Below, in pieces: positions 1-64,000 of a DNA stretch of 64,000 nt. Under the pieces are notes generated by a model, which saw only the letters and a program-made list of their open reading frames with translations, made no database searches and had not been told where the DNA came from. Numbering within the stretch: the first letter of the stretch is position 1; each line of letters begins with the position of its first letter. The stretch is taken from the NCBI GenBank assembly GCA_947306365.1, contig CAMZGD010000010.1:1-64000 (forward strand). Direction: 5' to 3'. The stretch comes from an uncultured Bacteroidales bacterium (GTDB taxonomy: Bacteria > Bacteroidota > Bacteroidia > Bacteroidales > UBA932). Position numbers and translations under genes: made by a program.

Positions 1-2162
1 GCGCGCTGGCCGGGAAGTTCTCGGCGACGGTGACGGTGCCGGACAGCGGCAGCGGGAGCATCGCGTACAGCTACGCGGCGGACGACGTGACGGACGCGGT
101 GGAGCTCACGTTCCTGGAAGAGGCGGGCGGCACGGACGGCATCAAGGTCGTGAAGGAATCGCCCGTCACGTTCACGGTGTTTGCGCTCCCGATCAACTAC
201 GAGGCGGGGATGAGCATCACGGTGGAGTCGGACGGGATGGACGGATCGAACCAGCGGAAGACGCTTGCGCTGAAGAACACGTCGGGCGAGTGGGTGACAT
301 TCGAGAAATGCAGGAAATACAACATCACGCTGGGCGTGCCGGGCGAATGGGAATACGTGATCGACAACCCGGCGGACATCACGCTGACGTACGAGGGCGG
401 CACGGAGAACCTGAACGGCGCGTTCAACAGCTACCGCCGGCGCCTGGACAAGTCGCAGAAGGAGAAGGTGGCGTACAAGCTGCAGTACTCGACGGACAAC
501 GGCACGACGTGGACCGACGGCCTGCCGGATTGGCTGACGTCGTCTTCCACATCGGGCTACACGGGCAGCTACGAGAGCGACGACGTCCTCTCGCTGACGA
601 TGGCGGCGCAGACGAACTCCGCGGGGACCAATGAACATACGACGGCGCTTCAGGGCGCTACTGCCAAGAGCGGCTTCGACCTTTCGACGGTCAACGTGGC
701 CACCGGGGCGACCGTCAGCCGTACGACGGCCAACTGCTATGTGGTGCAGGCCTCGGGCACGTACAAGTTCCCGCTGGTCTACGGCAACGGCGTGGTGGGC
801 GGCATGGTGAATGCGTCAGCTTATACGACTGGGGCTTCCGGTAACGACGATTCCTTCCCGGACCGTCTCGTCAATGCACACGATACGAAAATACAGAGTC
901 CCTACATCCTCAACGACCTCGGACTGGCTGCGAGCGATGTCGAGGCGGCAATCGTCTGGACGGACGTGCCCGGCCTGATCGAGAAGAGCAGCGTCACGGT
1001 GACGGGTTCCGGCGACGACATCTACATCAACTTCACAGTTCCCCAGGCCTCCATCCGTCAGGGCAACGCGGTGATCGCGCTCAAGGAAAAGTTAGACGGC
1101 ACTATCCTCTGGAGCTGGCATATCTGGGTGACCGACCGTAATCTTGCACAGACTGTGCCGGCAGGCGACTACCAGTTCGCACCGTACAACGTCGGCTGGG
1201 TCGACGGGGAATACTTCGAGAAATACGATGCCCGTAACTGCCGCGTGCGTGCCGTGCAGACGCCGGCCGGCGGTGCGACGGGCGCCACTTCCGCGGAAGC
1301 CACCATCACCCAGACGGAAAAGCTCGACTATGTGATGGACAACAACCCGTATTTCCAGTGGGGGCGCAAAGACCCCCTCCAGGCCACTACTGGCATCATA
1401 ATCGGAGAAAAAGTTGTTGAGGGGCAAACCGTTCATGTAAAAAGCAGAAAAACCTGGTATGACGCGGACGGGAATGTGTGGGTTGACGACGATACCGACT
1501 GGTCTGTCACCTGGGCGTTAGAGGCGATACGAATCGGCAATGCCATCCGAACTCCGTACAAAGCATATACGAATTCGACCAATCCCAACTCAGCTCCTTC
1601 TTGGTTCCTACCCTTCTGGTTAACCATGTGGAATACGGGATATACCAGCTCGTCCGACGACGATACACCGGTCGTCAAGACCGTTTACGACCCTTCGCCT
1701 GTGGGATATAAAGTGCCGAACATGGGGGTATGGAACTACTTGATCAGTCTCGTCGGAACCACCGACATTCCCAAGTCTGCCTTCACCCTTGATCCCGATC
1801 CGCTGCATTATCGAGGTTTTACTTACCAGGGAAACTATTTCTCAGCCATCTACAACTTCTGGGGATACAATACAGTCTATGGTACAGGCCACTGCTACAT
1901 GTCGGCAACGCCTTTTAATCAAGCGACGCCGAAAGGGTTGTATCTGTATTTGGCCGATGCCTATTTTGCTGAAGGATATTTTCCGGAGCGGCTGCTTAAT
2001 TTTGGGTTTAAATCAGACGATTCTCCTGCTGCAGGCTGTCTTTCTGTCCGTCCGATCAAGGAAGACGCGTCGCTGCTGTTCGGCGCAACGACGGGCGGCC
2101 AGCAGAGCGGCGGCGAGTACAACGGCAGCCAACTGAACAACGGCTGGGGGGACGGCAACTAG
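1..2162 (+). CDS. Fimbrillin-family (Mfa-like) surface protein, 5' end outside the window
   Basis: The reading frame is open from base 3, so the N-terminus, including any lipoprotein signal, lies upstream; the internal GTG at 30 is not a credible start. About 719 residues are visible. They align along their length with the next gene: both carry TVNVATGATV, an NCYVV motif, FPLVYGNGV, QGNA and WSWHIWVTD in the same order, and both have the phrase YDPSPVGYK near the C-terminus. This layout is known from large fimbrillin-family proteins of Bacteroidales, which are exported as lipoproteins and used as fimbrial subunits or tip components. The last part, from about base 1400, is visibly AT-richer than the GC-rich first half. 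The extreme C-terminus is rich in Gly, Asn and Gln. An exact role (stalk, tip or adhesin) cannot be read from sequence. Confidence 0.8.
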   Translation, partial: ALAGKFSATVTVPDSGSGSIAYSYAADDVTDAVELTFLEEAGGTDGIKVVKESPVTFTVFALPINYEAGMSITVESDGMDGSNQRKTLALKNTSGEWVTFEKCRKYNITLGVPGEWEYVIDNPADITLTYEGGTENLNGAFNSYRRRLDKSQKEKVAYKLQYSTDNGTTWTDGLPDWLTSSSTSGYTGSYESDDVLSLTMAAQTNSAGTNEHTTALQGATAKSGFDLSTVNVATGATVSRTTANCYVVQASGTYKFPLVYGNGVVGGMVNASAYTTGASGNDDSFPDRLVNAHDTKIQSPYILNDLGLAASDVEAAIVWTDVPGLIEKSSVTVTGSGDDIYINFTVPQASIRQGNAVIALKEKLDGTILWSWHIWVTDRNLAQTVPAGDYQFAPYNVGWVDGEYFEKYDARNCRVRAVQTPAGGATGATSAEATITQTEKLDYVMDNNPYFQWGRKDPLQATTGIIIGEKVVEGQTVHVKSRKTWYDADGNVWVDDDTDWSVTWALEAIRIGNAIRTPYKAYTNSTNPNSAPSWFLPFWLTMWNTGYTSSSDDDTPVVKTVYDPSPVGYKVPNMGVWNYLISLVGTTDIPKSAFTLDPDPLHYRGFTYQGNYFSAIYNFWGYNTVYGTGHCYMSATPFNQATPKGLYLYLADAYFAEGYFPERLLNFGFKSDDSPAAGCLSVRPIKEDASLLFGATTGGQQSGGEYNGSQLNNGWGDGN

Positions 2163-2201
2163 AATAAGGGCAGAGCGATGAACATAAAAGAAAGGAAGAT
2201 C

Positions 2202-4991
2202 ATGAAACATACATTCATTTCCCGGAGTTTGGCAATCGGCTGCCTGTCAGCCGTCCTGGTTCTGTGTGCGTGCGGCCGCGAGGACATCGTCCCGACGCCG
2301 TCGGACGGCACGATCACCTTCGGCGCGTCGTCGTCGTGGCGCAATTTCCCGGACACGAAGACGGCGTACAGCGGCGAGCTGCTGACGGTGTCTGGGAGCA
2401 AGTACGAGCGGATCGACTGGGTGCCGGGGTACGACCGCGTGCGGATCGTGTCGAACGCGGCATCGACGTCGGGCGGCGCGGACTACGCGGACTACGCGGT
2501 GCAGGCGGTGTCGGGGACGAACGCCTCGGGCGAGGTGGAGAGCCCCGCTGCGCTGTCGCCGGTCTCGGGCGGGCTGAAGTGGAGCGGCGAGGAGCAGGCG
2601 CACTATTTCTATGCGCTGTATCCGTCGCCGACAATGACGTCGGAGTACGAGCGTCTGGTGCCGGAGGGATACGCCTCGGTGACGATGACCACGTCGGGAG
2701 GGACGCCCGCTGCGGCGTACAGCCTGGTGGTGCCGTCGTCGCAGCCGTATGCGGCGCTGGTGCGCGACGAGGACAACAGACTGTACGAATACAAGCCGGA
2801 CATGAACCTGGCGTATATGTCCGCCGCAGCGAAGGCCAATGCAGGCGTATATGACGGCGTGTCGCTGCAGTTCCGTCCGCTGGTGTCGACGTACGAGTTC
2901 ACGGTGATGGCGGCGGACGCCTCGGCGGAGAACCTGACGCTGACGGCGGTGACGCTGACCTCGTCGGCGGGCTACCTGTCGGGAAGCTTCACGACGACGG
3001 TGGGCCCGGACGGCAGCTTCAGTGCGCCGGAGCTGGGCTCGGACAAGAGCAATACGGTGACGGTGCCGGTACCTGCGGGCGCCGACCGCAAGGCGCTGTC
3101 GCAGAGCGACGGGATCCGGGTGACGCTATTCGCGCTGCCGGTCGAGCCGGACGCGTCGGAGACGCTGACGCTGGACCTGACGTTCGTGGACGCCTCGAAT
3201 GCGGAGGTCCACCGTACGCTGCCGCTGGTGACGACGGACAACACGCCGATCACCCTGCCGGCGGGCATGAAGCTGTATGTCCGGAGCCTGGGCGTTCCGG
3301 GCCAGTGGACCTATTACCTCGACGACCCGAGTCCGGTGACGCTGCCGTACACGGGTACGATGTACGAGACGGCCTCGCTGGGCACGGCATTCAAGAGCTA
3401 CAAGCAGCTGGGCACGGGCGAGGATGCGGTCAAGCGTGCGGTGCCGTACAAGCTGCAATACTCGACGGACAACGGCACGACGTGGAGCGACACGCCGCCG
3501 ACGTGGCTGCCGGATGCCCCGACGGCGTCTGAAGGCAGCGTCACGGGCGAAACCCTTCCGCTGGAGATGGAGGCGCAGTACAACACGGGGACGGACGGTC
3601 ACCGGGATATTTTGATGCGCCGTGACACCGTCGGGGAAGAAGATAATCCGTTCGACCTGTCGACGGTCAACGTGGCGACGGGAGCGACGGTGGCCCGCAC
3701 GACGGCCAACTGCTACGTGGTGAGCGCCCCCGGCTACTACAAGTTCCCGCTGGTCTATGGCAACGGGGTGAAGAACGGAGCGGTGAACGAGAGCGCCTAT
3801 TATCAGGCGAATCCGCCTGCAGATGTTTCTATGTACAATCAGTATTTAACCCGTTATAAAGACCATTTGGACCAAGACATCACCGATCCGTACATTACAA
3901 ATACTTATACTGGAACTCTGTCGGCCGAGCTTCTCTGGACCGATGCGATCGGGCTGGTGACGAATGTCGACGTTACGGGTTCCGGAGAGGATGCCTGCAT
4001 TACCTTCACAGTTCCGAAAGACCGCATCTGCCAGGGAAACGCCCTGATATCGCTGCAGGTCGGCGGCACGACGGTATGGAGCTGGCACATCTGGGTGACC
4101 GACGAGAATTTGACGAACGTGAAGACCGGAGGAGGCTCCTATTATTTCAGCCCGGTCGATGTCGGCTGGTGCGAAGGCCGAATGGAAGTTTATGCCGAGC
4201 GTACCTGCCTGGTGCGGGCGGTGCAGACGGAGACGGGGGGGCTTACGACGTCCGATGACCACGTACAGGCCATTAATCAGACAGAAACGAACATTCAGAC
4301 GCTGGGAAACAGTCCTTTCTATGAACATGGCCGTAAAGATCCGGTTCAGGCCGCTGCGGGTTTGGCGGACAATTCAAGTAAAGTTTATTATGGTCCCAAC
4401 GCCTTCTTTAATCAAAAGTACGATACATCGGGTCCTGTTTCTATTGGAACAGCCGTCCAGCATCCTGATACATGGTATTATGGCACCTCTGTCTTTGGAT
4501 GGTGTTCGGAACACTATGCCAACCTTTGGGATTCCGGTGCGATTACAATTACGGTAGATACCGAGGGACATGATCCTGTGGCATCTATGATTACCAAGTC
4601 TATTTATGATCCCTCTCCAGTTGGATATAAGATCCCTTCGGTCTGGCCTTTCTGGACAATGCCTAACGGAAGCTGGGAGTCCGCTGACGTTGCGTCTTTT
4701 ACCCAAGCAGGTAGATGGTCCTCAGATGGATTGTTCTTTCCGGCTTCTGGCGCGTATTCTTATGCTAATGACGGAGGCGTGCCGCAGCATAGTTCAATTG
4801 GTATAACAATCGAATATTGGTATGGGCATTTCATGAATGCGGCTGGAACTGGCTATTCATCTACCAGAACTCATGTCCATGAGTCATTAAATGGTAGAAC
4901 TGCGTCCACGTGGGTAGCTTTTCCTGTACGTTCCACCCTCGACACCTTCTCCGTCACGGGTGAAGACCTGGGCGGCTGGGACACGGAGTAA
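2202..4991 (+). CDS. Large fimbrillin-family lipoprotein, paralogue of the preceding gene
   Basis: The preferred start is the ATG at 2202, which gives a basic, hydrophobic signal peptide ending in a lipobox (VLCAC, Cys about residue 24). An in-frame ATG at 2178 would only add a charged tail. The mature protein is about 905 residues. The N-terminal part has the FimA/Mfa-like layout, with a DTKTAYSG segment followed by IDWVPG. The middle matches the preceding gene closely (TVNVATGATV, NCYVV, WSWHIWVTD). The C-terminal 220 residues (from about base 4260) are AT-richer, aromatic-rich and more diverged, and end in a FPVRS segment like the SVRPI end of its neighbour. It probably reaches the cell surface and is assembled into, or caps, a fimbria. 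Tandem paralogues suggest duplication with divergence of the exposed end. Confidence 0.85.
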   Translation: MKHTFISRSLAIGCLSAVLVLCACGREDIVPTPSDGTITFGASSSWRNFPDTKTAYSGELLTVSGSKYERIDWVPGYDRVRIVSNAASTSGGADYADYAVQAVSGTNASGEVESPAALSPVSGGLKWSGEEQAHYFYALYPSPTMTSEYERLVPEGYASVTMTTSGGTPAAAYSLVVPSSQPYAALVRDEDNRLYEYKPDMNLAYMSAAAKANAGVYDGVSLQFRPLVSTYEFTVMAADASAENLTLTAVTLTSSAGYLSGSFTTTVGPDGSFSAPELGSDKSNTVTVPVPAGADRKALSQSDGIRVTLFALPVEPDASETLTLDLTFVDASNAEVHRTLPLVTTDNTPITLPAGMKLYVRSLGVPGQWTYYLDDPSPVTLPYTGTMYETASLGTAFKSYKQLGTGEDAVKRAVPYKLQYSTDNGTTWSDTPPTWLPDAPTASEGSVTGETLPLEMEAQYNTGTDGHRDILMRRDTVGEEDNPFDLSTVNVATGATVARTTANCYVVSAPGYYKFPLVYGNGVKNGAVNESAYYQANPPADVSMYNQYLTRYKDHLDQDITDPYITNTYTGTLSAELLWTDAIGLVTNVDVTGSGEDACITFTVPKDRICQGNALISLQVGGTTVWSWHIWVTDENLTNVKTGGGSYYFSPVDVGWCEGRMEVYAERTCLVRAVQTETGGLTTSDDHVQAINQTETNIQTLGNSPFYEHGRKDPVQAAAGLADNSSKVYYGPNAFFNQKYDTSGPVSIGTAVQHPDTWYYGTSVFGWCSEHYANLWDSGAITITVDTEGHDPVASMITKSIYDPSPVGYKIPSVWPFWTMPNGSWESADVASFTQAGRWSSDGLFFPASGAYSYANDGGVPQHSSIGITIEYWYGHFMNAAGTGYSSTRTHVHESLNGRTASTWVAFPVRSTLDTFSVTGEDLGGWDTE

Positions 4992-5024
4992 TTATGGTTA
5001 TTATCAAGATAAATAATAGTGCTT

Positions 5025-6362
5025 ATGAAATATAGCGTATTATTCGGACTGTTTGCGGCAGCGGCGCTTGCCGTTGCGACCCTGCCGGGTTGCACACCCG
5101 AAGGGATGGGCGGTGACGAACCGCAGGAAGCGGAACTCCGTGTCGTGACGATCGGCACCCTGTTTGAGGGTGCGGCCACCAAGGCTGAGATTGGCAACGA
5201 CCTGAAATTCAGCTGGACGCCCGGCGACGAGATTGCGGTCTATGCGGGCGACCAGTACTATACGTCCTTGCCGTATCATTCGGCCAATCAGTTCAGCGTG
5301 GCGCTTTCGGGCACCCGCACGAACTACGCGGTGTATCCCGCCGTCTGCGCCGACAACGACGGCGCCACGGCGGCGAACCTGAAGGTCACGCTTCCTGATT
5401 CGTACGACCTGGCGGGGAAGGATGACTTCTATTCCCCGCTGCCGATGATCGCCGTCAACAGGGAAGGCGCTGACCTGGCCTTCAAGCACCTGGGCGGTCT
5501 GCTCCGCCTGACGGTGGAGAATGTTCCCGACGACGCGACCACCATCAAGGTGGACCTCGGCCACCGCATCACCGGCTCGTTCGATGTGCTGTATCCCGAT
5601 GTGGAAGGCGGATCCCTCATCCAAACGGACAATGCAACCACCGGTACGTATGTCTCATTCACCAACTTTACGCGGGATGCAGATTCCAAGGTGGTGCTCA
5701 ACATACCGATTCCTGTCGGAACCTATTCGGGCGTAACTGTCACGGCGCTCGATGCTAACGGGGAGATTTCCTCCGTCAGTGAATTGTTCGCGCACGAATG
5801 GTCCTGCGCCCGCAAGCGCGGCAAGCAGTTCGACGCGGAAATCGCCACCTTCTCCCTGGCCGTCACCCTTCAGGTGGCCGACTGGGCCGACGGCGGCACG
5901 ACGACGATCGATTATCAGGATGCCGCCCATGCAAGGAGCTTCTCTTTCCACGACGAAACGCATCCGACCTATCCGAGTTCGGGCGTGACCATCAATATGT
6001 CGGCTTGGAATGTCACTTTCAATTCCCTGACAGGCGTGTTCTATCTTTCCTTCTCGATTGATTCGCCGAACGGCGCTTCGTGGAGCGTTCAGATGGAAGA
6101 TCCCAGCGGGTATTTCCTGCTCTATGCCATGGACGGCGACACGCCGGTGGCGCCGAGGGGTACGGTCGTTGCCAACCAGACGATCACCCTGCAGCTCCGC
6201 CCCAACCCCAGCAATATTCCGAGCTCCCGTTCGGAAGCCTACTCGATGGTCCTTCATACCTTCGTGGAGGTCGGCGACAACGCGTATAACGTCGATTCCG
6301 AAACCCAGCTGTTCAATGTGTATGACAAGCTGGCCGAATTCATCATCCCCGCTAATCAGTAA
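5025..6362 (+). CDS. Fimbrillin-family lipoprotein
   Basis: A product of 445 residues starts at the ATG at 5025; the GTG two codons earlier is less likely. The signal peptide ends in a lipobox TLPGC. After cleavage the sequence follows the fimbrillin pattern: a TKAEI segment, then FSWTPGDEIAVY and a NYAVYPAV strand, then a beta-rich FimA-like fold up to about residue 280. A separate beta-rich C-terminal region starts after TTTIDY (about residue 300) and lacks the WSWHIWVTD module of the two previous genes. The size fits a standard fimbrial subunit or anchor. Its stop codon overlaps the next start by one base, so the two are very likely translated from one message. Confidence 0.8.
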   Translation: MKYSVLFGLFAAAALAVATLPGCTPEGMGGDEPQEAELRVVTIGTLFEGAATKAEIGNDLKFSWTPGDEIAVYAGDQYYTSLPYHSANQFSVALSGTRTNYAVYPAVCADNDGATAANLKVTLPDSYDLAGKDDFYSPLPMIAVNREGADLAFKHLGGLLRLTVENVPDDATTIKVDLGHRITGSFDVLYPDVEGGSLIQTDNATTGTYVSFTNFTRDADSKVVLNIPIPVGTYSGVTVTALDANGEISSVSELFAHEWSCARKRGKQFDAEIATFSLAVTLQVADWADGGTTTIDYQDAAHARSFSFHDETHPTYPSSGVTINMSAWNVTFNSLTGVFYLSFSIDSPNGASWSVQMEDPSGYFLLYAMDGDTPVAPRGTVVANQTITLQLRPNPSNIPSSRSEAYSMVLHTFVEVGDNAYNVDSETQLFNVYDKLAEFIIPANQ

Positions 6363-8659
6363 TGCGTATGAAAAGATTTGTCAAGATAGCCTGTGTGCTT
6401 TTGTTCGCGATGGCCACTGTGGCGGCCTGCGACCTTACGCTCGAGCCCGTCTCCGGCACCGATACGCTGGAGCTCCGGCTCGTGTGCACCGATCCCGTCG
6501 TCAAATCGACGCCCGGCGAGGATGCCTATCATGAGAATACGCTCGACCACATCGATTACTTCGTGTATGCCGAAGCAACTGGGACGACCTGTCTCAAGCA
6601 CGCACGGGTGCTCAGTTCCGCAATGGTCGACAACAGTTTCAAGGTTGCGCTCAAGGATCTCATCGATGCGGGCAGCCTGACCGACGGCGGCAAATGCTAT
6701 GTCTATGTGGTGGCCAACTGGCCCGCCACGTTCTCCGGCACGGAGAGCATCGCTGCGTTGCAGGCATTGACCGTCACCAGCACCGATTTCGACGTGAACG
6801 CTTCCAGTACCCACCGGTTCGTGATGGACAGCGAATCGGCCGTGGAAGCCAATGTAACGAGCTCTGGCTCGACAGCCACCGTTAATCTCTACCGCCTGGC
6901 CGCCAAGCTGACGATGCAGGTCAAGATTCCGGAGAGCATCCTTTCCGGAGAAAAGACGTACACGCCAGACCGGAACTCCCTGCAGGTGTATTACCTGTAT
7001 GCCACGAAGCAGGGCACGCTCGACGGCGCGCGGATGACGTACAGCGATGCTACGAAAGCCTACTTTTTCAACTATCCGCCGCGCCATGTCGATGTTCCCG
7101 AAACGGTTGTCGATGGCAAGTACACGGCCACGGCATCCCCGTTCTACACCTATCCTGAAGCGTGGGTGAGCAAGGACATCAGCGCGCCGTACTTCAAGGT
7201 GGTGCTCAGCTGGTCGGACGGTGAGAATAGCAAGCCCTACTACTATAAGGTGATCCTGCCCGAATCGATGAACGGCCAGGTCGACCGCAACACGCTTTAC
7301 CAATTCGTGATGAACATGGGCGTGCTCGGCAGCGAGACCGACGAAGGCGCTGTGGAACTCGAAGGCTCCTTCTACGTGGTGAACTGGAAAACCGGCGTGG
7401 AGATCGGTACCAGCTCCAACAAGATCACCCGCGGCGATTATCTCGAAATCCCCAACGATACCTACTATATCTACGCCGGCAATTCCATCGAGATTCCCAT
7501 CACATCGAGCCACAATCTTGCCATCAGCAGTTCCGCCACGCGCGTGACGGGTGCCGACTGGTATGATTATTCCAATACGACGCCGACGCACTACACGGGT
7601 CAAAATGGTGTAAACAATTTGCGGAATAGCGCGACGATCACGTCTTCCGGCCGCAACTCGCTCACCTTCACGCATCCGCTGGTTTCCATCGCGGAAGCTT
7701 CGACCACCAACAAGCCGGATGTTTCCGTGTTCCAGTTCACTGTCCGTGTGCAGAATGAAGCGGGTCTGTCCAAGACGATTACGATCATCCAGTATCCGGC
7801 GCTGATGATTGAGAGTTACCCGAATTCGGTTGTGAATAATAAGGGGGGCGTGTATGTCAATTACTATAAAAATGGCAGTAACGAGCGTAACGGATACGAG
7901 TACTCAAACGGTAATAATCCGAGATGGATCGGTGGTGTGAATGGACTGGGGTCATCAGTAAACAACCGCAATACCAATATGTATGTGGTCTCTACTTCCG
8001 TAGCGCCCGATGCTAATTCACTGATCGCCGATCCGCGTTCTGCCACCATCAGCTACTGCGGCGAGAACAATTACATTTGGTCTTCCCCGCAAGGTTATGA
8101 TATTTCCTCGGGTACGCAGCGCCGTTTGCGGTATTATTATCCCTCCGACCCCAGTGATGGCGGCAAAAACAGAATCGCACCCAAGTTCCGCATCGCCTCT
8201 TCATATGGGCGGATTACGATGAATGGTAGTGTGTATCTGACATATAACGAATCCTTGAAGCGTTGTGCTACTTATCAGGAAGACGGCTATCCTGCCGGTC
8301 GCTGGCGGGTGCCCACCAAGGCTGAGATTGAGTTTATGATTACGCTTTCGAATTTAGGGGTTATACCTTCTTTGTTTACTCCGACGGATCCGACTACTGG
8401 TAATTATTGGTGGAACACTCGACCTAATTATGATGAAGGAGGCTATTGGTGCGCGGATGGTGGTGTGATCTATCCATGGAATGCGCAGAGTTCAATTACA
8501 GGTAATTGGGTAGATTATTTGTCTGCGACTGAGTTGGCGAATAATGATGATGCAATGAAAACCAACGGTGTCCGTTGCGTTTACGACGATTGGTACTGGG
8601 GAAGCGAAAGTATCTCCACTAAGACCCGTTTCACCTGGGGTGATGCACAGATTCAATAA
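6362..8659 (+). CDS. Large fimbrial lipoprotein with a C-terminal tip-like domain
   Basis: The ATG at 6362 overlaps the previous TAA by one base; ATG at 6368 is an alternative. The signal peptide ends in TVAAC (Cys about residue 23). The N-terminal half (HIDYFVYAEA, then KCYVYVVANWP) resembles the Mfa1/FimA-type fold in which a short hydrophobic donor segment links subunits. The last 280 residues are different. They contain a Cys-containing stretch at about 634-654 (RCATYQEDGYPAGRWRVPT) and end with GVRCVYDDWYW. This type of end occurs in large Bacteroidales fimbrial tip proteins and resembles FISUMP-like modules. Bases 7810-8530 are AT-richer than the first half, as in the two first genes. 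I infer a tip adhesin; its ligand is unknown. Confidence 0.7.
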   Translation: MRMKRFVKIACVLLFAMATVAACDLTLEPVSGTDTLELRLVCTDPVVKSTPGEDAYHENTLDHIDYFVYAEATGTTCLKHARVLSSAMVDNSFKVALKDLIDAGSLTDGGKCYVYVVANWPATFSGTESIAALQALTVTSTDFDVNASSTHRFVMDSESAVEANVTSSGSTATVNLYRLAAKLTMQVKIPESILSGEKTYTPDRNSLQVYYLYATKQGTLDGARMTYSDATKAYFFNYPPRHVDVPETVVDGKYTATASPFYTYPEAWVSKDISAPYFKVVLSWSDGENSKPYYYKVILPESMNGQVDRNTLYQFVMNMGVLGSETDEGAVELEGSFYVVNWKTGVEIGTSSNKITRGDYLEIPNDTYYIYAGNSIEIPITSSHNLAISSSATRVTGADWYDYSNTTPTHYTGQNGVNNLRNSATITSSGRNSLTFTHPLVSIAEASTTNKPDVSVFQFTVRVQNEAGLSKTITIIQYPALMIESYPNSVVNNKGGVYVNYYKNGSNERNGYEYSNGNNPRWIGGVNGLGSSVNNRNTNMYVVSTSVAPDANSLIADPRSATISYCGENNYIWSSPQGYDISSGTQRRLRYYYPSDPSDGGKNRIAPKFRIASSYGRITMNGSVYLTYNESLKRCATYQEDGYPAGRWRVPTKAEIEFMITLSNLGVIPSLFTPTDPTTGNYWWNTRPNYDEGGYWCADGGVIYPWNAQSSITGNWVDYLSATELANNDDAMKTNGVRCVYDDWYWGSESISTKTRFTWGDAQIQ

Positions 8660-8671
8660 GGAGGACAACGT

Positions 8672-10486
8672 ATGAAAAAGATATCTCTCATTTTCACGAT
8701 GCTTCTGCTGCTGGGTGCAGCGGCCTGCAACGAACCGAACCTCGTCGATCAACCGATAGGGGAAGACGGTCCGCTGGTGACAGTCTTGTTAAATGTGCAA
8801 CTGCCCGAGGCCGTGGCGACCAAGGCGATGAGCAATGCGCCCCAGATTGAATCGGTGTGGGTGGCGGAATTCGGTGCTGCCGGCTATTTCAAGCGCTGGG
8901 TCAAGGCCGAGCCGGTGGATGGACATATCACGACAAACGGCAATGAACTGCGGGCGAAGGCTTATACGGTTCAACTGCCGATTTCCGGCGCGGAACAGCG
9001 GTTCCACATCATCGCCGGCCTGTATGGTGCGAGTGAAGTGCCGCCGACCTTTACCGGCCAGACGGAAGTCGAAGCCATCAACAGCATTGAGACGACCAAT
9101 GGGCAATGTGCTTACTGGCAGCGGATCGTGGTGCCGAACGGCATCCGCGGCACGAAGGACGGGGAACAATACATCGTAACGCCGGAATCCCAGGCGTATT
9201 TCGAGAACGTTCCGCTGGTGCGGAACTTTGCGAAAGTCGTTTTCGAGAATGCCGCCAAGGCATTTACGGTGGTGCAATACGCCCTGGTCAACGCCCCCGC
9301 TTCCGGTAAGGTGGCGCCCTATGATGCCACGACGCACAGTTTCGTGGAAGCTTATGACAAAGCCCACGTCGAGTCGCTTAGTTTTGGGACCCTTTACAAC
9401 GAGGGCGCCGGCTATAAGCCCCAGAACGTGAACGTTCCCAAGTCGACCAATGTCAATAGCCTGACCTTCAAGCGACCGGGTGATTCGGATCCGTATCTCT
9501 ATATGTACGAGCGTCCGCTTCCCAAGTCCAATCCGACCTGCGTGCTGGTGGAAGTGCGCCGGGACAATTCAAGATACGAATGGTTCAAGATCGAGCTGCT
9601 CGACCAGAGCCGCTACGTGCCCATCTACCGCGACTTCGAGTATCGCGTCAATGTTTACTACATCGACGGTACCGGGGAGACCAGCACTACGCAGGGTAAT
9701 ATGACGGCGGCCCAGAAAGCCCTCGACGGTCCTGCGTTCGGCGATGTGTCGGCCTCGCTGGAAACGGCCAGCCTGACCACCATCACCGATGGTGTGAGCA
9801 CGCTGACGGTCGGCTTTACCGACTATACTTCCGATAAGACGGAAGGTGAGACCAAGCCTTTGACCTACTCGTTCACGACCACCCAGACCAGTCCTTCCCC
9901 GACGATCACGGTCGAACTGCTCGATGCGGGCAGCGGTGCGGTGCTCTCATCGTTTACCCCGTATTCGGGTTCGGCTACGAGCGGTACGGTCAATGTCCCG
10001 CTGGCGGCCGCGACCTCCACGCTGAAGAAGAGCGTGGTGCGGGTGTCGGGCAAGGCGTCGGACAATGCGCGGCTGTTGTACCGCAACATCAATTTCCGGG
10101 TGCTCGGCCCGCAGGATTTCGGCACGGGTTCTTCGCTTTCCGGCGGCACGGCGATCAACAGCGACGTGACCCTCACCCTCGAGATTCCCGAGGACCTGGG
10201 CCAGTCGATTTTCCCGCTGACCTTCCTCATCGAGGCGGCCGACAATTCGTTGAGCGCTACCGACAGCGACCTGCCGGTCCAGACCGGGACCTCGCCGTTC
10301 GGCACCGGCAAGAAGACGTTCTGGTTCGTCAAGACGCTGAATTATTCCGACTATTACAAGGACGGTAATTATATTACCTCCATCGTGTGCAACTTCAAGC
10401 GCAACAAGACTGTCTCGTCCGGTTCCACGACGGTCCACGTCAAGAACCAGGAAGGACGTTTCAATCCTAAAGACTTTACGCTTTAG
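8672..10486 (+). CDS. Fimbrial accessory lipoprotein (DUF4906-like N-terminus)
   Basis: The product has 604 residues with a signal peptide and a lipobox (GAAAC). A Shine-Dalgarno-like AAGGAGG at 8658-8664 lies directly before the ATG at 8672, which is unusual for this phylum and supports the start. After the signal, the protein has a VATKAM segment and SVWVAEFGAAGYFKRW, a pattern I associate with fimbrial accessory lipoproteins of Bacteroidales; the family name is from memory and uncertain. The C-terminal half is beta-rich, Ser/Thr-rich and resembles Ig-like repeats (TFLIEAADNSLSATD). It lies 12 bp after the putative tip protein, so a structural or assembly role in the same fimbria is likely. 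No catalytic motif is visible. Confidence 0.65.
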   Translation: MKKISLIFTMLLLLGAAACNEPNLVDQPIGEDGPLVTVLLNVQLPEAVATKAMSNAPQIESVWVAEFGAAGYFKRWVKAEPVDGHITTNGNELRAKAYTVQLPISGAEQRFHIIAGLYGASEVPPTFTGQTEVEAINSIETTNGQCAYWQRIVVPNGIRGTKDGEQYIVTPESQAYFENVPLVRNFAKVVFENAAKAFTVVQYALVNAPASGKVAPYDATTHSFVEAYDKAHVESLSFGTLYNEGAGYKPQNVNVPKSTNVNSLTFKRPGDSDPYLYMYERPLPKSNPTCVLVEVRRDNSRYEWFKIELLDQSRYVPIYRDFEYRVNVYYIDGTGETSTTQGNMTAAQKALDGPAFGDVSASLETASLTTITDGVSTLTVGFTDYTSDKTEGETKPLTYSFTTTQTSPSPTITVELLDAGSGAVLSSFTPYSGSATSGTVNVPLAAATSTLKKSVVRVSGKASDNARLLYRNINFRVLGPQDFGTGSSLSGGTAINSDVTLTLEIPEDLGQSIFPLTFLIEAADNSLSATDSDLPVQTGTSPFGTGKKTFWFVKTLNYSDYYKDGNYITSIVCNFKRNKTVSSGSTTVHVKNQEGRFNPKDFTL

Positions 10487-10492
10487 CAGCCG

Positions 10493-11848
10493 ATGACGGA
10501 AACCCGTCAAGAACGGAAGTACAATGACAAGTGGAGGGTGCTGTTCCAGGACAGCATCCTTTCCGTCTTGTCATCCCTGCTGGCGTTCCTGCTGGTGCGC
10601 TGGCTCACGGAGCCGGTGCCCCGTTTCTCGCTGCTGCTGGCCAAGTGGCTGGGCTTCGCCCTGGTCGCATCCCTGGTGGGTTTCCTGATCGCCGACAGCT
10701 ATCGGGCCGTGCGCCGCTACGCCACCCTCCGTTCGATGGGCAAGGTGGTGCTGGCCGTCTTCATCAAGGAGGCGCTGCTCGCGCTGGTGCTGATCTTCGG
10801 GCTCGTGCCCTCCGGCTCCGTCATCATGGTGGTGTTCCTGCTGCTGGCCGACCTGCTGCTCTCGTGCCTGTTCCTGCTCTACATCCGTGCGTCCGCACGG
10901 CTCTTTTCCAGCGACGGCGACGAGGAGGTGAATGCGGTGGTGGGAATGCGCAATGTGCTGATTTCGGGTACGGGCGACGCTTCGCTGGCCCTGGCCGAAG
11001 AGACGACGCGCCGGAAGGAATACAATGTAGTGGGCTTCCTGACCCGCAACAAGAATATGGAGGGCCGCGTCATCAGCGAATGGGTGGTGTACTACTGCGA
11101 GGATTTCCGCCAGATTGACGCGCTGCAGTGGCGGCTCGGCGGGATCGACGGCATCCTCTTCCCCAATGAGCCCGGATCGGACGATGACGACGGGGATGGG
11201 GCCGCTTCCGACAGGCGCGACACCGTGGCCGACCACACGGAGCACGACGGGATGAGCCTGGCCGGCCGTCTGGTCAAGCGCAGTTTCGACCTCGTCGCCT
11301 CGGGCGTGCTGCTGCTGGTCTTCTCGCCGCTGATCGCTGCCTGTGCGCTGGCGGTGAAGCTGGAAGACGGCGGTCCGGTGATCTATGCGCAGGAGCGGGT
11401 GGGGAAGCGCGGCAACACCTTCCGCATCTTCAAGTTCCGTTCGATGCGCGTGGACGCCGAAGCCGTCGATTCACCGCAACTCTATTCCGGGGAAGAAGAC
11501 CCGCGCCTGACGCGGGTGGGGCGCTTTCTCCGGTCGCATCATCTCGATGAGTTGCCGCAGCTCTGGAATGTGCTGCGCGGCGACATGTCGTTCATCGGCT
11601 ACCGTCCCGAACGCCAGTTCTACATCAACCAGATCATGGAGCGGAATCCCCGCTACCGGTATCTCTACCAGATCCGTCCCGGCGTGACCAGCTATGCGAC
11701 GCTCTACAACGGCTATACCGACACGCTCGAGAAGATGCTCACGCGCCTCGACCTGGATCTCTACTATCTGCGCAACCGTTCCGTGTGGTTCGACGCCAAG
11801 GTGCTGGGACTGACGTTCCTGAGCATCGTCATCGGCAAGAAATTCTAA
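10493..11848 (+). CDS. Initiating sugar-phosphate transferase (WcaJ/WbaP type)
   Basis: This 451-residue inner-membrane enzyme should load a sugar-1-phosphate from a nucleotide sugar onto undecaprenyl phosphate, the first step in building a capsule or O-glycan unit. Four hydrophobic segments lie within residues 20-135, then comes a CoA-binding-like soluble region, then an acidic linker (GSDDDDGDG, about 224). The bacterial sugar transferase domain follows at about 255-451, with KRSFDLVASG, FRIFKFRSMR and LPQLWNVLRGDMSFIGYRPE. The last motif has Tyr where many relatives have Pro (GPRP). The gene starts 6 bp after the fimbrial accessory gene and ends 4 bp before the antiterminator, so it looks co-transcribed with both. 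It is convergent to the capsule block it would serve. Substrate specificity is not readable. Confidence 0.9.
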   Translation: MTETRQERKYNDKWRVLFQDSILSVLSSLLAFLLVRWLTEPVPRFSLLLAKWLGFALVASLVGFLIADSYRAVRRYATLRSMGKVVLAVFIKEALLALVLIFGLVPSGSVIMVVFLLLADLLLSCLFLLYIRASARLFSSDGDEEVNAVVGMRNVLISGTGDASLALAEETTRRKEYNVVGFLTRNKNMEGRVISEWVVYYCEDFRQIDALQWRLGGIDGILFPNEPGSDDDDGDGAASDRRDTVADHTEHDGMSLAGRLVKRSFDLVASGVLLLVFSPLIAACALAVKLEDGGPVIYAQERVGKRGNTFRIFKFRSMRVDAEAVDSPQLYSGEEDPRLTRVGRFLRSHHLDELPQLWNVLRGDMSFIGYRPERQFYINQIMERNPRYRYLYQIRPGVTSYATLYNGYTDTLEKMLTRLDLDLYYLRNRSVWFDAKVLGLTFLSIVIGKKF

Positions 11849-11852
11849 TACG

Positions 11853-12362
11853 ATGGAAGCTGCGGCCGAACAACTGGCCTGGTTCGTCGCCAGGGCACGC
11901 CACGGCACCGAAATCGGTGTCCGTAACCGGCTGTCGGAACTCGGCGTAGAGCATTTCATCCCTACGCGCAAGACACGCGGCTGGCGGGGACGAATGGTGG
12001 AGAAGCCGCTGATCAACAGCCTGGTGTTCATCCGTGCCACCCGTTCCGCGGCGCTCGACCTGATCCATTTTCAGGGCGTCCGGGCCGACTATGTGTTCGA
12101 CTGCGCTACGCGCAAGCTGATGATCGTGCCCGACAAGGCGATGGACGACTTCCGTCGCGTGCTCGACCTCTCGACCGATGAGGGTGGCCTTTTGGACCGG
12201 CCGCTTACGGAGGGCGAACTGGTCCGGGTGGTCAAAGGCCCGTTGCAGGGGGTGGAAGGTCGCGTCGCCGAACTCCAGGGCCGCCACTACGTCGTCGTCT
12301 CCCTCCTGGGCTCCCTCTTCGCCCGCGCCGCCGTCCCCCGCGCCTGGCTCGAAATCAAATAG
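11853..12362 (+). CDS. UpxY-family NusG-like transcription antiterminator
   Basis: The product has 169 residues with an N-terminal NusG (NGN) domain (WFVARARHGTE, then FIPTRK and LINSLVFIRAT) and a C-terminal KOW region (GELVRVVKGPLQGVEGRVAEL, cut in two here: about 128-148). The family is known to bind RNA polymerase and let it read through the leader of capsule operons; in Bacteroides it is normally the first gene of the operon it controls. Here it is the last gene of a + strand operon after the fimbrial genes and the initiating transferase, and faces the capsule block tail to tail. It therefore cannot act on its own transcript in the usual way, and would have to act in trans or on the fimbrial transcript. 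No UpxZ-like gene follows. Confidence 0.85.
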   Translation: MEAAAEQLAWFVARARHGTEIGVRNRLSELGVEHFIPTRKTRGWRGRMVEKPLINSLVFIRATRSAALDLIHFQGVRADYVFDCATRKLMIVPDKAMDDFRRVLDLSTDEGGLLDRPLTEGELVRVVKGPLQGVEGRVAELQGRHYVVVSLLGSLFARAAVPRAWLEIK

Positions 12363-12544
12363 TCCGGCGGCAGTTGAGCCGGCAGTTGAGCCGGCGTTTG
12401 AACCGGTAGCGTTCCATCCTCAAATCAAATCTCCTATGAGGACGGAAGGCCAAAATAATTGTTGCGCTCCTCATAATTGGGCCTCAGTGAGGATGGGCCG
12501 GCTTGGTAGCAGGAAATCAGCGGGAAGGATTGGCCGCTGGAAAG
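12363..12544. other. Convergent intergenic region without a clear terminator
   Basis: This stretch separates the + strand antiterminator from the - strand capsule block. It holds a short 12-bp tandem repeat (12366-12401) and a weak inverted repeat TCCTCA/TGAGGA (12417-12422 and 12437-12442). I see no hairpin followed by a T-run on either strand and no convincing coding frame. Confidence 0.5.
12366..12401. repeat. 12-bp tandem repeat, three units
   Basis: Units of GCCGGCAGTTGA lie at 12378-12389 and, with two changes, at 12390-12401; a degenerate copy precedes them at 12366-12377. The CCGG cores could pair with each other. Function is unknown. Confidence 0.6.
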
Positions 12545-13708
12545 TCAGCGGAAGAGGTTGCCGCGGGCGAGCGAGAGCATTGTGGCGAGGGTCTCGCGGG
12601 GGGCGTAGCGGAGCGAGAAGGGCAATCGATGGAGGAAGCGGCCGAGCGTGTTGCGCTTGCGGCGCCGCGTGGCGACGGGATCGCCGCCCGCGCCTGCCTT
12701 GATTGCCGAATGCCGCGCCTCCGCATAGTGGCCGAAATTGCCGCCTTCCAGCACGATGCGCAGCAGCGGCTCCGACGAAACCCGTTCGCCGGCGAGGGGA
12801 TAACTATCGTCTGCAGCACTGTCGTGTGGCGCTTTTGGATTGCCATTGTCTGCAGCTCTGTCGTATGGCGCTTCCGGATTGCCATCGTCGGCAGCCAGGC
12901 CGTGCTGCGGCTCCGGACAGCCCTCGTCGGCCAGGCCGAGATGGTCGGCCAGAAAAGAGAATAGCAGGCGGTTCCAGCGGAGCGTGCCGGTCCGGCGGAA
13001 GATGTCGCACAACGCGGCGGGATCGTATTGGCCCCGAAGTGCCTGCAGCGCCATGGTCAGGTCGCAGCACTGCCGGATGCCGACGCCCGCGCCGATGGCG
13101 TGCTTGAGAATGTGTGCCGAAAGCATCAGGATCGTCGCTTCCGGCGTCCCCACCTCGGGCAGCCGGTCGGCCGCGCAGTGCAGGTCGAAATAGCGGTCGT
13201 GCAGGTCGATGTCCACGCCGCCGCGTTTCAGGTGAACCGTGCCGTCGGAGGCCTTGTGCCAGCCGTCCAGCAGCCGGCTCGCCCGCTTGAATTCCTCCGG
13301 CGGGAAATACAGGTCGATGTCGCCGCTGGTCCGGAGTTCCGGATGGGCATAGAACGCGGCGTTGGTGGCGCCCTTCATCACGACGGGATGCAGTCCCGCA
13401 CGGGTATAGCCGTCCAGCAGTTTCGTCCGCACCTCCGCCTTGCGCAGGTTTTCCTGCTCAATGGACTTCGCACAGACCATCAGTTCCAGGACCGTGTCGC
13501 CCGGGACCTTCACGCCTTGCGGCAAGTGCGTCAGCGCCCGGTAGATCAAGCCCGTGACGGTCTGCTGTCGGGCCAGTTGCACCAGCGCGGCCCAGGCCGT
13601 CTCGTCGAGCGCCGCTACGGCCGGCAGTTCGCCGGCCGCGACCGGCCGCTCGTACAGCCCGCTGCGAAGCAGCGCGAAAAAGACGGTCGTCAACGGATCG
13701 CCAGCCAT
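12545..13708 (-). CDS. Nucleotidyltransferase family protein (NTP_transf_5-like)
   Basis: The start is set at the ATG at 13708, giving 387 residues; the frame is open further upstream only across the neighbouring gene. An MKG motif at 111-113 followed by TSGDIDLYF at about 127-135 carries the paired acidic residues of the minimal nucleotidyltransferase fold. Proteins of this family often close capsule operons in Bacteroidales; their substrate is unknown. Residues about 257-302 form a low-complexity Asp/Ala/Pro insert encoded by a 39-bp tandem repeat. The C-terminal end is basic (VATRRRKRN). It is the last gene of the - strand block, 8 bp after the HAD gene. It could modify a sugar intermediate or act like an antitoxin-type transferase; I cannot decide. 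Confidence 0.7.
   Translation of the reverse strand: MAGDPLTTVFFALLRSGLYERPVAAGELPAVAALDETAWAALVQLARQQTVTGLIYRALTHLPQGVKVPGDTVLELMVCAKSIEQENLRKAEVRTKLLDGYTRAGLHPVVMKGATNAAFYAHPELRTSGDIDLYFPPEEFKRASRLLDGWHKASDGTVHLKRGGVDIDLHDRYFDLHCAADRLPEVGTPEATILMLSAHILKHAIGAGVGIRQCCDLTMALQALRGQYDPAALCDIFRRTGTLRWNRLLFSFLADHLGLADEGCPEPQHGLAADDGNPEAPYDRAADNGNPKAPHDSAADDSYPLAGERVSSEPLLRIVLEGGNFGHYAEARHSAIKAGAGGDPVATRRRKRNTLGRFLHRLPFSLRYAPRETLATMLSLARGNLFR
12806..12922. repeat. 39-bp tandem repeat inside a coding region
   Basis: Two units (12806-12844, 12845-12883) differ at only a few positions, and a third, more diverged unit follows to about 12922. Each encodes 13 residues of the type GNPxAPxDxAADx in the nucleotidyltransferase gene. 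The unit length is a multiple of three, so copy-number change would keep the frame. Confidence 0.85.
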
Positions 13709-13716
13709 GCCGGGAC

Positions 13717-14124
13717 TTATTTTCGAAACAATGATTTCAAGCCGCGCCTGCGGCGGCGTTCCTTGTGCTTCTCCTCGCGGATGCCCGTCACGATTTCGTG
13801 GATGGTGCCCCAGTCGGGCAGGCCGCCGACATTGCGGTCGTCGATATAGACGTCGGCCACTACCTTGCAGGAGCGGCCGGCCTGCGTCGAGAACAATGCG
13901 CCCGGAGGATAATTGCTGTTCACCGCATAAAATTCCAGGCCGCGCTCCTTGCAGAAAGCCAGCGCCTCGTCGAGCAGCTCCCCGTCGCGGGAGGTCCACA
14001 GGATCAGCTTGTGGCCTTCCTGCGACAGGGTGCGGAGCGTATCGATGGCAAAGGGAATCTCCTTGCCGATCTTCGGATACTTGTGCTCGACGATGGTGCC
14101 GTCAAAGTCGACTGCGATGGTCAT
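13717..14124 (-). CDS. Small HAD-superfamily phosphatase (BT0820-like)
   Basis: The product has 135 residues. VDFDGTI at 4-10 is HAD motif I (nucleophile Asp and the +2 acid/base Asp), LWTSRDG at about 42-48 is motif II, and YIDDRNVGG at about 92-100 is the acidic motif IV. There is no cap domain, typical of the short family that includes BT0820 of Bacteroides thetaiotaomicron. Small HAD proteins of this kind are often seen in capsule loci. It lies directly behind the tyrosine autokinase gene (ATG at 14124, kinase stop at 14125). It may dephosphorylate a small sugar phosphate; there is no sign of a low-molecular-weight tyrosine phosphatase signature, so it should not be assumed to reverse the kinase. 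The C-terminus is Arg/Lys-rich. Confidence 0.8.
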   Translation of the reverse strand: MTIAVDFDGTIVEHKYPKIGKEIPFAIDTLRTLSQEGHKLILWTSRDGELLDEALAFCKERGLEFYAVNSNYPPGALFSTQAGRSCKVVADVYIDDRNVGGLPDWGTIHEIVTGIREEKHKERRRRRGLKSLFRK

Positions 14125-16509
14125 TTAGCTTTTCTTCTTGCGCTTGCGGTCCTTCTTCTCCTCGCCGTAGCCATAACCGTAGCCATAGCCGTAGCCATAG
14201 CCGTAGCCATAGCCGTAGCCATAACCGTGGCCGTAGCCGTAGAGACCCTTGTATTCCGTGTCGTTGAGCACGATGCACGGGTTATGGAGTTTCTTCTTCT
14301 CGTAGAGGTCGTCGAGCGCCGGCATGTTGCGGCGGTCGATCTGTCCGCTGCGGATCACGAAGAGGTTCATGTCCACCAGCCGCTGGATGACCATCATGTC
14401 GGCGACGGCATTGTACGGGACGCCGTCGAGCAGCACGTAGTCGTACTGGCTGCGCAGGTCGGCGATCAAGTTGTCGAACCGCTGGCGGCCCAGCAGGGCG
14501 GCGGGGTTCGGCGGGATGTGGCCGGCCGGGATGAAGTCCACGCCGTCGAGTACGTCCTTGTGCAGGATTTCGGAGAACGGGATGCTTTCGTCGTTGAGGT
14601 AGTTGCTCAAGCCGACGGTGCTGTGCTTCAGCCCGAATTTGCCCGATATCGTGCGCTTGCGCAGGTCGAGGTCCACCAGGGCCACCCGCTTCTTGGCGTC
14701 GGCAAGGCAGGCTGCGGTGTTGATGGTCACGAAGGTCTTGCCGGCCGACGTGTTGAACGAGGTGGTGGCGATTACAGCGTTCGTGCAGCCTTCCGGCTTC
14801 ATGAAGTCGAGGTTGGTGGCCATCAGGCGCATCGCCTCGGTGAAACTCTTGTTCGACGATGCGCTGTAGGCTGTCCGCTTCGGATCGTCTTCTTCACCCT
14901 TGCGCGCCTTCTTCATCTTGGCTTTCGGCAGTTCCGACAGGAACGGCACGGCGCAGTTCTCATCCTCGAGGTCCTTGCGGGAACGGATCCGCGTGTCGAG
15001 GAAGAGCCGGGCCAGCAGGATCACCGCCGGAATCAGCAGGCCGATGAGGATGGCCGTGAGCAGCATCTTGTTGCGCGACGGATAGATGGGCGCGCTTGAA
15101 CCGGCTGCGGTGTCGATCATGCGGGCGTTGTTGTCCACCATCGACTGGGTGAGCGCATTCTCCTCACGCTTGTTGAGCAGATAGAGGTAGAGGCTCTCCT
15201 TGATTTTCTGCTGCCGCTCGATCGAGAGCAGCTGGCGGGCCTTGGCCGGCATGGCCGTGAACTTGCGGAGCGACTCCCGTTCCAGGTCGCCGAGATCGTT
15301 GCGCCGGACCTGGAGCGAGGTGACCAGGTTGTTGATCGAGCCGAGGATGTTCTGTCGCAGCGGCATCAGCGTGCCTTCGATCTGTTTCACGGCCGGACTC
15401 TCCGCGCTGGAGGCCTCGAGCAGGCGGTCACGCTGCAGGATCAGGTTGTTGTACTGTGTGATCTCGTTGCTGATCTTGGCATCCTCAAGCCCGGTATTTA
15501 CCGGAATCGTCTCGTACGACTGGAAGGAATTGGTAATGTAGTCGCGCAGGTACTCGGCCAGCTTGAGCTGCGTCTCCACCTTTACGATTTCGCTGTTGTA
15601 GCCCTTGTTTTCGTTGAGATACTGACTCGTAGCCTGATCGACATCCATGATGCGTTCAGAACTCTTGAACCGGGCAATCTCGTCTTCCACGCCGCCCAGT
15701 TCCTGCTGGATGATGAGCAGGCGTTCGTTGATGAACTGGGCCGTATTGACGGCGATGCGGTTCTTCTCGCGGATGGCGTCTTCGTTGTATTTGTCCACCA
15801 GCGTGTTGAGGATGTCGCAGGCACGGCGCAGGGAGTAGTCCTGCAGCGAGAGTTGGAGGATGGTGCCTTCACTCTGGGCAATCTTGAGACGGCTCAAATA
15901 GCCGGCAGCTGCAATGGCCACACTGTTCTTGGTGATGGTCACCGGCTTACCGGCTCCTTCCCCGTTGTAGTGCTGGGTGGGCGTAAAGAAAACCTTGGCG
16001 CCTGCCACGGGAATCGTGTCGCCCAGGGCCACGGTAGCGCTGCGGCCGTCGGGCAGCAGTACCCGGATCGACTGGGCATCGAGCGTCGTGACGGTCAGAG
16101 AGAATGCATCCGGCGTGTTTTCATCGCGGATCAGGTTCATCTTCACCGGCGACAGGTGGTAGAGCTCCACGTTGCGCAACTTGATGGGGATCGTATAGTT
16201 GATGTCGGCATCAATTGCTTCCACGACTTGTGCCATCAGTTGTTTCGACCGCAGCTGCAGGATCTCGTTGGTCATGTTGACGCGGTTGATCTGGCTGCTG
16301 TAGGCCGTCATGCTGGCGGTGGTCCGGGCGCTGCTCGGGTCCTTGATGATGACCGTGGCGTCGCTGCGGTACACGAAGGGTTTCTGGGCGTACTTGTAGT
16401 AGGCATAGCCACCGGCGATGGCCGCGCAGAGCACGAACCAGTACCAGTGGCTCAGCAGATAGAGAAACAGGTCGACCAGGTTGACGCGGGAGTTGTTTCT
16501 TTCTTGCAT
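14125..16509 (-). CDS. Wzc-like polysaccharide co-polymerase and tyrosine autokinase
   Basis: The start is at the ATG at 16509 (MQERNN), giving 794 residues. The Wzz-type domain has one membrane segment at about 20-40, a long periplasmic coiled-coil region (many ELGG, ERLL, KQIEG stretches), and a second membrane segment at about 480-505. The cytoplasmic BY-kinase domain follows, with a P-loop variant SFNTSAGKTF (about 582-591), a Walker A' VALVDLDLRKR (about 608-618) and a Walker B YDYVLLDGVP. The tail is a near-perfect Gly-Tyr repeat with 12 Tyr and a Lys/Arg-rich end; tyrosine clusters at this position are the known autophosphorylation sites. It controls chain length and export of the capsule together with the Wza-like protein encoded 10 bp upstream. 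The P-loop and Walker B are slightly unusual. Confidence 0.92.
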   Translation of the reverse strand: MQERNNSRVNLVDLFLYLLSHWYWFVLCAAIAGGYAYYKYAQKPFVYRSDATVIIKDPSSARTTASMTAYSSQINRVNMTNEILQLRSKQLMAQVVEAIDADINYTIPIKLRNVELYHLSPVKMNLIRDENTPDAFSLTVTTLDAQSIRVLLPDGRSATVALGDTIPVAGAKVFFTPTQHYNGEGAGKPVTITKNSVAIAAAGYLSRLKIAQSEGTILQLSLQDYSLRRACDILNTLVDKYNEDAIREKNRIAVNTAQFINERLLIIQQELGGVEDEIARFKSSERIMDVDQATSQYLNENKGYNSEIVKVETQLKLAEYLRDYITNSFQSYETIPVNTGLEDAKISNEITQYNNLILQRDRLLEASSAESPAVKQIEGTLMPLRQNILGSINNLVTSLQVRRNDLGDLERESLRKFTAMPAKARQLLSIERQQKIKESLYLYLLNKREENALTQSMVDNNARMIDTAAGSSAPIYPSRNKMLLTAILIGLLIPAVILLARLFLDTRIRSRKDLEDENCAVPFLSELPKAKMKKARKGEEDDPKRTAYSASSNKSFTEAMRLMATNLDFMKPEGCTNAVIATTSFNTSAGKTFVTINTAACLADAKKRVALVDLDLRKRTISGKFGLKHSTVGLSNYLNDESIPFSEILHKDVLDGVDFIPAGHIPPNPAALLGRQRFDNLIADLRSQYDYVLLDGVPYNAVADMMVIQRLVDMNLFVIRSGQIDRRNMPALDDLYEKKKLHNPCIVLNDTEYKGLYGYGHGYGYGYGYGYGYGYGYGYGYGEEKKDRKRKKKS
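14164..14242. repeat. 12-bp tandem repeat encoding the Gly-Tyr tail of the kinase
   Basis: CCATAGCCGTAG-type units repeat about six times, the flanking ones slightly changed (one CAC codon replaces TAC). Read on the - strand they give alternating Gly and Tyr codons. Slippage in steps of 12 bp would add or remove two tyrosines without a frameshift. Confidence 0.9.
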
Positions 16510-16519
16510 GGCTGATAAA

Positions 16520-17302
16520 TTAACGGGTATAGGCCAAATACGACAGGATGAGGCTGGCAAAACCGGTGACAGTCCCAAAGAAACCGATGAACGTGCTCGC
16601 AGTCTGACTCAATCTGTAGATCTTTGGCTTGTAGTAGATTACGTCGTTCTGCTGCAGGTAGAAGACGGGAGATTCGAAAAGGGCTTTTTTCTGCATATTC
16701 ACGGAATAAGCAGTACGGACGCCGTTTTCGGTACGAATAACGGTTACCTCTTTGATGTCTATTTGTTCATTGTTTGTAGCGTTGATTCTGGCGATGGCCT
16801 GGAGCAGGTTGAAACTGCGACCCGAGATTTGGTATTGGCCGCCGCCGGCGCCGCCGATGACCGTCACCTGGAAGTTGTCGAGTTCGGCATTGACCACGGG
16901 TTCCTTGATGTAGCCGCGGGACACGATCTCGTCGGCAATCAGTTTCTCCACCTCCTTGAGCGTCATCCCCTCCACATAGAGTTTGCCGAGAACCGGGAAT
17001 TCGATGTTGCCTTCGTGGTCCACCACATAGGTCATCATCGGCTGCTGTGCTTGTTGGTTGGCCAGGTCGGTGAGGGTGAGCAGGGTGTTGAACGGCGCGG
17101 AAAGCTGGGGATTCTCGCTGAGCACCTGGATGCTGAGCCGGTCCTCTTTCTGCATTTTCAATTCCGGAGCCGGCAGGGCCGGGTAGTCCTTGTTGTACTC
17201 CATGTCGAGCAGGTAGCCGAGCGTGCGCGGCGTCGTGCAACTGACAGCCGCAAGGAGCAGCAGGACGGCCAGCGGCCGGATAAAGCGTTTAATGGATTTC
17301 AT
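16520..17302 (-). CDS. Wza-like polysaccharide export lipoprotein
   Basis: The product has 260 residues with a signal peptide ending in a lipobox (AAVSC, Cys about 22). The polysaccharide export domain covers about 50-140 (KEDRLSIQVLSENP, DHEGNIEFPVLGKLYVEGMT in part), and an SLBB-like region follows (TVIGGAGGGQYQISGRS, then LLQAIARI). The end contains one hydrophobic segment (FIGFFGTVTGFASLILSYLA, about 238-257), which fits the C-terminal membrane helix of Wza. It should form the outer-membrane pore through which the capsule leaves the cell, working with the tyrosine kinase encoded directly downstream. Its start overlaps the end of the preceding glycosyltransferase gene by 14 bp. Confidence 0.9.
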   Translation of the reverse strand: MKSIKRFIRPLAVLLLLAAVSCTTPRTLGYLLDMEYNKDYPALPAPELKMQKEDRLSIQVLSENPQLSAPFNTLLTLTDLANQQAQQPMMTYVVDHEGNIEFPVLGKLYVEGMTLKEVEKLIADEIVSRGYIKEPVVNAELDNFQVTVIGGAGGGQYQISGRSFNLLQAIARINATNNEQIDIKEVTVIRTENGVRTAYSVNMQKKALFESPVFYLQQNDVIYYKPKIYRLSQTASTFIGFFGTVTGFASLILSYLAYTR

Positions 17303-18392
17303 ATACTTGCAAGATATTATTGATCATTTGTTCGCGGGTGAAACAATTCAAAAAGCGAAGATACGCACTTTCTCCGTATTTCCCAGCATTTTCTGCCACT
17401 TCGCGGATGGCAAGGGCATATTCTTCGGGTTTTCCGGGCGTGACGTTGCGTCCCGAGACGCCGTCTTCGTTGACCCAGGCGACGCCCGATCCCGGTATGC
17501 GGGTGGCCACCACGGGTTTATGGCAGCTCATCGCTTCGATCTGCACGATGCCGAACGCTTCGGTTTTCATCGTACTGGTAAGCACGAAGCAGTCGCAGGC
17601 ACCGAACCAGGCGGGAAGGGCGGCATCGTCCACATACCCTGTCAAGGTGACGCGGTCCAGGAGGCTCTTTTCCCGGATCAGGGTTTCGAGCGCTTGCTGC
17701 AGCGGACCGGTGCCGCCGATCACCAACCGGTATTCGGCGGGCAGCAGCGCCATCGCTTCGATCAGATGGGGGAACCCCTTGTAAGGAACCAGCCGTCCGA
17801 TGCTTAGGATCAGCTTGCTGCCGGCAAAGCGGCGGCGGATGTCCGCCACTTTTTCCGGGTCGGGCTGCAGCGGTTCGATGCCGATGGGTACATAGGTGCA
17901 TTTGTCCTGGGCGTGGGCCAGGTGCGGTGATTCGCGGACATAGACAGGCGTAGTTCCCACAATCTTTTCCGCACGTCGGATCAGCCAGTTCTGGAGCGGT
18001 TTGTAGAAGAACAGGAAGAAGCGCTGCGAAAGGATGTCGCTGTGCCAGTGCAGGATCACCCGTCCCCGGAAACCGCTCAGCCGCAGGGCGAGTGCGGCCA
18101 TCGGGTCGGGGTGATGGACGTGGATCAGGTCGTATTCGGTCGCGTGCTTCCTCAGCCAGCCGATCATCTTCGGGGCGATAGTGGTGCCTGCCGCCTTGAA
18201 CCAGGTGGGGACCACGATGATCCGGCCGTGTGCATTGAGCGGAAGGATCCGGGTTTCCCGGACCCCGTCGGCACTCGCACAGAGCATGTCGCAGTCCAGG
18301 CCGCGGGCGGAAAGCCCTTCGGTGAGGGTTTCCTCCACCTTCTCTACGCCCCCGCGGATGGGGTAGAACTTACCGAGCTGCAGTATCTTCAT
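17289..18392 (-). CDS. Glycosyltransferase family 4
   Basis: The start at ATG 18392 gives 367 residues (MKILQLGKFYP). The N-terminal domain begins with the GT-B acceptor-side motif PIRGGVEKV. The donor-side domain has SIGRLVPYKGFPHL and an E-x7-E type motif in FGIVQIEAMSCHKPVVAT. It has no membrane segment and no signal. It should add one sugar to the lipid-linked capsule unit at the cytoplasmic face; donor and linkage are not readable. Overlap with the upstream gene is 23 bp and with the downstream export gene 14 bp, which indicates translational coupling. Confidence 0.88.
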   Translation of the reverse strand: MKILQLGKFYPIRGGVEKVEETLTEGLSARGLDCDMLCASADGVRETRILPLNAHGRIIVVPTWFKAAGTTIAPKMIGWLRKHATEYDLIHVHHPDPMAALALRLSGFRGRVILHWHSDILSQRFFLFFYKPLQNWLIRRAEKIVGTTPVYVRESPHLAHAQDKCTYVPIGIEPLQPDPEKVADIRRRFAGSKLILSIGRLVPYKGFPHLIEAMALLPAEYRLVIGGTGPLQQALETLIREKSLLDRVTLTGYVDDAALPAWFGACDCFVLTSTMKTEAFGIVQIEAMSCHKPVVATRIPGSGVAWVNEDGVSGRNVTPGKPEEYALAIREVAENAGKYGESAYLRFLNCFTREQMINNILQVYEIH

Positions 18393-19500
18393 GTTCCTGC
18401 AGGAGAATCCCGAACAGTTGTTCCCAGGATTCCGCGAAGGGGGATTCCGTGTCCTTCGGCGGAATGGGTGCAAAGGTAGTCAAACGTTGCCGGATGATTT
18501 CTTCCATCCGTACCGCAAGCGATTGCGGGTCATCGGGTGGGAAGAAAGCCACATACGGTGCACCGGCCGCGCTTTCGTGCGCGTAGGGCAGGTCGGCCAG
18601 GATCATGGGCCGACCGGTCGGCTTAAATTCCGAGATGGGAAGGCCCCAGGTTTCGATGCGGGAAGGGAAGAGCAGGCAGGCTGCCCGGTTATAGACGGCA
18701 TCGAGTTCTTCGCGGGGCATCAGTCCATGGAAGTCGATGGATTCGAGCCGTCCCCATTCCTGTTTCAGCCAGCGGGCGTAGCGGTTCTCGTCGCCCCGGA
18801 TGGTGAAGAGGATGCGGAAACGGTTCGGTCCCAGGCGGTTTTCCAGCAGTTCCGCCGCCCGGCAAAGAGCCTCGAAATTCTTGTGGCAGTCGGGCGTGGC
18901 CGGATAGAGGAAGAGTGGTGTGTCGTTGTCGGCGGCGACCGGACGCGGTTCGACGGTTCGGACAGCCGGCGGAGCCACGATGATCCGTTCCTTCGGGAAT
19001 CCGGTCAGCTGTGCCAGTCCGTCGCGGAACCAGTTCTGCTGGACCACCAGCCAGTCGTTGGCCTGCACGCGATGCCGGTAGGCGTATTTCGTAAAATGGG
19101 CGAACGTGGGGATTTTCCAGTCCATCCGCCAGTCGCGAAGCCGGGTTTTCAGGAACGGGAAGGATGTGTGGCAATATACCGCCTGCCGGCGGGCTTCCAC
19201 GTGCGGCGTGGTGTCGTGGAGCGAGAGCCACAGATCGATTGGCGCCAATTGACGGGATATCGGGAGCATCTCGCGGTATTCGCAGTGGAGCCGCTTGCCC
19301 CAGCTGTCGATGCTGTGCGGCAGTTCGATGTAGTCGATGCCGGGGAAGTCTGCCAGAGACCGCTTGTGGACCAGTGCCGTCACGTGCAGGTCGTCCCGCG
19401 TGGACAGGTAATCCAGGCAGGACCGCAGGATGGTAAGCGTCCCGCCCTTGCGGATGTTCACTGCCGAGATGACGACGTTTCGTGGAAGAGTTGCTCCCAT
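18370..19500 (-). CDS. Glycosyltransferase family 4 (GT-B fold)
   Basis: The ATG at 19500 gives 376 residues; the open frame upstream lies only over the neighbouring gene. The N-terminus has VVISAVNIRKGGTLT, the Gly-rich acceptor-side loop. The C-terminal domain has FLYPATPDCHKNFEAL and SRIETWGLPISEFKPTGRP, the latter being the E-x7-E region that binds the nucleotide sugar. The protein is soluble. Its frame overlaps the previous gene by 43 bp and the next by 23 bp. A cytoplasmic sugar addition in capsule repeat synthesis is the likely job; specificity is unknown. Confidence 0.85.
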   Translation of the reverse strand: MGATLPRNVVISAVNIRKGGTLTILRSCLDYLSTRDDLHVTALVHKRSLADFPGIDYIELPHSIDSWGKRLHCEYREMLPISRQLAPIDLWLSLHDTTPHVEARRQAVYCHTSFPFLKTRLRDWRMDWKIPTFAHFTKYAYRHRVQANDWLVVQQNWFRDGLAQLTGFPKERIIVAPPAVRTVEPRPVAADNDTPLFLYPATPDCHKNFEALCRAAELLENRLGPNRFRILFTIRGDENRYARWLKQEWGRLESIDFHGLMPREELDAVYNRAACLLFPSRIETWGLPISEFKPTGRPMILADLPYAHESAAGAPYVAFFPPDDPQSLAVRMEEIIRQRLTTFAPIPPKDTESPFAESWEQLFGILLQEHEDTAAR

Positions 19501-20558
19501 AAGGCCATGATTCGTTCTTTGTCGTATTGTCCGGAGTGGCGGAATGCCGCCACTCCCATCTCGCGGCGCAGCTGGAGATCCTCCATCAGCCGCTTCATTC
19601 CCCCGGCAAGACGCTCCACGTCGCCTTCCGGCACGAGGATGCCGTCCACGCCATCGGTTATGACGTCGCGGGGTCCGCATTTGCAGGCGAAAGAGACGAC
19701 GGGCAGTCCGGCTGCCTGGGCTTCCAGCAGGGCCATCGGCAATCCCTCGTAGCGGGAACTCATCACCAGAAACGCGGCATTCCGGTATTCTTCGACGATG
19801 TCGGCCGCGGGACCGGTAATGACGTTGGAAGGGAGGTCCCCCAGCGGCTCGCCGCTCCCGGCGATCCGAAGGTTCCATCCCTCCGTGTCGATCATTCGCC
19901 AGGCTTTCAACAAGAGGTCGAAGCCTTTCTGATGGGTGTATCTTCCCACAGCCAGAACAGTGTGGCTGTCCAGGGAAGCTGGTTCAGGCAGGGTAAAGGT
20001 CCTGGGATTGGGAATTACCCGGAGGTTGGGCAGTTCCGGCCAGTAACTCTTGTCTTCTTCGGTCAGCACCACGAAACGGTCGTAGCGGGCGGCGAGCCGG
20101 ACGTCGCTGCGGCTGCGCAGCCGGTCGGCCAGCGCCCAAAGGCCCGTTCGCCCATATTGCAGGCGCTTGAAGCGGGAAAAGTGGATTTCCAGCACTTTCC
20201 GGCTGCCATCGTGGATGCGGGGCAGCAGGTTCACCTCGTTGCAAAACATCGATATGGTGATGTCCGGCAGGATCTCCGCCAGTTTCTGCGCCAGCCGCCG
20301 CCGGTGGCGAAGCTGCTTGCGCGGGTAGTGGACCAGTTTGTCGAGCAGCGAACCGCCATTGTTCTGCTCGTAGTTGATGTCCAGGTCGAAGTGTGCAATG
20401 CGCGGATCCAGCGGAAACGCATCCGGCCGTCCCTGCTGGTCGGTCGTCAGGATCGTCACGGCATAGCCATGCCCGGCCAGCCAGTTGGCCTTGTCGGCCA
20501 GCACGCGTTCCATCCCGGCCGCCCGGTAGAATCCGTTGATGCAGTAGACGATTCTCAC
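19458..20558 (-). CDS. Glycosyltransferase family 4
   Basis: The product has 366 residues and begins with a GTG at 20558 that overlaps the stop codon of the polymerase gene (GTGA). MRIVYCINGFYRAAGMERVL is the typical N-terminal GT4 start with its Gly-containing loop. The donor domain has AVGRYTHQKGFDLLLKAW and SSRYEGLPMALLEAQAAGLP, with the E-x7-E pair. This layout matches family members that add hexose or N-acetylhexosamine to lipid-linked intermediates; the donor is unknown. It is one of three consecutive GT4 genes between the polymerase and the export genes. Confidence 0.9.
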   Translation of the reverse strand: MRIVYCINGFYRAAGMERVLADKANWLAGHGYAVTILTTDQQGRPDAFPLDPRIAHFDLDINYEQNNGGSLLDKLVHYPRKQLRHRRRLAQKLAEILPDITISMFCNEVNLLPRIHDGSRKVLEIHFSRFKRLQYGRTGLWALADRLRSRSDVRLAARYDRFVVLTEEDKSYWPELPNLRVIPNPRTFTLPEPASLDSHTVLAVGRYTHQKGFDLLLKAWRMIDTEGWNLRIAGSGEPLGDLPSNVITGPAADIVEEYRNAAFLVMSSRYEGLPMALLEAQAAGLPVVSFACKCGPRDVITDGVDGILVPEGDVERLAGGMKRLMEDLQLRREMGVAAFRHSGQYDKERIMALWEQLFHETSSSRQ

Positions 20559-21871
20559 GGTGCTTCCGAGATCTCCGGCGTTGGCTCAGACTCCACTGCC
20601 TGCTTTTCCTGAAGCGCGGCCGCACAGAGGAAGAGGCAGAAGAAAAAGAAAATGTCGCTCGATACTTTGAGCCATACGATTAGACCAACGAACAAGGCCA
20701 AGGCGAAAAGCCAAGAAAAATCCTTGAAATAGTTAGCACATACATATGCGGAATAAGCAACAACTGCAATCATCCAGATTAAGCCGGCGATGCCGAAATA
20801 GTAAATGAAGCGGAGATAACCGATGTCAGTACCCATATAAAAACCATCATCTGTGGTACTTCCCAAGTAATTGGGGTCATTACGTGAGTTTTCAAAATAA
20901 CCATCACCAATAATCCATGTTCGCAGTTCTTCTGGCCACACAATCATGGATTCCAACTTATCAGTTGAGTCAGTGTGCCACTCGCCGGTCTCGAACAAGG
21001 AGAAGAAACCCTCGAAGCCAAAGCGAAGCAATTCTTTTACATCGGGGAATGTGTTGTACAGGAATACGCTGACAGCGATAAGAGATGCGAGAGTACCAAG
21101 GATAGCAACCCCCTTTCCGACAGGGCTTTCTTTTTCCTTTTTCGTTGGATAAATGAAAGGACTAACAAGAATCCAGGCCAGACCAATACCCGTCCCGATA
21201 ATCGTGGTGCGCGCAATCATATTGCCGATGATGGTGATGACAACGAAAGAAAGCGTGTAAAAAGTAGACATACCGATGGATACCCTCTGTGGGGAAGAAA
21301 CCAAAAGAATAGCGATGGCAACCAGTACAGCGGAAAAGCGGATGCCGGCTACATCAAGTGAAGCACCAATCCCGTAAATCCGATTTACGTCTTTAAGAAA
21401 GTCTTGTGACTGCATCACATAACTATCAACAAATGCCTGCACAGTGGGAATGAAGGTGATTAGCATGGCACTAACACATTGGAACAAACAGACACCGATT
21501 AAGTAGTGAACCACTAGCGAAACGTCTATTCGGCCATGGACGCCCCGGATGATGTAGCACACAGAAAATGCGCCGCTGAGCCAAATAATGGCAGAACGGA
21601 TATAGGAAACATATGTCGTGTCGGGCGTTTCATTGTAGGTGATGGAGATTATCGATGTAATTGATACCATCGAGCTGATTAACAGCAAAACTAATAGTTC
21701 ATTAGGTGCGGAAATATCACGACGTCGAATCATTTCAAAAACGACAAACACAAGACCCAGCGCAGCCAATAGATTCTTTGTGTTGGTTACCGGCAGAAAA
21801 GAGAAGGTAAAGGGAAAGAAATAAAAACTGGTGACCAGTACGGTCAATATGATTTTCAGTGTTTTGAACAT
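20555..21871 (-). CDS. Wzy-like O-antigen/capsule polymerase
   Basis: The start at ATG 21871 (MFKTLKIILTV) gives 438 residues. About eleven hydrophobic segments are visible, with a large periplasmic loop at about 290-350 (EWHTDSTDKLES, GDGYFENSRN). A multi-spanning protein of about 440 residues with one big loop, encoded within a Wzx/Wzc-type locus, fits the Wzy polymerase that joins repeat units on the periplasmic side. Wzy proteins share little sequence, so the call rests on topology and context. The gene is AT-richer than its GT4 neighbours. Overlaps are 16 bp with the upstream gene and 4 bp with the downstream gene. Confidence 0.75.
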   Translation of the reverse strand: MFKTLKIILTVLVTSFYFFPFTFSFLPVTNTKNLLAALGLVFVVFEMIRRRDISAPNELLVLLLISSMVSITSIISITYNETPDTTYVSYIRSAIIWLSGAFSVCYIIRGVHGRIDVSLVVHYLIGVCLFQCVSAMLITFIPTVQAFVDSYVMQSQDFLKDVNRIYGIGASLDVAGIRFSAVLVAIAILLVSSPQRVSIGMSTFYTLSFVVITIIGNMIARTTIIGTGIGLAWILVSPFIYPTKKEKESPVGKGVAILGTLASLIAVSVFLYNTFPDVKELLRFGFEGFFSLFETGEWHTDSTDKLESMIVWPEELRTWIIGDGYFENSRNDPNYLGSTTDDGFYMGTDIGYLRFIYYFGIAGLIWMIAVVAYSAYVCANYFKDFSWLFALALFVGLIVWLKVSSDIFFFFCLFLCAAALQEKQAVESEPTPEISEAP

Positions 21872-22842
21872 AACCGATAGCGAATTCCGTAATAAATGTG
21901 ATTGACGGCGAAAGTATATAGCCGCACCAGCGGGAAGAGCCCGGCGGCTGCCCACTGTTGCACCCGACGGGTGCGGCGCGGCTGGTGAGTATTAAGCCTA
22001 ATATACTGGTTGGCTTCCGGATACCACTGTTTCCAGAGGCGGTATTGGTTCCGGTCTTCGGAAAACAGGAAGGGAAGTTTCAGGTTCAGTTTGAAGAACG
22101 CCAGATAGCGTTCCTTGTCGGCGACATCCCAGGCGGCCAGACCGTCCAGTGTCCGGTCGGCGTTGAAGCGGATGTCCTCGAGGTGACGCTGCGAAAACGT
22201 GTTGGAAAAGGCGTTGCTGTTGAGTTTCACGTAGTGATAGAGCGGTTTCGCCACGTGTGCCGTGCGTGTGGCGTGCGTGGCGAGCAGGATCATCGTCATA
22301 TCCTCGCCCATGCCGTGCCCGGCCGGAAACTGCAGTCCGCTTTCCGTGTATAGCGTCCGTTTCACGAACTTGTTCCATACGTTGTATTTCATCAGCCCGG
22401 CCAGGAAGCCCTCCTTGACCAGTTGCTTGGGGTCGGTATACGTAGGATTGGCCATCACGCGACGCGACGTGCCGAAATCGAGATAGAAATCGCAGTACGC
22501 GAAATCTGCTTGCTGCGCCGTAGCGGCATAGTACAGGTCTTCCAGCATCGTCGATTCCAGGTAGTCGTCCGAATCGCAGTGATAGACGAATTCACCTTTG
22601 GCTTCCGCCAGTCCCGTATTGCGGGCGGCCGGCAGGCCCCGGTTCTCCGGGTGCGTCAGGATCCGGACTTCCCGGCTGTATTCCGCCGCCACCCGTTCGA
22701 TGATGGCGCGGCTCTCGTCGGGCGAGGCGTCATCCACGAAGATATACTCCACGTCCTGCAGCGTCTGCTCCAGCAGCGACCGTGTGCACCGTTCCACGAA
22801 CGGTGCTACCTTATAGAATGGAATGATGACGGAGACTCTCAC
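21856..22842 (-). CDS. Glycosyltransferase family 2
   Basis: The product has 328 residues from a GTG at 22842. MRVSVIIPFYKVAPFVERC is the typical GT-A start, FVDDASPDES holds the first acidic motif, and CDSDDYLE at about 89-96 is the DxD-type metal and nucleotide site. After about residue 230 the protein has a basic amphipathic end (HQPRRTRRVQQW). It should act at the cytoplasmic face on a lipid-linked acceptor. The donor is not readable. Confidence 0.9.
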   Translation of the reverse strand: MRVSVIIPFYKVAPFVERCTRSLLEQTLQDVEYIFVDDASPDESRAIIERVAAEYSREVRILTHPENRGLPAARNTGLAEAKGEFVYHCDSDDYLESTMLEDLYYAATAQQADFAYCDFYLDFGTSRRVMANPTYTDPKQLVKEGFLAGLMKYNVWNKFVKRTLYTESGLQFPAGHGMGEDMTMILLATHATRTAHVAKPLYHYVKLNSNAFSNTFSQRHLEDIRFNADRTLDGLAAWDVADKERYLAFFKLNLKLPFLFSEDRNQYRLWKQWYPEANQYIRLNTHQPRRTRRVQQWAAAGLFPLVRLYTFAVNHIYYGIRYRLCSKH

Positions 22843-22873
22843 GACTCAGCAGATTGAAGCGTTTTCATCAGGA

Positions 22874-24082
22874 TCAATATAATAGCCCGAACATCCAAAG
22901 CGGAATCCTGCCGTGAACGCCGATTTCTGTATCATCTACAGCTAAATAGCTGTCAGGAAGGTCTTTTATCTGCTCGAACGATTTTCTTGCACCGCCAACT
23001 TCAAAAATCCATTGTCCATCGACCAGGAAATCTCCGGAATGGGGGAGTTCCACGCGATGCCCACCGGATGCAACCTGGTTGAGGAAGAAAGTCTCACGGA
23101 TGTTTCCAATCTCGGTATGTGGCGCGAGAACGTTCATCAAATTGGGATTATCCAGAAAAATCTTATCGGGAGAGGCGAGTTGTTTGAGTGATCTCAAAGG
23201 TCTATGCATCAATCGAAGGAGGCCGGCTCGTTCCAGGGCCGACAGGATCTTGAGGCCCTGTTCCCGATTGGTCTGCAACTCACTGTAAAGTTGGGTCATC
23301 TTGGGCGTATAAGGGACCTGCGCAGAGAGGATCATCAGTAAGCGTTCGGCTTTCTGCAGGGTGTTATACTCCATATCTTCGATTGCAGGCAGATCGCGAT
23401 AGATGATTTGGTTGACAACTTCCTGAAGTCGCTGGTCAAATCCTTCCGGATCTTCTTTGTAAAATGGAAAATATCCGTACTTCTGGTACTGTTCGAAGGC
23501 GGGGAGAATCTTGACCAATGCTACAAAATCCGTAGCCAGCGAGGTGTGGTCATGCAGCAAGGATTCCAGAGGGATCGCGTCGATGCTGACAAGACCTTCA
23601 AAAGCCAGATATTCCCGAAAAGACAATCCGGGCAGTGTGTATTCCCTCAATCGGCGGGACAGATCCCCACCGGCGCGACTGAGTTGAAGCATGGAAGATC
23701 CGGTATAGACAATGTACAGGTCCGGATAGTCATCGTATAGGTTCTTTAACAGTGTCTGCCATTGTCCGTAGCGGTGGATTTCGTCCAGAAAGATATGGGT
23801 GCCCCCGTGCGTATAGTGATATTCCACTAACTCCTGGATGGGATGCGTTGCCAACCAGAGATTATCCATCGATACATAAAGCGCATTCGTCGATCCGGCG
23901 AATGCCTCTTTCATATGTTGGAGAATCAGCGTGGTCTTCCCAACGCCTTTGGGTCCTTTTATACCGATCAGTCGATTGCTCCAGTTGATGGTTGAATACA
24001 GAAATCGCTTGAAATCGAGTCTCGTACTTTCAACCTTCCTGCTAGAGGTCCTATAGATACCGGTTACTTCTTGACTATCCAC
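22874..24082 (-). CDS. AAA_14/DUF4143-type ATP-binding protein
   Basis: The product has 402 residues. GPKGVGKTT at 43-51 is the Walker A motif and THIFLDEIHRY from about 95 is Walker B; YTGSSMLQL at about 124 is a sensor-like motif. The C-terminal half (about 230-400) contains a winged-helix-like stretch and a nuclease-like end (PHSGDFLVDGQWIFEVGG) typical of the DUF4143 partner region. Such proteins are common and movable in Bacteroidetes; their biological role is not established. It has no obvious link to capsule synthesis, and its own promoter and an inverted repeat lie directly upstream. Base composition is intermediate. Confidence 0.85.
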   Translation of the reverse strand: MDSQEVTGIYRTSSRKVESTRLDFKRFLYSTINWSNRLIGIKGPKGVGKTTLILQHMKEAFAGSTNALYVSMDNLWLATHPIQELVEYHYTHGGTHIFLDEIHRYGQWQTLLKNLYDDYPDLYIVYTGSSMLQLSRAGGDLSRRLREYTLPGLSFREYLAFEGLVSIDAIPLESLLHDHTSLATDFVALVKILPAFEQYQKYGYFPFYKEDPEGFDQRLQEVVNQIIYRDLPAIEDMEYNTLQKAERLLMILSAQVPYTPKMTQLYSELQTNREQGLKILSALERAGLLRLMHRPLRSLKQLASPDKIFLDNPNLMNVLAPHTEIGNIRETFFLNQVASGGHRVELPHSGDFLVDGQWIFEVGGARKSFEQIKDLPDSYLAVDDTEIGVHGRIPLWMFGLLY

Positions 24083-24096
24083 CGTTTGTTTTTTTG

Positions 24097-24162
24097 CAAA
24101 GATATTAAAACAATCTTTAAAAGTCTAAATTTAGGTAAAAAATAAATCTTTCAAGATTGTTT
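24097..24162 (-). promoter_or_regulatory. Promoter box and inverted repeat before the AAA_14 ATPase gene
   Basis: TATCTTTG on the - strand (24097-24104) matches the Bacteroidetes -7 consensus TAnnTTTG and lies 15 bp before the ATG at 24082, so the leader would be very short. No good -33 TTTG sits at the usual distance. A perfect 10-bp inverted repeat, AAACAATCTT (24108-24117) and AAGATTGTTT (24153-24162), spans the upstream side. It could be an operator or a hairpin ending the preceding transcript; a following T-run is not clear. Confidence 0.55.
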
Positions 24163-24197
24163 GTTGGGCTTGGCGATGGAAGAATATCTACAAAGGG

Positions 24198-25154
24198 TTA
24201 GTCGAGTAATTTCTTCTCAATATTATAACGGGGACGGTTCTTGACTTCAAGATAGATTCGCCCCACATATTCGCCGATTATGCCGAGACCAATTAAAATG
24301 CATCCTCCGATAAACCAGAGAGACAGTATGAGAGATGACCATCCTGACACAGCAACGCCTCTAAGGCGACTGATAATTACGTAAAAGAAAATGATGACCG
24401 AAAGCAATAGAAACACTAATCCCAACCCAGTGACGAGACGGGGCGGTTTGATGCTGAAAGATGTTATTCCATTGATGGCCAGGTTTATCATTTTTCTAAA
24501 AGTATACTTGCTCTCTCCTGCTGCTCTTGGCCTTAATTCCTCATAAACGGTGCCGGTTTTATATCCTAGTAGCGGAATAATTCCCCTGAGATATAAATTC
24601 CTTTCTTGATATTGAAATAGCTGTTCTACAGCTCTGCTGCTCATCAGACGAAAATCAGCGTGGTTATAGACAGTTTTTACGCCGAGCCCATCCATTAGTC
24701 GATAATAGAATCTGGCGGAGGTTCGTTTGAAAAAAGAATCGGCTTTTCGCTCTTTTTTGACGCCATATACAATATCGCAGCCTTGTTCATACAATTCCAC
24801 CATCTCTGGAATCTTGGTGATATCGTCCTGGAGATCGGCGTCCAGCGTGACAATGACATCGGCGAGATCTTTAGCGGTTTCCATTCCAGCTAACAAAGCA
24901 TTTTGGTGACCGACATTCCCGGAAAGGTTAACGCCGCAAATGAGGGGATTAGTCTGGTGGTTGTCGGCGATTATGTCCCAAGATTTATCTGTGGAGCCAT
25001 CGTTGACGAATAAAGCTCTTGATTCTGGGGAAATACTGCCCGAAAGAATCTGTTGTTGAAGGAATAAGGTCAGTCTTTCTATAGAAATCGGTAATACTGC
25101 TTCCTCGTTGTAGCAGGGGAGAACCAGATATAGAATGAAAGGAGTCTTTTTCAT
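24198..25154 (-). CDS. gtrB: GtrB-like undecaprenyl-phosphate glycosyltransferase
   Basis: The product has 318 residues. The GT2 domain has LVLPCYNEEAV at 11-20, FVNDGSTDKSW, and TLDADLQDD at about 103-111. Two hydrophobic segments follow at about 235-260 and 268-292, then a basic tail. This layout is that of GtrB/ArnC/DPM-type enzymes, which move a sugar from a nucleotide donor to undecaprenyl phosphate. The next gene encodes a GtrA-like flippase overlapping by 4 bp, and a GtrC-like membrane protein follows, so the three probably form a module that adds a side sugar in the periplasm. The DNA is AT-richer than the core genome. Confidence 0.88.
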   Translation of the reverse strand: MKKTPFILYLVLPCYNEEAVLPISIERLTLFLQQQILSGSISPESRALFVNDGSTDKSWDIIADNHQTNPLICGVNLSGNVGHQNALLAGMETAKDLADVIVTLDADLQDDITKIPEMVELYEQGCDIVYGVKKERKADSFFKRTSARFYYRLMDGLGVKTVYNHADFRLMSSRAVEQLFQYQERNLYLRGIIPLLGYKTGTVYEELRPRAAGESKYTFRKMINLAINGITSFSIKPPRLVTGLGLVFLLLSVIIFFYVIISRLRGVAVSGWSSLILSLWFIGGCILIGLGIIGEYVGRIYLEVKNRPRYNIEKKLLD

Positions 25155-25570
25155 TTATTCTTATTGAATGCAAAAAAGCGTTGTCCTAAATAATTTAATC
25201 CGACAAAGAGAATCATACCAAATACCATTGACACATTATCCTGGATGCTGACGCTGTAGCCGGAAAGCAGATTTCGCATGACAGGTTTCGCTATGCCGTA
25301 AGCCAGTAGATAACAAACTAGGATATTAACGGTAAATCTGACAATTGATTTCAAGTCGGTTTTACCATACCGAAAGGTGAAACTCTTATTGAGAAAGTAA
25401 CTCAGGATACTTCCAAAGAAGTAGTTGGATGCTGACGAAACCCAGTAACTCAAATGGAAGACGTTGTAAAAGACGAACATGATTGCCGTGCCGAACAACG
25501 TATTCGCGATGCCGACGAGGATGAAACGGTATACAGAGGAATCACCGAAAAGATGTTTGAAATGGGACAT
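25151..25570 (-). CDS. gtrA: GtrA-family membrane protein
   Basis: The product has 139 residues with four hydrophobic segments. FILVGIANTLFGTAIMFV near the start and a conserved FLNKSFTFRY in the middle loop are the marks of the GtrA family, thought to flip the undecaprenyl-phosphate-linked sugar made by GtrB. It overlaps the gtrB-like gene by 4 bp (ATGA) and lies 3 bp after the large membrane protein gene, which supports one operon and one function. Confidence 0.9.
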   Translation of the reverse strand: MSHFKHLFGDSSVYRFILVGIANTLFGTAIMFVFYNVFHLSYWVSSASNYFFGSILSYFLNKSFTFRYGKTDLKSIVRFTVNILVCYLLAYGIAKPVMRNLLSGYSVSIQDNVSMVFGMILFVGLNYLGQRFFAFNKNK

Positions 25571-25573
25571 CCT

Positions 25574-27187
25574 TTACATTATTGACGAAGGTGGACAGAT
25601 TATTCTTTTTTTTGTTTCAAATAATCTGAATGTGTTCCCACGAATTGTAATCTGGTCAACAAAGAGTAAATTACCCATTATCGCATTCTTATACTCATCA
25701 GGTGCCTGCTCAATGGCTTGTTGGGTTGTATCAGAAATGCATATCAAAGAATTCGCGTAATACTCATCATTATAGACAGCAGTGTGTTTGTCACTAGGGA
25801 AGAACATCAGCGGATATCCACTATCCATAGAAAAGTCGAGCCAGTATGATTGAGATACAATCCTATCATGAGAAGCAGCGGCAATAACTGGCATACCGTC
25901 TGTGTATATTACGCGGATCTCGCGATTTGCCAAAGACATGGCAAAGGACTCTAACGTATTGTGATTCTTGTAATAATCTATGTAATTCGGAATGAAACTG
26001 AAACAATAATTAAAACAGCATATTGCTATCAAAGCAGCGAATAGGGTGTGTTTTTGCCGGAATCTCTCGTGATTCAATAGATAGACAATACTTAGTGAGG
26101 CTAGAAGCCAATAGACAAAGTAATAGATATCACGCGTTCTCATAAAGAAAATGCCGATGCCAAATACACAGAGGACACTAAGCAAGGAAAACACAATACT
26201 CAGTGCAAGCGGGCTACGGTCTCTATTCTTAAAAATAAGAAATAAGGCAAAGAGAACCGCCAATACTATGCATAGTGCGCAAAGAGACAGTGGAAGATGC
26301 TTAATCCCATCCATCGCGATGGCTAGTCCGGAAATGCGGAGAAGATTTTTGGTGGAAGCCCAAAAATTCGCAAGCAAGTGCGAGGGAATAATATCTATCT
26401 CCAGATTCCCGATGATAGGCGTAGATGGAACGTTCAGAGATTTCATATAGAAATGCCCGGCCATCTCGAAAGCAAAGACTCCACATAGAAACAAAAAACA
26501 AAAGATTGACAGATGAAGCCGCGCTTTTCCTTTCTCAGATGAATAGAACGAGAACAGAAAATCTGTCAAAAAAAGCGGAATGACCAAAACCAGCATTTCT
26601 CTCAGGGATTGCATCCCAAGGGCAAAATTCAAGAGGAGAGCCAACAGAGTCAACCATATTGAGACGTGCTTTCCCAAGCGGAGTCGGATCCAGATACCAA
26701 GTGTCAAAAGAATGCCGATCAAGTAGCAGGCATAATAGGAGCACATCGTGTAGAGCACTTGCAGTCCGGAGATATACAAGGCAGCATCAGTTCCAAAAAT
26801 AGCTCCTCCGAGAAGGCAAAGCGCTCCTGCCCATAATGCTTGTTTTTCTACAAAAGGCTTGAAGCACCATAAGAAGGAAAGGAGAACCAATATGATGGAT
26901 AAGGATGCTGCGAATGCCATAGCGCTTACGCTGTCTTTCGTCAATCCGTAGAACAAGGCCGCCAGATTTGGGGAAGATACAATGTGATATTGATTTCCAA
27001 ATATCCAGTTTTCCGGGAAAAAAGACCTGGATTCGAACATCAGGCGTCCTTCGTAAGCATAGGTATAACAATCCATGCGGTACCAGAGTGCAGCATGGAA
27101 GTTAATCCAAATCATACTTAATACATAGCATAGTAATAACAAGATAAGAATTATACTCCAGCCGTCCGGTTTCTTGTTAATGCTCAT
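25574..27187 (-). CDS. Large membrane protein, GtrC-like glycosyltransferase candidate
   Basis: The product has 537 residues with about eleven hydrophobic segments and a C-terminal soluble part of about 130 residues. The first periplasmic loop contains WYRMDCYTYAYEGRL and FFPENWIFGNQYH, acidic and aromatic residues of the kind seen in GT-C polyprenyl-phosphate-sugar transferases. Its position before gtrA and gtrB suggests it is the third, serotype-specific member that attaches the flipped sugar to the glycan. GtrC proteins share little sequence, so the call rests on topology and context. A run of eight A residues (coding strand) lies near its end (25616-25623). It is strongly AT-rich. Confidence 0.6.
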   Translation of the reverse strand: MSINKKPDGWSIILILLLLCYVLSMIWINFHAALWYRMDCYTYAYEGRLMFESRSFFPENWIFGNQYHIVSSPNLAALFYGLTKDSVSAMAFAASLSIILVLLSFLWCFKPFVEKQALWAGALCLLGGAIFGTDAALYISGLQVLYTMCSYYACYLIGILLTLGIWIRLRLGKHVSIWLTLLALLLNFALGMQSLREMLVLVIPLFLTDFLFSFYSSEKGKARLHLSIFCFLFLCGVFAFEMAGHFYMKSLNVPSTPIIGNLEIDIIPSHLLANFWASTKNLLRISGLAIAMDGIKHLPLSLCALCIVLAVLFALFLIFKNRDRSPLALSIVFSLLSVLCVFGIGIFFMRTRDIYYFVYWLLASLSIVYLLNHERFRQKHTLFAALIAICCFNYCFSFIPNYIDYYKNHNTLESFAMSLANREIRVIYTDGMPVIAAASHDRIVSQSYWLDFSMDSGYPLMFFPSDKHTAVYNDEYYANSLICISDTTQQAIEQAPDEYKNAIMGNLLFVDQITIRGNTFRLFETKKRIICPPSSIM

Positions 27188-27215
27188 AAAAAACTAATAA
27201 GTTGATTCTAAACTG

Positions 27216-28301
27216 CTAGTACGATCTCCCGCCTGTTAAGACAGCTGTCGTCTTGGGCATCCATTTACTTAGGAGAAAAAAACACAGAATCAGTAATACA
27301 ATTGTGGCAATAGGGGCTAGAAGGTATCTAATAATTAGTCCCAATTGATTGAATGGCAAAATCTTTCCTAAAGCAAACTGCATAATCGGAAGCATTATTG
27401 TCCCATGAGTAGCATAAATAAAAAAAGAGCTATTTGAAAGGAGCTGGTGAACCGTGATCCGATCTTTCTGAATGAGTAAGGCAACAATTCCAATTGTGCA
27501 AGATGCTCCAGTAAGGGTAAACACACGACGCGTATACATCCAAACAGCAGGAATATTACCAAAGGTTAAGACCATTGAAATAACGAGTGGGACGGAAATA
27601 CACAAAGCAATAATCCAGTAGTTCTTAAAGAGGACTGTAAAATCAATGCCCTTGATCGAGAAAAACGCACCTAAGGAAAAAAAGAATAAACCTTCTTCAG
27701 ACAGACCTGGCACTGATCCCCAAATATTGAAAAAATAGACGGCATAAAAAATGATCAAACCAACAACCCCGGTTTTTTTTATATAGTAAAATATAATAGG
27801 AGAGAGTATTATAAATACAATCAAATCTCTGATAAACCACATAGGATAGTTGATGGGGTAACCATTTCCCATATCCCATAATGATCTGAAATTGCCAATA
27901 CTATTGTACCAAGCCATTACATTGGGAGACGTTCCCCCAGGAAGGATACTAATTGTATACAACTTTGCAAGGGATAGAACTATTGGGATGATATTCCAAA
28001 GAATATAAGGGAGTAATAGCGTTCTTCCTCTTTTTTTTATTTTTCCAATCCATACAGATGTGTTCCAGTCTTCTAATTTTATGAAGAACAAATACCCGGA
28101 GATGAGAAATAGAACCGGTACAGCTACTCTGCACAAACCCTCCGAGAAAAGTATCTGAATCGTATCATAGGCGCCATACCGATATGAGAGGGATGAATAA
28201 TTATGTGTTGGAGAATTCGCGGAATGCAATAAAACGACTACTCCAATACAAAAGAATCTAAGCCATTCTATTGTCTGCGATTGTATTGAATTATCCTTCA
28301 T
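27216..28301 (-). CDS. Acyltransferase-3 family membrane protein
   Basis: The product has 361 residues with about ten hydrophobic segments. EWLRFFCIGVVVLLHSANSP near the start contains the His required in this family, and PVLFLISGYLFF follows, also typical. Members move acetyl or other acyl groups across the inner membrane onto surface glycans. The two other acyltransferases in this block are quite different in sequence. The gene is strongly AT-rich and holds two runs of eight identical bases (27773-27780 and 28031-28038) that could slip. Confidence 0.85.
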   Translation of the reverse strand: MKDNSIQSQTIEWLRFFCIGVVVLLHSANSPTHNYSSLSYRYGAYDTIQILFSEGLCRVAVPVLFLISGYLFFIKLEDWNTSVWIGKIKKRGRTLLLPYILWNIIPIVLSLAKLYTISILPGGTSPNVMAWYNSIGNFRSLWDMGNGYPINYPMWFIRDLIVFIILSPIIFYYIKKTGVVGLIIFYAVYFFNIWGSVPGLSEEGLFFFSLGAFFSIKGIDFTVLFKNYWIIALCISVPLVISMVLTFGNIPAVWMYTRRVFTLTGASCTIGIVALLIQKDRITVHQLLSNSSFFIYATHGTIMLPIMQFALGKILPFNQLGLIIRYLLAPIATIVLLILCFFLLSKWMPKTTAVLTGGRSY

Positions 28302-28315
28302 CCGAGAATGTGGCG

Positions 28316-29656
28316 CTATAGCCGATACAAATTCTTTTCTCCCAGATAAGATTCCTGCACCTGCGCCATATACAGATTCTCCTTCTTGGATACTTTAGAG
28401 AAGAATGCCCCTTGACCAAGAATGGCTGAAACAAAATCCTTGATTTCATACCGCAGGCCTTCTCCGGCGTATGGGTAGAAGTATTTCTTGTTCTGATTCT
28501 GATCTTCGTAACGGATTTCGAAAAAATCAGTCTTCCACCAAGGTGCGGGAACATAGGCATAACCTTTCGTTCCGGAAATCACCAGGCTCCCTTCCGATTT
28601 GACGCCAAGGCCGACCTGGAATGAAGCCACGGCGGAATCGTAGCGGAAAACGGCTTTGGTATAGATGTCTACGTCGTTCTTGATTTTGGAGTAGAAGTTG
28701 ATGTTGCGGTAGTCGGTTCCCAGGAGTTTGAAGATAGGGAGCAGTGGGAAGCAGGCATTTTCGCTCATACTTCCGCCGAAATACCGGCTGTCCAACTTCT
28801 GTGAGTTTTCATCGGTTAGGGTGGTGACAGAGGCGGTGACTTCGACAATCTCTCCGATCATGCCGGACTTAAGCAGTGTAACTAAGTGACCGAATGCCGG
28901 GCAGTAGGCTGTTTTCAAGGCGACCATCAGGACCAGGTTTTTGCTCTCGGCGATTTCATACAGTTCTTCTGCCTGGGAACGCTTGAACACGAACGGGGTT
29001 TCGCAAAGAACATGTTTTCCTGCGTTTAGCGCCGCCTTGGCGTATTCGTAGTGCGTAAAATGAGGTGAAGCAATATAGACTGCAGAGCAGTTCTGATAGA
29101 GTGCATCGAGCGATTTGGCAGCAACGGGGATCTCAAACTGATTGCAGAAAGCGCTGCATTCTTCTTGATCAGGATTATATGCCGCTGTGATGGGGATGCT
29201 ATTGACGAACTTCGACTCCGGAACGAAGCGTCGGGCGATGCTGCCGGTACCGATGATTCCAAGGGAAACGGTAGGTCGGTCCTGGCGCAGCTGCGTGCTG
29301 GAAATACCTTCTGTCCGCGGGAGATAAACAACCTGGCAATACTCCTTGAGATAGTCGAAATAACCCGTCCAGTCCGATCCGATGGCGAAAATGTCCACGC
29401 CGTATTTCTGGATATCGTCAATCTTTTGTCCTTTGTATTCTTCGATGACGATTTGGTCGACCAGTCCCGTGGCCTTTACGGCGGCAATGCGGTCCATCAC
29501 GTTGTCGCAGGTATTCATTTTTCCGCGCTCCAGGTCAAAGTTGTCGGTCGTCACGCCGACAATCAACCAGTCGCCAAGTTCCTTGGCGCGCTTAAGCAAG
29601 TTATAATGTCCCTGATGAAAGAGATCGAACGTTCCGTAGGTGATGACTTTTTTCAT
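28316..29656 (-). CDS. Fused cytidylyltransferase and Gfo/Idh/MocA oxidoreductase
   Basis: The product has 446 residues. Residues 1-125 are a TagD-like cytidylyltransferase: TYGTFDLFHQGHYNLL with the HxGH site at 14-17 and RTEGISST at 114-121. This group uses CTP and a small phosphate such as glycerol- or ethanolamine-phosphate. From about residue 130 a Gfo/Idh/MocA domain follows, with a dinucleotide-binding GIIGTGSIARRF (133-144). The usual EKP is replaced by ETP (VLCETPFVF), and the usual D-x-x-x-H site is replaced by SENACFPLL, so its catalysis may differ or be lost. With the aminotransferase and LicD genes nearby, it may prepare a CDP-activated small group for capsule decoration. The exact substrate is unknown. 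Confidence 0.88.
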   Translation of the reverse strand: MKKVITYGTFDLFHQGHYNLLKRAKELGDWLIVGVTTDNFDLERGKMNTCDNVMDRIAAVKATGLVDQIVIEEYKGQKIDDIQKYGVDIFAIGSDWTGYFDYLKEYCQVVYLPRTEGISSTQLRQDRPTVSLGIIGTGSIARRFVPESKFVNSIPITAAYNPDQEECSAFCNQFEIPVAAKSLDALYQNCSAVYIASPHFTHYEYAKAALNAGKHVLCETPFVFKRSQAEELYEIAESKNLVLMVALKTAYCPAFGHLVTLLKSGMIGEIVEVTASVTTLTDENSQKLDSRYFGGSMSENACFPLLPIFKLLGTDYRNINFYSKIKNDVDIYTKAVFRYDSAVASFQVGLGVKSEGSLVISGTKGYAYVPAPWWKTDFFEIRYEDQNQNKKYFYPYAGEGLRYEIKDFVSAILGQGAFFSKVSKKENLYMAQVQESYLGEKNLYRL

Positions 29657-29667
29657 AGCATGAAGAA

Positions 29668-30807
29668 TCAGTGGAGCGGATATGTCTGTTCAAGCCAGTT
29701 CCCAAAGAACCGGTCATAGATGATATAACCTTCGTCGGACTGATAAACGATTTCATCATCAATCAGGCGTTTGAGTGCGCTTTTTACACTGCTGGTGGCA
29801 GTGAGCCCGTATCTGGAGATAAAAGTTCCGGAAGTAATCTCTTTGACCATATGCTCGTTGGCAATGGCTTTCAGTAGATTTCCCTGCCCTTTGGAATATG
29901 CCCGGAGAAGTGTCTGATAATAATACTCGTTGTCATCCAGAATTTTACTGACAGCGCCCATAATCGCCGCTTCGTCAATCTCGCTTTCCGCCGTCTCAAA
30001 GAGTTTGTTCAGGACTTTCTGGATATACCAGGTGTGTCCGTCGTATTTTTGGTATAGGAAATGAAAAGCATTATCAGGCAGCTTGCGCCCCTGGTCTTCA
30101 AAGAAGCGTTGGGAGAACGTGCAATACGCCTGTTCGTCAATCGGCCCGATGGATTTATGGGTAGAACTCTGGTAGAAAGGTCGTTTGGGTGAGAGGAACA
30201 TCTCACTTAACATATGGGCCTTGCTGCCGGAGAAAATAAAATGCACATTATGGATATGCTGGATATGCGATCGAAGAAGGGCTTCGACATTCTTTTCGGG
30301 ATACTCGGCAATCTGCTGGAATTCGTCGAAAGCAATAAAACACTCTTTTCCAGACTGTTTCAGGTACTCAAAGACTTGGGAAATGGTATGTTCTTCATTA
30401 CCTGGAACATAATCCACCCCAATCTTGGGTTGCCCTGTCAATTCATCCACGGTCACGCTCGGGCGCAGCCCTTTCAGAACGGATGCGGCTTTTTTCAGGA
30501 TCTTCATGGGATTGGAATCCAGTTGTCCCAGCACGGACGATGCGAATGCTTTGGTAAAGGAAGCCAGATTCTCTGAAAAGAGCAAGTCGATATAGATGGT
30601 CTTATTCTGGGGGTAACGTTGGTTCAGTTGGTGGAACAAGTGCAGGATCAGACCTGTTTTCCCCATCCTTCTGGGGGATGTCAGCGTCACGTTCTGCCCA
30701 TTCTGAAGCGCAGACAGCAGTTCCTCGGTTTCTTTTGTCCGGTCACAGAAATACGCCGGAGATTCGTACCCGGAAACGATGAAAGGATTTTTGAGAAGCT
30801 CACCCAT
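29668..30807 (-). CDS. AAA-family ATP-binding protein (MNS/STAND-like)
   Basis: The start at ATG 30807 gives 379 residues. NPFIVSGYESPAYFCDR opens the protein, TSPRRMGKTGLI (about 43-54) is the P-loop, and ECFIAFDEFQQIAEYP holds Walker B. FIFSGSKAHML follows as sensor 1. The end (TATSSVKSALKRLIDDEI) looks like a winged helix that would bind DNA. Such ATPases are frequent, often single-gene cassettes in Bacteroidetes, with no settled role. It is not related closely to the other ATPase in this block. It has its own promoter and a palindrome upstream, so it looks like an insertion in the capsule operon rather than part of the pathway. Confidence 0.85.
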   Translation of the reverse strand: MGELLKNPFIVSGYESPAYFCDRTKETEELLSALQNGQNVTLTSPRRMGKTGLILHLFHQLNQRYPQNKTIYIDLLFSENLASFTKAFASSVLGQLDSNPMKILKKAASVLKGLRPSVTVDELTGQPKIGVDYVPGNEEHTISQVFEYLKQSGKECFIAFDEFQQIAEYPEKNVEALLRSHIQHIHNVHFIFSGSKAHMLSEMFLSPKRPFYQSSTHKSIGPIDEQAYCTFSQRFFEDQGRKLPDNAFHFLYQKYDGHTWYIQKVLNKLFETAESEIDEAAIMGAVSKILDDNEYYYQTLLRAYSKGQGNLLKAIANEHMVKEITSGTFISRYGLTATSSVKSALKRLIDDEIVYQSDEGYIIYDRFFGNWLEQTYPLH

Positions 30808-30823
30808 ATTTTGCGGTTTTATC

Positions 30824-30874
30824 GTTGCGTAAAATGCGCAACGCAAATATCGCAATTACTTTTGGTTTTACAAA
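30824..30874 (-). promoter_or_regulatory. Promoter with nested palindrome before the second ATPase gene
   Basis: On the - strand, TTTG (30871-30874), a 19-bp spacer and GATATTTG (30844-30851) match the Bacteroidetes -33/-7 arrangement with one mismatch in the -7 box. The -33 box lies at the very end of the upstream aminotransferase gene. A palindrome GTTGCG/CGCAAC (30824-30829 and 30837-30842) covers the expected start of transcription, and an outer TTGCG/CGCAA pair (30811-30815, 30851-30855) encloses it. This looks like an operator for self-regulation. Confidence 0.65.
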
Positions 30875-31923
30875 GCAAGTTTGCCCTCAAATTCGTGGAT
30901 TTGTGCTGCAAGTCGATCAAGGTCTTTGTCGCTTTGCAGTCCCATATGGGATACCCGATAGAAACCCGGGATGCCGCCGGGCATAATGTAGGTGTCGTAT
31001 TTATCAATCAGGCCTTTGAAAATGATGCGTTCGGCCGTGTCTTTGGTCTGGAATCCAGTAATCGCATAAGAGGGATTCTCGGCCGGGATATCCCAACCAT
31101 ATTGTTTGCACATAGCCCGAAAATGCAAGGCACGGTGATGCACGTCGGAGATGTTTTTGCCTTCGCCGCCCTCGCCAGTCAGTTGCTGAAGCCGGGCATG
31201 CAACTGAAGATATAGAATTGTGGCTGGGCTGAACGGAGTTTGACCACGCTTCAGATTTGAGAAGTTGTCGTCAAAATCCCAGTAATACCCTTTATGGTTG
31301 AAAGTGTAGCCATCGAGCTTCGGACTGAAGAACAGGATGGAGAGTCCCGGAGGGATGTTGAGGCCTTTCTGTGTGCTGGTAACGCAGATGTCGATGTCCA
31401 ATGCTCCCATATCCAATGGTTCCGCCAGAAAGGAACTGATGACGTCGACCACCAGCGAAATCTTATGCCGGTGGCAAATGTCGCTGATTCTCTGCAGGTC
31501 AAACAGCTGACCGGAGGACGTTTCGTGATGCTGGCACAGGAAAACGTCAGGGGCTTCTTTTGCTACAGTTTTCTCAAGTTCTTCGTAGTCGGTGTCTTTG
31601 GCGAAAGGCACTTTGAAGTCGAAGACAGGGATTCCATAGTATTCGCAAAGTTGGAACCAGCGATGGCCGAAAGAACCGCCGTCGACAACAAACGCTTTCT
31701 TTTTGGTGGAGACGTAATTTTCCACCACTGCGCTCATGGCGCCAGTACCGGATCCAGTATAGATGATCGTGCGTCCGTCCGTACAATGAATCAGATCAAG
31801 GAGCATATGCTCCGACTCCTTGTTGATCTGCGAAAAGGCATCGGTCCGCATATACATAAACGGTTCCGCGCCAATGGCCGCGATTCTAGGATTAATGTTG
31901 CCGGGGAATACGTAGGATTGCAT
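30868..31923 (-). CDS. Class V PLP-dependent aminotransferase (AGXT/PhnW-like)
   Basis: The start at ATG 31923 gives 351 residues. TGSGTGAM at 56-63 is the phosphate-binding loop, HETSSG at 133-138 corresponds to HGETSTG of the family, Asp160 lies in LVVDVISS, and STQKGLNIPPG carries the probable PLP lysine (about 186). The closest general types are alanine-glyoxylate, serine-pyruvate and 2-aminoethylphosphonate transaminases; sequence alone does not choose among them. It sits between a LicD gene and, beyond the ATPase cassette, the cytidylyltransferase fusion. An amination of a small phosphorylated or phosphonate compound before CDP-activation is my inference. No PEP mutase or phosphonopyruvate decarboxylase is present in the window. 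Confidence 0.85.
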   Translation of the reverse strand: MQSYVFPGNINPRIAAIGAEPFMYMRTDAFSQINKESEHMLLDLIHCTDGRTIIYTGSGTGAMSAVVENYVSTKKKAFVVDGGSFGHRWFQLCEYYGIPVFDFKVPFAKDTDYEELEKTVAKEAPDVFLCQHHETSSGQLFDLQRISDICHRHKISLVVDVISSFLAEPLDMGALDIDICVTSTQKGLNIPPGLSILFFSPKLDGYTFNHKGYYWDFDDNFSNLKRGQTPFSPATILYLQLHARLQQLTGEGGEGKNISDVHHRALHFRAMCKQYGWDIPAENPSYAITGFQTKDTAERIIFKGLIDKYDTYIMPGGIPGFYRVSHMGLQSDKDLDRLAAQIHEFEGKLAL

Positions 31924-31952
31924 GGAATAATTCAATAATAACTCAAATAAAA

Positions 31953-32780
31953 CTATTTCCAATATAGTGTCGCATGCCCATGTTTGGGCTGACGCTGGTC
32001 TATTGGCGGGAGTTGCATATAGTCGCCATAAATATTACGAAGGACTCGGTCGTATCCTTGCATAATTTTGAATGTTCGGCCTTCGAATTGAGCATCGATG
32101 GTTTGGCCGAAATCCTCAAGCAGCTGGTAGTTTCGTATACCGTCGTCCAAGACGGCGAGTTGCGACCAATGGTTAGTACTACCATAGGGTATTTTGAGCG
32201 CATTGCTCCGTACTATACGGTTGTTAAGGTCCAGTTGTTTTCGCCCTTGACCAGTAAGTTTGATGGCGGTTAGGATGAGCATGTCCTTAATTCCACAGGT
32301 TTTGAGAATGTCTCGATAAGAAGCCAAAGAGTATCGGTATCTGAGTTGCAGCATCCAGTTTTTTTTAACTAATCCGACATTTTGAGCAAAGATTTCTTTG
32401 TTGTCAGATACGCCGTCAGCTGGAAAGACATCCACCCAAACACCACCTTGATCATTTTTACCTATAGGCAAGATTGTTTTGCTTTTGGTATTAGCAGTAT
32501 CAAATACACGGCAATAGTTTAAGAAGTAATCAGAGTCCTTTTCAGAAGCAATCTCTAACCCTGGAGCGTGGAAGGATGTAACAAACCGATCATAATCTGG
32601 CCGGGGCATAATGATATCAATATCGTCGTCCCAGGGAATGAAGCCCCTGTGGCGAATGGCTCCGATAAGGGTTCCATAGGCGAGAGAATACTTGATCTCA
32701 TTGGCGATGCAGAAATCGTGGACGACTTGAAGGACTTCTAGACTTTGGGTTTGTATTTCTTTAAGGGTTAACCCATTCAT
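31953..32780 (-). CDS. LicD-family phosphotransferase (first of three)
   Basis: The product has 275 residues. YGTLIGAIRHRGFIPWDDDI at 35-54 is the LicD signature, followed by MPRPDYDRF. The family is known to pass phosphocholine or related groups from a CDP donor to surface sugars. The C-terminus ends in YGDYMQLPPIDQRQPKH, shared with the third LicD gene of this block. It lies 29 bp before the aminotransferase gene and probably on the same transcript. Which CDP-compound it uses is unknown; a CDP-choline pathway is not present here. Confidence 0.9.
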   Translation of the reverse strand: MNGLTLKEIQTQSLEVLQVVHDFCIANEIKYSLAYGTLIGAIRHRGFIPWDDDIDIIMPRPDYDRFVTSFHAPGLEIASEKDSDYFLNYCRVFDTANTKSKTILPIGKNDQGGVWVDVFPADGVSDNKEIFAQNVGLVKKNWMLQLRYRYSLASYRDILKTCGIKDMLILTAIKLTGQGRKQLDLNNRIVRSNALKIPYGSTNHWSQLAVLDDGIRNYQLLEDFGQTIDAQFEGRTFKIMQGYDRVLRNIYGDYMQLPPIDQRQPKHGHATLYWK

Positions 32781-32857
32781 AAAGTAGTAGGTATTCTTTG
32801 GTCAGTTTAATGGAAATCCTCTTTCCCAAAAGAGGGGAGGATTAAGGCTATTACTTA

Positions 32858-33759
32858 CTATATAGAGGAATGTCGTTCTTTGAACAACTTAAATAGCGAC
32901 CTAAACCCAACAACGGGCTGGCGAAGAATCCCCCTATATATTGCTTTGGACATGACAGGAATAATAATCTCTCTTATTGCCCGATATGCGGCTAAAAGAT
33001 ATTGACCTGTTAGGGTATCGGTCATCACCCGATTATATTCTTTCCCGAAAGCCGCCCTCTGGGCCTCCCAGGATCGAGTGGATTGATAGGTTTTCAAAGC
33101 ATCTATGTATTGTGTCCAAGCGTGCTCGTGTTTCCCATATACACACGTGATGTCAGGAATACCATGGATTATCCCTCTTTTTGCACAAGTAAGTAATAAA
33201 GGGCTATCACCAATAATTATTTCGGGGTAATTGTGGACTGTTTGTGAAAAATCTTTATATAGACTTGTTTTGAAAACAAATGATGCAGTAGGAGAGATCC
33301 ATTTCTCACAAAGCTGGACTTCGGTATAATTCTTTTCTTCAAATAGAGTAAAGATACTATCTTCATGGGCCCCGTCATACCAATGGATGATAGCATTCGT
33401 AAAACATAACGAACAATCTGGATGAGCCTCCATATAGTCTACCTGCTTCTGCAGTTTTAGCGGGTCTGTCCAGTAGTCATCACCTTCGCAAAGGGCAATG
33501 TATTTTCCTTGGGCCCGTGGAAATTGAATGTCAGCTTGTGGTACTGGTTCTCTGTTTCATAGATAGGCTTGATGAGGTGTGGATACTTAGCCTCATAATC
33601 TCGGATAATCTCTGCAGAGTTATCAGTTGATGCATCGTCATGGACAAGGATTTCAATCGGGAAATCCACTTGCTGCATTATAAACCCATCGAGCGCATTA
33701 CGGAGGAAAGGCCCATGGTTATAGACATCACATATAATACTTACCAATGAGTCACTCAT
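32858..33759 (-). pseudogene. Family 2 glycosyltransferase broken by a -1 frameshift
   Basis: The N-terminal part (33759 to about 33519) reads as a normal GT2 start: VSIICDVYNHGPFLRNALDG and LVHDDASTDNS. After FNF (residue 80) the frame runs into a stop at 33457. In the next frame the expected continuation is intact: PRAQGKYIALCEGDDYWTDP, with the family GDDYW site, then KLQKQVDYMEAHPD. One missing base at about 33519-33521, where GTGGAAA should read GTGGGAAA on the + strand, explains the break. The repaired protein would have about 301 residues. It could be a true pseudogene, a slippage switch, or a sequencing or assembly error. Confidence 0.85.
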
Positions 33760-33780
33760 AATTCAGCAAATCAATTGAAG

Positions 33781-34581
33781 CTATTTCCAATAAGATTTGG
33801 TGGCGTGTACCGAGTATCGCTTGTCCACTGGCGGCGGTGTCATATAGTTGGGACCGAAAGTTTCGGTAAGGGCCTTGGCGGAGTCGGCCGGGCAGCGGAA
33901 CTGCCGGTCTTCGAAGGGCATCAGGACGAAAGGCTCCAGGGCTTCCTTCGGGAGGAATACCTGATATTTGTAGTCGACCAGCGAGGAGACATATCCGCAC
34001 GCCTCATAGTCGTTGCTGGCGATATACTTGTCCTCAGCCTGCAGGATGTGCTGCAGGGAAACGAAAGGATGGATAACCTTTCCCAGCAGGGCCATGCAAC
34101 TCTTTTTGAATCCTGTGCTGCGTCCGATCTTGAACTTGCGGGTAAACCGCTGGTTGGCGGCCATGCTGCGGTAGAAGGCTACCTTCTTCATCATCTTGAC
34201 GCCCTCTTCGGGCGAATGGATGCCGTCGAGGATGAAAATGTCCACGAATACGCCCCAGTTCCCGTCACCGCCTTCTTCCTGGACAAAGGTGCGGACGTCG
34301 TGAACCTTGGCGAAGTCGAGCGGATAATCCTTGTCGGTCCATGCGGAAAGCACCTTGTAGTACGGGTGGTCGTATTCTCGGCAAAAGCGCTCATAGTCAG
34401 GGCGCGGCATCCAGATGTCGATATCGTCGTCCCAGGGAATGTAACCCTTATGGCGAACAGCGCCCAGCAGGGATCCGTATGACAGGTAATATCGCAGCCC
34501 TTTTTCATCACAGAACCGTTGAACGTCCTGCAGGATATCCATCATATGGATGCGGAAATCAGTGGGGGAAATAGGTGTCAT
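33781..34581 (-). CDS. LicD-family phosphotransferase (second of three)
   Basis: The start at ATG 34581 gives 266 residues. YGSLLGAVRHKGYIPWDDDI at 35-54 and the following MPRPDYERF are the family signature. The middle has GVFVDIFILDGI, again typical. The C-terminus (YMTPPPVDKRYSVH) differs from the other two LicD proteins, so it probably works on another acceptor or group. A pair of tandem palindromes lies in the 53-bp gap upstream. It is GC-richer than the broken glycosyltransferase gene next to it. Confidence 0.9.
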   Translation of the reverse strand: MTPISPTDFRIHMMDILQDVQRFCDEKGLRYYLSYGSLLGAVRHKGYIPWDDDIDIWMPRPDYERFCREYDHPYYKVLSAWTDKDYPLDFAKVHDVRTFVQEEGGDGNWGVFVDIFILDGIHSPEEGVKMMKKVAFYRSMAANQRFTRKFKIGRSTGFKKSCMALLGKVIHPFVSLQHILQAEDKYIASNDYEACGYVSSLVDYKYQVFLPKEALEPFVLMPFEDRQFRCPADSAKALTETFGPNYMTPPPVDKRYSVHATKSYWK

Positions 34582-34603
34582 ATAGTATATCTGGTTTGTA
34601 AAT

Positions 34604-34632
34604 TTACATAAATGTAATTTACATAAATGTAA
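34604..34632. repeat. Tandem 15-bp repeat with palindromic arms
   Basis: TTACAT-AA-ATGTAA occurs at 34604-34617 and again at 34619-34632. The arms TTACAT/ATGTAA are inverted repeats around an AA centre. The pair fills the gap between the GT8 gene and the second LicD gene. It looks like a double operator or a small AT-rich hairpin array. Confidence 0.75.
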
Positions 34633-34634
34633 AA

Positions 34635-35573
34635 TTATAGCGTTTTGCTTTTTTGATCGCGCGGATAACGGGCGACCATCTTCAGCCGTTTTACAAAGGA
34701 TGTCCTTTCCAGCAGGAAGGTTTCGTTTTCCCAGAAATCGTAGCAATGCTTTTCATCGAAGAAGATGGATTTGCGGTAGTAGAACCACCAGATGTCCATA
34801 TTCATACTGGCTTTCTTCCAGGGCTTGGCTCCGTTATAATGGACGATGCCGGTCGCTAGCGCGTGTTCGATCTCTTCTTCTCCGAAATAGCTGACCATTT
34901 TGTCCCGTTGGTTGACAATCAGGTTGTACAGATTGTTGGTGAGACAGAACGACGGACCGAGCGGAAGGATGCGGCCATTACAGACGATATTGATGATGGC
35001 CATATCCTGGTCGTAATAGTCGGTTTTGGCCGCTTCGCGGAAGCGGTCGCCCATCCGGTCTTTTCGCTGGAGTGCGGCATTGATGATCAGGTTCCCGGAA
35101 TAAAAGTAACCGTCGTCCGGATTGAGGCCGAGCGAAGAGACATACTGCTGCATGTCGGGACGGAGACGGACTCCGTTGTCCACGCCGGCAAAATAACAAT
35201 CCTTCAAGTCAATGTCATAGAATCTTCCAAGGTCTTCTCGGAAGACCACGTCCACATCCGAATAGATGATCTTGTCATATTCCTGTATCAATTCCGGTGC
35301 GAGAAGTCGATAATATGCAGTTTCCGGAATCCCACGGGTTTCATAAGCACCCTGGAACTCGTTCACGACTTTTCGGAAGGTTATGCGGCAGTTGGGATAC
35401 TTGTCGGCAATCTTCGGAAGAAGTGTATCTTCAAAATGACAAGTTGGACTGTGCAGGACAAAAATGTCATAGAAAGTATCCGATGAGGCATTCTCCAGCA
35501 GGGATGTAATGCAAACACCCGCAGCCAGCACCAGCTTTTCGTCGAAAGTAAACAGAACGGGGATGGTACGCAT
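34635..35573 (-). CDS. Glycosyltransferase family 8
   Basis: The start at ATG 35573 gives 312 residues. MRTIPVLFTFDEKLVLAAGV is the family opening, YSDVDVVF (DxD at about 106-108) is the metal site, and GYFYSGNLIINA and DQDMAIINIVCNG are the later GT8 motifs. IVHYNGAKPWKK near the end is also characteristic (HxxGxxKPW). These retaining enzymes commonly add galactose or glucose. It is soluble and probably acts on the lipid-linked unit. Confidence 0.92.
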   Translation of the reverse strand: MRTIPVLFTFDEKLVLAAGVCITSLLENASSDTFYDIFVLHSPTCHFEDTLLPKIADKYPNCRITFRKVVNEFQGAYETRGIPETAYYRLLAPELIQEYDKIIYSDVDVVFREDLGRFYDIDLKDCYFAGVDNGVRLRPDMQQYVSSLGLNPDDGYFYSGNLIINAALQRKDRMGDRFREAAKTDYYDQDMAIINIVCNGRILPLGPSFCLTNNLYNLIVNQRDKMVSYFGEEEIEHALATGIVHYNGAKPWKKASMNMDIWWFYYRKSIFFDEKHCYDFWENETFLLERTSFVKRLKMVARYPRDQKSKTL

Positions 35574-35587
35574 CTCGATTATTGTAA

Positions 35588-36541
35588 TCAAAGGGCTTTT
35601 CGGAAACCGACGAATTCGGACTTGAGCACTTGCTTCAATGATAACTGGTATTTCTTTCTGTCTCGAATCCAAGAAATGGCGTTTTTCAGGTGATTGACGG
35701 AAGAATCATCACGAATGATCATGCAAATGCTGTCGGAGAAATAACTCTTGAAACGAGCTTTTAAGATTTGCCGGTAAAGAGGGTCGGTCTCGTCAAAATC
35801 AGGGCATGTTTCCAAAAAGGATTGGAACCATTCCCGATAAGGAATGAAAGAATCGGCTTTCCCTTTGAGATTCAAAGTTGAATGGGTAATGCTCAATCGG
35901 TTCACCCGATACTGGAATCCGAATTCGTTGCTATTGGCGATGCCATTCCTTGAAGCCAAGAAGTAGACGGTTGCCTCTTCACTGCCCCAAGCATAAGGAA
36001 ACCAAATAAAGCCGCCAATCTCCTTTAGTTCCTTTGTGTCAAACAGATAGTCTCCTATCCAACTCTTTCTGCCTCCAGCACACCAGCGATGCCAAACCAT
36101 GGACAATGCGCTTTCCGCAGAAGGACGTCCTTCCTGTAGACTGAAAACGGAGGAATTTTCATCGATGATCTGAGTTCGGATATGAAAGACTTTGCAGTCG
36201 GGATTGTCTCGGGTCAATTTATTATATTTATCTAAACAGTCGGGGAGGAGTTTGTCATCATCGCCCAAACAGATAAAATACTCCCCGGAAGCATGTTTCA
36301 GACATTCATCCCAATTTCTGGAGACATTGAATTCTCCAAACCCCACGTCATTCTTAAAGTATTTGATTCTTGGGTCACTATGGTTACGGACAATGGAATC
36401 TATGTCCTCCGGCGAATGATCATTGACGATGATTAGCTCAAGATTAGGATAAGTCTGATTCAAGATGCTTGAAATGCATTCGTCTAAAAACGCGGCTTTG
36501 AAAGCCGGAATGGCGATTGTGTATTTTACTGTGTGTGACAT
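35588..36541 (-). CDS. Glycosyltransferase family 2
   Basis: The product has 317 residues. YTIAIPAFKAAFLDECISS and LIIVNDHSPEDIDS are the GT-A start, and GEYFICLGDDDKLLPD contains the acidic site (GDDD, 93-96). A WGSEEATVYFLA segment further on may hold the general base. No membrane segment is visible. The gene starts 13 bp after the GNAT-like gene. Donor and acceptor are unknown. Confidence 0.9.
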   Translation of the reverse strand: MSHTVKYTIAIPAFKAAFLDECISSILNQTYPNLELIIVNDHSPEDIDSIVRNHSDPRIKYFKNDVGFGEFNVSRNWDECLKHASGEYFICLGDDDKLLPDCLDKYNKLTRDNPDCKVFHIRTQIIDENSSVFSLQEGRPSAESALSMVWHRWCAGGRKSWIGDYLFDTKELKEIGGFIWFPYAWGSEEATVYFLASRNGIANSNEFGFQYRVNRLSITHSTLNLKGKADSFIPYREWFQSFLETCPDFDETDPLYRQILKARFKSYFSDSICMIIRDDSSVNHLKNAISWIRDRKKYQLSLKQVLKSEFVGFRKAL

Positions 36542-36554
36542 TACTCTGAAAACG

Positions 36555-37583
36555 TTATATACTATTAGGCTCCACTACAAAATCTTTGATGAAATAGCTC
36601 CGGCCGCCGAAGTCTTTTTTGTAGCGTTCGTTTCCACGGCTCATATCCAGCACCTTGATTTCTGTTTTTTCATGCAGGTACTTGATAAGTTCATTCATCA
36701 AGATGCGCCCGGGAGAGTAATAATCCAGCTCTTCATTGATGGCCAGACGCGTCATAGAGACTTTCTTCCCGTCGTGGGTCTTGTATCCGGATACGAAGGC
36801 CATGACTTTTTCTCCGCTCATAACAACGGCCAGGAAACTGTTGGGCAGTTTTCGGAAAGAACGGGTGTCGTGCTTCAGATATTGGAAAAGAATCCAATAA
36901 TAAGCACGCCAAAACTTGGATCCGTCGCGTCCCGGGTTGTATTTGGAGATCAGCCGCGTGATGTACATTTGGTTGATTTTCCTTTCTAACTCTTTGGGGA
37001 CCCTGTGTCCGGCATCATAGATATACAACTGCTGTGGAACGTTTTCCCGCTCTAAACGATTGTACGTCTTGTTAATCTGGTGCCGCATATTCTTCGACAC
37101 TGTCTGGAGATAGGCCTTATAATTCTCCTGCATGTCGATGGCCACATATTCCACGTCCCGGGAGAAAGATATGCGTTGGGCAGGGACTCCCTTGGCAAAC
37201 GGAGACTCAGACGGAATCCGGTTGAGGAACATCTTGGCTTTCATCGTGTCGAAGAAGAATCGGACAATCTCATCCTTTTCGTTTTCGAACAGTCCCTGTT
37301 TCCAAATCATATCCGCGATGTCGCAACCCTGCATATCGCCCAGCAGCGTATAGTATTTGAAGTCTATACGTAGTTTCATCGGGCAGATCATCAGGATGTC
37401 GTCGGAGTCAGCGGGACAAACGCAAAAGACGCGGGTGAAAAACGGCTTGAACCAGGTGACGGAGGTCTGGACGAACCGCATATAATCGTAGTGGAGGAAC
37501 GGAGACATTTCGGGCGTCTCCATAGACTTCCATATCGTTTCCAATGAATGAAAACGCTTTCGTATAAGGCGATACTTAATCAT
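36555..37583 (-). CDS. GNAT/FemAB-like acyltransferase
   Basis: The product has 342 residues. The C-terminal part shows a double-GNAT pattern: SFLAVVMSGEKVMAFVSGYK, then YYSPGRILMNELIKYL, and LDMSRGNERYKKDFGG at the end, all typical of the BioF2/CelD-like acetyltransferase group. The family transfers acetyl or aminoacyl groups to cell-envelope molecules. In this locus it could acylate an amino sugar or an amino group on the decoration added by LicD; this is inference. It overlaps the third LicD gene by 8 bp, which suggests a linked role. Confidence 0.8.
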   Translation of the reverse strand: MIKYRLIRKRFHSLETIWKSMETPEMSPFLHYDYMRFVQTSVTWFKPFFTRVFCVCPADSDDILMICPMKLRIDFKYYTLLGDMQGCDIADMIWKQGLFENEKDEIVRFFFDTMKAKMFLNRIPSESPFAKGVPAQRISFSRDVEYVAIDMQENYKAYLQTVSKNMRHQINKTYNRLERENVPQQLYIYDAGHRVPKELERKINQMYITRLISKYNPGRDGSKFWRAYYWILFQYLKHDTRSFRKLPNSFLAVVMSGEKVMAFVSGYKTHDGKKVSMTRLAINEELDYYSPGRILMNELIKYLHEKTEIKVLDMSRGNERYKKDFGGRSYFIKDFVVEPNSI

Positions 37584-38388
37584 TGTCCAAAAGATAGGCT
37601 TCGTAATGATGCGGGGTTACGCGCTGTTCTTCAGGAGGAAGCTGCATATAGTCGCCGAAAAGGCGACGAAGGTAGTCGTCGTAATGCGCAATTACGGGGT
37701 ATCGTTTTCCTTCGAATTCCAATTCTGTATAAGACTCAAACCATTCCCGGGGCATAAATTCGCGGATATCATCATCTCCAAAGTAAGCCCCGGCCAGCGG
37801 GGATTCCTCAAACGGGCAGGCGCGTAGATTGTCATTGATTTCCTTTTTGATGTCGGCGCAATTGCCTCGATGCGGGTAGCGAAGACGTTTCAGGCAATAC
37901 TTGACAAACCAACCCAGCCTGTTCTTGCCGACAACCTTGTAGAAAGGACAAAGACGGGATATCCATTCCCGTTTCCGGCACATCAGCGCATAGTGCTCTT
38001 CCAAACCTCCCTTTGGGGCTCCGTCAATGGGGAAGATATCAACATTGACGCCCCAAAGAGTTCGCCCAAGATCCAGATCGGTCATAATCGTATTCTTGCG
38101 ACATACTTTGGCGAATGTCTCCACGCAGACGTTGGACTGGGAAAGATCGAGTACTTCGTATTCTTCAGAATGAAAGGTCTTCACAAAACGGTCATAATCC
38201 GGCCGTGGCATCAGGAGGTCGATATCGTCGTCCCAGGGAATGAATCCCTGATGACGGACAGCACCGATCAGCGTGCCATATGCTAGGGAGTATCGAAGCC
38301 TTTTTTCCTTGCAAAAGGAAGAGATATTATTTAATAACGCTAGTTGTATTTGCTTAACCTGATCGTGGTTTAGGGATCTTGTGGCCAT
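37576..38388 (-). CDS. LicD-family phosphotransferase (third of three)
   Basis: The product has 270 residues. YGTLIGAVRHQGFIPWDDDI at 37-56 and MPRPDYDRF are the family signature, followed by GVNVDIFPIDGAPKGG. The end FGDYMQLPPEEQR resembles the first LicD protein more than the second. Overlap with the GNAT-like gene downstream is 8 bp. As with its relatives, a CDP-linked donor is expected; the donor is not known. Confidence 0.9.
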   Translation of the reverse strand: MATRSLNHDQVKQIQLALLNNISSFCKEKRLRYSLAYGTLIGAVRHQGFIPWDDDIDLLMPRPDYDRFVKTFHSEEYEVLDLSQSNVCVETFAKVCRKNTIMTDLDLGRTLWGVNVDIFPIDGAPKGGLEEHYALMCRKREWISRLCPFYKVVGKNRLGWFVKYCLKRLRYPHRGNCADIKKEINDNLRACPFEESPLAGAYFGDDDIREFMPREWFESYTELEFEGKRYPVIAHYDDYLRRLFGDYMQLPPEEQRVTPHHYEAYLLDND

Positions 38389-38403
38389 GGCTGATCCAAA
38401 TCC

Positions 38404-39951
38404 TTATTTTGCAAATAAATACTGAACCTTGCTCTTAACAACGTTTAAAACATATTGCCTTTCCCCCTTACTGCATCCAAGATATAAAATGGAGGGGACA
38501 GTGCAGGCGACACAAAGTCCTATGGTAATGAAGAACCGCATCCAGCCGTAGGGGAGAAGAAGAACGCAAAGTAATGGAAGAATGAGCGAGCAGATAATAA
38601 CTTTCAGTTCAGGATAATAAACTTCTGTCAGCACCTCTCGAAGGCCATACCCTAAGGTCTTGCTTACAAAATGGTGAGTAACCGCAATATTGGCAATCAC
38701 TGATGCCATGATGATAAAATAGATAATTTCGGGAGGCATGCCTATTTTAAAGAAAAACCAGGCAAAAGGGAACTGAAGCAGTGCGATGATGCTAAAAAAG
38801 AAATTAAAACTACGAATATTACCCGATGCGGTTTGAACCGTCGCAAAAACACTAGAAAAAAGCCCCATTGCACAGTCAATCAGGGCAATCCGATTAAAAT
38901 TGACAGTATGTTCTGGGACGTCTCCGAGCCAAAATGAAAATACAAACTTCGTTTCCAGGATAACAGGGAGCGATACCAGGAACATGATATAGAAAGCGAA
39001 CCGAGACCCACGGTAAGTAAGATATTTTACGTAGGACATCTCCCCCGCAGCATAGGATTTCGTGATTTGCGGCGTCAGGGCGATTGTAAAATTGTTTACA
39101 AACATGGAAACAGACCGCTGAACGGTGTCAGACAAGCCTCTGGCAGCATTGACTGCGGGCCCGTAAAAGAAATTGATAAGCAGGTTTACCCCTTGTCCGC
39201 TAAGCGTCCCGGATACATTTGACATGAAATTCCATCCGGCAAAACTGAACATCCTTTTGAATAACTGCGTTTCAAAGAACAGACGGAACCGGCTCTCCCG
39301 GAAGTTTATCATAGAGTAGGTGGCGGCGAAAATGCGCAGTAGAATGTTGCAGGATGTCCAGATGACCGTATATAAGATCAGCCGGTCTGAGGTATAGGAG
39401 CCGAATGTGAGGAAAAGGGCAAGACCAAGCTGAAAAACGGCCTCGATGATATTGATGAGGGCATAGATCCCCATCTTCTCATGGGCAATGATGGTGGAGT
39501 TGAACGGCGAAACGATGAGGCCTGTAACGACGGACAGGATGGCGCAATAGAAGGCCCAGAGGGCGGCGGTTTCCCTTCCGTCGGGAATGGTCATCACGTT
39601 GCGGATATACCACTGCCCGACAGTGATCGCCAGCAGGAAGATCAGGAAGGAAAACCCGATCATCATTGTCAGGGAAATGGAAAACACCTGCTTTTGCCGC
39701 TGCACGTTCCCGGTTCCCAGTTCGAAGGTAAGAAACCGGCTGATGGCGGTGGAGAGGGAACCGGTGACCAGCGCAAACATCGAGGCGAAGCCGGCTACGA
39801 CGTTGTTGATGCCGTAGTCGTCCACGCCCAGGGCCTGCAGGATCAGCCTGCTGCTGTAGAGCGAAAGGACCAGGCAGAAGATGGACCGGAAATACAGGTA
39901 CAGCGTATTCTTGGCCAGCCGCTTGGTGTTCTCTGCCTTGCTTTGTTCCAT
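38404..39951 (-). CDS. Wzx-like oligosaccharide flippase
   Basis: The product has 515 residues with about fourteen hydrophobic segments. The opening (NTLYLYFRSIFCLVLSLYSS, then ALGVDDYGINNVVAG) is typical of the MOP/polysaccharide transport family. It should move the finished lipid-linked repeat unit across the inner membrane, to be joined by the Wzy-like protein encoded downstream at 20555-21871. Together with the initiating transferase, Wza and Wzc this makes a complete Wzx/Wzy-dependent set. The gene is AT-rich in its second half. Confidence 0.92.
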   Translation of the reverse strand: MEQSKAENTKRLAKNTLYLYFRSIFCLVLSLYSSRLILQALGVDDYGINNVVAGFASMFALVTGSLSTAISRFLTFELGTGNVQRQKQVFSISLTMMIGFSFLIFLLAITVGQWYIRNVMTIPDGRETAALWAFYCAILSVVTGLIVSPFNSTIIAHEKMGIYALINIIEAVFQLGLALFLTFGSYTSDRLILYTVIWTSCNILLRIFAATYSMINFRESRFRLFFETQLFKRMFSFAGWNFMSNVSGTLSGQGVNLLINFFYGPAVNAARGLSDTVQRSVSMFVNNFTIALTPQITKSYAAGEMSYVKYLTYRGSRFAFYIMFLVSLPVILETKFVFSFWLGDVPEHTVNFNRIALIDCAMGLFSSVFATVQTASGNIRSFNFFFSIIALLQFPFAWFFFKIGMPPEIIYFIIMASVIANIAVTHHFVSKTLGYGLREVLTEVYYPELKVIICSLILPLLCVLLLPYGWMRFFITIGLCVACTVPSILYLGCSKGERQYVLNVVKSKVQYLFAK

Positions 39952-39959
39952 TTGAATGA

Positions 39960-40814
39960 TTACTGCCTGGAGAAGGGCGAATAGCTGCGCGCAAAGCGCG
40001 CGCCTTTCCGGAAGAGGGCGATGAACCGCATCGTCAGTACGTTGAGCGTATAGAGAACGCGGCCATATTTGTATTTTCTCAGTTTGATGTAGAACCGGTC
40101 GTAGTCTGTGTTTCGATATCCCTGCCCCCGGGTGAACTGCAGGTAGTCCGCCGTGATGCGGGCAGGAACCAGCTGGTCCAGCACTTTCCTGCGTTCTTCC
40201 TCGACCAGTTCCGGATGCGTGGAACTGATTCCGGTCTGGTCGAAGTAGGCGATGTCCCGGTCGATCAGCTTATAGGACGCATTGTCGAGGATGAGAGCCT
40301 GCAGAAAGAACTTCCAGTCCGAGACGATAACCAGGTCTTCGTCGTACGGATGTTTTAGAAGCAGCTCCCGGCGGATGAAAGCGGCCGAGTGCGGAATGCT
40401 GGCCTTGTACATCCAGAGATAGGTGATGTCTTCCGGGACACTTGTCCGATTCTTCCCTTCAAGGATTGTCCCGATGACCAGGTCATGCTGTTTGTCGAGG
40501 TGCGGAAGTACGTCCCTTACCACGTCAGGGTCGTTCAGGGAATCCCCGGAGTTGATGAACAGGCAATAGTCGCCGGAAGCCATCTGAACGCCCATGTTCA
40601 TCTTCCGGTAGATGGGCTTGATGGGTTCGCTGATCCATTTGTCGAGTTTCCCGTCGTATTCCTGCTTCAGCATCTCCCCGCTTCCGTCGTCCGCCCCGCC
40701 GTCGACGACGACATACTCGAACTGGTCGCGGGCTGTCTGGGCCAGGATATTGTCGAGGGTCATCCGCAGCCCTTCCCGGTTGTTCCAATTGATCGTGATG
40801 ATGGACAGTTTCAT
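39960..40814 (-). CDS. Glycosyltransferase family 2 (WcaE-like)
   Basis: The product has 284 residues. MKLSIITINWNNREGLRMTL is the family start, YVVVDGGADDGSGE holds the first acidic motif and CLFINSGDSLNDPDV the second (SGD). IPHSAAFIRRELL and IVSDWKFFLQAL are also typical of this colanic-acid-type subgroup. Some relatives are fucosyl- or galactosyltransferases, but specificity cannot be read. It ends 9 bp away from the flippase start, and its start lies 12 bp from the next gene. Confidence 0.9.
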   Translation of the reverse strand: MKLSIITINWNNREGLRMTLDNILAQTARDQFEYVVVDGGADDGSGEMLKQEYDGKLDKWISEPIKPIYRKMNMGVQMASGDYCLFINSGDSLNDPDVVRDVLPHLDKQHDLVIGTILEGKNRTSVPEDITYLWMYKASIPHSAAFIRRELLLKHPYDEDLVIVSDWKFFLQALILDNASYKLIDRDIAYFDQTGISSTHPELVEEERRKVLDQLVPARITADYLQFTRGQGYRNTDYDRFYIKLRKYKYGRVLYTLNVLTMRFIALFRKGARFARSYSPFSRQ

Positions 40815-40826
40815 GGTCTGGAACGA

Positions 40827-41807
40827 TTAGTTTCGATACATTCCATAAACAACTGGAATATATTTTTGTGAAAAGATGATTACAGGATAAAAAACAAGTA
40901 AGATAACCAAGGCCTCAAGATAGAGCCAATATCCATCTAAATGGAGCCATGAATCAAGCGCCAGCATCAGAACCACATGAAGACCAAGAATGATTATCGT
41001 CCCTCCTCCTATAATACGGGTAAAGCGGGACAAGTGAGAACCGAGCAGCCACGAGAGGGAATAAACAACGGCAGTTCCGCAAATACCTCCCAATATGCAT
41101 AACAATAAAGAAGAGCCATAGGAACAACGATATAACATCACAATATCATTATAAGTACCGCAAATCCATATACCGATTAAACCGAAACAAAAGATAAGGA
41201 CACTTTGAAAGGTGGTAATATGTGAAAGGCGTTCCTTTTTAGGGCGAAGCAGATAGCCAATTGTGAAAAAGGGCATAGCCAGGAATACGTTAATGACAGA
41301 ATTGAACTTTACGATTCCTTTGCTGTGAATCAGGTAAGCAGCGAAAAAAAATACTAAACTCAGCATCAGGAGCGTAAAGGTAGTATTCCATTTTTTGGGA
41401 AGGTATTGTAGAATTACTTTACAAATAATTAAAGTATAAACAAACCACAAAGCTTTCAAGCCACCTGCTGAATAATTCTCTCCTTGCATCCCCAACAGCG
41501 AAAGAACAGGCGCTTGATAAAGATAGGACATATAAAATGAACCGCGATGGATCTGGCCGATGAATTGAATCAGCGTATTTATCGTCCATAATATTACTGT
41601 CGGAACGATTAGATTCCAAAACAATTTCTTCCAGAACAATTTTGATTCATTTTCGACTTTGCTTAAGAAACCGGAAAGAATAAAAAAACAGGGGACACTG
41701 AAAACATAGATATACTTATTCCCGGGAACCGAACAATGGCCAGCAATGATAAGATACATTGCGATGGTTTTCATCCAATCTATCCATGATAATCGTTCGC
41801 TGGGCAT
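40827..41807 (-). CDS. Acyltransferase-3 family membrane protein
   Basis: The product has 326 residues with about ten hydrophobic segments. LSWIDWMKTIAMYLIIAGHC carries the conserved His, and VFSVPCFFILSGFLSK is the typical second motif. Proteins of this group O-acetylate surface sugars, working from the membrane. It is AT-rich, in contrast to its neighbours, and is the second of three acyltransferases in the block. Confidence 0.88.
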   Translation of the reverse strand: MPSERLSWIDWMKTIAMYLIIAGHCSVPGNKYIYVFSVPCFFILSGFLSKVENESKLFWKKLFWNLIVPTVILWTINTLIQFIGQIHRGSFYMSYLYQAPVLSLLGMQGENYSAGGLKALWFVYTLIICKVILQYLPKKWNTTFTLLMLSLVFFFAAYLIHSKGIVKFNSVINVFLAMPFFTIGYLLRPKKERLSHITTFQSVLIFCFGLIGIWICGTYNDIVMLYRCSYGSSLLLCILGGICGTAVVYSLSWLLGSHLSRFTRIIGGGTIIILGLHVVLMLALDSWLHLDGYWLYLEALVILLVFYPVIIFSQKYIPVVYGMYRN

Positions 41808-41810
41808 AAG

Positions 41811-42497
41811 CTAGTGATTAAAAAGCCTGCAGAACAAGAACGGCACCGGTGAAAACGACGCAGGAAACCGATGGAGATCCCGATACATCAGATTCGTGTT
41901 ATCCAGTTCGTCAGTCCGTAGAAGATTCGACAACCGCCTGCCGTAGAAGTTGAGGGCGGTTCCTTTGAACAGGATTTCGTAATAGTATCTGTTTTCGAAA
42001 ACGGGTATCGGAGCAATGGTCGAAAAGGCTTTTGCGGAGGCGATGAATCCGTTCAGCCACGTGATGTTCTGCGGCCCGGAGTACGGAAGCAGGACATCAT
42101 AGCTGTCCATATTCTTCTCATAAGCAGATTTATGGCAGACGAACTCCCGCTTCCACATATTGATGGTTCTACATTGCAGCTTGCCTTTGTGGGCCGCGCC
42201 TTTCGTGTGCATATATAAGACGGGCACATTGTGTTCAATGGAAAACAACTGGGCGAATCGCAAGGCGGGATATTCGAACAAGGCACCCGGTAACGGCTGC
42301 CGGATGGAGATGACATTGTATTTCTTCGTGAGCCAGGACAACATATACTGCTCGATCTCTTTTCCGTTATCTGAAAGCAACACGCCCAGGATACAGGTGG
42401 TACACTTATCCTGTATGCTTCGTACACACTTGTGCTCGATTACTTCAATGGCCTGGTTCTCCAGTTCCTGGCGGAAAGCTTGAAGGGATGATGTCAT
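41811..42497 (-). CDS. Unrecognised protein of a glycan locus, possible glycosyltransferase
   Basis: The product has 228 residues. I do not recognise the family. It has no signal peptide or membrane segment. VPVLYMHTKGAAHKGK, a KREFVCH segment, and LPYSGPQNITWLNGFIASAK are the most distinctive parts; YxHTKG together with a later W/N-rich segment recalls acceptor-recognition parts of some glycan enzymes, but I cannot place it. It overlaps the upstream gene by 4 bp (ATGA) and lies 3 bp from the next, so it belongs to the glycan operon. Codon use and base composition fit the GC-richer part of the block. Confidence 0.6.
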   Translation of the reverse strand: MTSSLQAFRQELENQAIEVIEHKCVRSIQDKCTTCILGVLLSDNGKEIEQYMLSWLTKKYNVISIRQPLPGALFEYPALRFAQLFSIEHNVPVLYMHTKGAAHKGKLQCRTINMWKREFVCHKSAYEKNMDSYDVLLPYSGPQNITWLNGFIASAKAFSTIAPIPVFENRYYYEILFKGTALNFYGRRLSNLLRTDELDNTNLMYRDLHRFPASFSPVPFLFCRLFNH

Positions 42498-43261
42498 TTT
42501 TCCTGCGATTTCATCTGCTCCGTCCAGTGGGTGGACTGGCGGGTGGTTTGGATGTAGTAGCGGTCTTCGTCGGAGAGGTTTGCCGAGTCCGCATACCAGG
42601 GCAGGTGGCGGGCCACGTAAGGCGCTCCGGTCCGGATCATCAGGTGATGGTCGTTGGCCGGTCCGTAGCAGAACGGGCGGTAGAGGGCGAACGTCGTATC
42701 GATCTGCGCCTTGTAGAGGCCGTCGCCCAACGGTTCCTTCCAGAACCGTTCTTCATTGGCAAGGACCGCATCTTTTTGCGCATAGTGGTCCGGCAGGTCG
42801 TCGATCCGGAGTCCGAACCCGACTTTGAGGCAGCGGGGGTATTTGCGAAGAACCTGCAGGAACCGTTTCATGAAGTCTTCCGGACAATTATCGTCTGGAA
42901 CCACGTCGGAATCCGTGTAAACATAGAATGATCGTTTGAACCGGTCATACACTCCTGATTCCCAGATAGCCTGATAGCCGATATTCCGGTCGAGCCGGAT
43001 GACTTCGTACGGGCAGGTCTTGTACCAGGCGAGCAGCGGCGGATAGGTCGACAGATTATCCAGGATGTGGATGCTTGTGTAACCTCTGTCTTCCAAAGTC
43101 CTAATCAGCTTCTGGAGGCACTCGAGTCGGTTGTAATTATTGATGACGACCGGAATCGTGTGATAATCAGGATCTTTCTGGTTCCGGCTATACCATAGGA
43201 AGTGCTTAATCCACATCGTGATACTCCGGACAGGATCCGCAACGCGATGGCGATATTTCAT
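42494..43261 (-). CDS. Glycosyltransferase family 2-like protein
   Basis: The start at ATG 43261 gives 255 residues and avoids an overlap with the upstream gene; the ATG at 43342 is the alternative. IPVVINNYNRLECLQKLIRT is the GT-A opening, SIHILDNLSTYPP the first acidic motif, and FYVYTDSDVVPDDNCPED the DxD region. GPANDHHLMIRTG follows, as in a subgroup of short GT2 proteins with this layout. It is soluble. Sugar specificity is unknown. Confidence 0.82.
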   Translation of the reverse strand: MKYRHRVADPVRSITMWIKHFLWYSRNQKDPDYHTIPVVINNYNRLECLQKLIRTLEDRGYTSIHILDNLSTYPPLLAWYKTCPYEVIRLDRNIGYQAIWESGVYDRFKRSFYVYTDSDVVPDDNCPEDFMKRFLQVLRKYPRCLKVGFGLRIDDLPDHYAQKDAVLANEERFWKEPLGDGLYKAQIDTTFALYRPFCYGPANDHHLMIRTGAPYVARHLPWYADSANLSDEDRYYIQTTRQSTHWTEQMKSQEK

Positions 43262-43301
43262 AGGAAGCAGGTCTAGAACGCCCACGGTTTTTGTCTTTGG
43301 G

Positions 43302-44258
43302 TTAGTGATGTTCCTTGATTCTGAACCGTAATCGCCAGGCAACTTTGGTTAGTCTCCATACAAAACGTTGGAGAAATGACATCTTGCCATAGTGTGTCAG
43401 ATAATAATCTGCACTATCTAAATTACAATGCTGGAGAAAACGATTATGGATCATATGTGTGCTGCCAGCCCCTAAATGCGTGCATCGAACAGAGGGAATG
43501 CAATAGCTGCTCCGAGAGAAGGCCTGTATTCTTTTATGAAGGATGTTTTCTTCATAATACAAGAAAGTGCCGGGATCAAAACTTCCAATATTTCGGAAGA
43601 TGTTCTTGTCAATAAACATACATGCTCCGCTGGGCAAATCTATAGGGAACGAAGAGGCATTGATTAAATCCGGATTGTTAAGCAGGATTCTCTGTCTCCT
43701 GAAAATGCGGGATAGGATATGAAATAAATCCCGATCGAATAATGCGAAAATACGAATAATATCCCAATTGGTCAATGCTCTCCTTGCGCAGCAATGGTCC
43801 ACCTCTTTTTTTCTGGAAATGACCAGAGGGGTAATGAATCCGCACGCTGACTTTTTTTGTTGAAAATCAATCAGGGTCGGCAAAATGTCTTCCGTAAACA
43901 GGATGTCACTGTTGAGGATCAATATGCTCGCGATGGAAGGATCACCATAGGCCAGATTCAGTCCCTTGTTATTTCCCCGGGCATATCCGTCGTTCTGGCT
44001 GCTCGCCAAAAATGTGAAATAGGAGAGTTCGCTTGCGGGAGAGCTTGAATCATCCAGGCGAAGATAGGGCCGTCCACTTTGCGCGAAGAAACGGTCGAGC
44101 CGGTCGGTCTCTGCCTCGGCGGTCGATCCGTTGTCCACGACGATGAACTTGACCGGCGCCGTATTATGAGCCTCGATGCTTCGGATACAGTTCATCGTAT
44201 CGTCGGCACTGTTGTAATTCAGGATCAGGATGGCGGTGCAGGTCTGTTCCACTACCAT
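43302..44258 (-). CDS. Glycosyltransferase family 2 (rhamnosyltransferase-like)
   Basis: The product has 318 residues. CTAILILNYNSADDTMNCIR and FIVVDNGSTAEAE open the domain, SILILNSDILF holds the DxD-like NSD, and GACMFIDKNIFRNIGSFDPG with FLYYEE matches the typical later motifs of the WbbL-like group. These often add rhamnose or other deoxyhexoses, but this cannot be fixed. Its ATG overlaps the previous stop by one base (TAATG). Confidence 0.9.
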   Translation of the reverse strand: MVVEQTCTAILILNYNSADDTMNCIRSIEAHNTAPVKFIVVDNGSTAEAETDRLDRFFAQSGRPYLRLDDSSSPASELSYFTFLASSQNDGYARGNNKGLNLAYGDPSIASILILNSDILFTEDILPTLIDFQQKKSACGFITPLVISRKKEVDHCCARRALTNWDIIRIFALFDRDLFHILSRIFRRQRILLNNPDLINASSFPIDLPSGACMFIDKNIFRNIGSFDPGTFLYYEENILHKRIQAFSRSSYCIPSVRCTHLGAGSTHMIHNRFLQHCNLDSADYYLTHYGKMSFLQRFVWRLTKVAWRLRFRIKEHH

Positions 44259-45085
44259 TAACGCAGGCGTCTTTTCAGTTTATCGATCGTTCCGTTCCCC
44301 AGCAGAAGCCGTGCTTCCGTCTTGGCTTTCCAAGCCAGGAATTCCCGGAAATTGGCGGCGCGGCAGCGGGAAGCCCAGGCAAAGGAGTCGGGGTGGTAGG
44401 CTTCGTAGGTTTCGGGCAGTGTGCAGACGGTCTTGTCGTACCAGGCCAGGGCGGTGATGATTGACTGTTCGTGCTTGTGGAAGGCGAAGCCGGGATCCTG
44501 CTGCCGGATTTCTTCCGGCGTCGGATCGACAATGAGTTCCGGATGGTTCAGCGAGAGGTCGAGCCACTGCTTCAGCAGGCTGTTCTCCGGGTTCTTCATG
44601 AAGAGCAGGCCGCCCATGATCTTGCGGTTTTCGCGGTAGGCCGTATCGTGGAAGTAGTTGTCGAGGAATTCGAGCGTCTGCTTCTTTGTCCAGTATTTGA
44701 TGCGGGTGCAGTCGTTGCCCCAGCGGGCGAAGATGGGGACCTTTTCGGCATACTGGAAGCAGAGGGTGTCGTATTGCTTCATCAGGTCGAACATCCGGTC
44801 CCACTCCGGCGACTTGCGGAGCGTGGAGCCGGCGTCGGCATAGACCACGATGTCGCCGGGCTGATGCGTCAGCAATGTCTGCCGGATCAGCACGGGTTTC
44901 CAGAGCCAGTAGCCGCCGCCCGTACGGTGCTGCATCAGCGGGTGCGCCTTGATGTCCTGGGGAAGGTCGGCCGGCGTATAGAGGATGACCTCGTCGAATA
45001 CCTTGATCCGGCGGGCCTGCCGCCCGATCCGTTTGAGCGAATAGGCCAGGCGCTCGTCGGCGTAGGCGATGAAGATCTTGCGCAT
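44258..45085 (-). CDS. Glycosyltransferase-like protein of capsule loci
   Basis: The start at ATG 45085 gives 275 residues. GGGYWLWKPVLIRQTLLTHQ followed by GDIVVYADAGSTL is a pattern I know from proteins annotated as hypothetical or as glycosyltransferases in capsule loci; the YADAG Asp may be the metal site. IMGGLLFMKNPEN and QDPGFAFHKHEQSIIT further on are also conserved in that group. No membrane segment is present. Its start overlaps the upstream stop region, and its stop overlaps the downstream ATG. Confidence 0.7.
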   Translation of the reverse strand: MRKIFIAYADERLAYSLKRIGRQARRIKVFDEVILYTPADLPQDIKAHPLMQHRTGGGYWLWKPVLIRQTLLTHQPGDIVVYADAGSTLRKSPEWDRMFDLMKQYDTLCFQYAEKVPIFARWGNDCTRIKYWTKKQTLEFLDNYFHDTAYRENRKIMGGLLFMKNPENSLLKQWLDLSLNHPELIVDPTPEEIRQQDPGFAFHKHEQSIITALAWYDKTVCTLPETYEAYHPDSFAWASRCRAANFREFLAWKAKTEARLLLGNGTIDKLKRRLR

Positions 45086-45978
45086 CAGATGCCGTGTTTG
45101 CGGAGTTTGAGGTAGCCGCCGTAGCCCAGGCGCGGGAAGAAGAGCTTGATGACGCCGGAAAGGTATACGAACGGTGTCCGCCAAGGGAAACAGCGGCGGC
45201 TGAACAACAGTGTGTTGTGCATATTGTAGCCGCGGTCCGAATAAAAAAGCTTCATACGTTGCTTTAATGGCAACGAGGTGTGTCCGCGCGTCTTCCCGAT
45301 ATGGTCGTTTTCACATTCGGCGGAATAGCGGGGCAGCACCAGCACGGGGAATCCGGCCTTGTGAGCCCGGTAGGTGTAGTCGTGGTCGCTGCCACCGTGC
45401 CAGTATTTTTCGCAGAAGATGCCTGTATTTTCCACCACTTCGTGCGATACGTAAGTGATGTTTCCGTGCGCGGCCTCGCAGGACTGGAAGGTCCCATTGG
45501 GCGGCAGGAGCTGGTCGAGCAGGGTGACCTTGCTCACATAATTGAAGCCGCCATAGGTAAATGCGCCGGTCTCGATGTCGCGGGTGGAACCCACATAGAT
45601 ACCGTGCTTGCCGTAAGTGGCGACACTGTATGCATCGGCGGCTGCCAGGTCTTCCCAGAATTCGGGAAGGGCATAGGTGTCGTCGTTGAGCCAAAGGTAG
45701 CCGTCGAACCCGCCTTCTGCGCGTGCCGCTTTCCAGGAATTGATCATGCCGCCGTTCCAGAACAGGTCGCCGGTACCCTGGAGGATGTGGATCGGGAAGG
45801 CGAATCCGTATGCCCGGACGGCATCGGCCGTGCCGTCGCTGCAGCCGTCGTCGGTCAGGAAAACAGACAACGAAAGGCCGCTGTCGGCCTTCTTCCATCC
45901 TTCCTGCAGTGCCTGAAGGCATCGCAGTGTCTTCTCCCTGCGGTTATAGCAGGTCATCAGTACGGCCATCCGTTTCAT
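45085..45978 (-). CDS. Glycosyltransferase family 2
   Basis: The product has 297 residues. MAVLMTCYNRREKTLRCLQA and VFLTDDGCSDGTAD open the GT-A domain, and GYLWLNDDTYALPEFW contains the NDD metal site. The middle has YWHGGSDHDYTYRAHKAGFP, the later acidic motif. A short hydrophobic stretch near the end (TPFVYLSGVIKLFF) could associate with the membrane. It belongs to a run of several different GT2-type genes between the acyltransferases. Confidence 0.9.
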   Translation of the reverse strand: MKRMAVLMTCYNRREKTLRCLQALQEGWKKADSGLSLSVFLTDDGCSDGTADAVRAYGFAFPIHILQGTGDLFWNGGMINSWKAARAEGGFDGYLWLNDDTYALPEFWEDLAAADAYSVATYGKHGIYVGSTRDIETGAFTYGGFNYVSKVTLLDQLLPPNGTFQSCEAAHGNITYVSHEVVENTGIFCEKYWHGGSDHDYTYRAHKAGFPVLVLPRYSAECENDHIGKTRGHTSLPLKQRMKLFYSDRGYNMHNTLLFSRRCFPWRTPFVYLSGVIKLFFPRLGYGGYLKLRKHGI

Positions 45979-45985
45979 GGCGTGT

Positions 45986-46810
45986 TCACGTTCGATAGGT
46001 TCTTCCGTACAGGAACTTGACCAGCCGGTCGGCGGGTCGGATCAGCAGTCCGGTTACAATGGAAATAGCGCAGGTGACAGCCCAGAACAGCAGGCTGCGC
46101 TCAAATCCCCAGATGAGGATCAGCAGGCCGCCCCAGATCATGTGGGACAGATAGATATGCGTACTCAGGAACCGGAAGTTCAAGGCGGTCTTCTGCTGCC
46201 AGGAACCGGCATCCCAGTTCTTCATCGGCGGCAGGATGCGCCGGATCAGCCCACCGAGCACCATGACGGGGAATCCGAGGAACAGGCCGTTTCGGGTAGT
46301 CTTGAACAATTTGACGTACAGATCGTTGTTCTCCAGGTTCAGGATCCTCGGGAGAAGGACCAGCAGCACAGCAAGCAGGCAGAGCACCCAGAAGGGAAGC
46401 CGGAGCTTGTCGGCCAGCCAGATGATGGCGCCGGCCCAAAGCAGGCCGAGCAGGTACCAGAGCGGCCAGGACAGGTAGTTTTCGCCGACCAGCAGCAGGT
46501 TCCGCAGATAGACGCCGACGGCCTTAACAGGCGCAAGGTGGTCGTTTGCGAAACCGATGATGGCGAAAGGCAGGAAGATGAGCGACCAGAGCAGGTAGAG
46601 GCGGAGGATCTTGCGCCACCACGCGCCCGTCCTGGCAGACCGGGCCGCCCTGTCCGGCTCGTCGAACAGTTTTCCGAACAGGAAGAATCCCGATACCAGG
46701 AAAAAGAACGGAACGGCCCAGGGGGTCAGTCCGCCCAGGTTGCCCACGCCGGTATGGATCCATACGACGACGAGGCTGAACAGGAACTTCAGCGTGTCGA
46801 TGCCCTTCAT
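45986..46810 (-). CDS. Acyltransferase-3 family membrane protein
   Basis: The start at ATG 46810 gives 274 residues with about eight hydrophobic segments, shorter than usual for the family (320-380). [20 protein letters not shown] contains the conserved His and [16 protein letters not shown] the second motif. It should O-acylate the surface glycan. Its ATG overlaps the stop of the GDP-fucose synthase gene by 4 bp. It is the third acyltransferase of the block and is GC-rich like the core genome, unlike the other two. Confidence 0.85.
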
Positions 46811-47748
46811 CGTTCGGCCCTTACGGGGTTGGTCAGGAAATCCAGGTAAGCGAGGCGGATGCCGTCTTCCAGTTCGGTCTTGTAGGTCCAGCCGAGTGCG
46901 GTGGCCTTGGAGACGTCGAGGAGCTTGCGCGGGGTGCCGTTGGGACGGGTGGTATCCCATTCGATGCGGCCCCCGTAGCCGACCACCTTCGCCACCAGTT
47001 CCGTGAGCGCCTTGATGGAAAGCTCCTTGCCCGTGCCGGCATTGACGGTCTCGTTGCCGCTATAGTGATTCATCAGGAACACGCACAGTTCGGCGAGGTC
47101 GTCCACGTAGAGGAACTCGCGCAGCGGGCTCCCGTCTCCCCAGCAGGTCACGCTTTCCGCCCCGGAAACCTTCGCCTCGTGGAAGCGGCGGATGAGCGCT
47201 GGCAGCACGTGGCTGTGCTCGGGATGGTAGTTGTCGCCCGGGCCGTAGAGGTTGGTCGGCATCACGGAGATGAAGTCGGTGCCGTACTGCCGGTTGAGGA
47301 ACTCGCAGTACTTCAGGCCGCTGATCTTGGCCAGGGCGTAGGCCTCATTGGTCTTTTCGAGCGAACCCGTGAGCAGGCAGTCTTCCTTCATCGGCTGCGG
47401 CGCCAGGCGCGGATAGATGCACGAGGAGCCGAGGAACTCGAGCTTGCGGCATCCATTGCGCCAGGCGGCGTGGATGACGTTCATCTCGAGGACCATGTTG
47501 TCGTAGAGGAAATCGGCCAGGGCGCTGCGGTTGGCTTCGATGCCGCCCACCTTGGCGGCGGCAAGGAACACGTATTCCGGCTTTTCGGCGGCGAAGAAAG
47601 TTTCGACGTCGGCCTGCCGGCACAGGTCGAGTTCGCTGTGGGTACGGGTCACGAGGTTCGTGTAACCCTGCCGCTGCAGTTCGCGCACGATGGCGGAACC
47701 GACCATCCCGCGGTGTCCCGCGACGTAGATCTTGCTGTGTTTTTCCAC
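46807..47748 (-). CDS. fcl: GDP-L-fucose synthase
   Basis: The product has 313 residues from a GTG at 47748 that overlaps the gmd stop codon. It converts GDP-4-keto-6-deoxymannose to GDP-L-fucose with [21 protein letters not shown] is the nucleotide-binding loop, [19 protein letters not shown] contains the catalytic Ser/Cys region, and YALAK at 137-141 is the YxxxK pair. The length is that of the family. It works directly after Gmd, encoded next to it. The mannose-1-phosphate guanylyltransferase needed upstream is not in the window. Confidence 0.95.
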
Positions 47749-48854
47749 TATTTTACGATGCCCTTTTCGAGGTATTCGGCCAGGTTCGTGCGGATCTTGG
47801 CGGCGGCGCCTTCACCGGCCACTTTCGCCATATCCGATTCGACCATCAGCCGGACCAGTTCCTCGAAACGCGTCTTGGAGGGATTCCAGCCCAGGCAGCG
47901 CCGGGCTTTCGACGGGTCGCCGAGCAGGTTGACCACGTCGGTGGGCCGGTAAAAATCAGGACTGACTGCCACGAGCACCTTCCCGACCAGACGCGCCGGA
48001 CCGGCCGCGCAGACGCCTTTCTCATCGGCGCCTTCGCCTTCCCAGCGCAGCTCGATGCCCGCATACCGGAAAGCAAGGGTAGCGAATTCCCGCACGGTAT
48101 GCTGGACGCCGGTGGCGATCACATAGTCGTCGGGCTGCTCCTGCTGGAGCATCAGCCACATGCATTCCACGTAGTCACGGGCGTAGCCCCAGTCGCGCCG
48201 GCTGGAAAGGTTGCCCAGGAACAGTTTTTCCTGGTGCCCCTGGGCGATGCGCGCGGCGGCCAGCGTGATCTTGCGGGTCACGAAGGTTTCGCCGCGGCGC
48301 TCGCTCTCGTGGTTGAACAGGATGCCGCTGCAGCAGTACATGCCGTACGCTTCGCGGTATTCCTTCACGATCCAGTAGCCGTAGAGTTTGGCTACGGCGT
48401 AAGGGCTGTAGGGATGGAAGGGGGTCTCTTCGTTCTGCGGCACGGCCTCCACCTTGCCGTACAGTTCGGAGGTGGAGGCCTGGTAGATGCGGCAGTGCTG
48501 CTCGAGGTGGCAGGCGCGGACGGCTTCCAGTACGCGGATCACGCCCACTGCATCGACGTCGGCCGTGAATTCCGGTGCGTCGAAGCTCACCTGCACGTGG
48601 CTCTGGGCGGCCAGGTTGTAGATCTCGTCGGGCCGGACGCTGCCGACCACCTTGACGATGCTCATCGAGTCGCCCAGGTCGGCGTAGTGCAGGTGGAAGC
48701 CGGGACGGCCTTCCAGATGGGCAATCCGTTCCCGGAAATCCACCGAGCTGCGGCGGATGATTCCGTGGACTTCATACCCCTTTTCCAAAAGGAATTCGGA
48801 CAGGAAGCTGCCATCCTGTCCGGTAATTCCTGTAATCAGTGCGCGTCGGGTCAC
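47748..48854 (-). CDS. gmd: GDP-mannose 4,6-dehydratase
   Basis: The product has 368 residues from a GTG at 48854. [18 protein letters not shown] is the NADP-binding loop, [11 protein letters not shown] carries the catalytic Thr/Ser and Glu, and YAVAK at 152-156 the Tyr/Lys pair. [16 protein letters not shown] is also characteristic. It makes GDP-4-keto-6-deoxymannose for the next enzyme. It begins only 3 bp after the stop of the OmpA-family gene, so both are very probably on the same transcript, which is an unusual pairing for a capsule operon. Confidence 0.96.
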
Positions 48855-48857
48855 GAC

Positions 48858-49886
48858 CTATCTCAGGGTGATCACCACGCGGCGGTTCTGCTGACGCTTC
48901 TCTGCGTCGGTAGTGCCTTCGGTGAAGTTACCCTTGCCGCGGCCGACCGCTTCCATCCGTTCCTTCGCGACACCCTTGTCGGCCAGGTACTTCATCACGG
49001 AGTCGGCACGACGCTGCGAGAGCACGAGGTTGTAGGCGTCGGAGCCCTTGTAGTCGGTGTAGCCTTCGATCAGCGCGCTGTGCTCGGGATTCTCGATCAT
49101 CCAGGCGGCAATCTCGTCGAGCACCGGGAAGGCCTCTGCACGGAGGTTGAACTTGTCGAAGTCGAAGAGGGTGATACCGGCGATCTTCGCGGTGAATTCC
49201 TCGGACTTCTCGACCAGGTTGACCTGCGGTTCCGGTTCGGGAACAGGAATGATGACCGGCTCCGGCTCCGGTTCGACGACCGGCTCGGGCTGCGGTTCCG
49301 GTTCCGGGGCTACGTAGATGGGCTCCACTTTCTTTGCGCGCTGGCGGGCCAGGTTAACGGCCAGACCGAGCGTGGCGCTAAGGTTGGAGCCGACCGACTT
49401 GGTGCCCTCGATCGCCTTGCCGCCAAAGAGCGTAGCCTTGAAGTCGGGCACGACACTGATGACATTGCTGATCGGGATGGGCACTTTGACGCCGAGACCA
49501 CCGGCGGCCGTAGACTTGTCGGCCTTCAGGAAACCGGCGTGGAGGTACGGCATGATGAACCGGTTGTACATCAGCATGGCGTCGGCGTGGATATAGTTGT
49601 ACGGGTACTGGCCGTATTCGACGTAGCGCTTGGAAATATCCAGGCCCTGGTAGCCGACCGCAAGGCCGAACCAGTCGTTGAAGCGCCGGCCGATCCAGGC
49701 GTCAACGGCCGTGCCGGCACCCAGGTGGGAGAATTCACGGATGCTGCGGTCGACAAGCCCGTCGGCGCCGAAGTTCATACCGCCGCCGGCACCGCCGAAC
49801 CACTTGTTCTCATATTTTTCCTGTCCGAATGCGGGAAGGCAGAAAAGCACTGCCAGCAGGACGATGAAAAGCTTGTTGTATTTCAT
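48858..49886 (-). CDS. OmpA-family outer-membrane protein
   Basis: The product has 342 residues with a Sec signal peptide (cleavage after FGQ, about 22). Residues about 25-190 look like an outer-membrane beta-barrel. A Pro-Glu-rich linker (about 195-222: PEPEPQPEPVVEPEPEP) follows. The C-terminal OmpA domain (about 230-342) has LFDFDKFNLRAEAFPVLDEI and GYTDYKGSDAYNLVLSQRRA, the peptidoglycan-binding signature. It should anchor the outer membrane to the cell wall. It lies 12 bp after another beta-barrel gene and directly before gmd. Confidence 0.92.
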   Translation of the reverse strand: MKYNKLFIVLLAVLFCLPAFGQEKYENKWFGGAGGGMNFGADGLVDRSIREFSHLGAGTAVDAWIGRRFNDWFGLAVGYQGLDISKRYVEYGQYPYNYIHADAMLMYNRFIMPYLHAGFLKADKSTAAGGLGVKVPIPISNVISVVPDFKATLFGGKAIEGTKSVGSNLSATLGLAVNLARQRAKKVEPIYVAPEPEPQPEPVVEPEPEPVIIPVPEPEPQVNLVEKSEEFTAKIAGITLFDFDKFNLRAEAFPVLDEIAAWMIENPEHSALIEGYTDYKGSDAYNLVLSQRRADSVMKYLADKGVAKERMEAVGRGKGNFTEGTTDAEKRQQNRRVVITLR

Positions 49887-49898
49887 AGTCGTGGAGAT

Positions 49899-50639
49899 TT
49901 AGTAGTTGAACCGGTAGATGACGCCCAGCGAGAGGGTGAAGCGGAGGTCGAGCGGAAAGCCTGCGTAACCGGTGTAGGCCGTCTGGTCGTGCTCGCTCGG
50001 CTGAAGTCCGTTGAACTTGTCTTTGTAGGCCTCCCAGCAGAGGTTGCCGAAAAGGCCGAACGACTGCGAGAAGTCGTATTCGCCGATGAAGCCGCCCCGG
50101 AAACCGAACACCGTATTCTTGGTGGTGATGTCCTGCCACGGGTGGAACGGGTTGCCGGCTTCCCAGCTTTGGTTGCGCGGGGTGCCGTAACCCTCCGGCT
50201 TGACGAAATTGAAGGAGTGGCCGACACCAACACCCAGGTAGAGGATGGGACGGAAGGTCCGCTCCACGGCGAAGTTGCCGTTGAGGTCGAGGGTGATGTC
50301 GAAGAAGCCGTTGAGGCTCTTGAAGTTATAGGGATAAAAACCCTGTGCTGCCGTCTGGCGGGTATTGGCTGCGCTGCGGTTTTCACCATAGCCGACCGAG
50401 ATGCGGCCGCCGAGGGCGTTGGTGAACTCGTAGCCGATGGATGCGGCGCCCTGGAGCGTGAACAGTTTGATGCCGTAGCCGTTTTCCCAGTAGGAGAAAG
50501 CGTTTTCGCTGAGCGAGTACATAGGACCGCCCTGAAGGGCGAACGTCCAGGCGCGGTGTCCGCCGACGAAGGCATTCTGCGCCGACAGTGTCGCAACCCC
50601 GAAAAGAAGGACTGCGATGAGTGAAGTGAGTTTCTTCAT
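49899..50639 (-). CDS. Outer-membrane beta-barrel protein
   Basis: The product has 246 residues with a signal peptide cleaved at about residue 20 (TLSAQ). The mature part is a series of amphipathic strands with Gly and aromatic residues, ending in LSLGVIYRFNY, with a C-terminal aromatic as expected for a barrel. It has no OmpA domain. It is the first gene of the long - strand block and is preceded by a candidate promoter at 50749-50780. Function beyond an outer-membrane location is not visible. Confidence 0.85.
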   Translation of the reverse strand: MKKLTSLIAVLLFGVATLSAQNAFVGGHRAWTFALQGGPMYSLSENAFSYWENGYGIKLFTLQGAASIGYEFTNALGGRISVGYGENRSAANTRQTAAQGFYPYNFKSLNGFFDITLDLNGNFAVERTFRPILYLGVGVGHSFNFVKPEGYGTPRNQSWEAGNPFHPWQDITTKNTVFGFRGGFIGEYDFSQSFGLFGNLCWEAYKDKFNGLQPSEHDQTAYTGYAGFPLDLRFTLSLGVIYRFNY

Positions 50640-50748
50640 GGCTGAAATATAGTTTTGTTATTGTTTCCGTGAATGGCTCCGCCGTCGGAATCACAGGCTG
50701 TCCTGTGCCCCGAAACCGACGGATATGAAGCCTAACTTCATTTAACCG

Positions 50749-50780
50749 CGCAAGTTATGCATTTTTTTGCAGTTGACAAA
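50749..50780 (-). promoter_or_regulatory. Candidate promoter of the outer-membrane/capsule block
   Basis: On the - strand TTTG (50777-50780) is followed after exactly 19 bp by TAACTTGC (50750-50757), close to the Bacteroidetes -33/-7 pattern TTTG-19-TAnnTTTG (two mismatches at the end of the -7 box). It would give an untranslated leader of about 105 bases before the ATG at 50639. The leader includes CAGGACAGCCTG, an inverted repeat in the 50690-50705 region. Confidence 0.5.
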
Positions 50781-50816
50781 ATAAAATAACAACCCGCCCC
50801 CGAATGGGAGGCGGGC
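50780..50816 (-). terminator. Intrinsic terminator of the small outer-membrane protein gene
   Basis: On the - strand a GC stem CCCGCC/GGCGGG (50810-50815 and 50793-50798) with a short loop is followed by TTGTTATTTTATTTT. It lies 27 bp after the stop of the gene ending at 50843 and just before the candidate promoter of the next block. Confidence 0.85.
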
Positions 50817-50842
50817 TGGCTCAGCAGTTTTAATACTTTCAA

Positions 50843-51292
50843 TTAGAAAGCGTACCGGATGCCTAAGGCTGCACCGTAGTTCAGTGCGGCGCCGGTGACG
50901 GTGAAGATGTCCCACATCGGACGGACGTCGAGCGAGAGCTGGAACGGCGCGTTGAACTGATAGTCGATACCGACTTGTCCGCCGACACCGAGGCCCAGAT
51001 GCTTCTCGACCAGGTAGCCCTGGACGCCGGGGCCGATGTAGAAGCCGAACCCGCCGGCGAGGAACCAGTGCCAGTGGAGGATGGTGGCGACCGAAACGGC
51101 CGTGTAGCTGCCGAAGTTGGCGCCGAGGTCGAGCTCGAGGCGGTTGACGTCGGAGAGGAAGCCCTGGTAGGAGAGTTCAGCGCCGAAGGCGGAACCGGCA
51201 CCCACGCGGACACCGAGGGCGTTGCTGTACTGGGCGTTGGCCGCAGTGGTCAGGGCAACGAGTGCGATGAGGGAAATGAGGATTTTCTTCAT
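50843..51292 (-). CDS. Small outer-membrane beta-barrel protein
   Basis: The product has 149 residues with a signal peptide cut after ANAQ (about residue 21). The mature part of about 128 residues is Gly-rich with alternating hydrophobic residues (GVRVGAGSAFGAELSYQGF) and ends in Phe, as in eight-stranded barrels. It begins 45 bp after the gcvP stop and ends at a strong terminator. Function is unknown. Confidence 0.85.
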   Translation of the reverse strand: MKKILISLIALVALTTAANAQYSNALGVRVGAGSAFGAELSYQGFLSDVNRLELDLGANFGSYTAVSVATILHWHWFLAGGFGFYIGPGVQGYLVEKHLGLGVGGQVGIDYQFNAPFQLSLDVRPMWDIFTVTGAALNYGAALGIRYAF

Positions 51293-51337
51293 GTCGTTGA
51301 GTTTTTAAGGTTTAATGGTTGATTATAAATAAAATGT

Positions 51338-54151
51338 CTATTCTACTGTGGTCACCAGGTTGCGGTCGCCATAGCCGTTGTCGACGCGGCTGACGGCAGG
51401 CCACAGTTTCTTCTCCCGGATCCAGGGCAGCGGGAAAGCGGCCTGCGTGCGGCTGTAGGGATGGCTCCAGGTGTCGGCGCAGACCTCGTCTTCCGTATGG
51501 GGCGCCATCTTCACCGGATTGTCTTCGGCATCGAGCGTGCCGGCCTTGATGGCCTCGCATTCGGCCACGATGGTCTTGAGGGTTTCCACGAAGCGGTCGA
51601 GTTCGCCGAGGGGTTCGCTCTCGGTGGGCTCGATCATCAGGGTCTCGTGGACCGGGAAAGAAAGCGTGGGCGCATGGAAGCCGAAGTCCATGAGGCGCTT
51701 CGCCACGTCGGTGGCGTCCACGCCGTAGGTGGCCTTGAAGTCGCGCAGGTCGATGATGCACTCGTGGGCGACCCGGCCCGTGGCGCCGGTATAGAGCGTC
51801 TTGAGCTCGGGCAGGAGCTTGGCCGACATATAGTTGGCGTTAAGGATGGCGATCTGGGTGACCTTGCGCAGCCCCTCCGCGCCCAGCATCTTGATGTAGG
51901 CGTGGGTGATGGGCAGGAGCAGCGGGCTGCCGTAGGGCGCCGCGCTGACGGCATCCATTCCGTCGCCGCCGCAGGCTGCCACCACCGGATGGCCCGGCAG
52001 GTACGGCTTGAGCGCGGCCGTGCAGCAGATCGGGCCCACGCCCGGTCCGCCGCCGCCGTGCGGCATGGCGAAGGTCTTGTGGAGGTTGAGGTGGCACACG
52101 TCCGCGCCGATGTAGCCCGGGTTGGTGAGGCCCACCTGGGCGTTCATGTTGGCGCCGTCCATATAGAGGAGGCCGCCGTGGCGGTGGATGATGTCCACGA
52201 TCTCACGGATGCGGACTTCGAACACGCCGTGCGTGGACGGGTAGGTGATCATCATGCCGGCCAGCGTGTCGCCTGCGGCCGCGGCTTTCTCAGCCAGTTC
52301 TTCGACGTTGATGTTGCCGTGCTCGTCGCAGCCCACCAGGACGATGTCGAATCCGGCCATCGCCGCGGAAGCGGGGTTGGTGCCGTGGGCGGAGGTCGGG
52401 ATGACCATTACGCGGCGGCCCTTGCCGCCGTTGGCGTCGAGGTAACGGCGGATGGTCATCAGGCCTGCGTATTCGCCGGCCGCGCCGCTGTTGGGCTGCA
52501 GGGAGCAGCCGTCGAAGCCGGTGATGACGGCCAGGTCGTGTTCGAGTTCGCGGATCACCTGCAGGGTGCCTTCGGCCTGGTCGGCCGGGGCGTACGGGTG
52601 CAGGTTGCCGAATTCGCTCCAGGAAAGCGGCAGCATCTCGGCGGCCGCGTTGAGCTTCATCGTGCAGCTGCCCAGCGGAATCATCGAGTGGGCGAGCGAG
52701 ATGTCCTTCCGCTCGAGCATCTTGATGTAGCGCATCATCTCCGTCTCGGAGTGGTAGGTATTGAACACCTGCTGGGTGAGGATGGGCGTTTCGCGGGCCA
52801 TGAAGGCCGGGGCGGCCGGGATGGCGGGGCATCCGCTCTTGCAGCCGAAGATGTCGCCGATGGCGCGGGCCTCTTCGCAGGTGGAGAGTTCGTCGAAGGA
52901 AATCTGGACCGTGTGTGCGTCGGGATACCAGAAGTTGAAGCCTGCGTCGAGGGCTTTTTCGCGAATTGCGACGGCGTCGACGCCGGTCACGCGGACCGTA
53001 TCGAAGAAGTGCTCGGAAGCCAGCTGATAGCCGGCCTCTTTCAGCTTCGCGGCCACAACGTGGGCGAAGCCCCAGGCGTTCTGCGCGATCTCCGTAATGC
53101 CCTTCGGGCCGTGCCACACGGCGAACATGCCGGTCATCGTGGCCATCAGGGCCGTGGCCGTGCAGATGTTCGAGGTGGCCTTTTCGCGCTTGATATGCTG
53201 CTCGCGGGTCTGGAGGGCCAGGCGGACGGCGCGTTCGCCGAGGCGGCCGACCGAGACGCCGATGATGCGGCCCGGCAGGTTGCGCTTGTATTTGTCGGAG
53301 CAGGCCATCCAGCCGGCGGTCGGACCGCCGAAGCCCATCGGGAGGCCGAAGCGCTGGGCGGTGCCGCAGGCGATGTCGGCGCCCCAGGCGGCCGGTTCCT
53401 TCAGGAGGGCCAGGGCGAGCAGGTCGCACCAGGCGGCCACCAGGCAGCCGGCTTCGTGCGCCCGGGCGCAGAAGTCCGTGTAGTCGCGGACGGCGCCGTC
53501 GGCGGCGGGATACTGCACGAGCGCACCGTAGCACTTGTCTTCAAACACGTAGTCGAGGGCCCGCCCGGTGCGGATCTCGATGCCCAGGCCCGCGGCGCGG
53601 GTGCGCAGCACCGACAGCACGTTCGGGAAGATGTCCTCGTCGACAAAGACCACGTTCCGTCCGGCCTTCACCGCGTCGCGGGAACGCAGCTCGAACATCA
53701 TGCGCATCGCCTCGGCGGCGGCCGTGGCGTCGTCGAGCATCGAGCAGTTGGCCAGGCCGAAACCGGTGAGCGACGAGATCATCGTCTGGAAATTGATGAG
53801 CGCTTCGAGGCGTCCCTGGGATATCTCCGCCTGGTACGGCGTGTAGGAGGTGTACCAGCAGGGGTTTTCGAACACGTTCCGCGTGATGACGGCGGGAGCG
53901 GCCGTCCCGTAGAACCCGAGTCCGATGAGCGAGCGCAGGTTCCGGTTCTTGCCGGCGATCTGCTTGAGACGGGCCAGGTAGGCCTGCTCGCTCAGGGCGG
54001 GGTCGAGCTTGAGCGGTTCTTTCAACAGGATATCCTTGGGAACGGTCTGGCCGATGAGTTCATCGAGCGAGGAAACACCCAGGACCTCGAGCATCTGCTT
54101 CTCCTGGGAAGGCCTCGGGCCATTGTGTCTGTCAACAAAGGAAAGGGGCAT
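51338..54151 (-). CDS. gcvP: Glycine dehydrogenase (decarboxylating), P-protein
   Basis: The product has 937 residues, the usual length of the homodimeric single-chain P-protein. It decarboxylates glycine with PLP and passes the aminomethyl group to the lipoyl H-protein. The N-terminal half opens with FVDRHNGP and contains LGFYGTAAPAVITRN. The C-terminal half has HLNLHKTFAMPHGGGGPGVG, with the PLP lysine at about 692. GcvT and GcvH are not in the window. A -7 promoter box at 54193-54200 suggests that it is expressed separately from the upstream rodA. Confidence 0.97.
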   Translation of the reverse strand: MPLSFVDRHNGPRPSQEKQMLEVLGVSSLDELIGQTVPKDILLKEPLKLDPALSEQAYLARLKQIAGKNRNLRSLIGLGFYGTAAPAVITRNVFENPCWYTSYTPYQAEISQGRLEALINFQTMISSLTGFGLANCSMLDDATAAAEAMRMMFELRSRDAVKAGRNVVFVDEDIFPNVLSVLRTRAAGLGIEIRTGRALDYVFEDKCYGALVQYPAADGAVRDYTDFCARAHEAGCLVAAWCDLLALALLKEPAAWGADIACGTAQRFGLPMGFGGPTAGWMACSDKYKRNLPGRIIGVSVGRLGERAVRLALQTREQHIKREKATSNICTATALMATMTGMFAVWHGPKGITEIAQNAWGFAHVVAAKLKEAGYQLASEHFFDTVRVTGVDAVAIREKALDAGFNFWYPDAHTVQISFDELSTCEEARAIGDIFGCKSGCPAIPAAPAFMARETPILTQQVFNTYHSETEMMRYIKMLERKDISLAHSMIPLGSCTMKLNAAAEMLPLSWSEFGNLHPYAPADQAEGTLQVIRELEHDLAVITGFDGCSLQPNSGAAGEYAGLMTIRRYLDANGGKGRRVMVIPTSAHGTNPASAAMAGFDIVLVGCDEHGNINVEELAEKAAAAGDTLAGMMITYPSTHGVFEVRIREIVDIIHRHGGLLYMDGANMNAQVGLTNPGYIGADVCHLNLHKTFAMPHGGGGPGVGPICCTAALKPYLPGHPVVAACGGDGMDAVSAAPYGSPLLLPITHAYIKMLGAEGLRKVTQIAILNANYMSAKLLPELKTLYTGATGRVAHECIIDLRDFKATYGVDATDVAKRLMDFGFHAPTLSFPVHETLMIEPTESEPLGELDRFVETLKTIVAECEAIKAGTLDAEDNPVKMAPHTEDEVCADTWSHPYSRTQAAFPLPWIREKKLWPAVSRVDNGYGDRNLVTTVE

Positions 54152-54192
54152 ATCGATATCGGTTTAGCGTTGTTTGTTATCGGTTGAACATA

Positions 54193-54200
54193 CAAAGGTA
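54193..54200 (-). promoter_or_regulatory. Bacteroidetes -7 box before gcvP
   Basis: TACCTTTG on the - strand matches TAnnTTTG. It lies 42 bp before the gcvP ATG and between the rodA stop and gcvP. A matching -33 element is not clear. Confidence 0.5.
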
Positions 54201-54208
54201 GTCAAAAA

Positions 54209-55633
54209 TCAGTAACTTTTTTCCTCCATATCCAATCGCAGGTAGATGAACAGCAGGATGGTGAAGGCCCACAGGGAGGAGCCGCCGTAGCTGAGCAGGG
54301 GCAGCGGGATGCCGATGACCGGCATCAGCCCGATGGTCATGCTGATGTTGATGACCACGTGCATCAGCAGGCAGGCTGCCACGCACCAGCCGTAGATGCG
54401 CACGAAACTGTCTTTCTTCCGTTCCGCCGATGCGACCAGCCGCACGATGAGCGTGAAGTAGACGGCCAGCACGGCCAGCGTGCCCAGGAAGCCCCACTCT
54501 TCGCCGATGGTGCAGAAGATGAAGTCGGTGCTCTGCTCCGGCACGAAGTCGAAGCGGGTCTGCGTTCCGCCCAGGAAGCCTTTCCCGGCCAGTCCGCCCG
54601 ATCCGATGGCCACGAGCGACTGGTGGACGTTGTACCCCACGCCCATCGGGTCCTCCCGGATGCCCAGCAGGACTTCGATGCGCGCCCGCTGGTGGTCTTT
54701 CAGCACTTTTTCGAAAACGAACTCTACCGAGAAGATCAGGATCAGGCCGAGCAGGAAGCCCATCATCAGGTTCCGGATTTGGGGCCTGTGCCGGAACCAT
54801 TCGACGGCGGCCAGCACGGCGGCCGTCGTGCCGGTAAGCAGCGCCGCCCAGATTTCGGGCTCAAAGCGGCCCAGGAAGTCGAGCGCAGGGATTTGCGCCA
54901 GGCGCGGGAGGAAAGCCAGCAGCAGCACGACCACGGCCGTGACGAGCGTTCCGGTCACGGGCCGGCGGCGGTAGAAGCCGGCGGCCACGCCGACCAGCGC
55001 CGTCAGCACCACGATGGCGGTAAAGGGGGAAAAGACCAGGGTGAGGATGAAGAAAAGGATGGCGAGCAGGCCCAGGACAAGGAGCCATCCGGTCATGCCT
55101 TCCCGGTAGCAGACCAGCAGGAAGCCCAGGTACACGAGGGCGGAACCGGTCTCCTTCTCCAGCAGGATGGCCAGGATAGGGACGGCCAGCACGATGGCGA
55201 TCCGGAGCGCGTCGCGGGCGTTGGTGAACCGGAACTCGTATTTGCTCATCAGTTGGGCCAGCAGGATGGCCGTGGCGATCTTCGAGAACTCCGCAGGCTG
55301 CAGCCGGAAGGGCCCGAGTGCGAACCACGACTTCGATCCGTTGACTTCCACGCCGACGAAGGCGACGGCCACCAGCAGCAGGACCATCAGCCCGTAGAAG
55401 GGCCAGGAGATGGCCGGATAGACCCTGGAAGGGATCACGAAGAGGATCAGCACGGCGATGGCCAGGGCGGAGGCGATCCAGACGAGGTCCATCACGTACT
55501 TCTCCTTGAAACTGAACACGAACCCGTCTTCCGAAACGGACGAGGAGAAGATGTTCATCCAGCCGAAGACCACCAGCAGCAGGTAGAGTCCCGTGATGAC
55601 CCAGTCGAGTTTCTTGTAGTTGAGTTCCGGCAT
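54209..55633 (-). CDS. rodA: Peptidoglycan glycosyltransferase RodA
   Basis: The product has 474 residues of the SEDS family with about ten hydrophobic segments. It polymerises lipid II during cell elongation together with the PBP2 encoded 4 bp upstream. GFLGGTQTRFDFVPEQSTDF and GIPLPLLSYGGSSLWA are the SEDS signatures. Compared with enterobacterial RodA (about 370 residues) it carries an extra membrane region of about 80-100 residues in the middle (about 185-290), as is known for Bacteroidetes relatives. Confidence 0.95.
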   Translation of the reverse strand: MPELNYKKLDWVITGLYLLLVVFGWMNIFSSSVSEDGFVFSFKEKYVMDLVWIASALAIAVLILFVIPSRVYPAISWPFYGLMVLLLVAVAFVGVEVNGSKSWFALGPFRLQPAEFSKIATAILLAQLMSKYEFRFTNARDALRIAIVLAVPILAILLEKETGSALVYLGFLLVCYREGMTGWLLVLGLLAILFFILTLVFSPFTAIVVLTALVGVAAGFYRRRPVTGTLVTAVVVLLLAFLPRLAQIPALDFLGRFEPEIWAALLTGTTAAVLAAVEWFRHRPQIRNLMMGFLLGLILIFSVEFVFEKVLKDHQRARIEVLLGIREDPMGVGYNVHQSLVAIGSGGLAGKGFLGGTQTRFDFVPEQSTDFIFCTIGEEWGFLGTLAVLAVYFTLIVRLVASAERKKDSFVRIYGWCVAACLLMHVVINISMTIGLMPVIGIPLPLLSYGGSSLWAFTILLFIYLRLDMEEKSY

Positions 55634-55637
55634 CGCG

Positions 55638-57482
55638 CTATTTCCTCACTTTGACTTTATGGAGCAGATTGCCGTCGAAGACACGCTGTTCCAGGGCTTT
55701 TCGTTCGGGCGCGATGGTCCCGTTCAGGTATTTCTCCACCAGCAGCGAAGCGATGGGGGCCGCCCAGGTGGCGCCGAAGCCGCCGTTCTCGACGTAGGCC
55801 ACCACGGCGATCTTCGGATCGTCCTTCGGGGCGAAGGTGATGAACACGGAGTGGTCGTCGCCGTGCGGATTCTGGGCCGTGCCGGTCTTGCCGCAGGCGA
55901 TGACGCCGGGAATCCGGGCGATGGTCGCCGTGGCGCCGCCGCCCGTATAGTTGATGGCCAGTTCCATCCCCTGCACGATGTCGGCGAAGTGCGTCGTGTC
56001 GACCATCGTGTAGTGCCGTTCCTTGAACCTTTCGTCCACGGGGCACGCCGGCGTGTCTTTCTGCAGGTGCGGGGTGTAGAACCAGCCCCGGTTGGCAATG
56101 GTGGCGGCCAGGTTGGCCAGGTGGAGCGGCGTGCAGCCGATTTCGCCCTGCCCGATTGAAAGCGAGATGATGGAGAGCGACTTCCAGCGGCCCTTGCCGT
56201 GGAGCCGGTCATAGCGCTCGGCCGAGGGCATCGTGCCGGCCTTCTCGCCCGGAATGTCGGTTTCCAGCCGGCGGCCGAAGCCGAAACTCTCCGTGTACTG
56301 CTTCCAGCGCTCGAAGCCTTCCTGCACGGAGCCGTATTTCGGGTTGTCGAGGATAGACCGGAAGACGTAGCAGTAGTAGGCGTTGCACGACATCATGATG
56401 GACTGGTACAGGTTGATGGGGCTGGGATGGCCGTGGCAGCCCACCCGCAGGCCACCCACCACATAGCCGTGCTGGCAGCCGTACATCGTGTTCGGCGTCA
56501 GGACGCCCTCCTGGAGCCCGATCAGCCCGTTGACCAGCTTGAAGACGGATCCCGGGGGCTGGGGCGACATCACGGCGCGGTTGTACATCGGCTTGTAGGG
56601 ATCGTTGACGAGCTGCCGGTAGTACTTGCTGATGTCGGAGAGCTGCTCCACGTCGATGCCCGGGCTGGAGACCATCGTGAGGATCTCGCCCGTGGCCGGC
56701 TCGATGGCCACCAGCGAACCGACCTTGTTCTTCATCAGCTGTTCACCGTAGGCCTGCAGCGCGCCGTCGATGGTGGTGGTCACGTCCACGCCGGGGACGG
56801 CCGTCTTGTCGTATTCTCCGTCGCGGTAGCGCTGCTTGATGCGGTTGTGCGCATCGCGCAGGTAGATGCTGTAGCCCTTCTCGCCGCGCAGCAGCGGCTC
56901 GTAGGCCTCCTCCATCCCGGTCTTGCCCACGTAGTCGCCGCTCCGGTACTCCGGATGGTCCTTGATGAAGGCGGCGTCCACCTCCGAGATGTAGCCCAGC
57001 AGGTTGCCGCCCGCGTTGAACGGATAGGTGCGCGTGGTGCGGGGCACGCCGGAGAAGCCGGGGAACAGGAAGCTCTTCTCGATAAACATATTGTACTGCT
57101 CGCTGGTCACCTGCCGCTTGAACACCAGGCTCTGGTAGCCGATCTTGCGCCGGTAGAGCCGGTATTCGCGGAACTTCTCGTGGACGAAGGCGGTGTCGAG
57201 GTCGAAGATCCGGCAGAAGGCCGCCGTGTCGAACGGCTGCACGTCGTAGGGAGTCACCATGATGTCGTAACTGAGCTTGTTGTCCACGATGACTTTCCCG
57301 TTGCGGTCGAGGATCCGGCCGCGGGCCGGATAGATGGTCTCGTACTTGAGGGCGTTGTTCTCGGCGGTCACCCGGTACTCCTTGTCGAGGATCTGGACCT
57401 GGAACAGCCGGAAGGCAATCACGCCGAAGACGATGACGATGGCGGTGACGACGATGCCCCTGCGGTTCTTGAACGGGTCCAT
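55638..57482 (-). CDS. mrdA: Penicillin-binding protein 2 (elongation transpeptidase)
   Basis: The product has 614 residues. One N-terminal membrane segment (about 9-28) is followed by the dimerisation part (YPARGRILDRNGKVIVDN) and the transpeptidase domain. Its motifs are PPGSVFKLV (SxxK, about 309-313), SCN (about 364) and CGKTGTAQNP (KTG, about 529). It cross-links peptidoglycan made by RodA. Spacing to mreD is 3 bp and to rodA 4 bp, consistent with the conserved elongasome operon. Confidence 0.96.
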   Translation of the reverse strand: MDPFKNRRGIVVTAIVIVFGVIAFRLFQVQILDKEYRVTAENNALKYETIYPARGRILDRNGKVIVDNKLSYDIMVTPYDVQPFDTAAFCRIFDLDTAFVHEKFREYRLYRRKIGYQSLVFKRQVTSEQYNMFIEKSFLFPGFSGVPRTTRTYPFNAGGNLLGYISEVDAAFIKDHPEYRSGDYVGKTGMEEAYEPLLRGEKGYSIYLRDAHNRIKQRYRDGEYDKTAVPGVDVTTTIDGALQAYGEQLMKNKVGSLVAIEPATGEILTMVSSPGIDVEQLSDISKYYRQLVNDPYKPMYNRAVMSPQPPGSVFKLVNGLIGLQEGVLTPNTMYGCQHGYVVGGLRVGCHGHPSPINLYQSIMMSCNAYYCYVFRSILDNPKYGSVQEGFERWKQYTESFGFGRRLETDIPGEKAGTMPSAERYDRLHGKGRWKSLSIISLSIGQGEIGCTPLHLANLAATIANRGWFYTPHLQKDTPACPVDERFKERHYTMVDTTHFADIVQGMELAINYTGGGATATIARIPGVIACGKTGTAQNPHGDDHSVFITFAPKDDPKIAVVAYVENGGFGATWAAPIASLLVEKYLNGTIAPERKALEQRVFDGNLLHKVKVRK

Positions 57483-57485
57483 GGC

Positions 57486-57992
57486 CTAACTCCGGTTCTG
57501 GATGGGCAGGGTCAGCAGCAGGGCCAGCGCCGTGGAGGCCGCCCAGCTGGCGAGGAACTTGAGCAGGATGAATCCCGCCGGACGGAAACTGATGCAGTCC
57601 ACCGCGATGTAGGCCGCCAGGTAGATCGCCGTGATGGCCGACAGGTACTTGAGGTACTTGACCAGTCCGGTCTCGCGGATGCGCGGCACCTCCGTCTTGT
57701 CCTGCCGGTCGGCGTTGACCAGGAGCCGGTAGAAGAACTTGCGCGGGGCGGCGGCGAGCACGGCGGCGAAGGCGTTGAGGCCGGGCACGCCGTCGGAGAG
57801 GATGTCGAGGCCGAGGCCGAGGCCGAAGGCCGCCAGCATCACCACGTGCGGGCTCCGCGAAAGCGGGATGTGGAGGATCAGCAGCGGGATCAGGCACAGG
57901 TACACCCAGGGCCCCGGGTGCACGTAGTCGGAGAGCACCAGCTGCAGGATGAACACCAGCACGAAGTAGAGGATGTATTCGACTTTATTCAT
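57486..57992 (-). CDS. mreD: Rod-shape determining protein MreD
   Basis: The product has 168 residues with five to six hydrophobic segments. The family is weakly conserved; the call rests on size, topology, the FGLGLGLDILSDGVPGLNAF segment (typical for MreD) and its place between mreC and mrdA. It overlaps mreC by 8 bp. It should link the cytoplasmic MreB filaments with the periplasmic synthesis complex. Confidence 0.88.
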   Translation of the reverse strand: MNKVEYILYFVLVFILQLVLSDYVHPGPWVYLCLIPLLILHIPLSRSPHVVMLAAFGLGLGLDILSDGVPGLNAFAAVLAAAPRKFFYRLLVNADRQDKTEVPRIRETGLVKYLKYLSAITAIYLAAYIAVDCISFRPAGFILLKFLASWAASTALALLLTLPIQNRS

Positions 57993-58791
57993 GGAGTTCC
58001 TCGAGTTCCTGGCGATGGTTGTTGGCTACGATGTACACGCTGTGGAGCGAACGGAAATCCTCGAAGAGGCGGACGGTCAGTTCCTGCGACGATCCCTGGC
58101 TGATCTTCGACCCGGCGACGCTGCCGATCGGAATGTCGGGCGGATAGATGGTGGAGTAGCCGCTCGTGTAGACCGTGTCGCCCGGGGCGGCCTGGATGTG
58201 GACGGGGATCTCCTGGAGCACGGCCTTGTCGGGTTCGGTCCCCGGCCAGGTCAGCGGGCCGAACGACCCGCTTCCGGCGAGCTTCGCGCTCACGGACTGC
58301 TCCGTGTTGAGGAGCGAAAGCACATAGGCGTAGTGCCGGCTTACCGCGCTGACGATGCCGACCACACCGCGGGCCGTAACCACGCCCATCCCGGGCTCCA
58401 CGCCTTCTTTCGCGCCCCGGTCGAGAATCAGGTAGTTGTGCTGCCGGTCCACGGAGTTGCGGATGACGGTGGCGCCGATGTAGGTGAACGGCGGTTCGAC
58501 GAAACGGACAACGCTGTCGAGTTCCGCCTGGGCCGCGGCGTAGCGGGAGAGCTGCTGCCGCAGCTGGAGGTTCTCGGCGGAGAGGCGGTCGTTCTCGGAC
58601 TTGTAGTTGAAATAGTAGGTGATCTTCCCGGTCCGGGCCCAGAACCAGGATTCCACGCTGCGCACGGCCCCGAGCACCTTGAACTGCTGCACGACCCCGC
58701 CCTTCACCACCAGTACGATGGAGAGTGTTTCTAGGACGATGAACAGGACGATGGCAGTGAGGCTGGACAGGAGACCGTAGCGGCTTTTCAT
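57985..58791 (-). CDS. mreC: Rod-shape determining protein MreC
   Basis: The start at ATG 58791 gives 268 residues; the open frame upstream of it is only the shadow of mreB. One membrane segment (about 8-30) is followed by a coiled coil (SENDRLSAENLQLRQQLSRY, about 68-88) and a beta-rich periplasmic domain (NYLILDRGAKEGVEPGMGVV in the middle). It has the normal layout and size of MreC, which organises PBP2 and RodA. It overlaps mreB by 4 bp (ATGA). Confidence 0.95.
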   Translation of the reverse strand: MKSRYGLLSSLTAIVLFIVLETLSIVLVVKGGVVQQFKVLGAVRSVESWFWARTGKITYYFNYKSENDRLSAENLQLRQQLSRYAAAQAELDSVVRFVEPPFTYIGATVIRNSVDRQHNYLILDRGAKEGVEPGMGVVTARGVVGIVSAVSRHYAYVLSLLNTEQSVSAKLAGSGSFGPLTWPGTEPDKAVLQEIPVHIQAAPGDTVYTSGYSTIYPPDIPIGSVAGSKISQGSSQELTVRLFEDFRSLHSVYIVANNHRQELEELHE

Positions 58792-59804
58792 CGCATCAGG
58801 AAGGGATAGTTCGGGTTCTTCAGCGCGATGCAGGTGCCGCGGGCCACGGCGCGGAGCGGGTCTTCCGCCACGTGGAACGGGATGTTGATCTTCTTGGAGA
58901 GCCGGACGTCGAGGCCGCGCAGCAGCGCGCCGCCGCCGGTCAGGAAGATGCCTTTGCGGACGATGTCGCTGTAGAGCTCCGGCGGCGTCTTCTCGAGGAC
59001 GGTGAGGATGCTCGATTCGATCTTGACCAGCGACTTGTCGAGGCAGTGGGCGACCTCCTGGTAGGTGACGGGCGCCTCCACCGGGTGGACGGTCATCAGG
59101 TTCGGTCCCTTTACGACGAAGGGTTCGAGCGGCTCGTCGAGTTCGGAGATGGCGGCGCCGATGCGGATCTTGATCTGTTCGGCCGTCGGCTCCCCGATGC
59201 GGATGTTGTATTGCTGGCGCATATACTGCTGGATCTCGCTGGTGAACACGTCGCCCGCGGTCTTGATGCTCTCGTCGGCCACGATGCCGCCGAGCGAGAT
59301 GACGGCGATCTCGGTGGTGCCGCCGCCGATGTCCACGATCATGTTGCCCATCGGGGCGGTGACGTCGAGCCCGATGCCGAGCGCGGCGGCCATCGGTTCG
59401 AAGATCATCTGGACATCCCTTCCGCCGGAATGCTCGGCGGCGTCGCGCACGGCGCGCTTCTCCACCTCGGTGGAGCCGGAGGGGATGCAGACCACCATCC
59501 TCAGGCTCGGCGAGAAGAGCGACCGCTTGTTGTTGATCATCTTGATGAACTCCCGGATCATCTGTTCCGACGCGTCGAAGTCGGCGATGACGCCGTCCTT
59601 CAGCGGGCGGATGGTCTTGATGTTCTGGTTTTCCTTGCCCTGCATCGCCTTGGCCTTGGTGCCGACGGCCGCGCATTTGCCGGTGAGTTTGTCGATGGCC
59701 ACGATGGAAGGTTCGTCGATGACCTTCTTGTCGTTCATGAAAATGACCGTATTGGCGGTTCCGAGGTCGATGGCGAGCTCTTGCTGCAGGAATGATAATG
59801 CCAT
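58788..59804 (-). CDS. mreB: Rod-shape determining actin MreB
   Basis: The product has 338 residues. AIDLGTANT at the start and IVDIGGGTTEIAVISLGG in the middle are the phosphate-binding motifs of the actin fold; FLTGGGALLRGL near the end is the third. It assembles filaments at the membrane that guide elongation. It is the first gene of the mreBCD-mrdA-rodA operon. A -7 promoter box (TAAATTTG, 59840-59847) lies 36 bp upstream. Confidence 0.98.
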   Translation of the reverse strand: MALSFLQQELAIDLGTANTVIFMNDKKVIDEPSIVAIDKLTGKCAAVGTKAKAMQGKENQNIKTIRPLKDGVIADFDASEQMIREFIKMINNKRSLFSPSLRMVVCIPSGSTEVEKRAVRDAAEHSGGRDVQMIFEPMAAALGIGLDVTAPMGNMIVDIGGGTTEIAVISLGGIVADESIKTAGDVFTSEIQQYMRQQYNIRIGEPTAEQIKIRIGAAISELDEPLEPFVVKGPNLMTVHPVEAPVTYQEVAHCLDKSLVKIESSILTVLEKTPPELYSDIVRKGIFLTGGGALLRGLDVRLSKKINIPFHVAEDPLRAVARGTCIALKNPNYPFLMR

Positions 59805-59839
59805 ATTGCGTTTCGTTTTTTTCGGTTACATAGGAGAGA

Positions 59840-59847
59840 CAAATTTA
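59840..59847 (-). promoter_or_regulatory. Bacteroidetes -7 box before mreB
   Basis: TAAATTTG on the - strand matches TAnnTTTG exactly, 36 bp before the mreB ATG. No TTTG lies at the usual -33 distance. It points away from the ispD promoter. Confidence 0.55.
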
Positions 59848-59870
59848 GAAATATTCTCGCGATTATTGAT

Positions 59871-59878
59871 TATTTTTG
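59871..59878 (+). promoter_or_regulatory. Bacteroidetes -7 box before ispD
   Basis: TATTTTTG on the + strand matches TAnnTTTG exactly and lies 30 bp before the ispD ATG. It is 24 bp from the divergent mreB box, so the two promoters share a region of about 100 bp. Confidence 0.55.
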
Positions 59879-59907
59879 TCCATCATTTTTATCAACATCT
59901 TTTCAAG

Positions 59908-60591
59908 ATGAAGCGGTACGCGGTGATCGTGGCCGGCGGACAGGGTGTCCGGATGGGCGCCGACCGGCCGAAACAATTCCTGGAGATCGGCGGGAAGCCG
60001 ATCCTGCGCCATACCATCGAACGGTTCCTGGCCTTCGACCCCTCCATCGAGGTGGTCGTGGCGCTGCCGACGGCGCAAAAGGAAGCCTGGCGCGACTACT
60101 GCCGCCGCGAAGGGTTCCTGGAGCGGTACACGATGGTATCGGGCGGGATTACCCGTTTCCATTCGGTGCAGAATGCCCTGAAATACGTGGGAGACGCGGG
60201 TGTGGTCGCCGTCCACGACGGCGTGCGGCCGCTGGTGCGGCAGGCGCTGCTGGAACGGCTTTTCGACGCGGCGCTCAGCCATACCGCCGTGATCCCGGCC
60301 GTGCCGGTGGCGGAGTCGTTGCGAAGGATGGGGGGTGAAGATGCGACCGTTCCGGTGGACCGGACGGGAATGCTGCTGGTGCAGACGCCCCAGCTTTTCG
60401 ATGCCGCCGTGCTGAAGGCGGCCTACGGGATGCCGTATTCAACGGCTTTCACAGACGACGCCTCGGTGGTCGAGGCGGCCGGTACGCCCGTGCATATCGT
60501 ACCCGGCGACCGGATCAACCTCAAGATCACGACGCCGGACGACCTGGTCCTTGCAGAAGGGCTGCTTACGCTTTTTTCTTTCGGGAAGTAG
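59908..60591 (+). CDS. ispD: 2-C-methyl-D-erythritol 4-phosphate cytidylyltransferase
   Basis: The start at ATG 59908 gives 227 residues; the longer open frame is a shadow of mreB. VAGGQGVRMGADRPKQFLEI is the CTP-binding loop with the conserved Arg and Lys, VHDGVRPLV and TDDASVVE are later family motifs, and GDRINLKITTPDDL is the typical end. It makes CDP-methylerythritol in the non-mevalonate isoprenoid pathway, which also supplies undecaprenyl phosphate. Its end overlaps the convergent Lrp-like gene by 26 bp. Confidence 0.96.
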   Translation: MKRYAVIVAGGQGVRMGADRPKQFLEIGGKPILRHTIERFLAFDPSIEVVVALPTAQKEAWRDYCRREGFLERYTMVSGGITRFHSVQNALKYVGDAGVVAVHDGVRPLVRQALLERLFDAALSHTAVIPAVPVAESLRRMGGEDATVPVDRTGMLLVQTPQLFDAAVLKAAYGMPYSTAFTDDASVVEAAGTPVHIVPGDRINLKITTPDDLVLAEGLLTLFSFGK

Positions 60592-61075
60592 CCTTGCCGT
60601 AGTCGTAGTCCTTGACCCAGACCTGGCGCTCGATGGCCTGGTCGAGCGAGACGAGCGTCTCGGTGCGGCTGATGCCCGGAATGTTCTGGATGGTCTCGAC
60701 CAGGATCTTCATCAGGTGGTCCTGGTTGAAGCAGTAGAGCTTCAGGAGGAGGGAATGCTCTCCGGTCACGAAATGGCACTCCACGACTTCCGGGATATTC
60801 TTCAGCGCTTCGACGACCCGTGAATAGCTGTTGGCTTCGGAAAGCGAGACGCCCACGAACACGCAGACGTCGAGGCCGAGTGCCTCTGGCTTGACGAGGA
60901 GGCGGGAGCCGGTGATGACGCCGGCATTTTCCATTTTCTTGACGCGCTGATGGATGGCGGCTCCCGATACGCCGCACTCACGGGCGATTTCCAGGAAAGG
61001 CATCCGGGCGTTCTTGACGAGGAATGCCAGAATCTTCTGGTCGATCTCGTCCACTTGATAATCAATTTTTGCCAT
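60566..61075 (-). CDS. Lrp/AsnC-family transcriptional regulator
   Basis: The product has 169 residues. The N-terminal part (about 8-60: DEIDQKILAFLVKNARMPFL, then IARECGVSGAAIHQRVKKME) is the Lrp winged helix. The C-terminal RAM/AsnC ligand domain follows (about 75-150), with FVTGEHSLLLKLYC. Members respond to amino acids; the ligand is unknown. The C-terminus is basic (ATSRKKKA). It lies 21 bp before topA and its 3' end overlaps ispD. Confidence 0.94.
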   Translation of the reverse strand: MAKIDYQVDEIDQKILAFLVKNARMPFLEIARECGVSGAAIHQRVKKMENAGVITGSRLLVKPEALGLDVCVFVGVSLSEANSYSRVVEALKNIPEVVECHFVTGEHSLLLKLYCFNQDHLMKILVETIQNIPGISRTETLVSLDQAIERQVWVKDYDYGKATSRKKKA

Positions 61076-61096
61076 AATGCCTGCAAAAATAACAAA

Positions 61097-63388
61097 TTAT
61101 TTTTTCTTTCCTGCTTTTGCGATGATTTCTTGACAATCTTCCGCCGTCAGCGTTGACGGATCCTTCTTTTTGGGGATTTTAAAATTGTCAGTTCCTTTCC
61201 GGATGTAGGGTCCGTAGCGGCCGTTGAGAACCTGGATGCCCTCTTCCGGGAAATCGGCGATCACTTTGCGGGATTCCTTGCTGCGGCTCTCTTCGATCAG
61301 GGCGATGGCCTGCGCTTCGGTCAGGCTGTACGGGTCCTGTCCCTTGGCCAGGGAGACGAAGTGTCCGTCGTACTTCACGTACGGTCCGAACCGGCCGATC
61401 GCCGTGATGATCTCCTGGTCGCGGTAGCGGCCCACGACGCGCGGAAGGGCGAACAGCTGGAGGGCGTCTTCCAGCGTGATGGTTTCGATGAGCTGGCCTT
61501 TCCCCAGGCTGACGAACTGCTTGTCGGGGTCGTCGCTGTTTCCTTTCTGGAGCAGGGGGCCGAACCGGCCGATGCGGGCGACGACGGGCTTTCCGGACTT
61601 GGGGTCGATGCCGAGCAGACGCTCCGCGTGCGTGTGCTCGCGGTCCTGCAGGCTGTTCTCCACCTCCTGGTGGAACGGCCCGTAGAAGTCGCTGATCACC
61701 TTGTCCCAGGAAAGGCGGCCCTTGGCCACCTTGTCGAACGACTCCTCCACCGCGGCCGTGAAGCCGTAGTTCAGGATGTCCGCAAAATTGGCGGCCAGGA
61801 AGTCGGTCACCACCATCCCGATGTTCTCGGGCAGCAGTTTCTTCTTCTCGGTGCCGATCTTCTCGGACTTCACGGTGCGTTCGATGCGGCCGTCGCGGAG
61901 CGTGAGCTCGCAGACGTCCAGCGCGGTGCCGGGCTTGTCGCCCTTGATGATGTATCCGCGCGTGGTGAGGGTGCTGACGGTCGAGGCGTAGGTGGACGGC
62001 CGGCCGATGCCGAGTTCCTCGAGTTTCTTGACCAGGCTCGCCTCGCTGTAGCGCGGCAGGTGCTGGGTGTATTTCTCCAGGGCGGACAGGAGCTCGCAGC
62101 GGAGCGGCTGCCCCTTTTCGAGACGGGGCAGGACGGCCTGCACTTCTTCCTCCTCGTCGTCGCGTCCCTCGATGTAGACTTTCAGGAATCCGTCGAAGAG
62201 GATCTGCTCGCCGGTGGCCAGGAACTTCCCGGAGACGGTCTCGCCGCAGATTTCCACATCGGTCTTCTCTACCACGGCATCGGCCATCTGGCAGGCGACG
62301 GTCCGTTTCCAGATGAGGTTGTAGAGACGCTTTTCGGTCGCCGTGCCTTCGATGTCCTGATTGCTGACGTAGGTCGGCCGGATGGCTTCGTGGGCCTCCT
62401 GCGCGCCTTTCACGCGGGTGTGGTAGTTGCGCACCTTCGAATAGGATGCCCCGTAGAGCTGCGTGACCATCTCCTTCGTGGTGCCGAGCGCCAGCGAGGA
62501 GAGGTTCATCGAGTCGGTACGCATATAGGTGATCAGGCCGGCCTCGTAGAGGCGCTGGGCGATCGACATCGTCTGGCTCACCGAGAAACCGAGCTTGCGG
62601 GCGGCTTCCTGCTGGAGGGTGGAGGTGGTGAAGGGCGGCGCCGGCGAACGGCGGGCTTCCCGTGTCTCAACGGAGGCGACGCGGAACTGCTGGCCGCGGC
62701 AGCTTTCCAGGAACGCGCGGGCTTCGTCTTCGGTGTCGAACTTGCGGTCGAGCGTGGCGCGGACGGGTTTCCGCGAGCCTTCCACGTAGAAGGTGCCTTC
62801 CACGCGGAAGTAGGGCGCGGCCTGGAAGGCGGTGATCTCCCGTTCGCGGTCCACGATGAGCTTCAGTGCGACCGACTGGACGCGGCCGGCCGACAGCTTG
62901 GGCTGGATTTTCTTCCAGAGGATGGGTGAGAGTTCGAAGCCGACGAGCCGGTCGAGGACGCGGCGGGCCTGCTGGGCCTTCACGAGGTTCATGTCGATGT
63001 CGCGCGGGTTCCCGATGGCTTCGAGGATGGCGTTCTTCGTGATCTCGTGGAAAACGATGCGGCGAGTCTTTTCGCCCGGGAGGCCGAGGGTCTCGACCAG
63101 GTGCCAGGCGATGGCCTCTCCTTCGCGGTCTTCATCGGACGCCAGCCAGACGGTCTCCGCCTTGCCGGCGGCGGCGGTCAGTTCCGACACGGTCTTCTTC
63201 TTGTCGGCCGATATCTCGTATTGGGGAATGAAACCGTTCGCGATGTCGATGCCCAGTCCTCTCTTTTTCAGGTCCCGGATGTGGCCGAAACTGGACTTTA
63301 CCGTATAACCTTTTCCAAGGAACTTCTCGATGGTCCTGGCTTTTGCCGGAGACTCCACAATGACTAAATTCTCTCCCATCTCGCTCAT
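61097..63388 (-). CDS. topA: DNA topoisomerase I
   Basis: The start at ATG 63388 (MSEMGEN) gives 763 residues; ATG 63379 is also possible. It relaxes negative supercoils. The Toprim domain has LVIVESPAKARTIEKFLG and ASDEDREGEAIAW (about 83-95), and the active-site Tyr lies in LITYMRTDSMNLS (about 287). The C-terminus lacks Cys4 zinc fingers and has instead repeated small motifs (GRFGPLLQ, GRFGPYVKYDG, GRYGPYIRKG), the type of C-terminal repeat known from many non-proteobacterial enzymes. The C-terminal end is Lys-rich. Confidence 0.97.
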   Translation of the reverse strand: MSEMGENLVIVESPAKARTIEKFLGKGYTVKSSFGHIRDLKKRGLGIDIANGFIPQYEISADKKKTVSELTAAAGKAETVWLASDEDREGEAIAWHLVETLGLPGEKTRRIVFHEITKNAILEAIGNPRDIDMNLVKAQQARRVLDRLVGFELSPILWKKIQPKLSAGRVQSVALKLIVDREREITAFQAAPYFRVEGTFYVEGSRKPVRATLDRKFDTEDEARAFLESCRGQQFRVASVETREARRSPAPPFTTSTLQQEAARKLGFSVSQTMSIAQRLYEAGLITYMRTDSMNLSSLALGTTKEMVTQLYGASYSKVRNYHTRVKGAQEAHEAIRPTYVSNQDIEGTATEKRLYNLIWKRTVACQMADAVVEKTDVEICGETVSGKFLATGEQILFDGFLKVYIEGRDDEEEEVQAVLPRLEKGQPLRCELLSALEKYTQHLPRYSEASLVKKLEELGIGRPSTYASTVSTLTTRGYIIKGDKPGTALDVCELTLRDGRIERTVKSEKIGTEKKKLLPENIGMVVTDFLAANFADILNYGFTAAVEESFDKVAKGRLSWDKVISDFYGPFHQEVENSLQDREHTHAERLLGIDPKSGKPVVARIGRFGPLLQKGNSDDPDKQFVSLGKGQLIETITLEDALQLFALPRVVGRYRDQEIITAIGRFGPYVKYDGHFVSLAKGQDPYSLTEAQAIALIEESRSKESRKVIADFPEEGIQVLNGRYGPYIRKGTDNFKIPKKKDPSTLTAEDCQEIIAKAGKKK

Positions 63389-63405
63389 TTTTGGTTTTGG
63401 AAGTG

Positions 63406-63413
63406 CAAAGTAA
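63406..63413 (-). promoter_or_regulatory. Weak -7 box before topA
   Basis: TTACTTTG on the - strand has one mismatch to TAnnTTTG; TTTG at 63435-63438 is 21 bp away and could serve as the -33 element. It lies 17 bp before the chosen ATG. Confidence 0.35.
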
Positions 63414-63447
63414 GGGATAAACGCGGCAACTTTCCAAATCTTTTTTC

Positions 63448-63455
63448 TAATTTTG
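63448..63455 (+). promoter_or_regulatory. Bacteroidetes -7 box before the penicillin-binding protein gene
   Basis: TAATTTTG on the + strand matches TAnnTTTG exactly, 44 bp before the ATG at 63500. No clear -33 element is present. Confidence 0.5.
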
Positions 63456-63499
63456 TAAGATATTTGGCTTGTCGCCCGACCTTTAACGTAGTTAAGAAA

Positions 63500-64000
63500 A
63501 TGAAAGCAACCCTGCAGAAAAAAATAACCAAATGGTTCTGGATCCTGATTACCCTGCCGGTCGCCTGTCTGCTGCTCGCCCTGCTGCTGGTGGCCCTGTT
63601 CGCGAAGATCCCTTCGTTCGAACAGATCGAGAATCCCGACAGCAACCTGGCTACGCTGCTGATCTCCGATGACGGCAAGGTGCTCACCACTTATCACATC
63701 GAGAACCGTTCCTACGTCAGCTACGACCAGATTCCGAAGCACGTGGTGGACGCTGCCATCGCCACCGAGGACGCCCGTTTCTACCGCCATTCCGGCATCG
63801 ACTTCCGGGGCCTGGGCCGCGTGGTCTTCAAGACGCTCCTGCTGGGCGACTCCTCGCAGGGCGGCGGCAGCACCATCACGCAGCAGCTGGCCAAGACGCT
63901 GTATCCCCGGCAGGACCTCCACAGCCGCATCCCCGGCGGCCGGCAGCTCAAGATGATCGGCATCAAGCTCAAGGAATGGATCACGGCCGTCAAGATCGAA
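63500..64000 (+). CDS. Class A penicillin-binding protein (PBP1A-like), 3' end outside the window
   Basis: The ATG at 63500 opens a frame to the end of the window (167 residues visible). A membrane segment lies at about 12-36 (LPVACLLLALLLVALF). The glycosyltransferase domain then starts, with ATEDARFYRHSGIDFRG carrying the catalytic Glu and GGGSTITQQLAKTLYP the second family motif. It should polymerise lipid II and, with the transpeptidase domain expected outside the window, cross-link peptidoglycan. It is divergent to topA. Confidence 0.95.
   Translation, partial: MKATLQKKITKWFWILITLPVACLLLALLLVALFAKIPSFEQIENPDSNLATLLISDDGKVLTTYHIENRSYVSYDQIPKHVVDAAIATEDARFYRHSGIDFRGLGRVVFKTLLLGDSSQGGGSTITQQLAKTLYPRQDLHSRIPGGRQLKMIGIKLKEWITAVKIE

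What the first reader, a model, noticed from the sequence alone, without database searches (positions are those of the whole stretch)
28316..38388. Candidate pathway for a CDP-activated capsule decoration: fused cytidylyltransferase, aminotransferase and three LicD transferases
Within 10 kb the block holds a TagD-like cytidylyltransferase fused to an oxidoreductase domain, a class V aminotransferase, three LicD phosphotransferases and a GNAT/FemAB-like acyltransferase. LicD enzymes are known to need a CDP-linked donor, and TagD-like enzymes make CDP-linked small alcohols. A dehydrogenase plus transaminase pair could turn a small hydroxy-phosphate into an amino-phosphate (for example serinol-phosphate-like), or the aminotransferase could make an aminophosphonate. 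This would explain where the LicD proteins get a donor although no choline or phosphonate genes are seen. The particular combination, with the fusion, is not one I know as a described pathway.
Basis: partly seen in the sequence, partly recalled or inferred. Interest (0 to 1): 0.75.

Follow-up and report, generated by a model that had tools for sequence, protein, structure and literature searches.

The report
Likely CDP-amine pathway decorating bacterial capsules
Gut and rumen bacteria share a gene set that probably makes a small phosphate-bearing amine, attaches it to the carrier CDP and hangs it on surface sugars, which could give their capsule an unusual charged decoration.

Summary
The block is real: a TagD-type cytidylyltransferase (CT) fused to a Gfo/Idh/MocA domain, a class V aminotransferase (AT5), three LicD proteins and a FemAB/GNAT-like protein, on one strand of a polysaccharide locus. 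It recurs: Ruminococcus albus 7 has LicD-AT-fusion-LicD-GNAT-LicD. In two genome samples (295 and 341 genomes) 11 genomes, the window's included, have a strong AT5 homologue; in all 11 a nucleotidyltransferase lies in the same locus: the fusion (5), a standalone CT without oxidoreductase domain (4) or a LicC-like CT (2). None of 19 weaker class V homologues has a TagD, LicD or LicC type within 1.5 kb. I infer that AT5 makes an aminoalkyl phosphate, the CT makes its CDP ester and LicD transfers it. A phosphonate source is unlikely: 25 of 30 AT5-bearing genomes, the window's among them, show no PEP mutase. Serinol phosphate is my preferred product, ethanolamine phosphate second; neither is shown. 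New variant of a known kind; the chemistry is untested.

The parts
29282..29656 (-). Cytidylyltransferase (TagD superfamily) domain of the fusion, residues 1-125
   Evidence: PF01467 E 7.5e-19; TIGR01518 G3P cytidylyltransferase 121 bits, under its 165.4 cut-off; HxGH and RTEGISST kept, Arg63 of TagD replaced by Gly
28316..29269 (-). Gfo/Idh/MocA-type domain of the fusion, residues 130-446, without the EKP lysine and the active-site Tyr
   Evidence: PF01408 E 3.5e-24; residues read; AlphaFold model pLDDT 84 with Gfo/Idh folds as best matches
30868..31962 (-). Class V aminotransferase AT5 (true start probably inside the TTG-started ORF)
   Evidence: PF00266 E 1.2e-22; best solved relative 3f0h E 9e-56; PLP lysine position conserved in 33 of 34 aligned AT5 proteins, the other has a gap there
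31953..32780 (-). LicD phosphotransferase 1
   Evidence: PF04991 E 2.2e-41
33781..34746 (-). LicD phosphotransferase 2
   Evidence: PF04991 E 9.7e-44
37576..38388 (-). LicD phosphotransferase 3
   Evidence: PF04991 E 7.5e-43
36555..37583 (-). GNAT/FemAB-like acyltransferase
   Evidence: PF13480 E 1.3e-8
29668..30855 (-). ATPase_2 gene between AT5 and fusion, probably an insertion; not part of the pathway
   Evidence: PF01637 E 4.4e-13; in 17 of the 98 fusion loci AT5 starts 1.0-1.1 kb upstream of the fusion, i.e. directly before it
34635..35672 (-). GT8 glycosyltransferase
   Evidence: PF01501 E 4.8e-30
35588..36541 (-). GT2 glycosyltransferase
   Evidence: PF00535 E 9.6e-21
32858..33759 (-). 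GT2 glycosyltransferase broken into two ORFs (33457-33759 and 32858-33433)
   Evidence: PF00535 in the first piece only; the relative L045 has one ORF of 310 aa there

Best explanation
AT5 transaminates a small phosphorylated carbonyl compound (most likely dihydroxyacetone phosphate, giving serinol phosphate; glycolaldehyde phosphate giving ethanolamine phosphate is second). The CT domain of the fusion joins the product to CTP, giving a CDP-amino-alcohol. One or more of the three LicD enzymes move the aminoalkyl phosphate onto sugars of the polysaccharide built by this locus. The oxidoreductase domain in this branch is probably not a dehydrogenase of the pathway but a domain kept for structure or substrate binding. 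Shown: gene content, recurrence, residue losses, linkage. Inferred: every reaction, the substrate, the order of steps and the acceptor.
For: AT5 homologues were found in 6 of 295 order genomes, the window's included, and, as a clearly separate strong group (48-59%, E below 1e-100; the next match is 1.9e-48), in 5 of 341 Clostridia-class genomes. All 11 have a nucleotidyltransferase in the same locus: the fusion in 5, a standalone CT directly 3' of AT5 in 4 (one cut by a contig end), a LicC-like CT directly 3' in 2 (best solved match CTP:phosphocholine cytidylyltransferase 1jyk). A CT lies within 1.5 kb of AT5 in 9 of 11; of the 19 weaker class V matches, 0 have a TagD, LicD or LicC type within 1.5 kb. 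The one AT5-linked standalone CT that I compared with solved structures (L168) matches ethanolamine-phosphate CT best (3elb, E 2.7e-26; TagD 6.3e-22). LicD lies in 59 of 98 fusion loci, LicD or a TagF-like gene in 81. R. albus 7 has the same gene set. Beside the fusion the partner is AT class V, AT class I/II, SDR or none, with 12 changes of this state on the tree. Precedents: Cj1437 turns DHAP into (S)-serinol phosphate for a capsule, where it is then amide-linked, not CDP-activated (PMC11800397, passages); the LicD-family enzyme Mf1 uses CDP-choline and CDP-ethanolamine (PMC11982090, passages).
Against: No substrate is shown. The AT5 proteins fall in two groups only about 33% alike, so they may not share one. 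The locus nearest to the window by its fusion (L045, 83%) has no AT5 although most of its other genes match, so at least there the LicD proteins need another donor. G595 has AT5 and a LicC-like CT but no LicD in 13.5 kb. Loss of the EKP lysine is a single change on the tree, so its link with partner genes is one event, and three Lys-bearing fusions have a partner gene too (L112, L113, L116). A Gfo/Idh relative without that lysine can be active (biliverdin reductase; recalled). Two AT5 loci carry phosphonate genes (L057, L170).
Confidence: 0.52

Rival explanations
1. Ordinary CDP-glycerol decoration: the fused CT is a glycerol-3-phosphate cytidylyltransferase feeding LicD, and the aminotransferase serves another sugar.
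For: The CT domain is closest to TagD among solved structures (1coz, E 7.3e-36); TagF-like PF04464 genes lie in 41 of 98 fusion loci; in related CDP-alditol routes a reductase goes with the CT (PMC10918830).
Against: The domain misses the curated G3P cut-off (121 of 165.4 bits) while a TagD of the same order passes (L172, 205.5), and it lacks Arg63 of TagD. AT5 shares a locus with a CT of one of three kinds in 11 of 11 sampled genomes.
Confidence: 0.2
2. Aminophosphonate decoration: AT5 makes 2-aminoethylphosphonate and the fusion makes its CMP ester for LicD.
For: Best curated NCBIfam match of AT5 is the AEP aminotransferase model (TIGR03301, 141.6 bits). PEP mutase is found in 7 of 36 searched genomes or records with the fusion, and phosphonate genes stand in the locus in L057 and L170. 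CMP activation of AEP is known (PMC6697681, passages).
Against: AT5 is far under that model's cut-off of 360.8. PEP mutase is absent over the cut-off from the window genome and from 25 of 30 AT5-bearing genomes. Where phosphonate genes stand beside AT5 they bring a transaminase over the cut-off (L170, 380 bits) or an alcohol dehydrogenase (L057). Some genomes are incomplete, so single absences prove little.
Confidence: 0.08
3. Amino-sugar route: the Gfo/Idh domain and AT5 make a 3-amino sugar nucleotide, as GnnA and GnnB do, and the CT is only fused to it.
For: UDP-GlcNAc 3-dehydrogenase GnnA is among the structural matches of the fusion, and several Gfo/Idh relatives act on nucleotide sugars (KijD10).
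Against: Catalytic Lys and Tyr are missing; AT5 occurs with CTs and without the Gfo/Idh domain in 6 of 11 genomes; GnnB is a DegT-type enzyme (recalled), AT5 is class V.
Confidence: 0.05

Closest known systems
PntC-AEPT with LicD: phosphonate tailoring (PMC6697681, passages)
   Same: A cytidylyltransferase coupled with a class V aminotransferase, LicD in the neighbourhood, surface glycan as target
   Different: PntC is of the LicC fold (recalled; NTP_transf_3 in L170) and the route needs PEP mutase; here the CT is of the TagD kind, fused to a Gfo/Idh domain, and PEP mutase is mostly absent
CDP-6-D-glucitol synthesis of Campylobacter jejuni HS:5 (PMC10918830, abstract and passages)
   Same: A CT that activates a small sugar phosphate, paired with an oxidoreductase, for a capsule
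   Different: Unrelated CT family (PF01128), SDR-type reductase, separate proteins, no aminotransferase
Serinol phosphate route of C. jejuni (Cj1437; PMC11800397, passages)
   Same: Transamination of DHAP for capsule decoration
   Different: Serinol phosphate is amide-linked to glucuronate there; no CDP activation or LicD step is described in the passages seen
TagD/TarD glycerol-3-phosphate cytidylyltransferase
   Same: Same superfamily; HxGH and RTEGISxT motifs
   Different: Under the curated cut-off, Arg63 missing, fused to a second domain
Lic-1 phosphocholine pathway (LicA-LicC-LicD)
   Same: LicD transferase; two AT5 loci use a LicC-like CT
   Different: No choline kinase over the cut-off in the window genome; an aminotransferase in its place

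Membership tests
Glycerol-3-phosphate cytidylyltransferase (TagD, TIGR01518) | Score over the curated cut-off | tested here: not met
   121 bits against 165.4; a TagD of the same order, L172, reaches 205.5
Glycerol-3-phosphate cytidylyltransferase (TagD, TIGR01518) | HxGH and RTEGISTT motifs of the superfamily | tested here: met
   HQGH and RTEGISST in the window
Gfo/Idh/MocA oxidoreductase | Fold and cofactor motif GxGxxG/A | tested here: met
   PF01408, GIIGTGSI, model
Gfo/Idh/MocA oxidoreductase | EKP lysine and active-site Tyr (roles recalled) | tested here: not met
   ETP and Phe in the window; 21 of 97 relatives keep the Lys
2-aminoethylphosphonate aminotransferase (TIGR03301) | Score over the curated cut-off | tested here: not met
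   141.6 bits against 360.8
Phosphonate tailoring pathway | PEP mutase in the genome | tested here: not met
   None over the cut-off in the window genome, 86.9% complete
Lic-1 phosphocholine pathway | Choline kinase | tested here: not met
   One match of 21.5 bits, under the 29-bit cut-off
LicD family | PF04991 cut-off and WDDDID motif | tested here: met
   142.8, 150.6 and 147.7 bits against 22.6; motif
Serinol-phosphate-forming DHAP aminotransferase | Turnover of DHAP with an amino donor | not testable with these tools
   Needs an enzyme assay

The most novel reading that the evidence does not exclude
A modular, undescribed route to a CDP-linked amino-alcohol (CDP-serinol) for zwitterionic capsules, spread over Bacteroidales, Fibrobacter and Clostridia, in which an aminotransferase is joined with one of three different kinds of cytidylyltransferase, and in which a fused oxidoreductase was retired to a non-catalytic role once partner enzymes took over its carbonyl chemistry.
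Probability: 0.3. Interest if true: 0.78.

Novelty: new variant of a known kind. Interest (0 to 1): 0.6.

Why it matters
Where a genome has LicD proteins but no choline or phosphonate genes, their donor is a guess. The linkage found here gives a short list of donors that can be tested with two purified enzymes. An amine-bearing phosphodiester would make the polysaccharide zwitterionic, a property tied to immune effects of a Bacteroides fragilis capsule (recalled; that zwitterionic glycan modifications such as phosphoethanolamine interact with the mammalian immune system is stated in the abstract of PMC11982090). The fusion family also looks like a case of an enzyme domain that lost its catalytic residues while its C-terminal block stayed conserved.

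Tried and rejected
Aminophosphonate origin: tested by PEP mutase searches and neighbours; rejected as the main reading. Plain glycerol-3-phosphate cytidylyltransferase: cut-off and motif comparison; lowered. Correlated loss of Lys and gain of partner genes: 71 of 74 fusions with a near partner lack Lys and 18 of 23 without keep it (of 98 fusions one, L136, was left out as too short), but the tree has a single change of Lys, the independent-pairs test could not decide, and I do not claim correlated evolution. The five fusions without near partner and without Lys were looked at again: in four a partner lies further off in the same locus (L035, L048, L086, L096), L069 stayed unresolved.

The 568 relatives reported are not counted as fusions: the patterns also fit standalone CTs, and only the best 80 were looked at. 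The genome search scores at most five or six candidates a genome in these protein searches, so its counts are lower bounds (the Lachnospiraceae genome G323 was missed and found). The split into 5 strong and 19 weak matches was made after seeing the gap; profile scores show the same split (446-565 bits against 195-224). My first gene caller picked antisense ORFs in some loci; the counts come from six-frame profile hits. AT5-bearing genomes given to the PEP mutase search were 30 of the 33 whole genomes behind the 34 AT5 loci; L137, L138 and L139 were not given. The place of the conserved WW block in the model was not examined.

Literature: ten searches listed no paper that I recognised as describing this gene set; I opened eight papers, each as passages only, one with its outline and abstract. 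'CDP-serinol' is in 0 papers of that library. The paper on CDP-2-glycerol in Streptococcus pneumoniae is not held, so whether its Gtp enzymes resemble the fusion is untested.
Full report
Observation. The genes lie on the minus strand, nearly end to end. The fusion has a CTP_transf_like domain (residues 5-125) and a Gfo/Idh/MocA domain (from 132). The ORF of the class V aminotransferase (AT5) overlaps that of LicD1 by 10 bases. The surroundings are those of a polysaccharide locus: GT2, GT4-type and GT8 glycosyltransferases, three acyltransferase-3 genes and a GtrA gene beside a GT2 gene; the labels flippase, polymerase and Gmd/Fcl are mine by appearance (no Pfam match, or not scanned). The window genome has four LicD genes, three of them here; 12 of 99 genomes of the order, the window's included, have any.

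Recurrence. With the fusion as query, 6 of 295 genomes of the order, the window's included, have it full length. A scan of genome contigs with six fusions found at least 568 stretches that encode a relative (this can include standalone CTs); the best 80 were kept as loci, from Bacteroidales, Fibrobacter, Lachnospiraceae, a Treponema and a Selenomonadaceae bin by record title. In Clostridia-class genomes 10 of 341 have a match at E 1e-60 or better. I examined 98 fusion loci: the window, five other order genomes, the 80 contigs, the R. albus plasmid and 11 stretches of 10 Clostridia-class genomes; some are cut short by contig ends. LicD is in 59, a TagF-like PF04464 gene in 41, either in 81, AT5 in 34, a class I/II aminotransferase in 8, an SDR in 44. 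In the order sample 5 of 6 loci have LicD and the sixth has TagF. Ruminococcus albus 7 plasmid pRUMAL01 carries LicD, aminotransferase class V, fusion, LicD, GNAT, LicD in that order, at 48% identity of the fusion.

The aminotransferase goes with a cytidylyltransferase, not with the oxidoreductase. I searched the window AT5 in the same 295 order genomes: 6 have it at E 1e-25 or better. Two of these, the window's and G120, have the fusion in the locus. In the other four AT5 is followed directly by a standalone CT without oxidoreductase domain; in three of them LicD or TagF is in the fetched stretch, the fourth is a 3.7-kb contig that ends within the CT. As a second test I searched AT5 of L116 in 341 Clostridia-class genomes: 5 strong matches (48-59%, E below 1e-100) and 19 weak ones (30-33%, E 1e-41 to 2e-48). 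Of the strong five, three have the fusion in the locus. In two AT5 is directly followed by a LicC-like nucleotidyltransferase, whose best solved relative is CTP:phosphocholine cytidylyltransferase (E 5e-17 and 3e-9); one of these, G475, has LicD directly before AT5, the other, G595, has none in 13.5 kb. Within 1.5 kb of AT5 a CT lies in 9 of the 11 cases (in G120 and G469 the fusion starts 5.7 and 3.4 kb after the start of AT5), and a TagD, LicD or LicC type in 0 of the 19 weak ones. So the constant pair is aminotransferase plus cytidylyltransferase, with the kind of the latter exchanged. The one AT5-linked standalone CT compared with solved structures (L168) is closest to ethanolamine-phosphate CT. 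This points to an aminoalkyl phosphate as the compound that is activated.

Partner exchange. Near the fusion the partner is AT5, a HisC-like aminotransferase, an SDR or none; among 97 fusions none has two kinds within the near range, and this four-state trait changes 12 times on the tree. An SDR beside a standalone CT also exists (L171). Transaminase and reductase act on the same kind of group, so a shared carbonyl intermediate is the simplest reading (inference).

The oxidoreductase domain. In the window the EKP lysine is Thr and the active-site Tyr is Phe. Of 97 aligned fusions 21 keep the Lys; six, each with an aminotransferase near, have also lost the cofactor motif. Lys changes once on the tree, so this is one old event with later losses of Tyr and of the cofactor motif. 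In four groups that cover 70 of the 76 Lys-less fusions the block 353-408 with the invariant WW is 84-88% identical, about as much as the CT domain (79-91%), while the Rossmann part is 44-62%; in the 21 Lys-bearing ones the figures are 61, 71 and 53%. The model (pLDDT 84) is nearest to KijD10, 4had and 3e9m; the KijD10 entries include K102 and Y186 mutants, which may be the two positions replaced here (not aligned). I read this as a domain kept for structure or substrate binding. It could still be active: biliverdin reductase, a relative, also lacks that lysine (recalled).

Not choline, probably not phosphonate, probably not glycerol. No PEP mutase over the cut-off is found in the window genome. 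Of 36 genomes or records searched, 7 have it; of the 30 whole genomes with AT5 in the fusion locus, the window's among them, 25 do not. Two AT5 loci carry phosphonate genes, but these bring their own transaminase (L170, TIGR03301 380 bits against a cut-off of 360.8) or a PsrA-like alcohol dehydrogenase (L057; 139 bits, under its cut-off). No choline kinase passes the cut-off. The CT fails the TagD cut-off and lacks Arg63 of TagD. A further TagD-like CT of the genome lies about 9 kb from the fourth LicD on contig C18 and also fails the cut-off; I cannot exclude that it supplies a donor to the LicD proteins of the window.

Mechanism and its support. Most likely DHAP is transaminated to serinol phosphate, activated to CDP-serinol and transferred by LicD. 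Precedents for the first step: Cj1437 in the C. jejuni capsule, where the product is then amide-linked (PMC11800397, passages); human PSAT1, very slowly (PMC9283133, passages; class V by recall); RtxA of Bradyrhizobium (PMC3222319, passages). Mf1, whose family model is the only NCBIfam match of the first two LicD proteins (88.4 and 93 bits, under the cut-off of 225; the third was not scanned there), transfers phosphocholine and phosphoethanolamine from CDP donors (PMC11982090, passages with abstract). Activation first and modification second, as from CDP-6-fructose to CDP-6-glucitol (PMC10918830, abstract and passages), is also possible. Ethanolamine phosphate from glycolaldehyde phosphate is the second candidate. 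I put the pathway logic at about 0.5 and serinol itself at about 0.3.

Verdict. The kind of system is known (CDP donor plus LicD); the combination and the modular linkage were not found in the papers that I could search (ten searches, listed in Tried and rejected).

Noticed in passing
window 22874-24082 and 29668-30855: Two AAA ATPase genes (AAA_14; ATPase_2) stand in the polysaccharide locus; homologues of the second were found in 3 of 85 other fusion loci. Probably hitchhiking genes.
   Followed up: partly
window 32858-33759: A GT2 glycosyltransferase is split into two ORFs where the relative L045 has one ORF; real break or assembly error not decided.
   Followed up: partly
L045 1-19151: Nearest relative of the locus (72-88% for most shared genes; GT8 56%, one GT4 57%, LicD3 48%, FemAB-like 39%); it lacks AT5 and LicD1 and has a DegT aminotransferase, a hexapeptide acyltransferase, an SDR and a KAS III-like gene instead.
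   Followed up: partly
L057 13229-17496: One protein joins NTP_transf_3, a TagD-like CT domain and PEP mutase, followed by phosphonopyruvate decarboxylase and a PsrA-like alcohol dehydrogenase, beside fusion, AT5 and LicD: perhaps a hydroxyethylphosphonate set.
   Followed up: partly
L109, L118, L120, L157, L158, L159, L160: 7 of the 21 Lys-bearing fusions have a glycerophosphodiester phosphodiesterase (GDPD) gene starting 1.3-3.1 kb after the fusion start; L117, L159 and L160 have a second, standalone Gfo/Idh copy directly after the fusion.
   Followed up: no
MT836586.1, MT837690.1, MT837899.1 (phages collection): Three records named Bacteriophage sp. from human faeces encode relatives that cover 92-98% of the fusion; they may be bacterial DNA in a virome.
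   Followed up: no
G000 contig C18: L178 7459-7884 and 16517-17392: A second TagD-like cytidylyltransferase and the fourth LicD lie about 9 kb apart, perhaps a second CDP-donor locus of this genome.
   Followed up: partly
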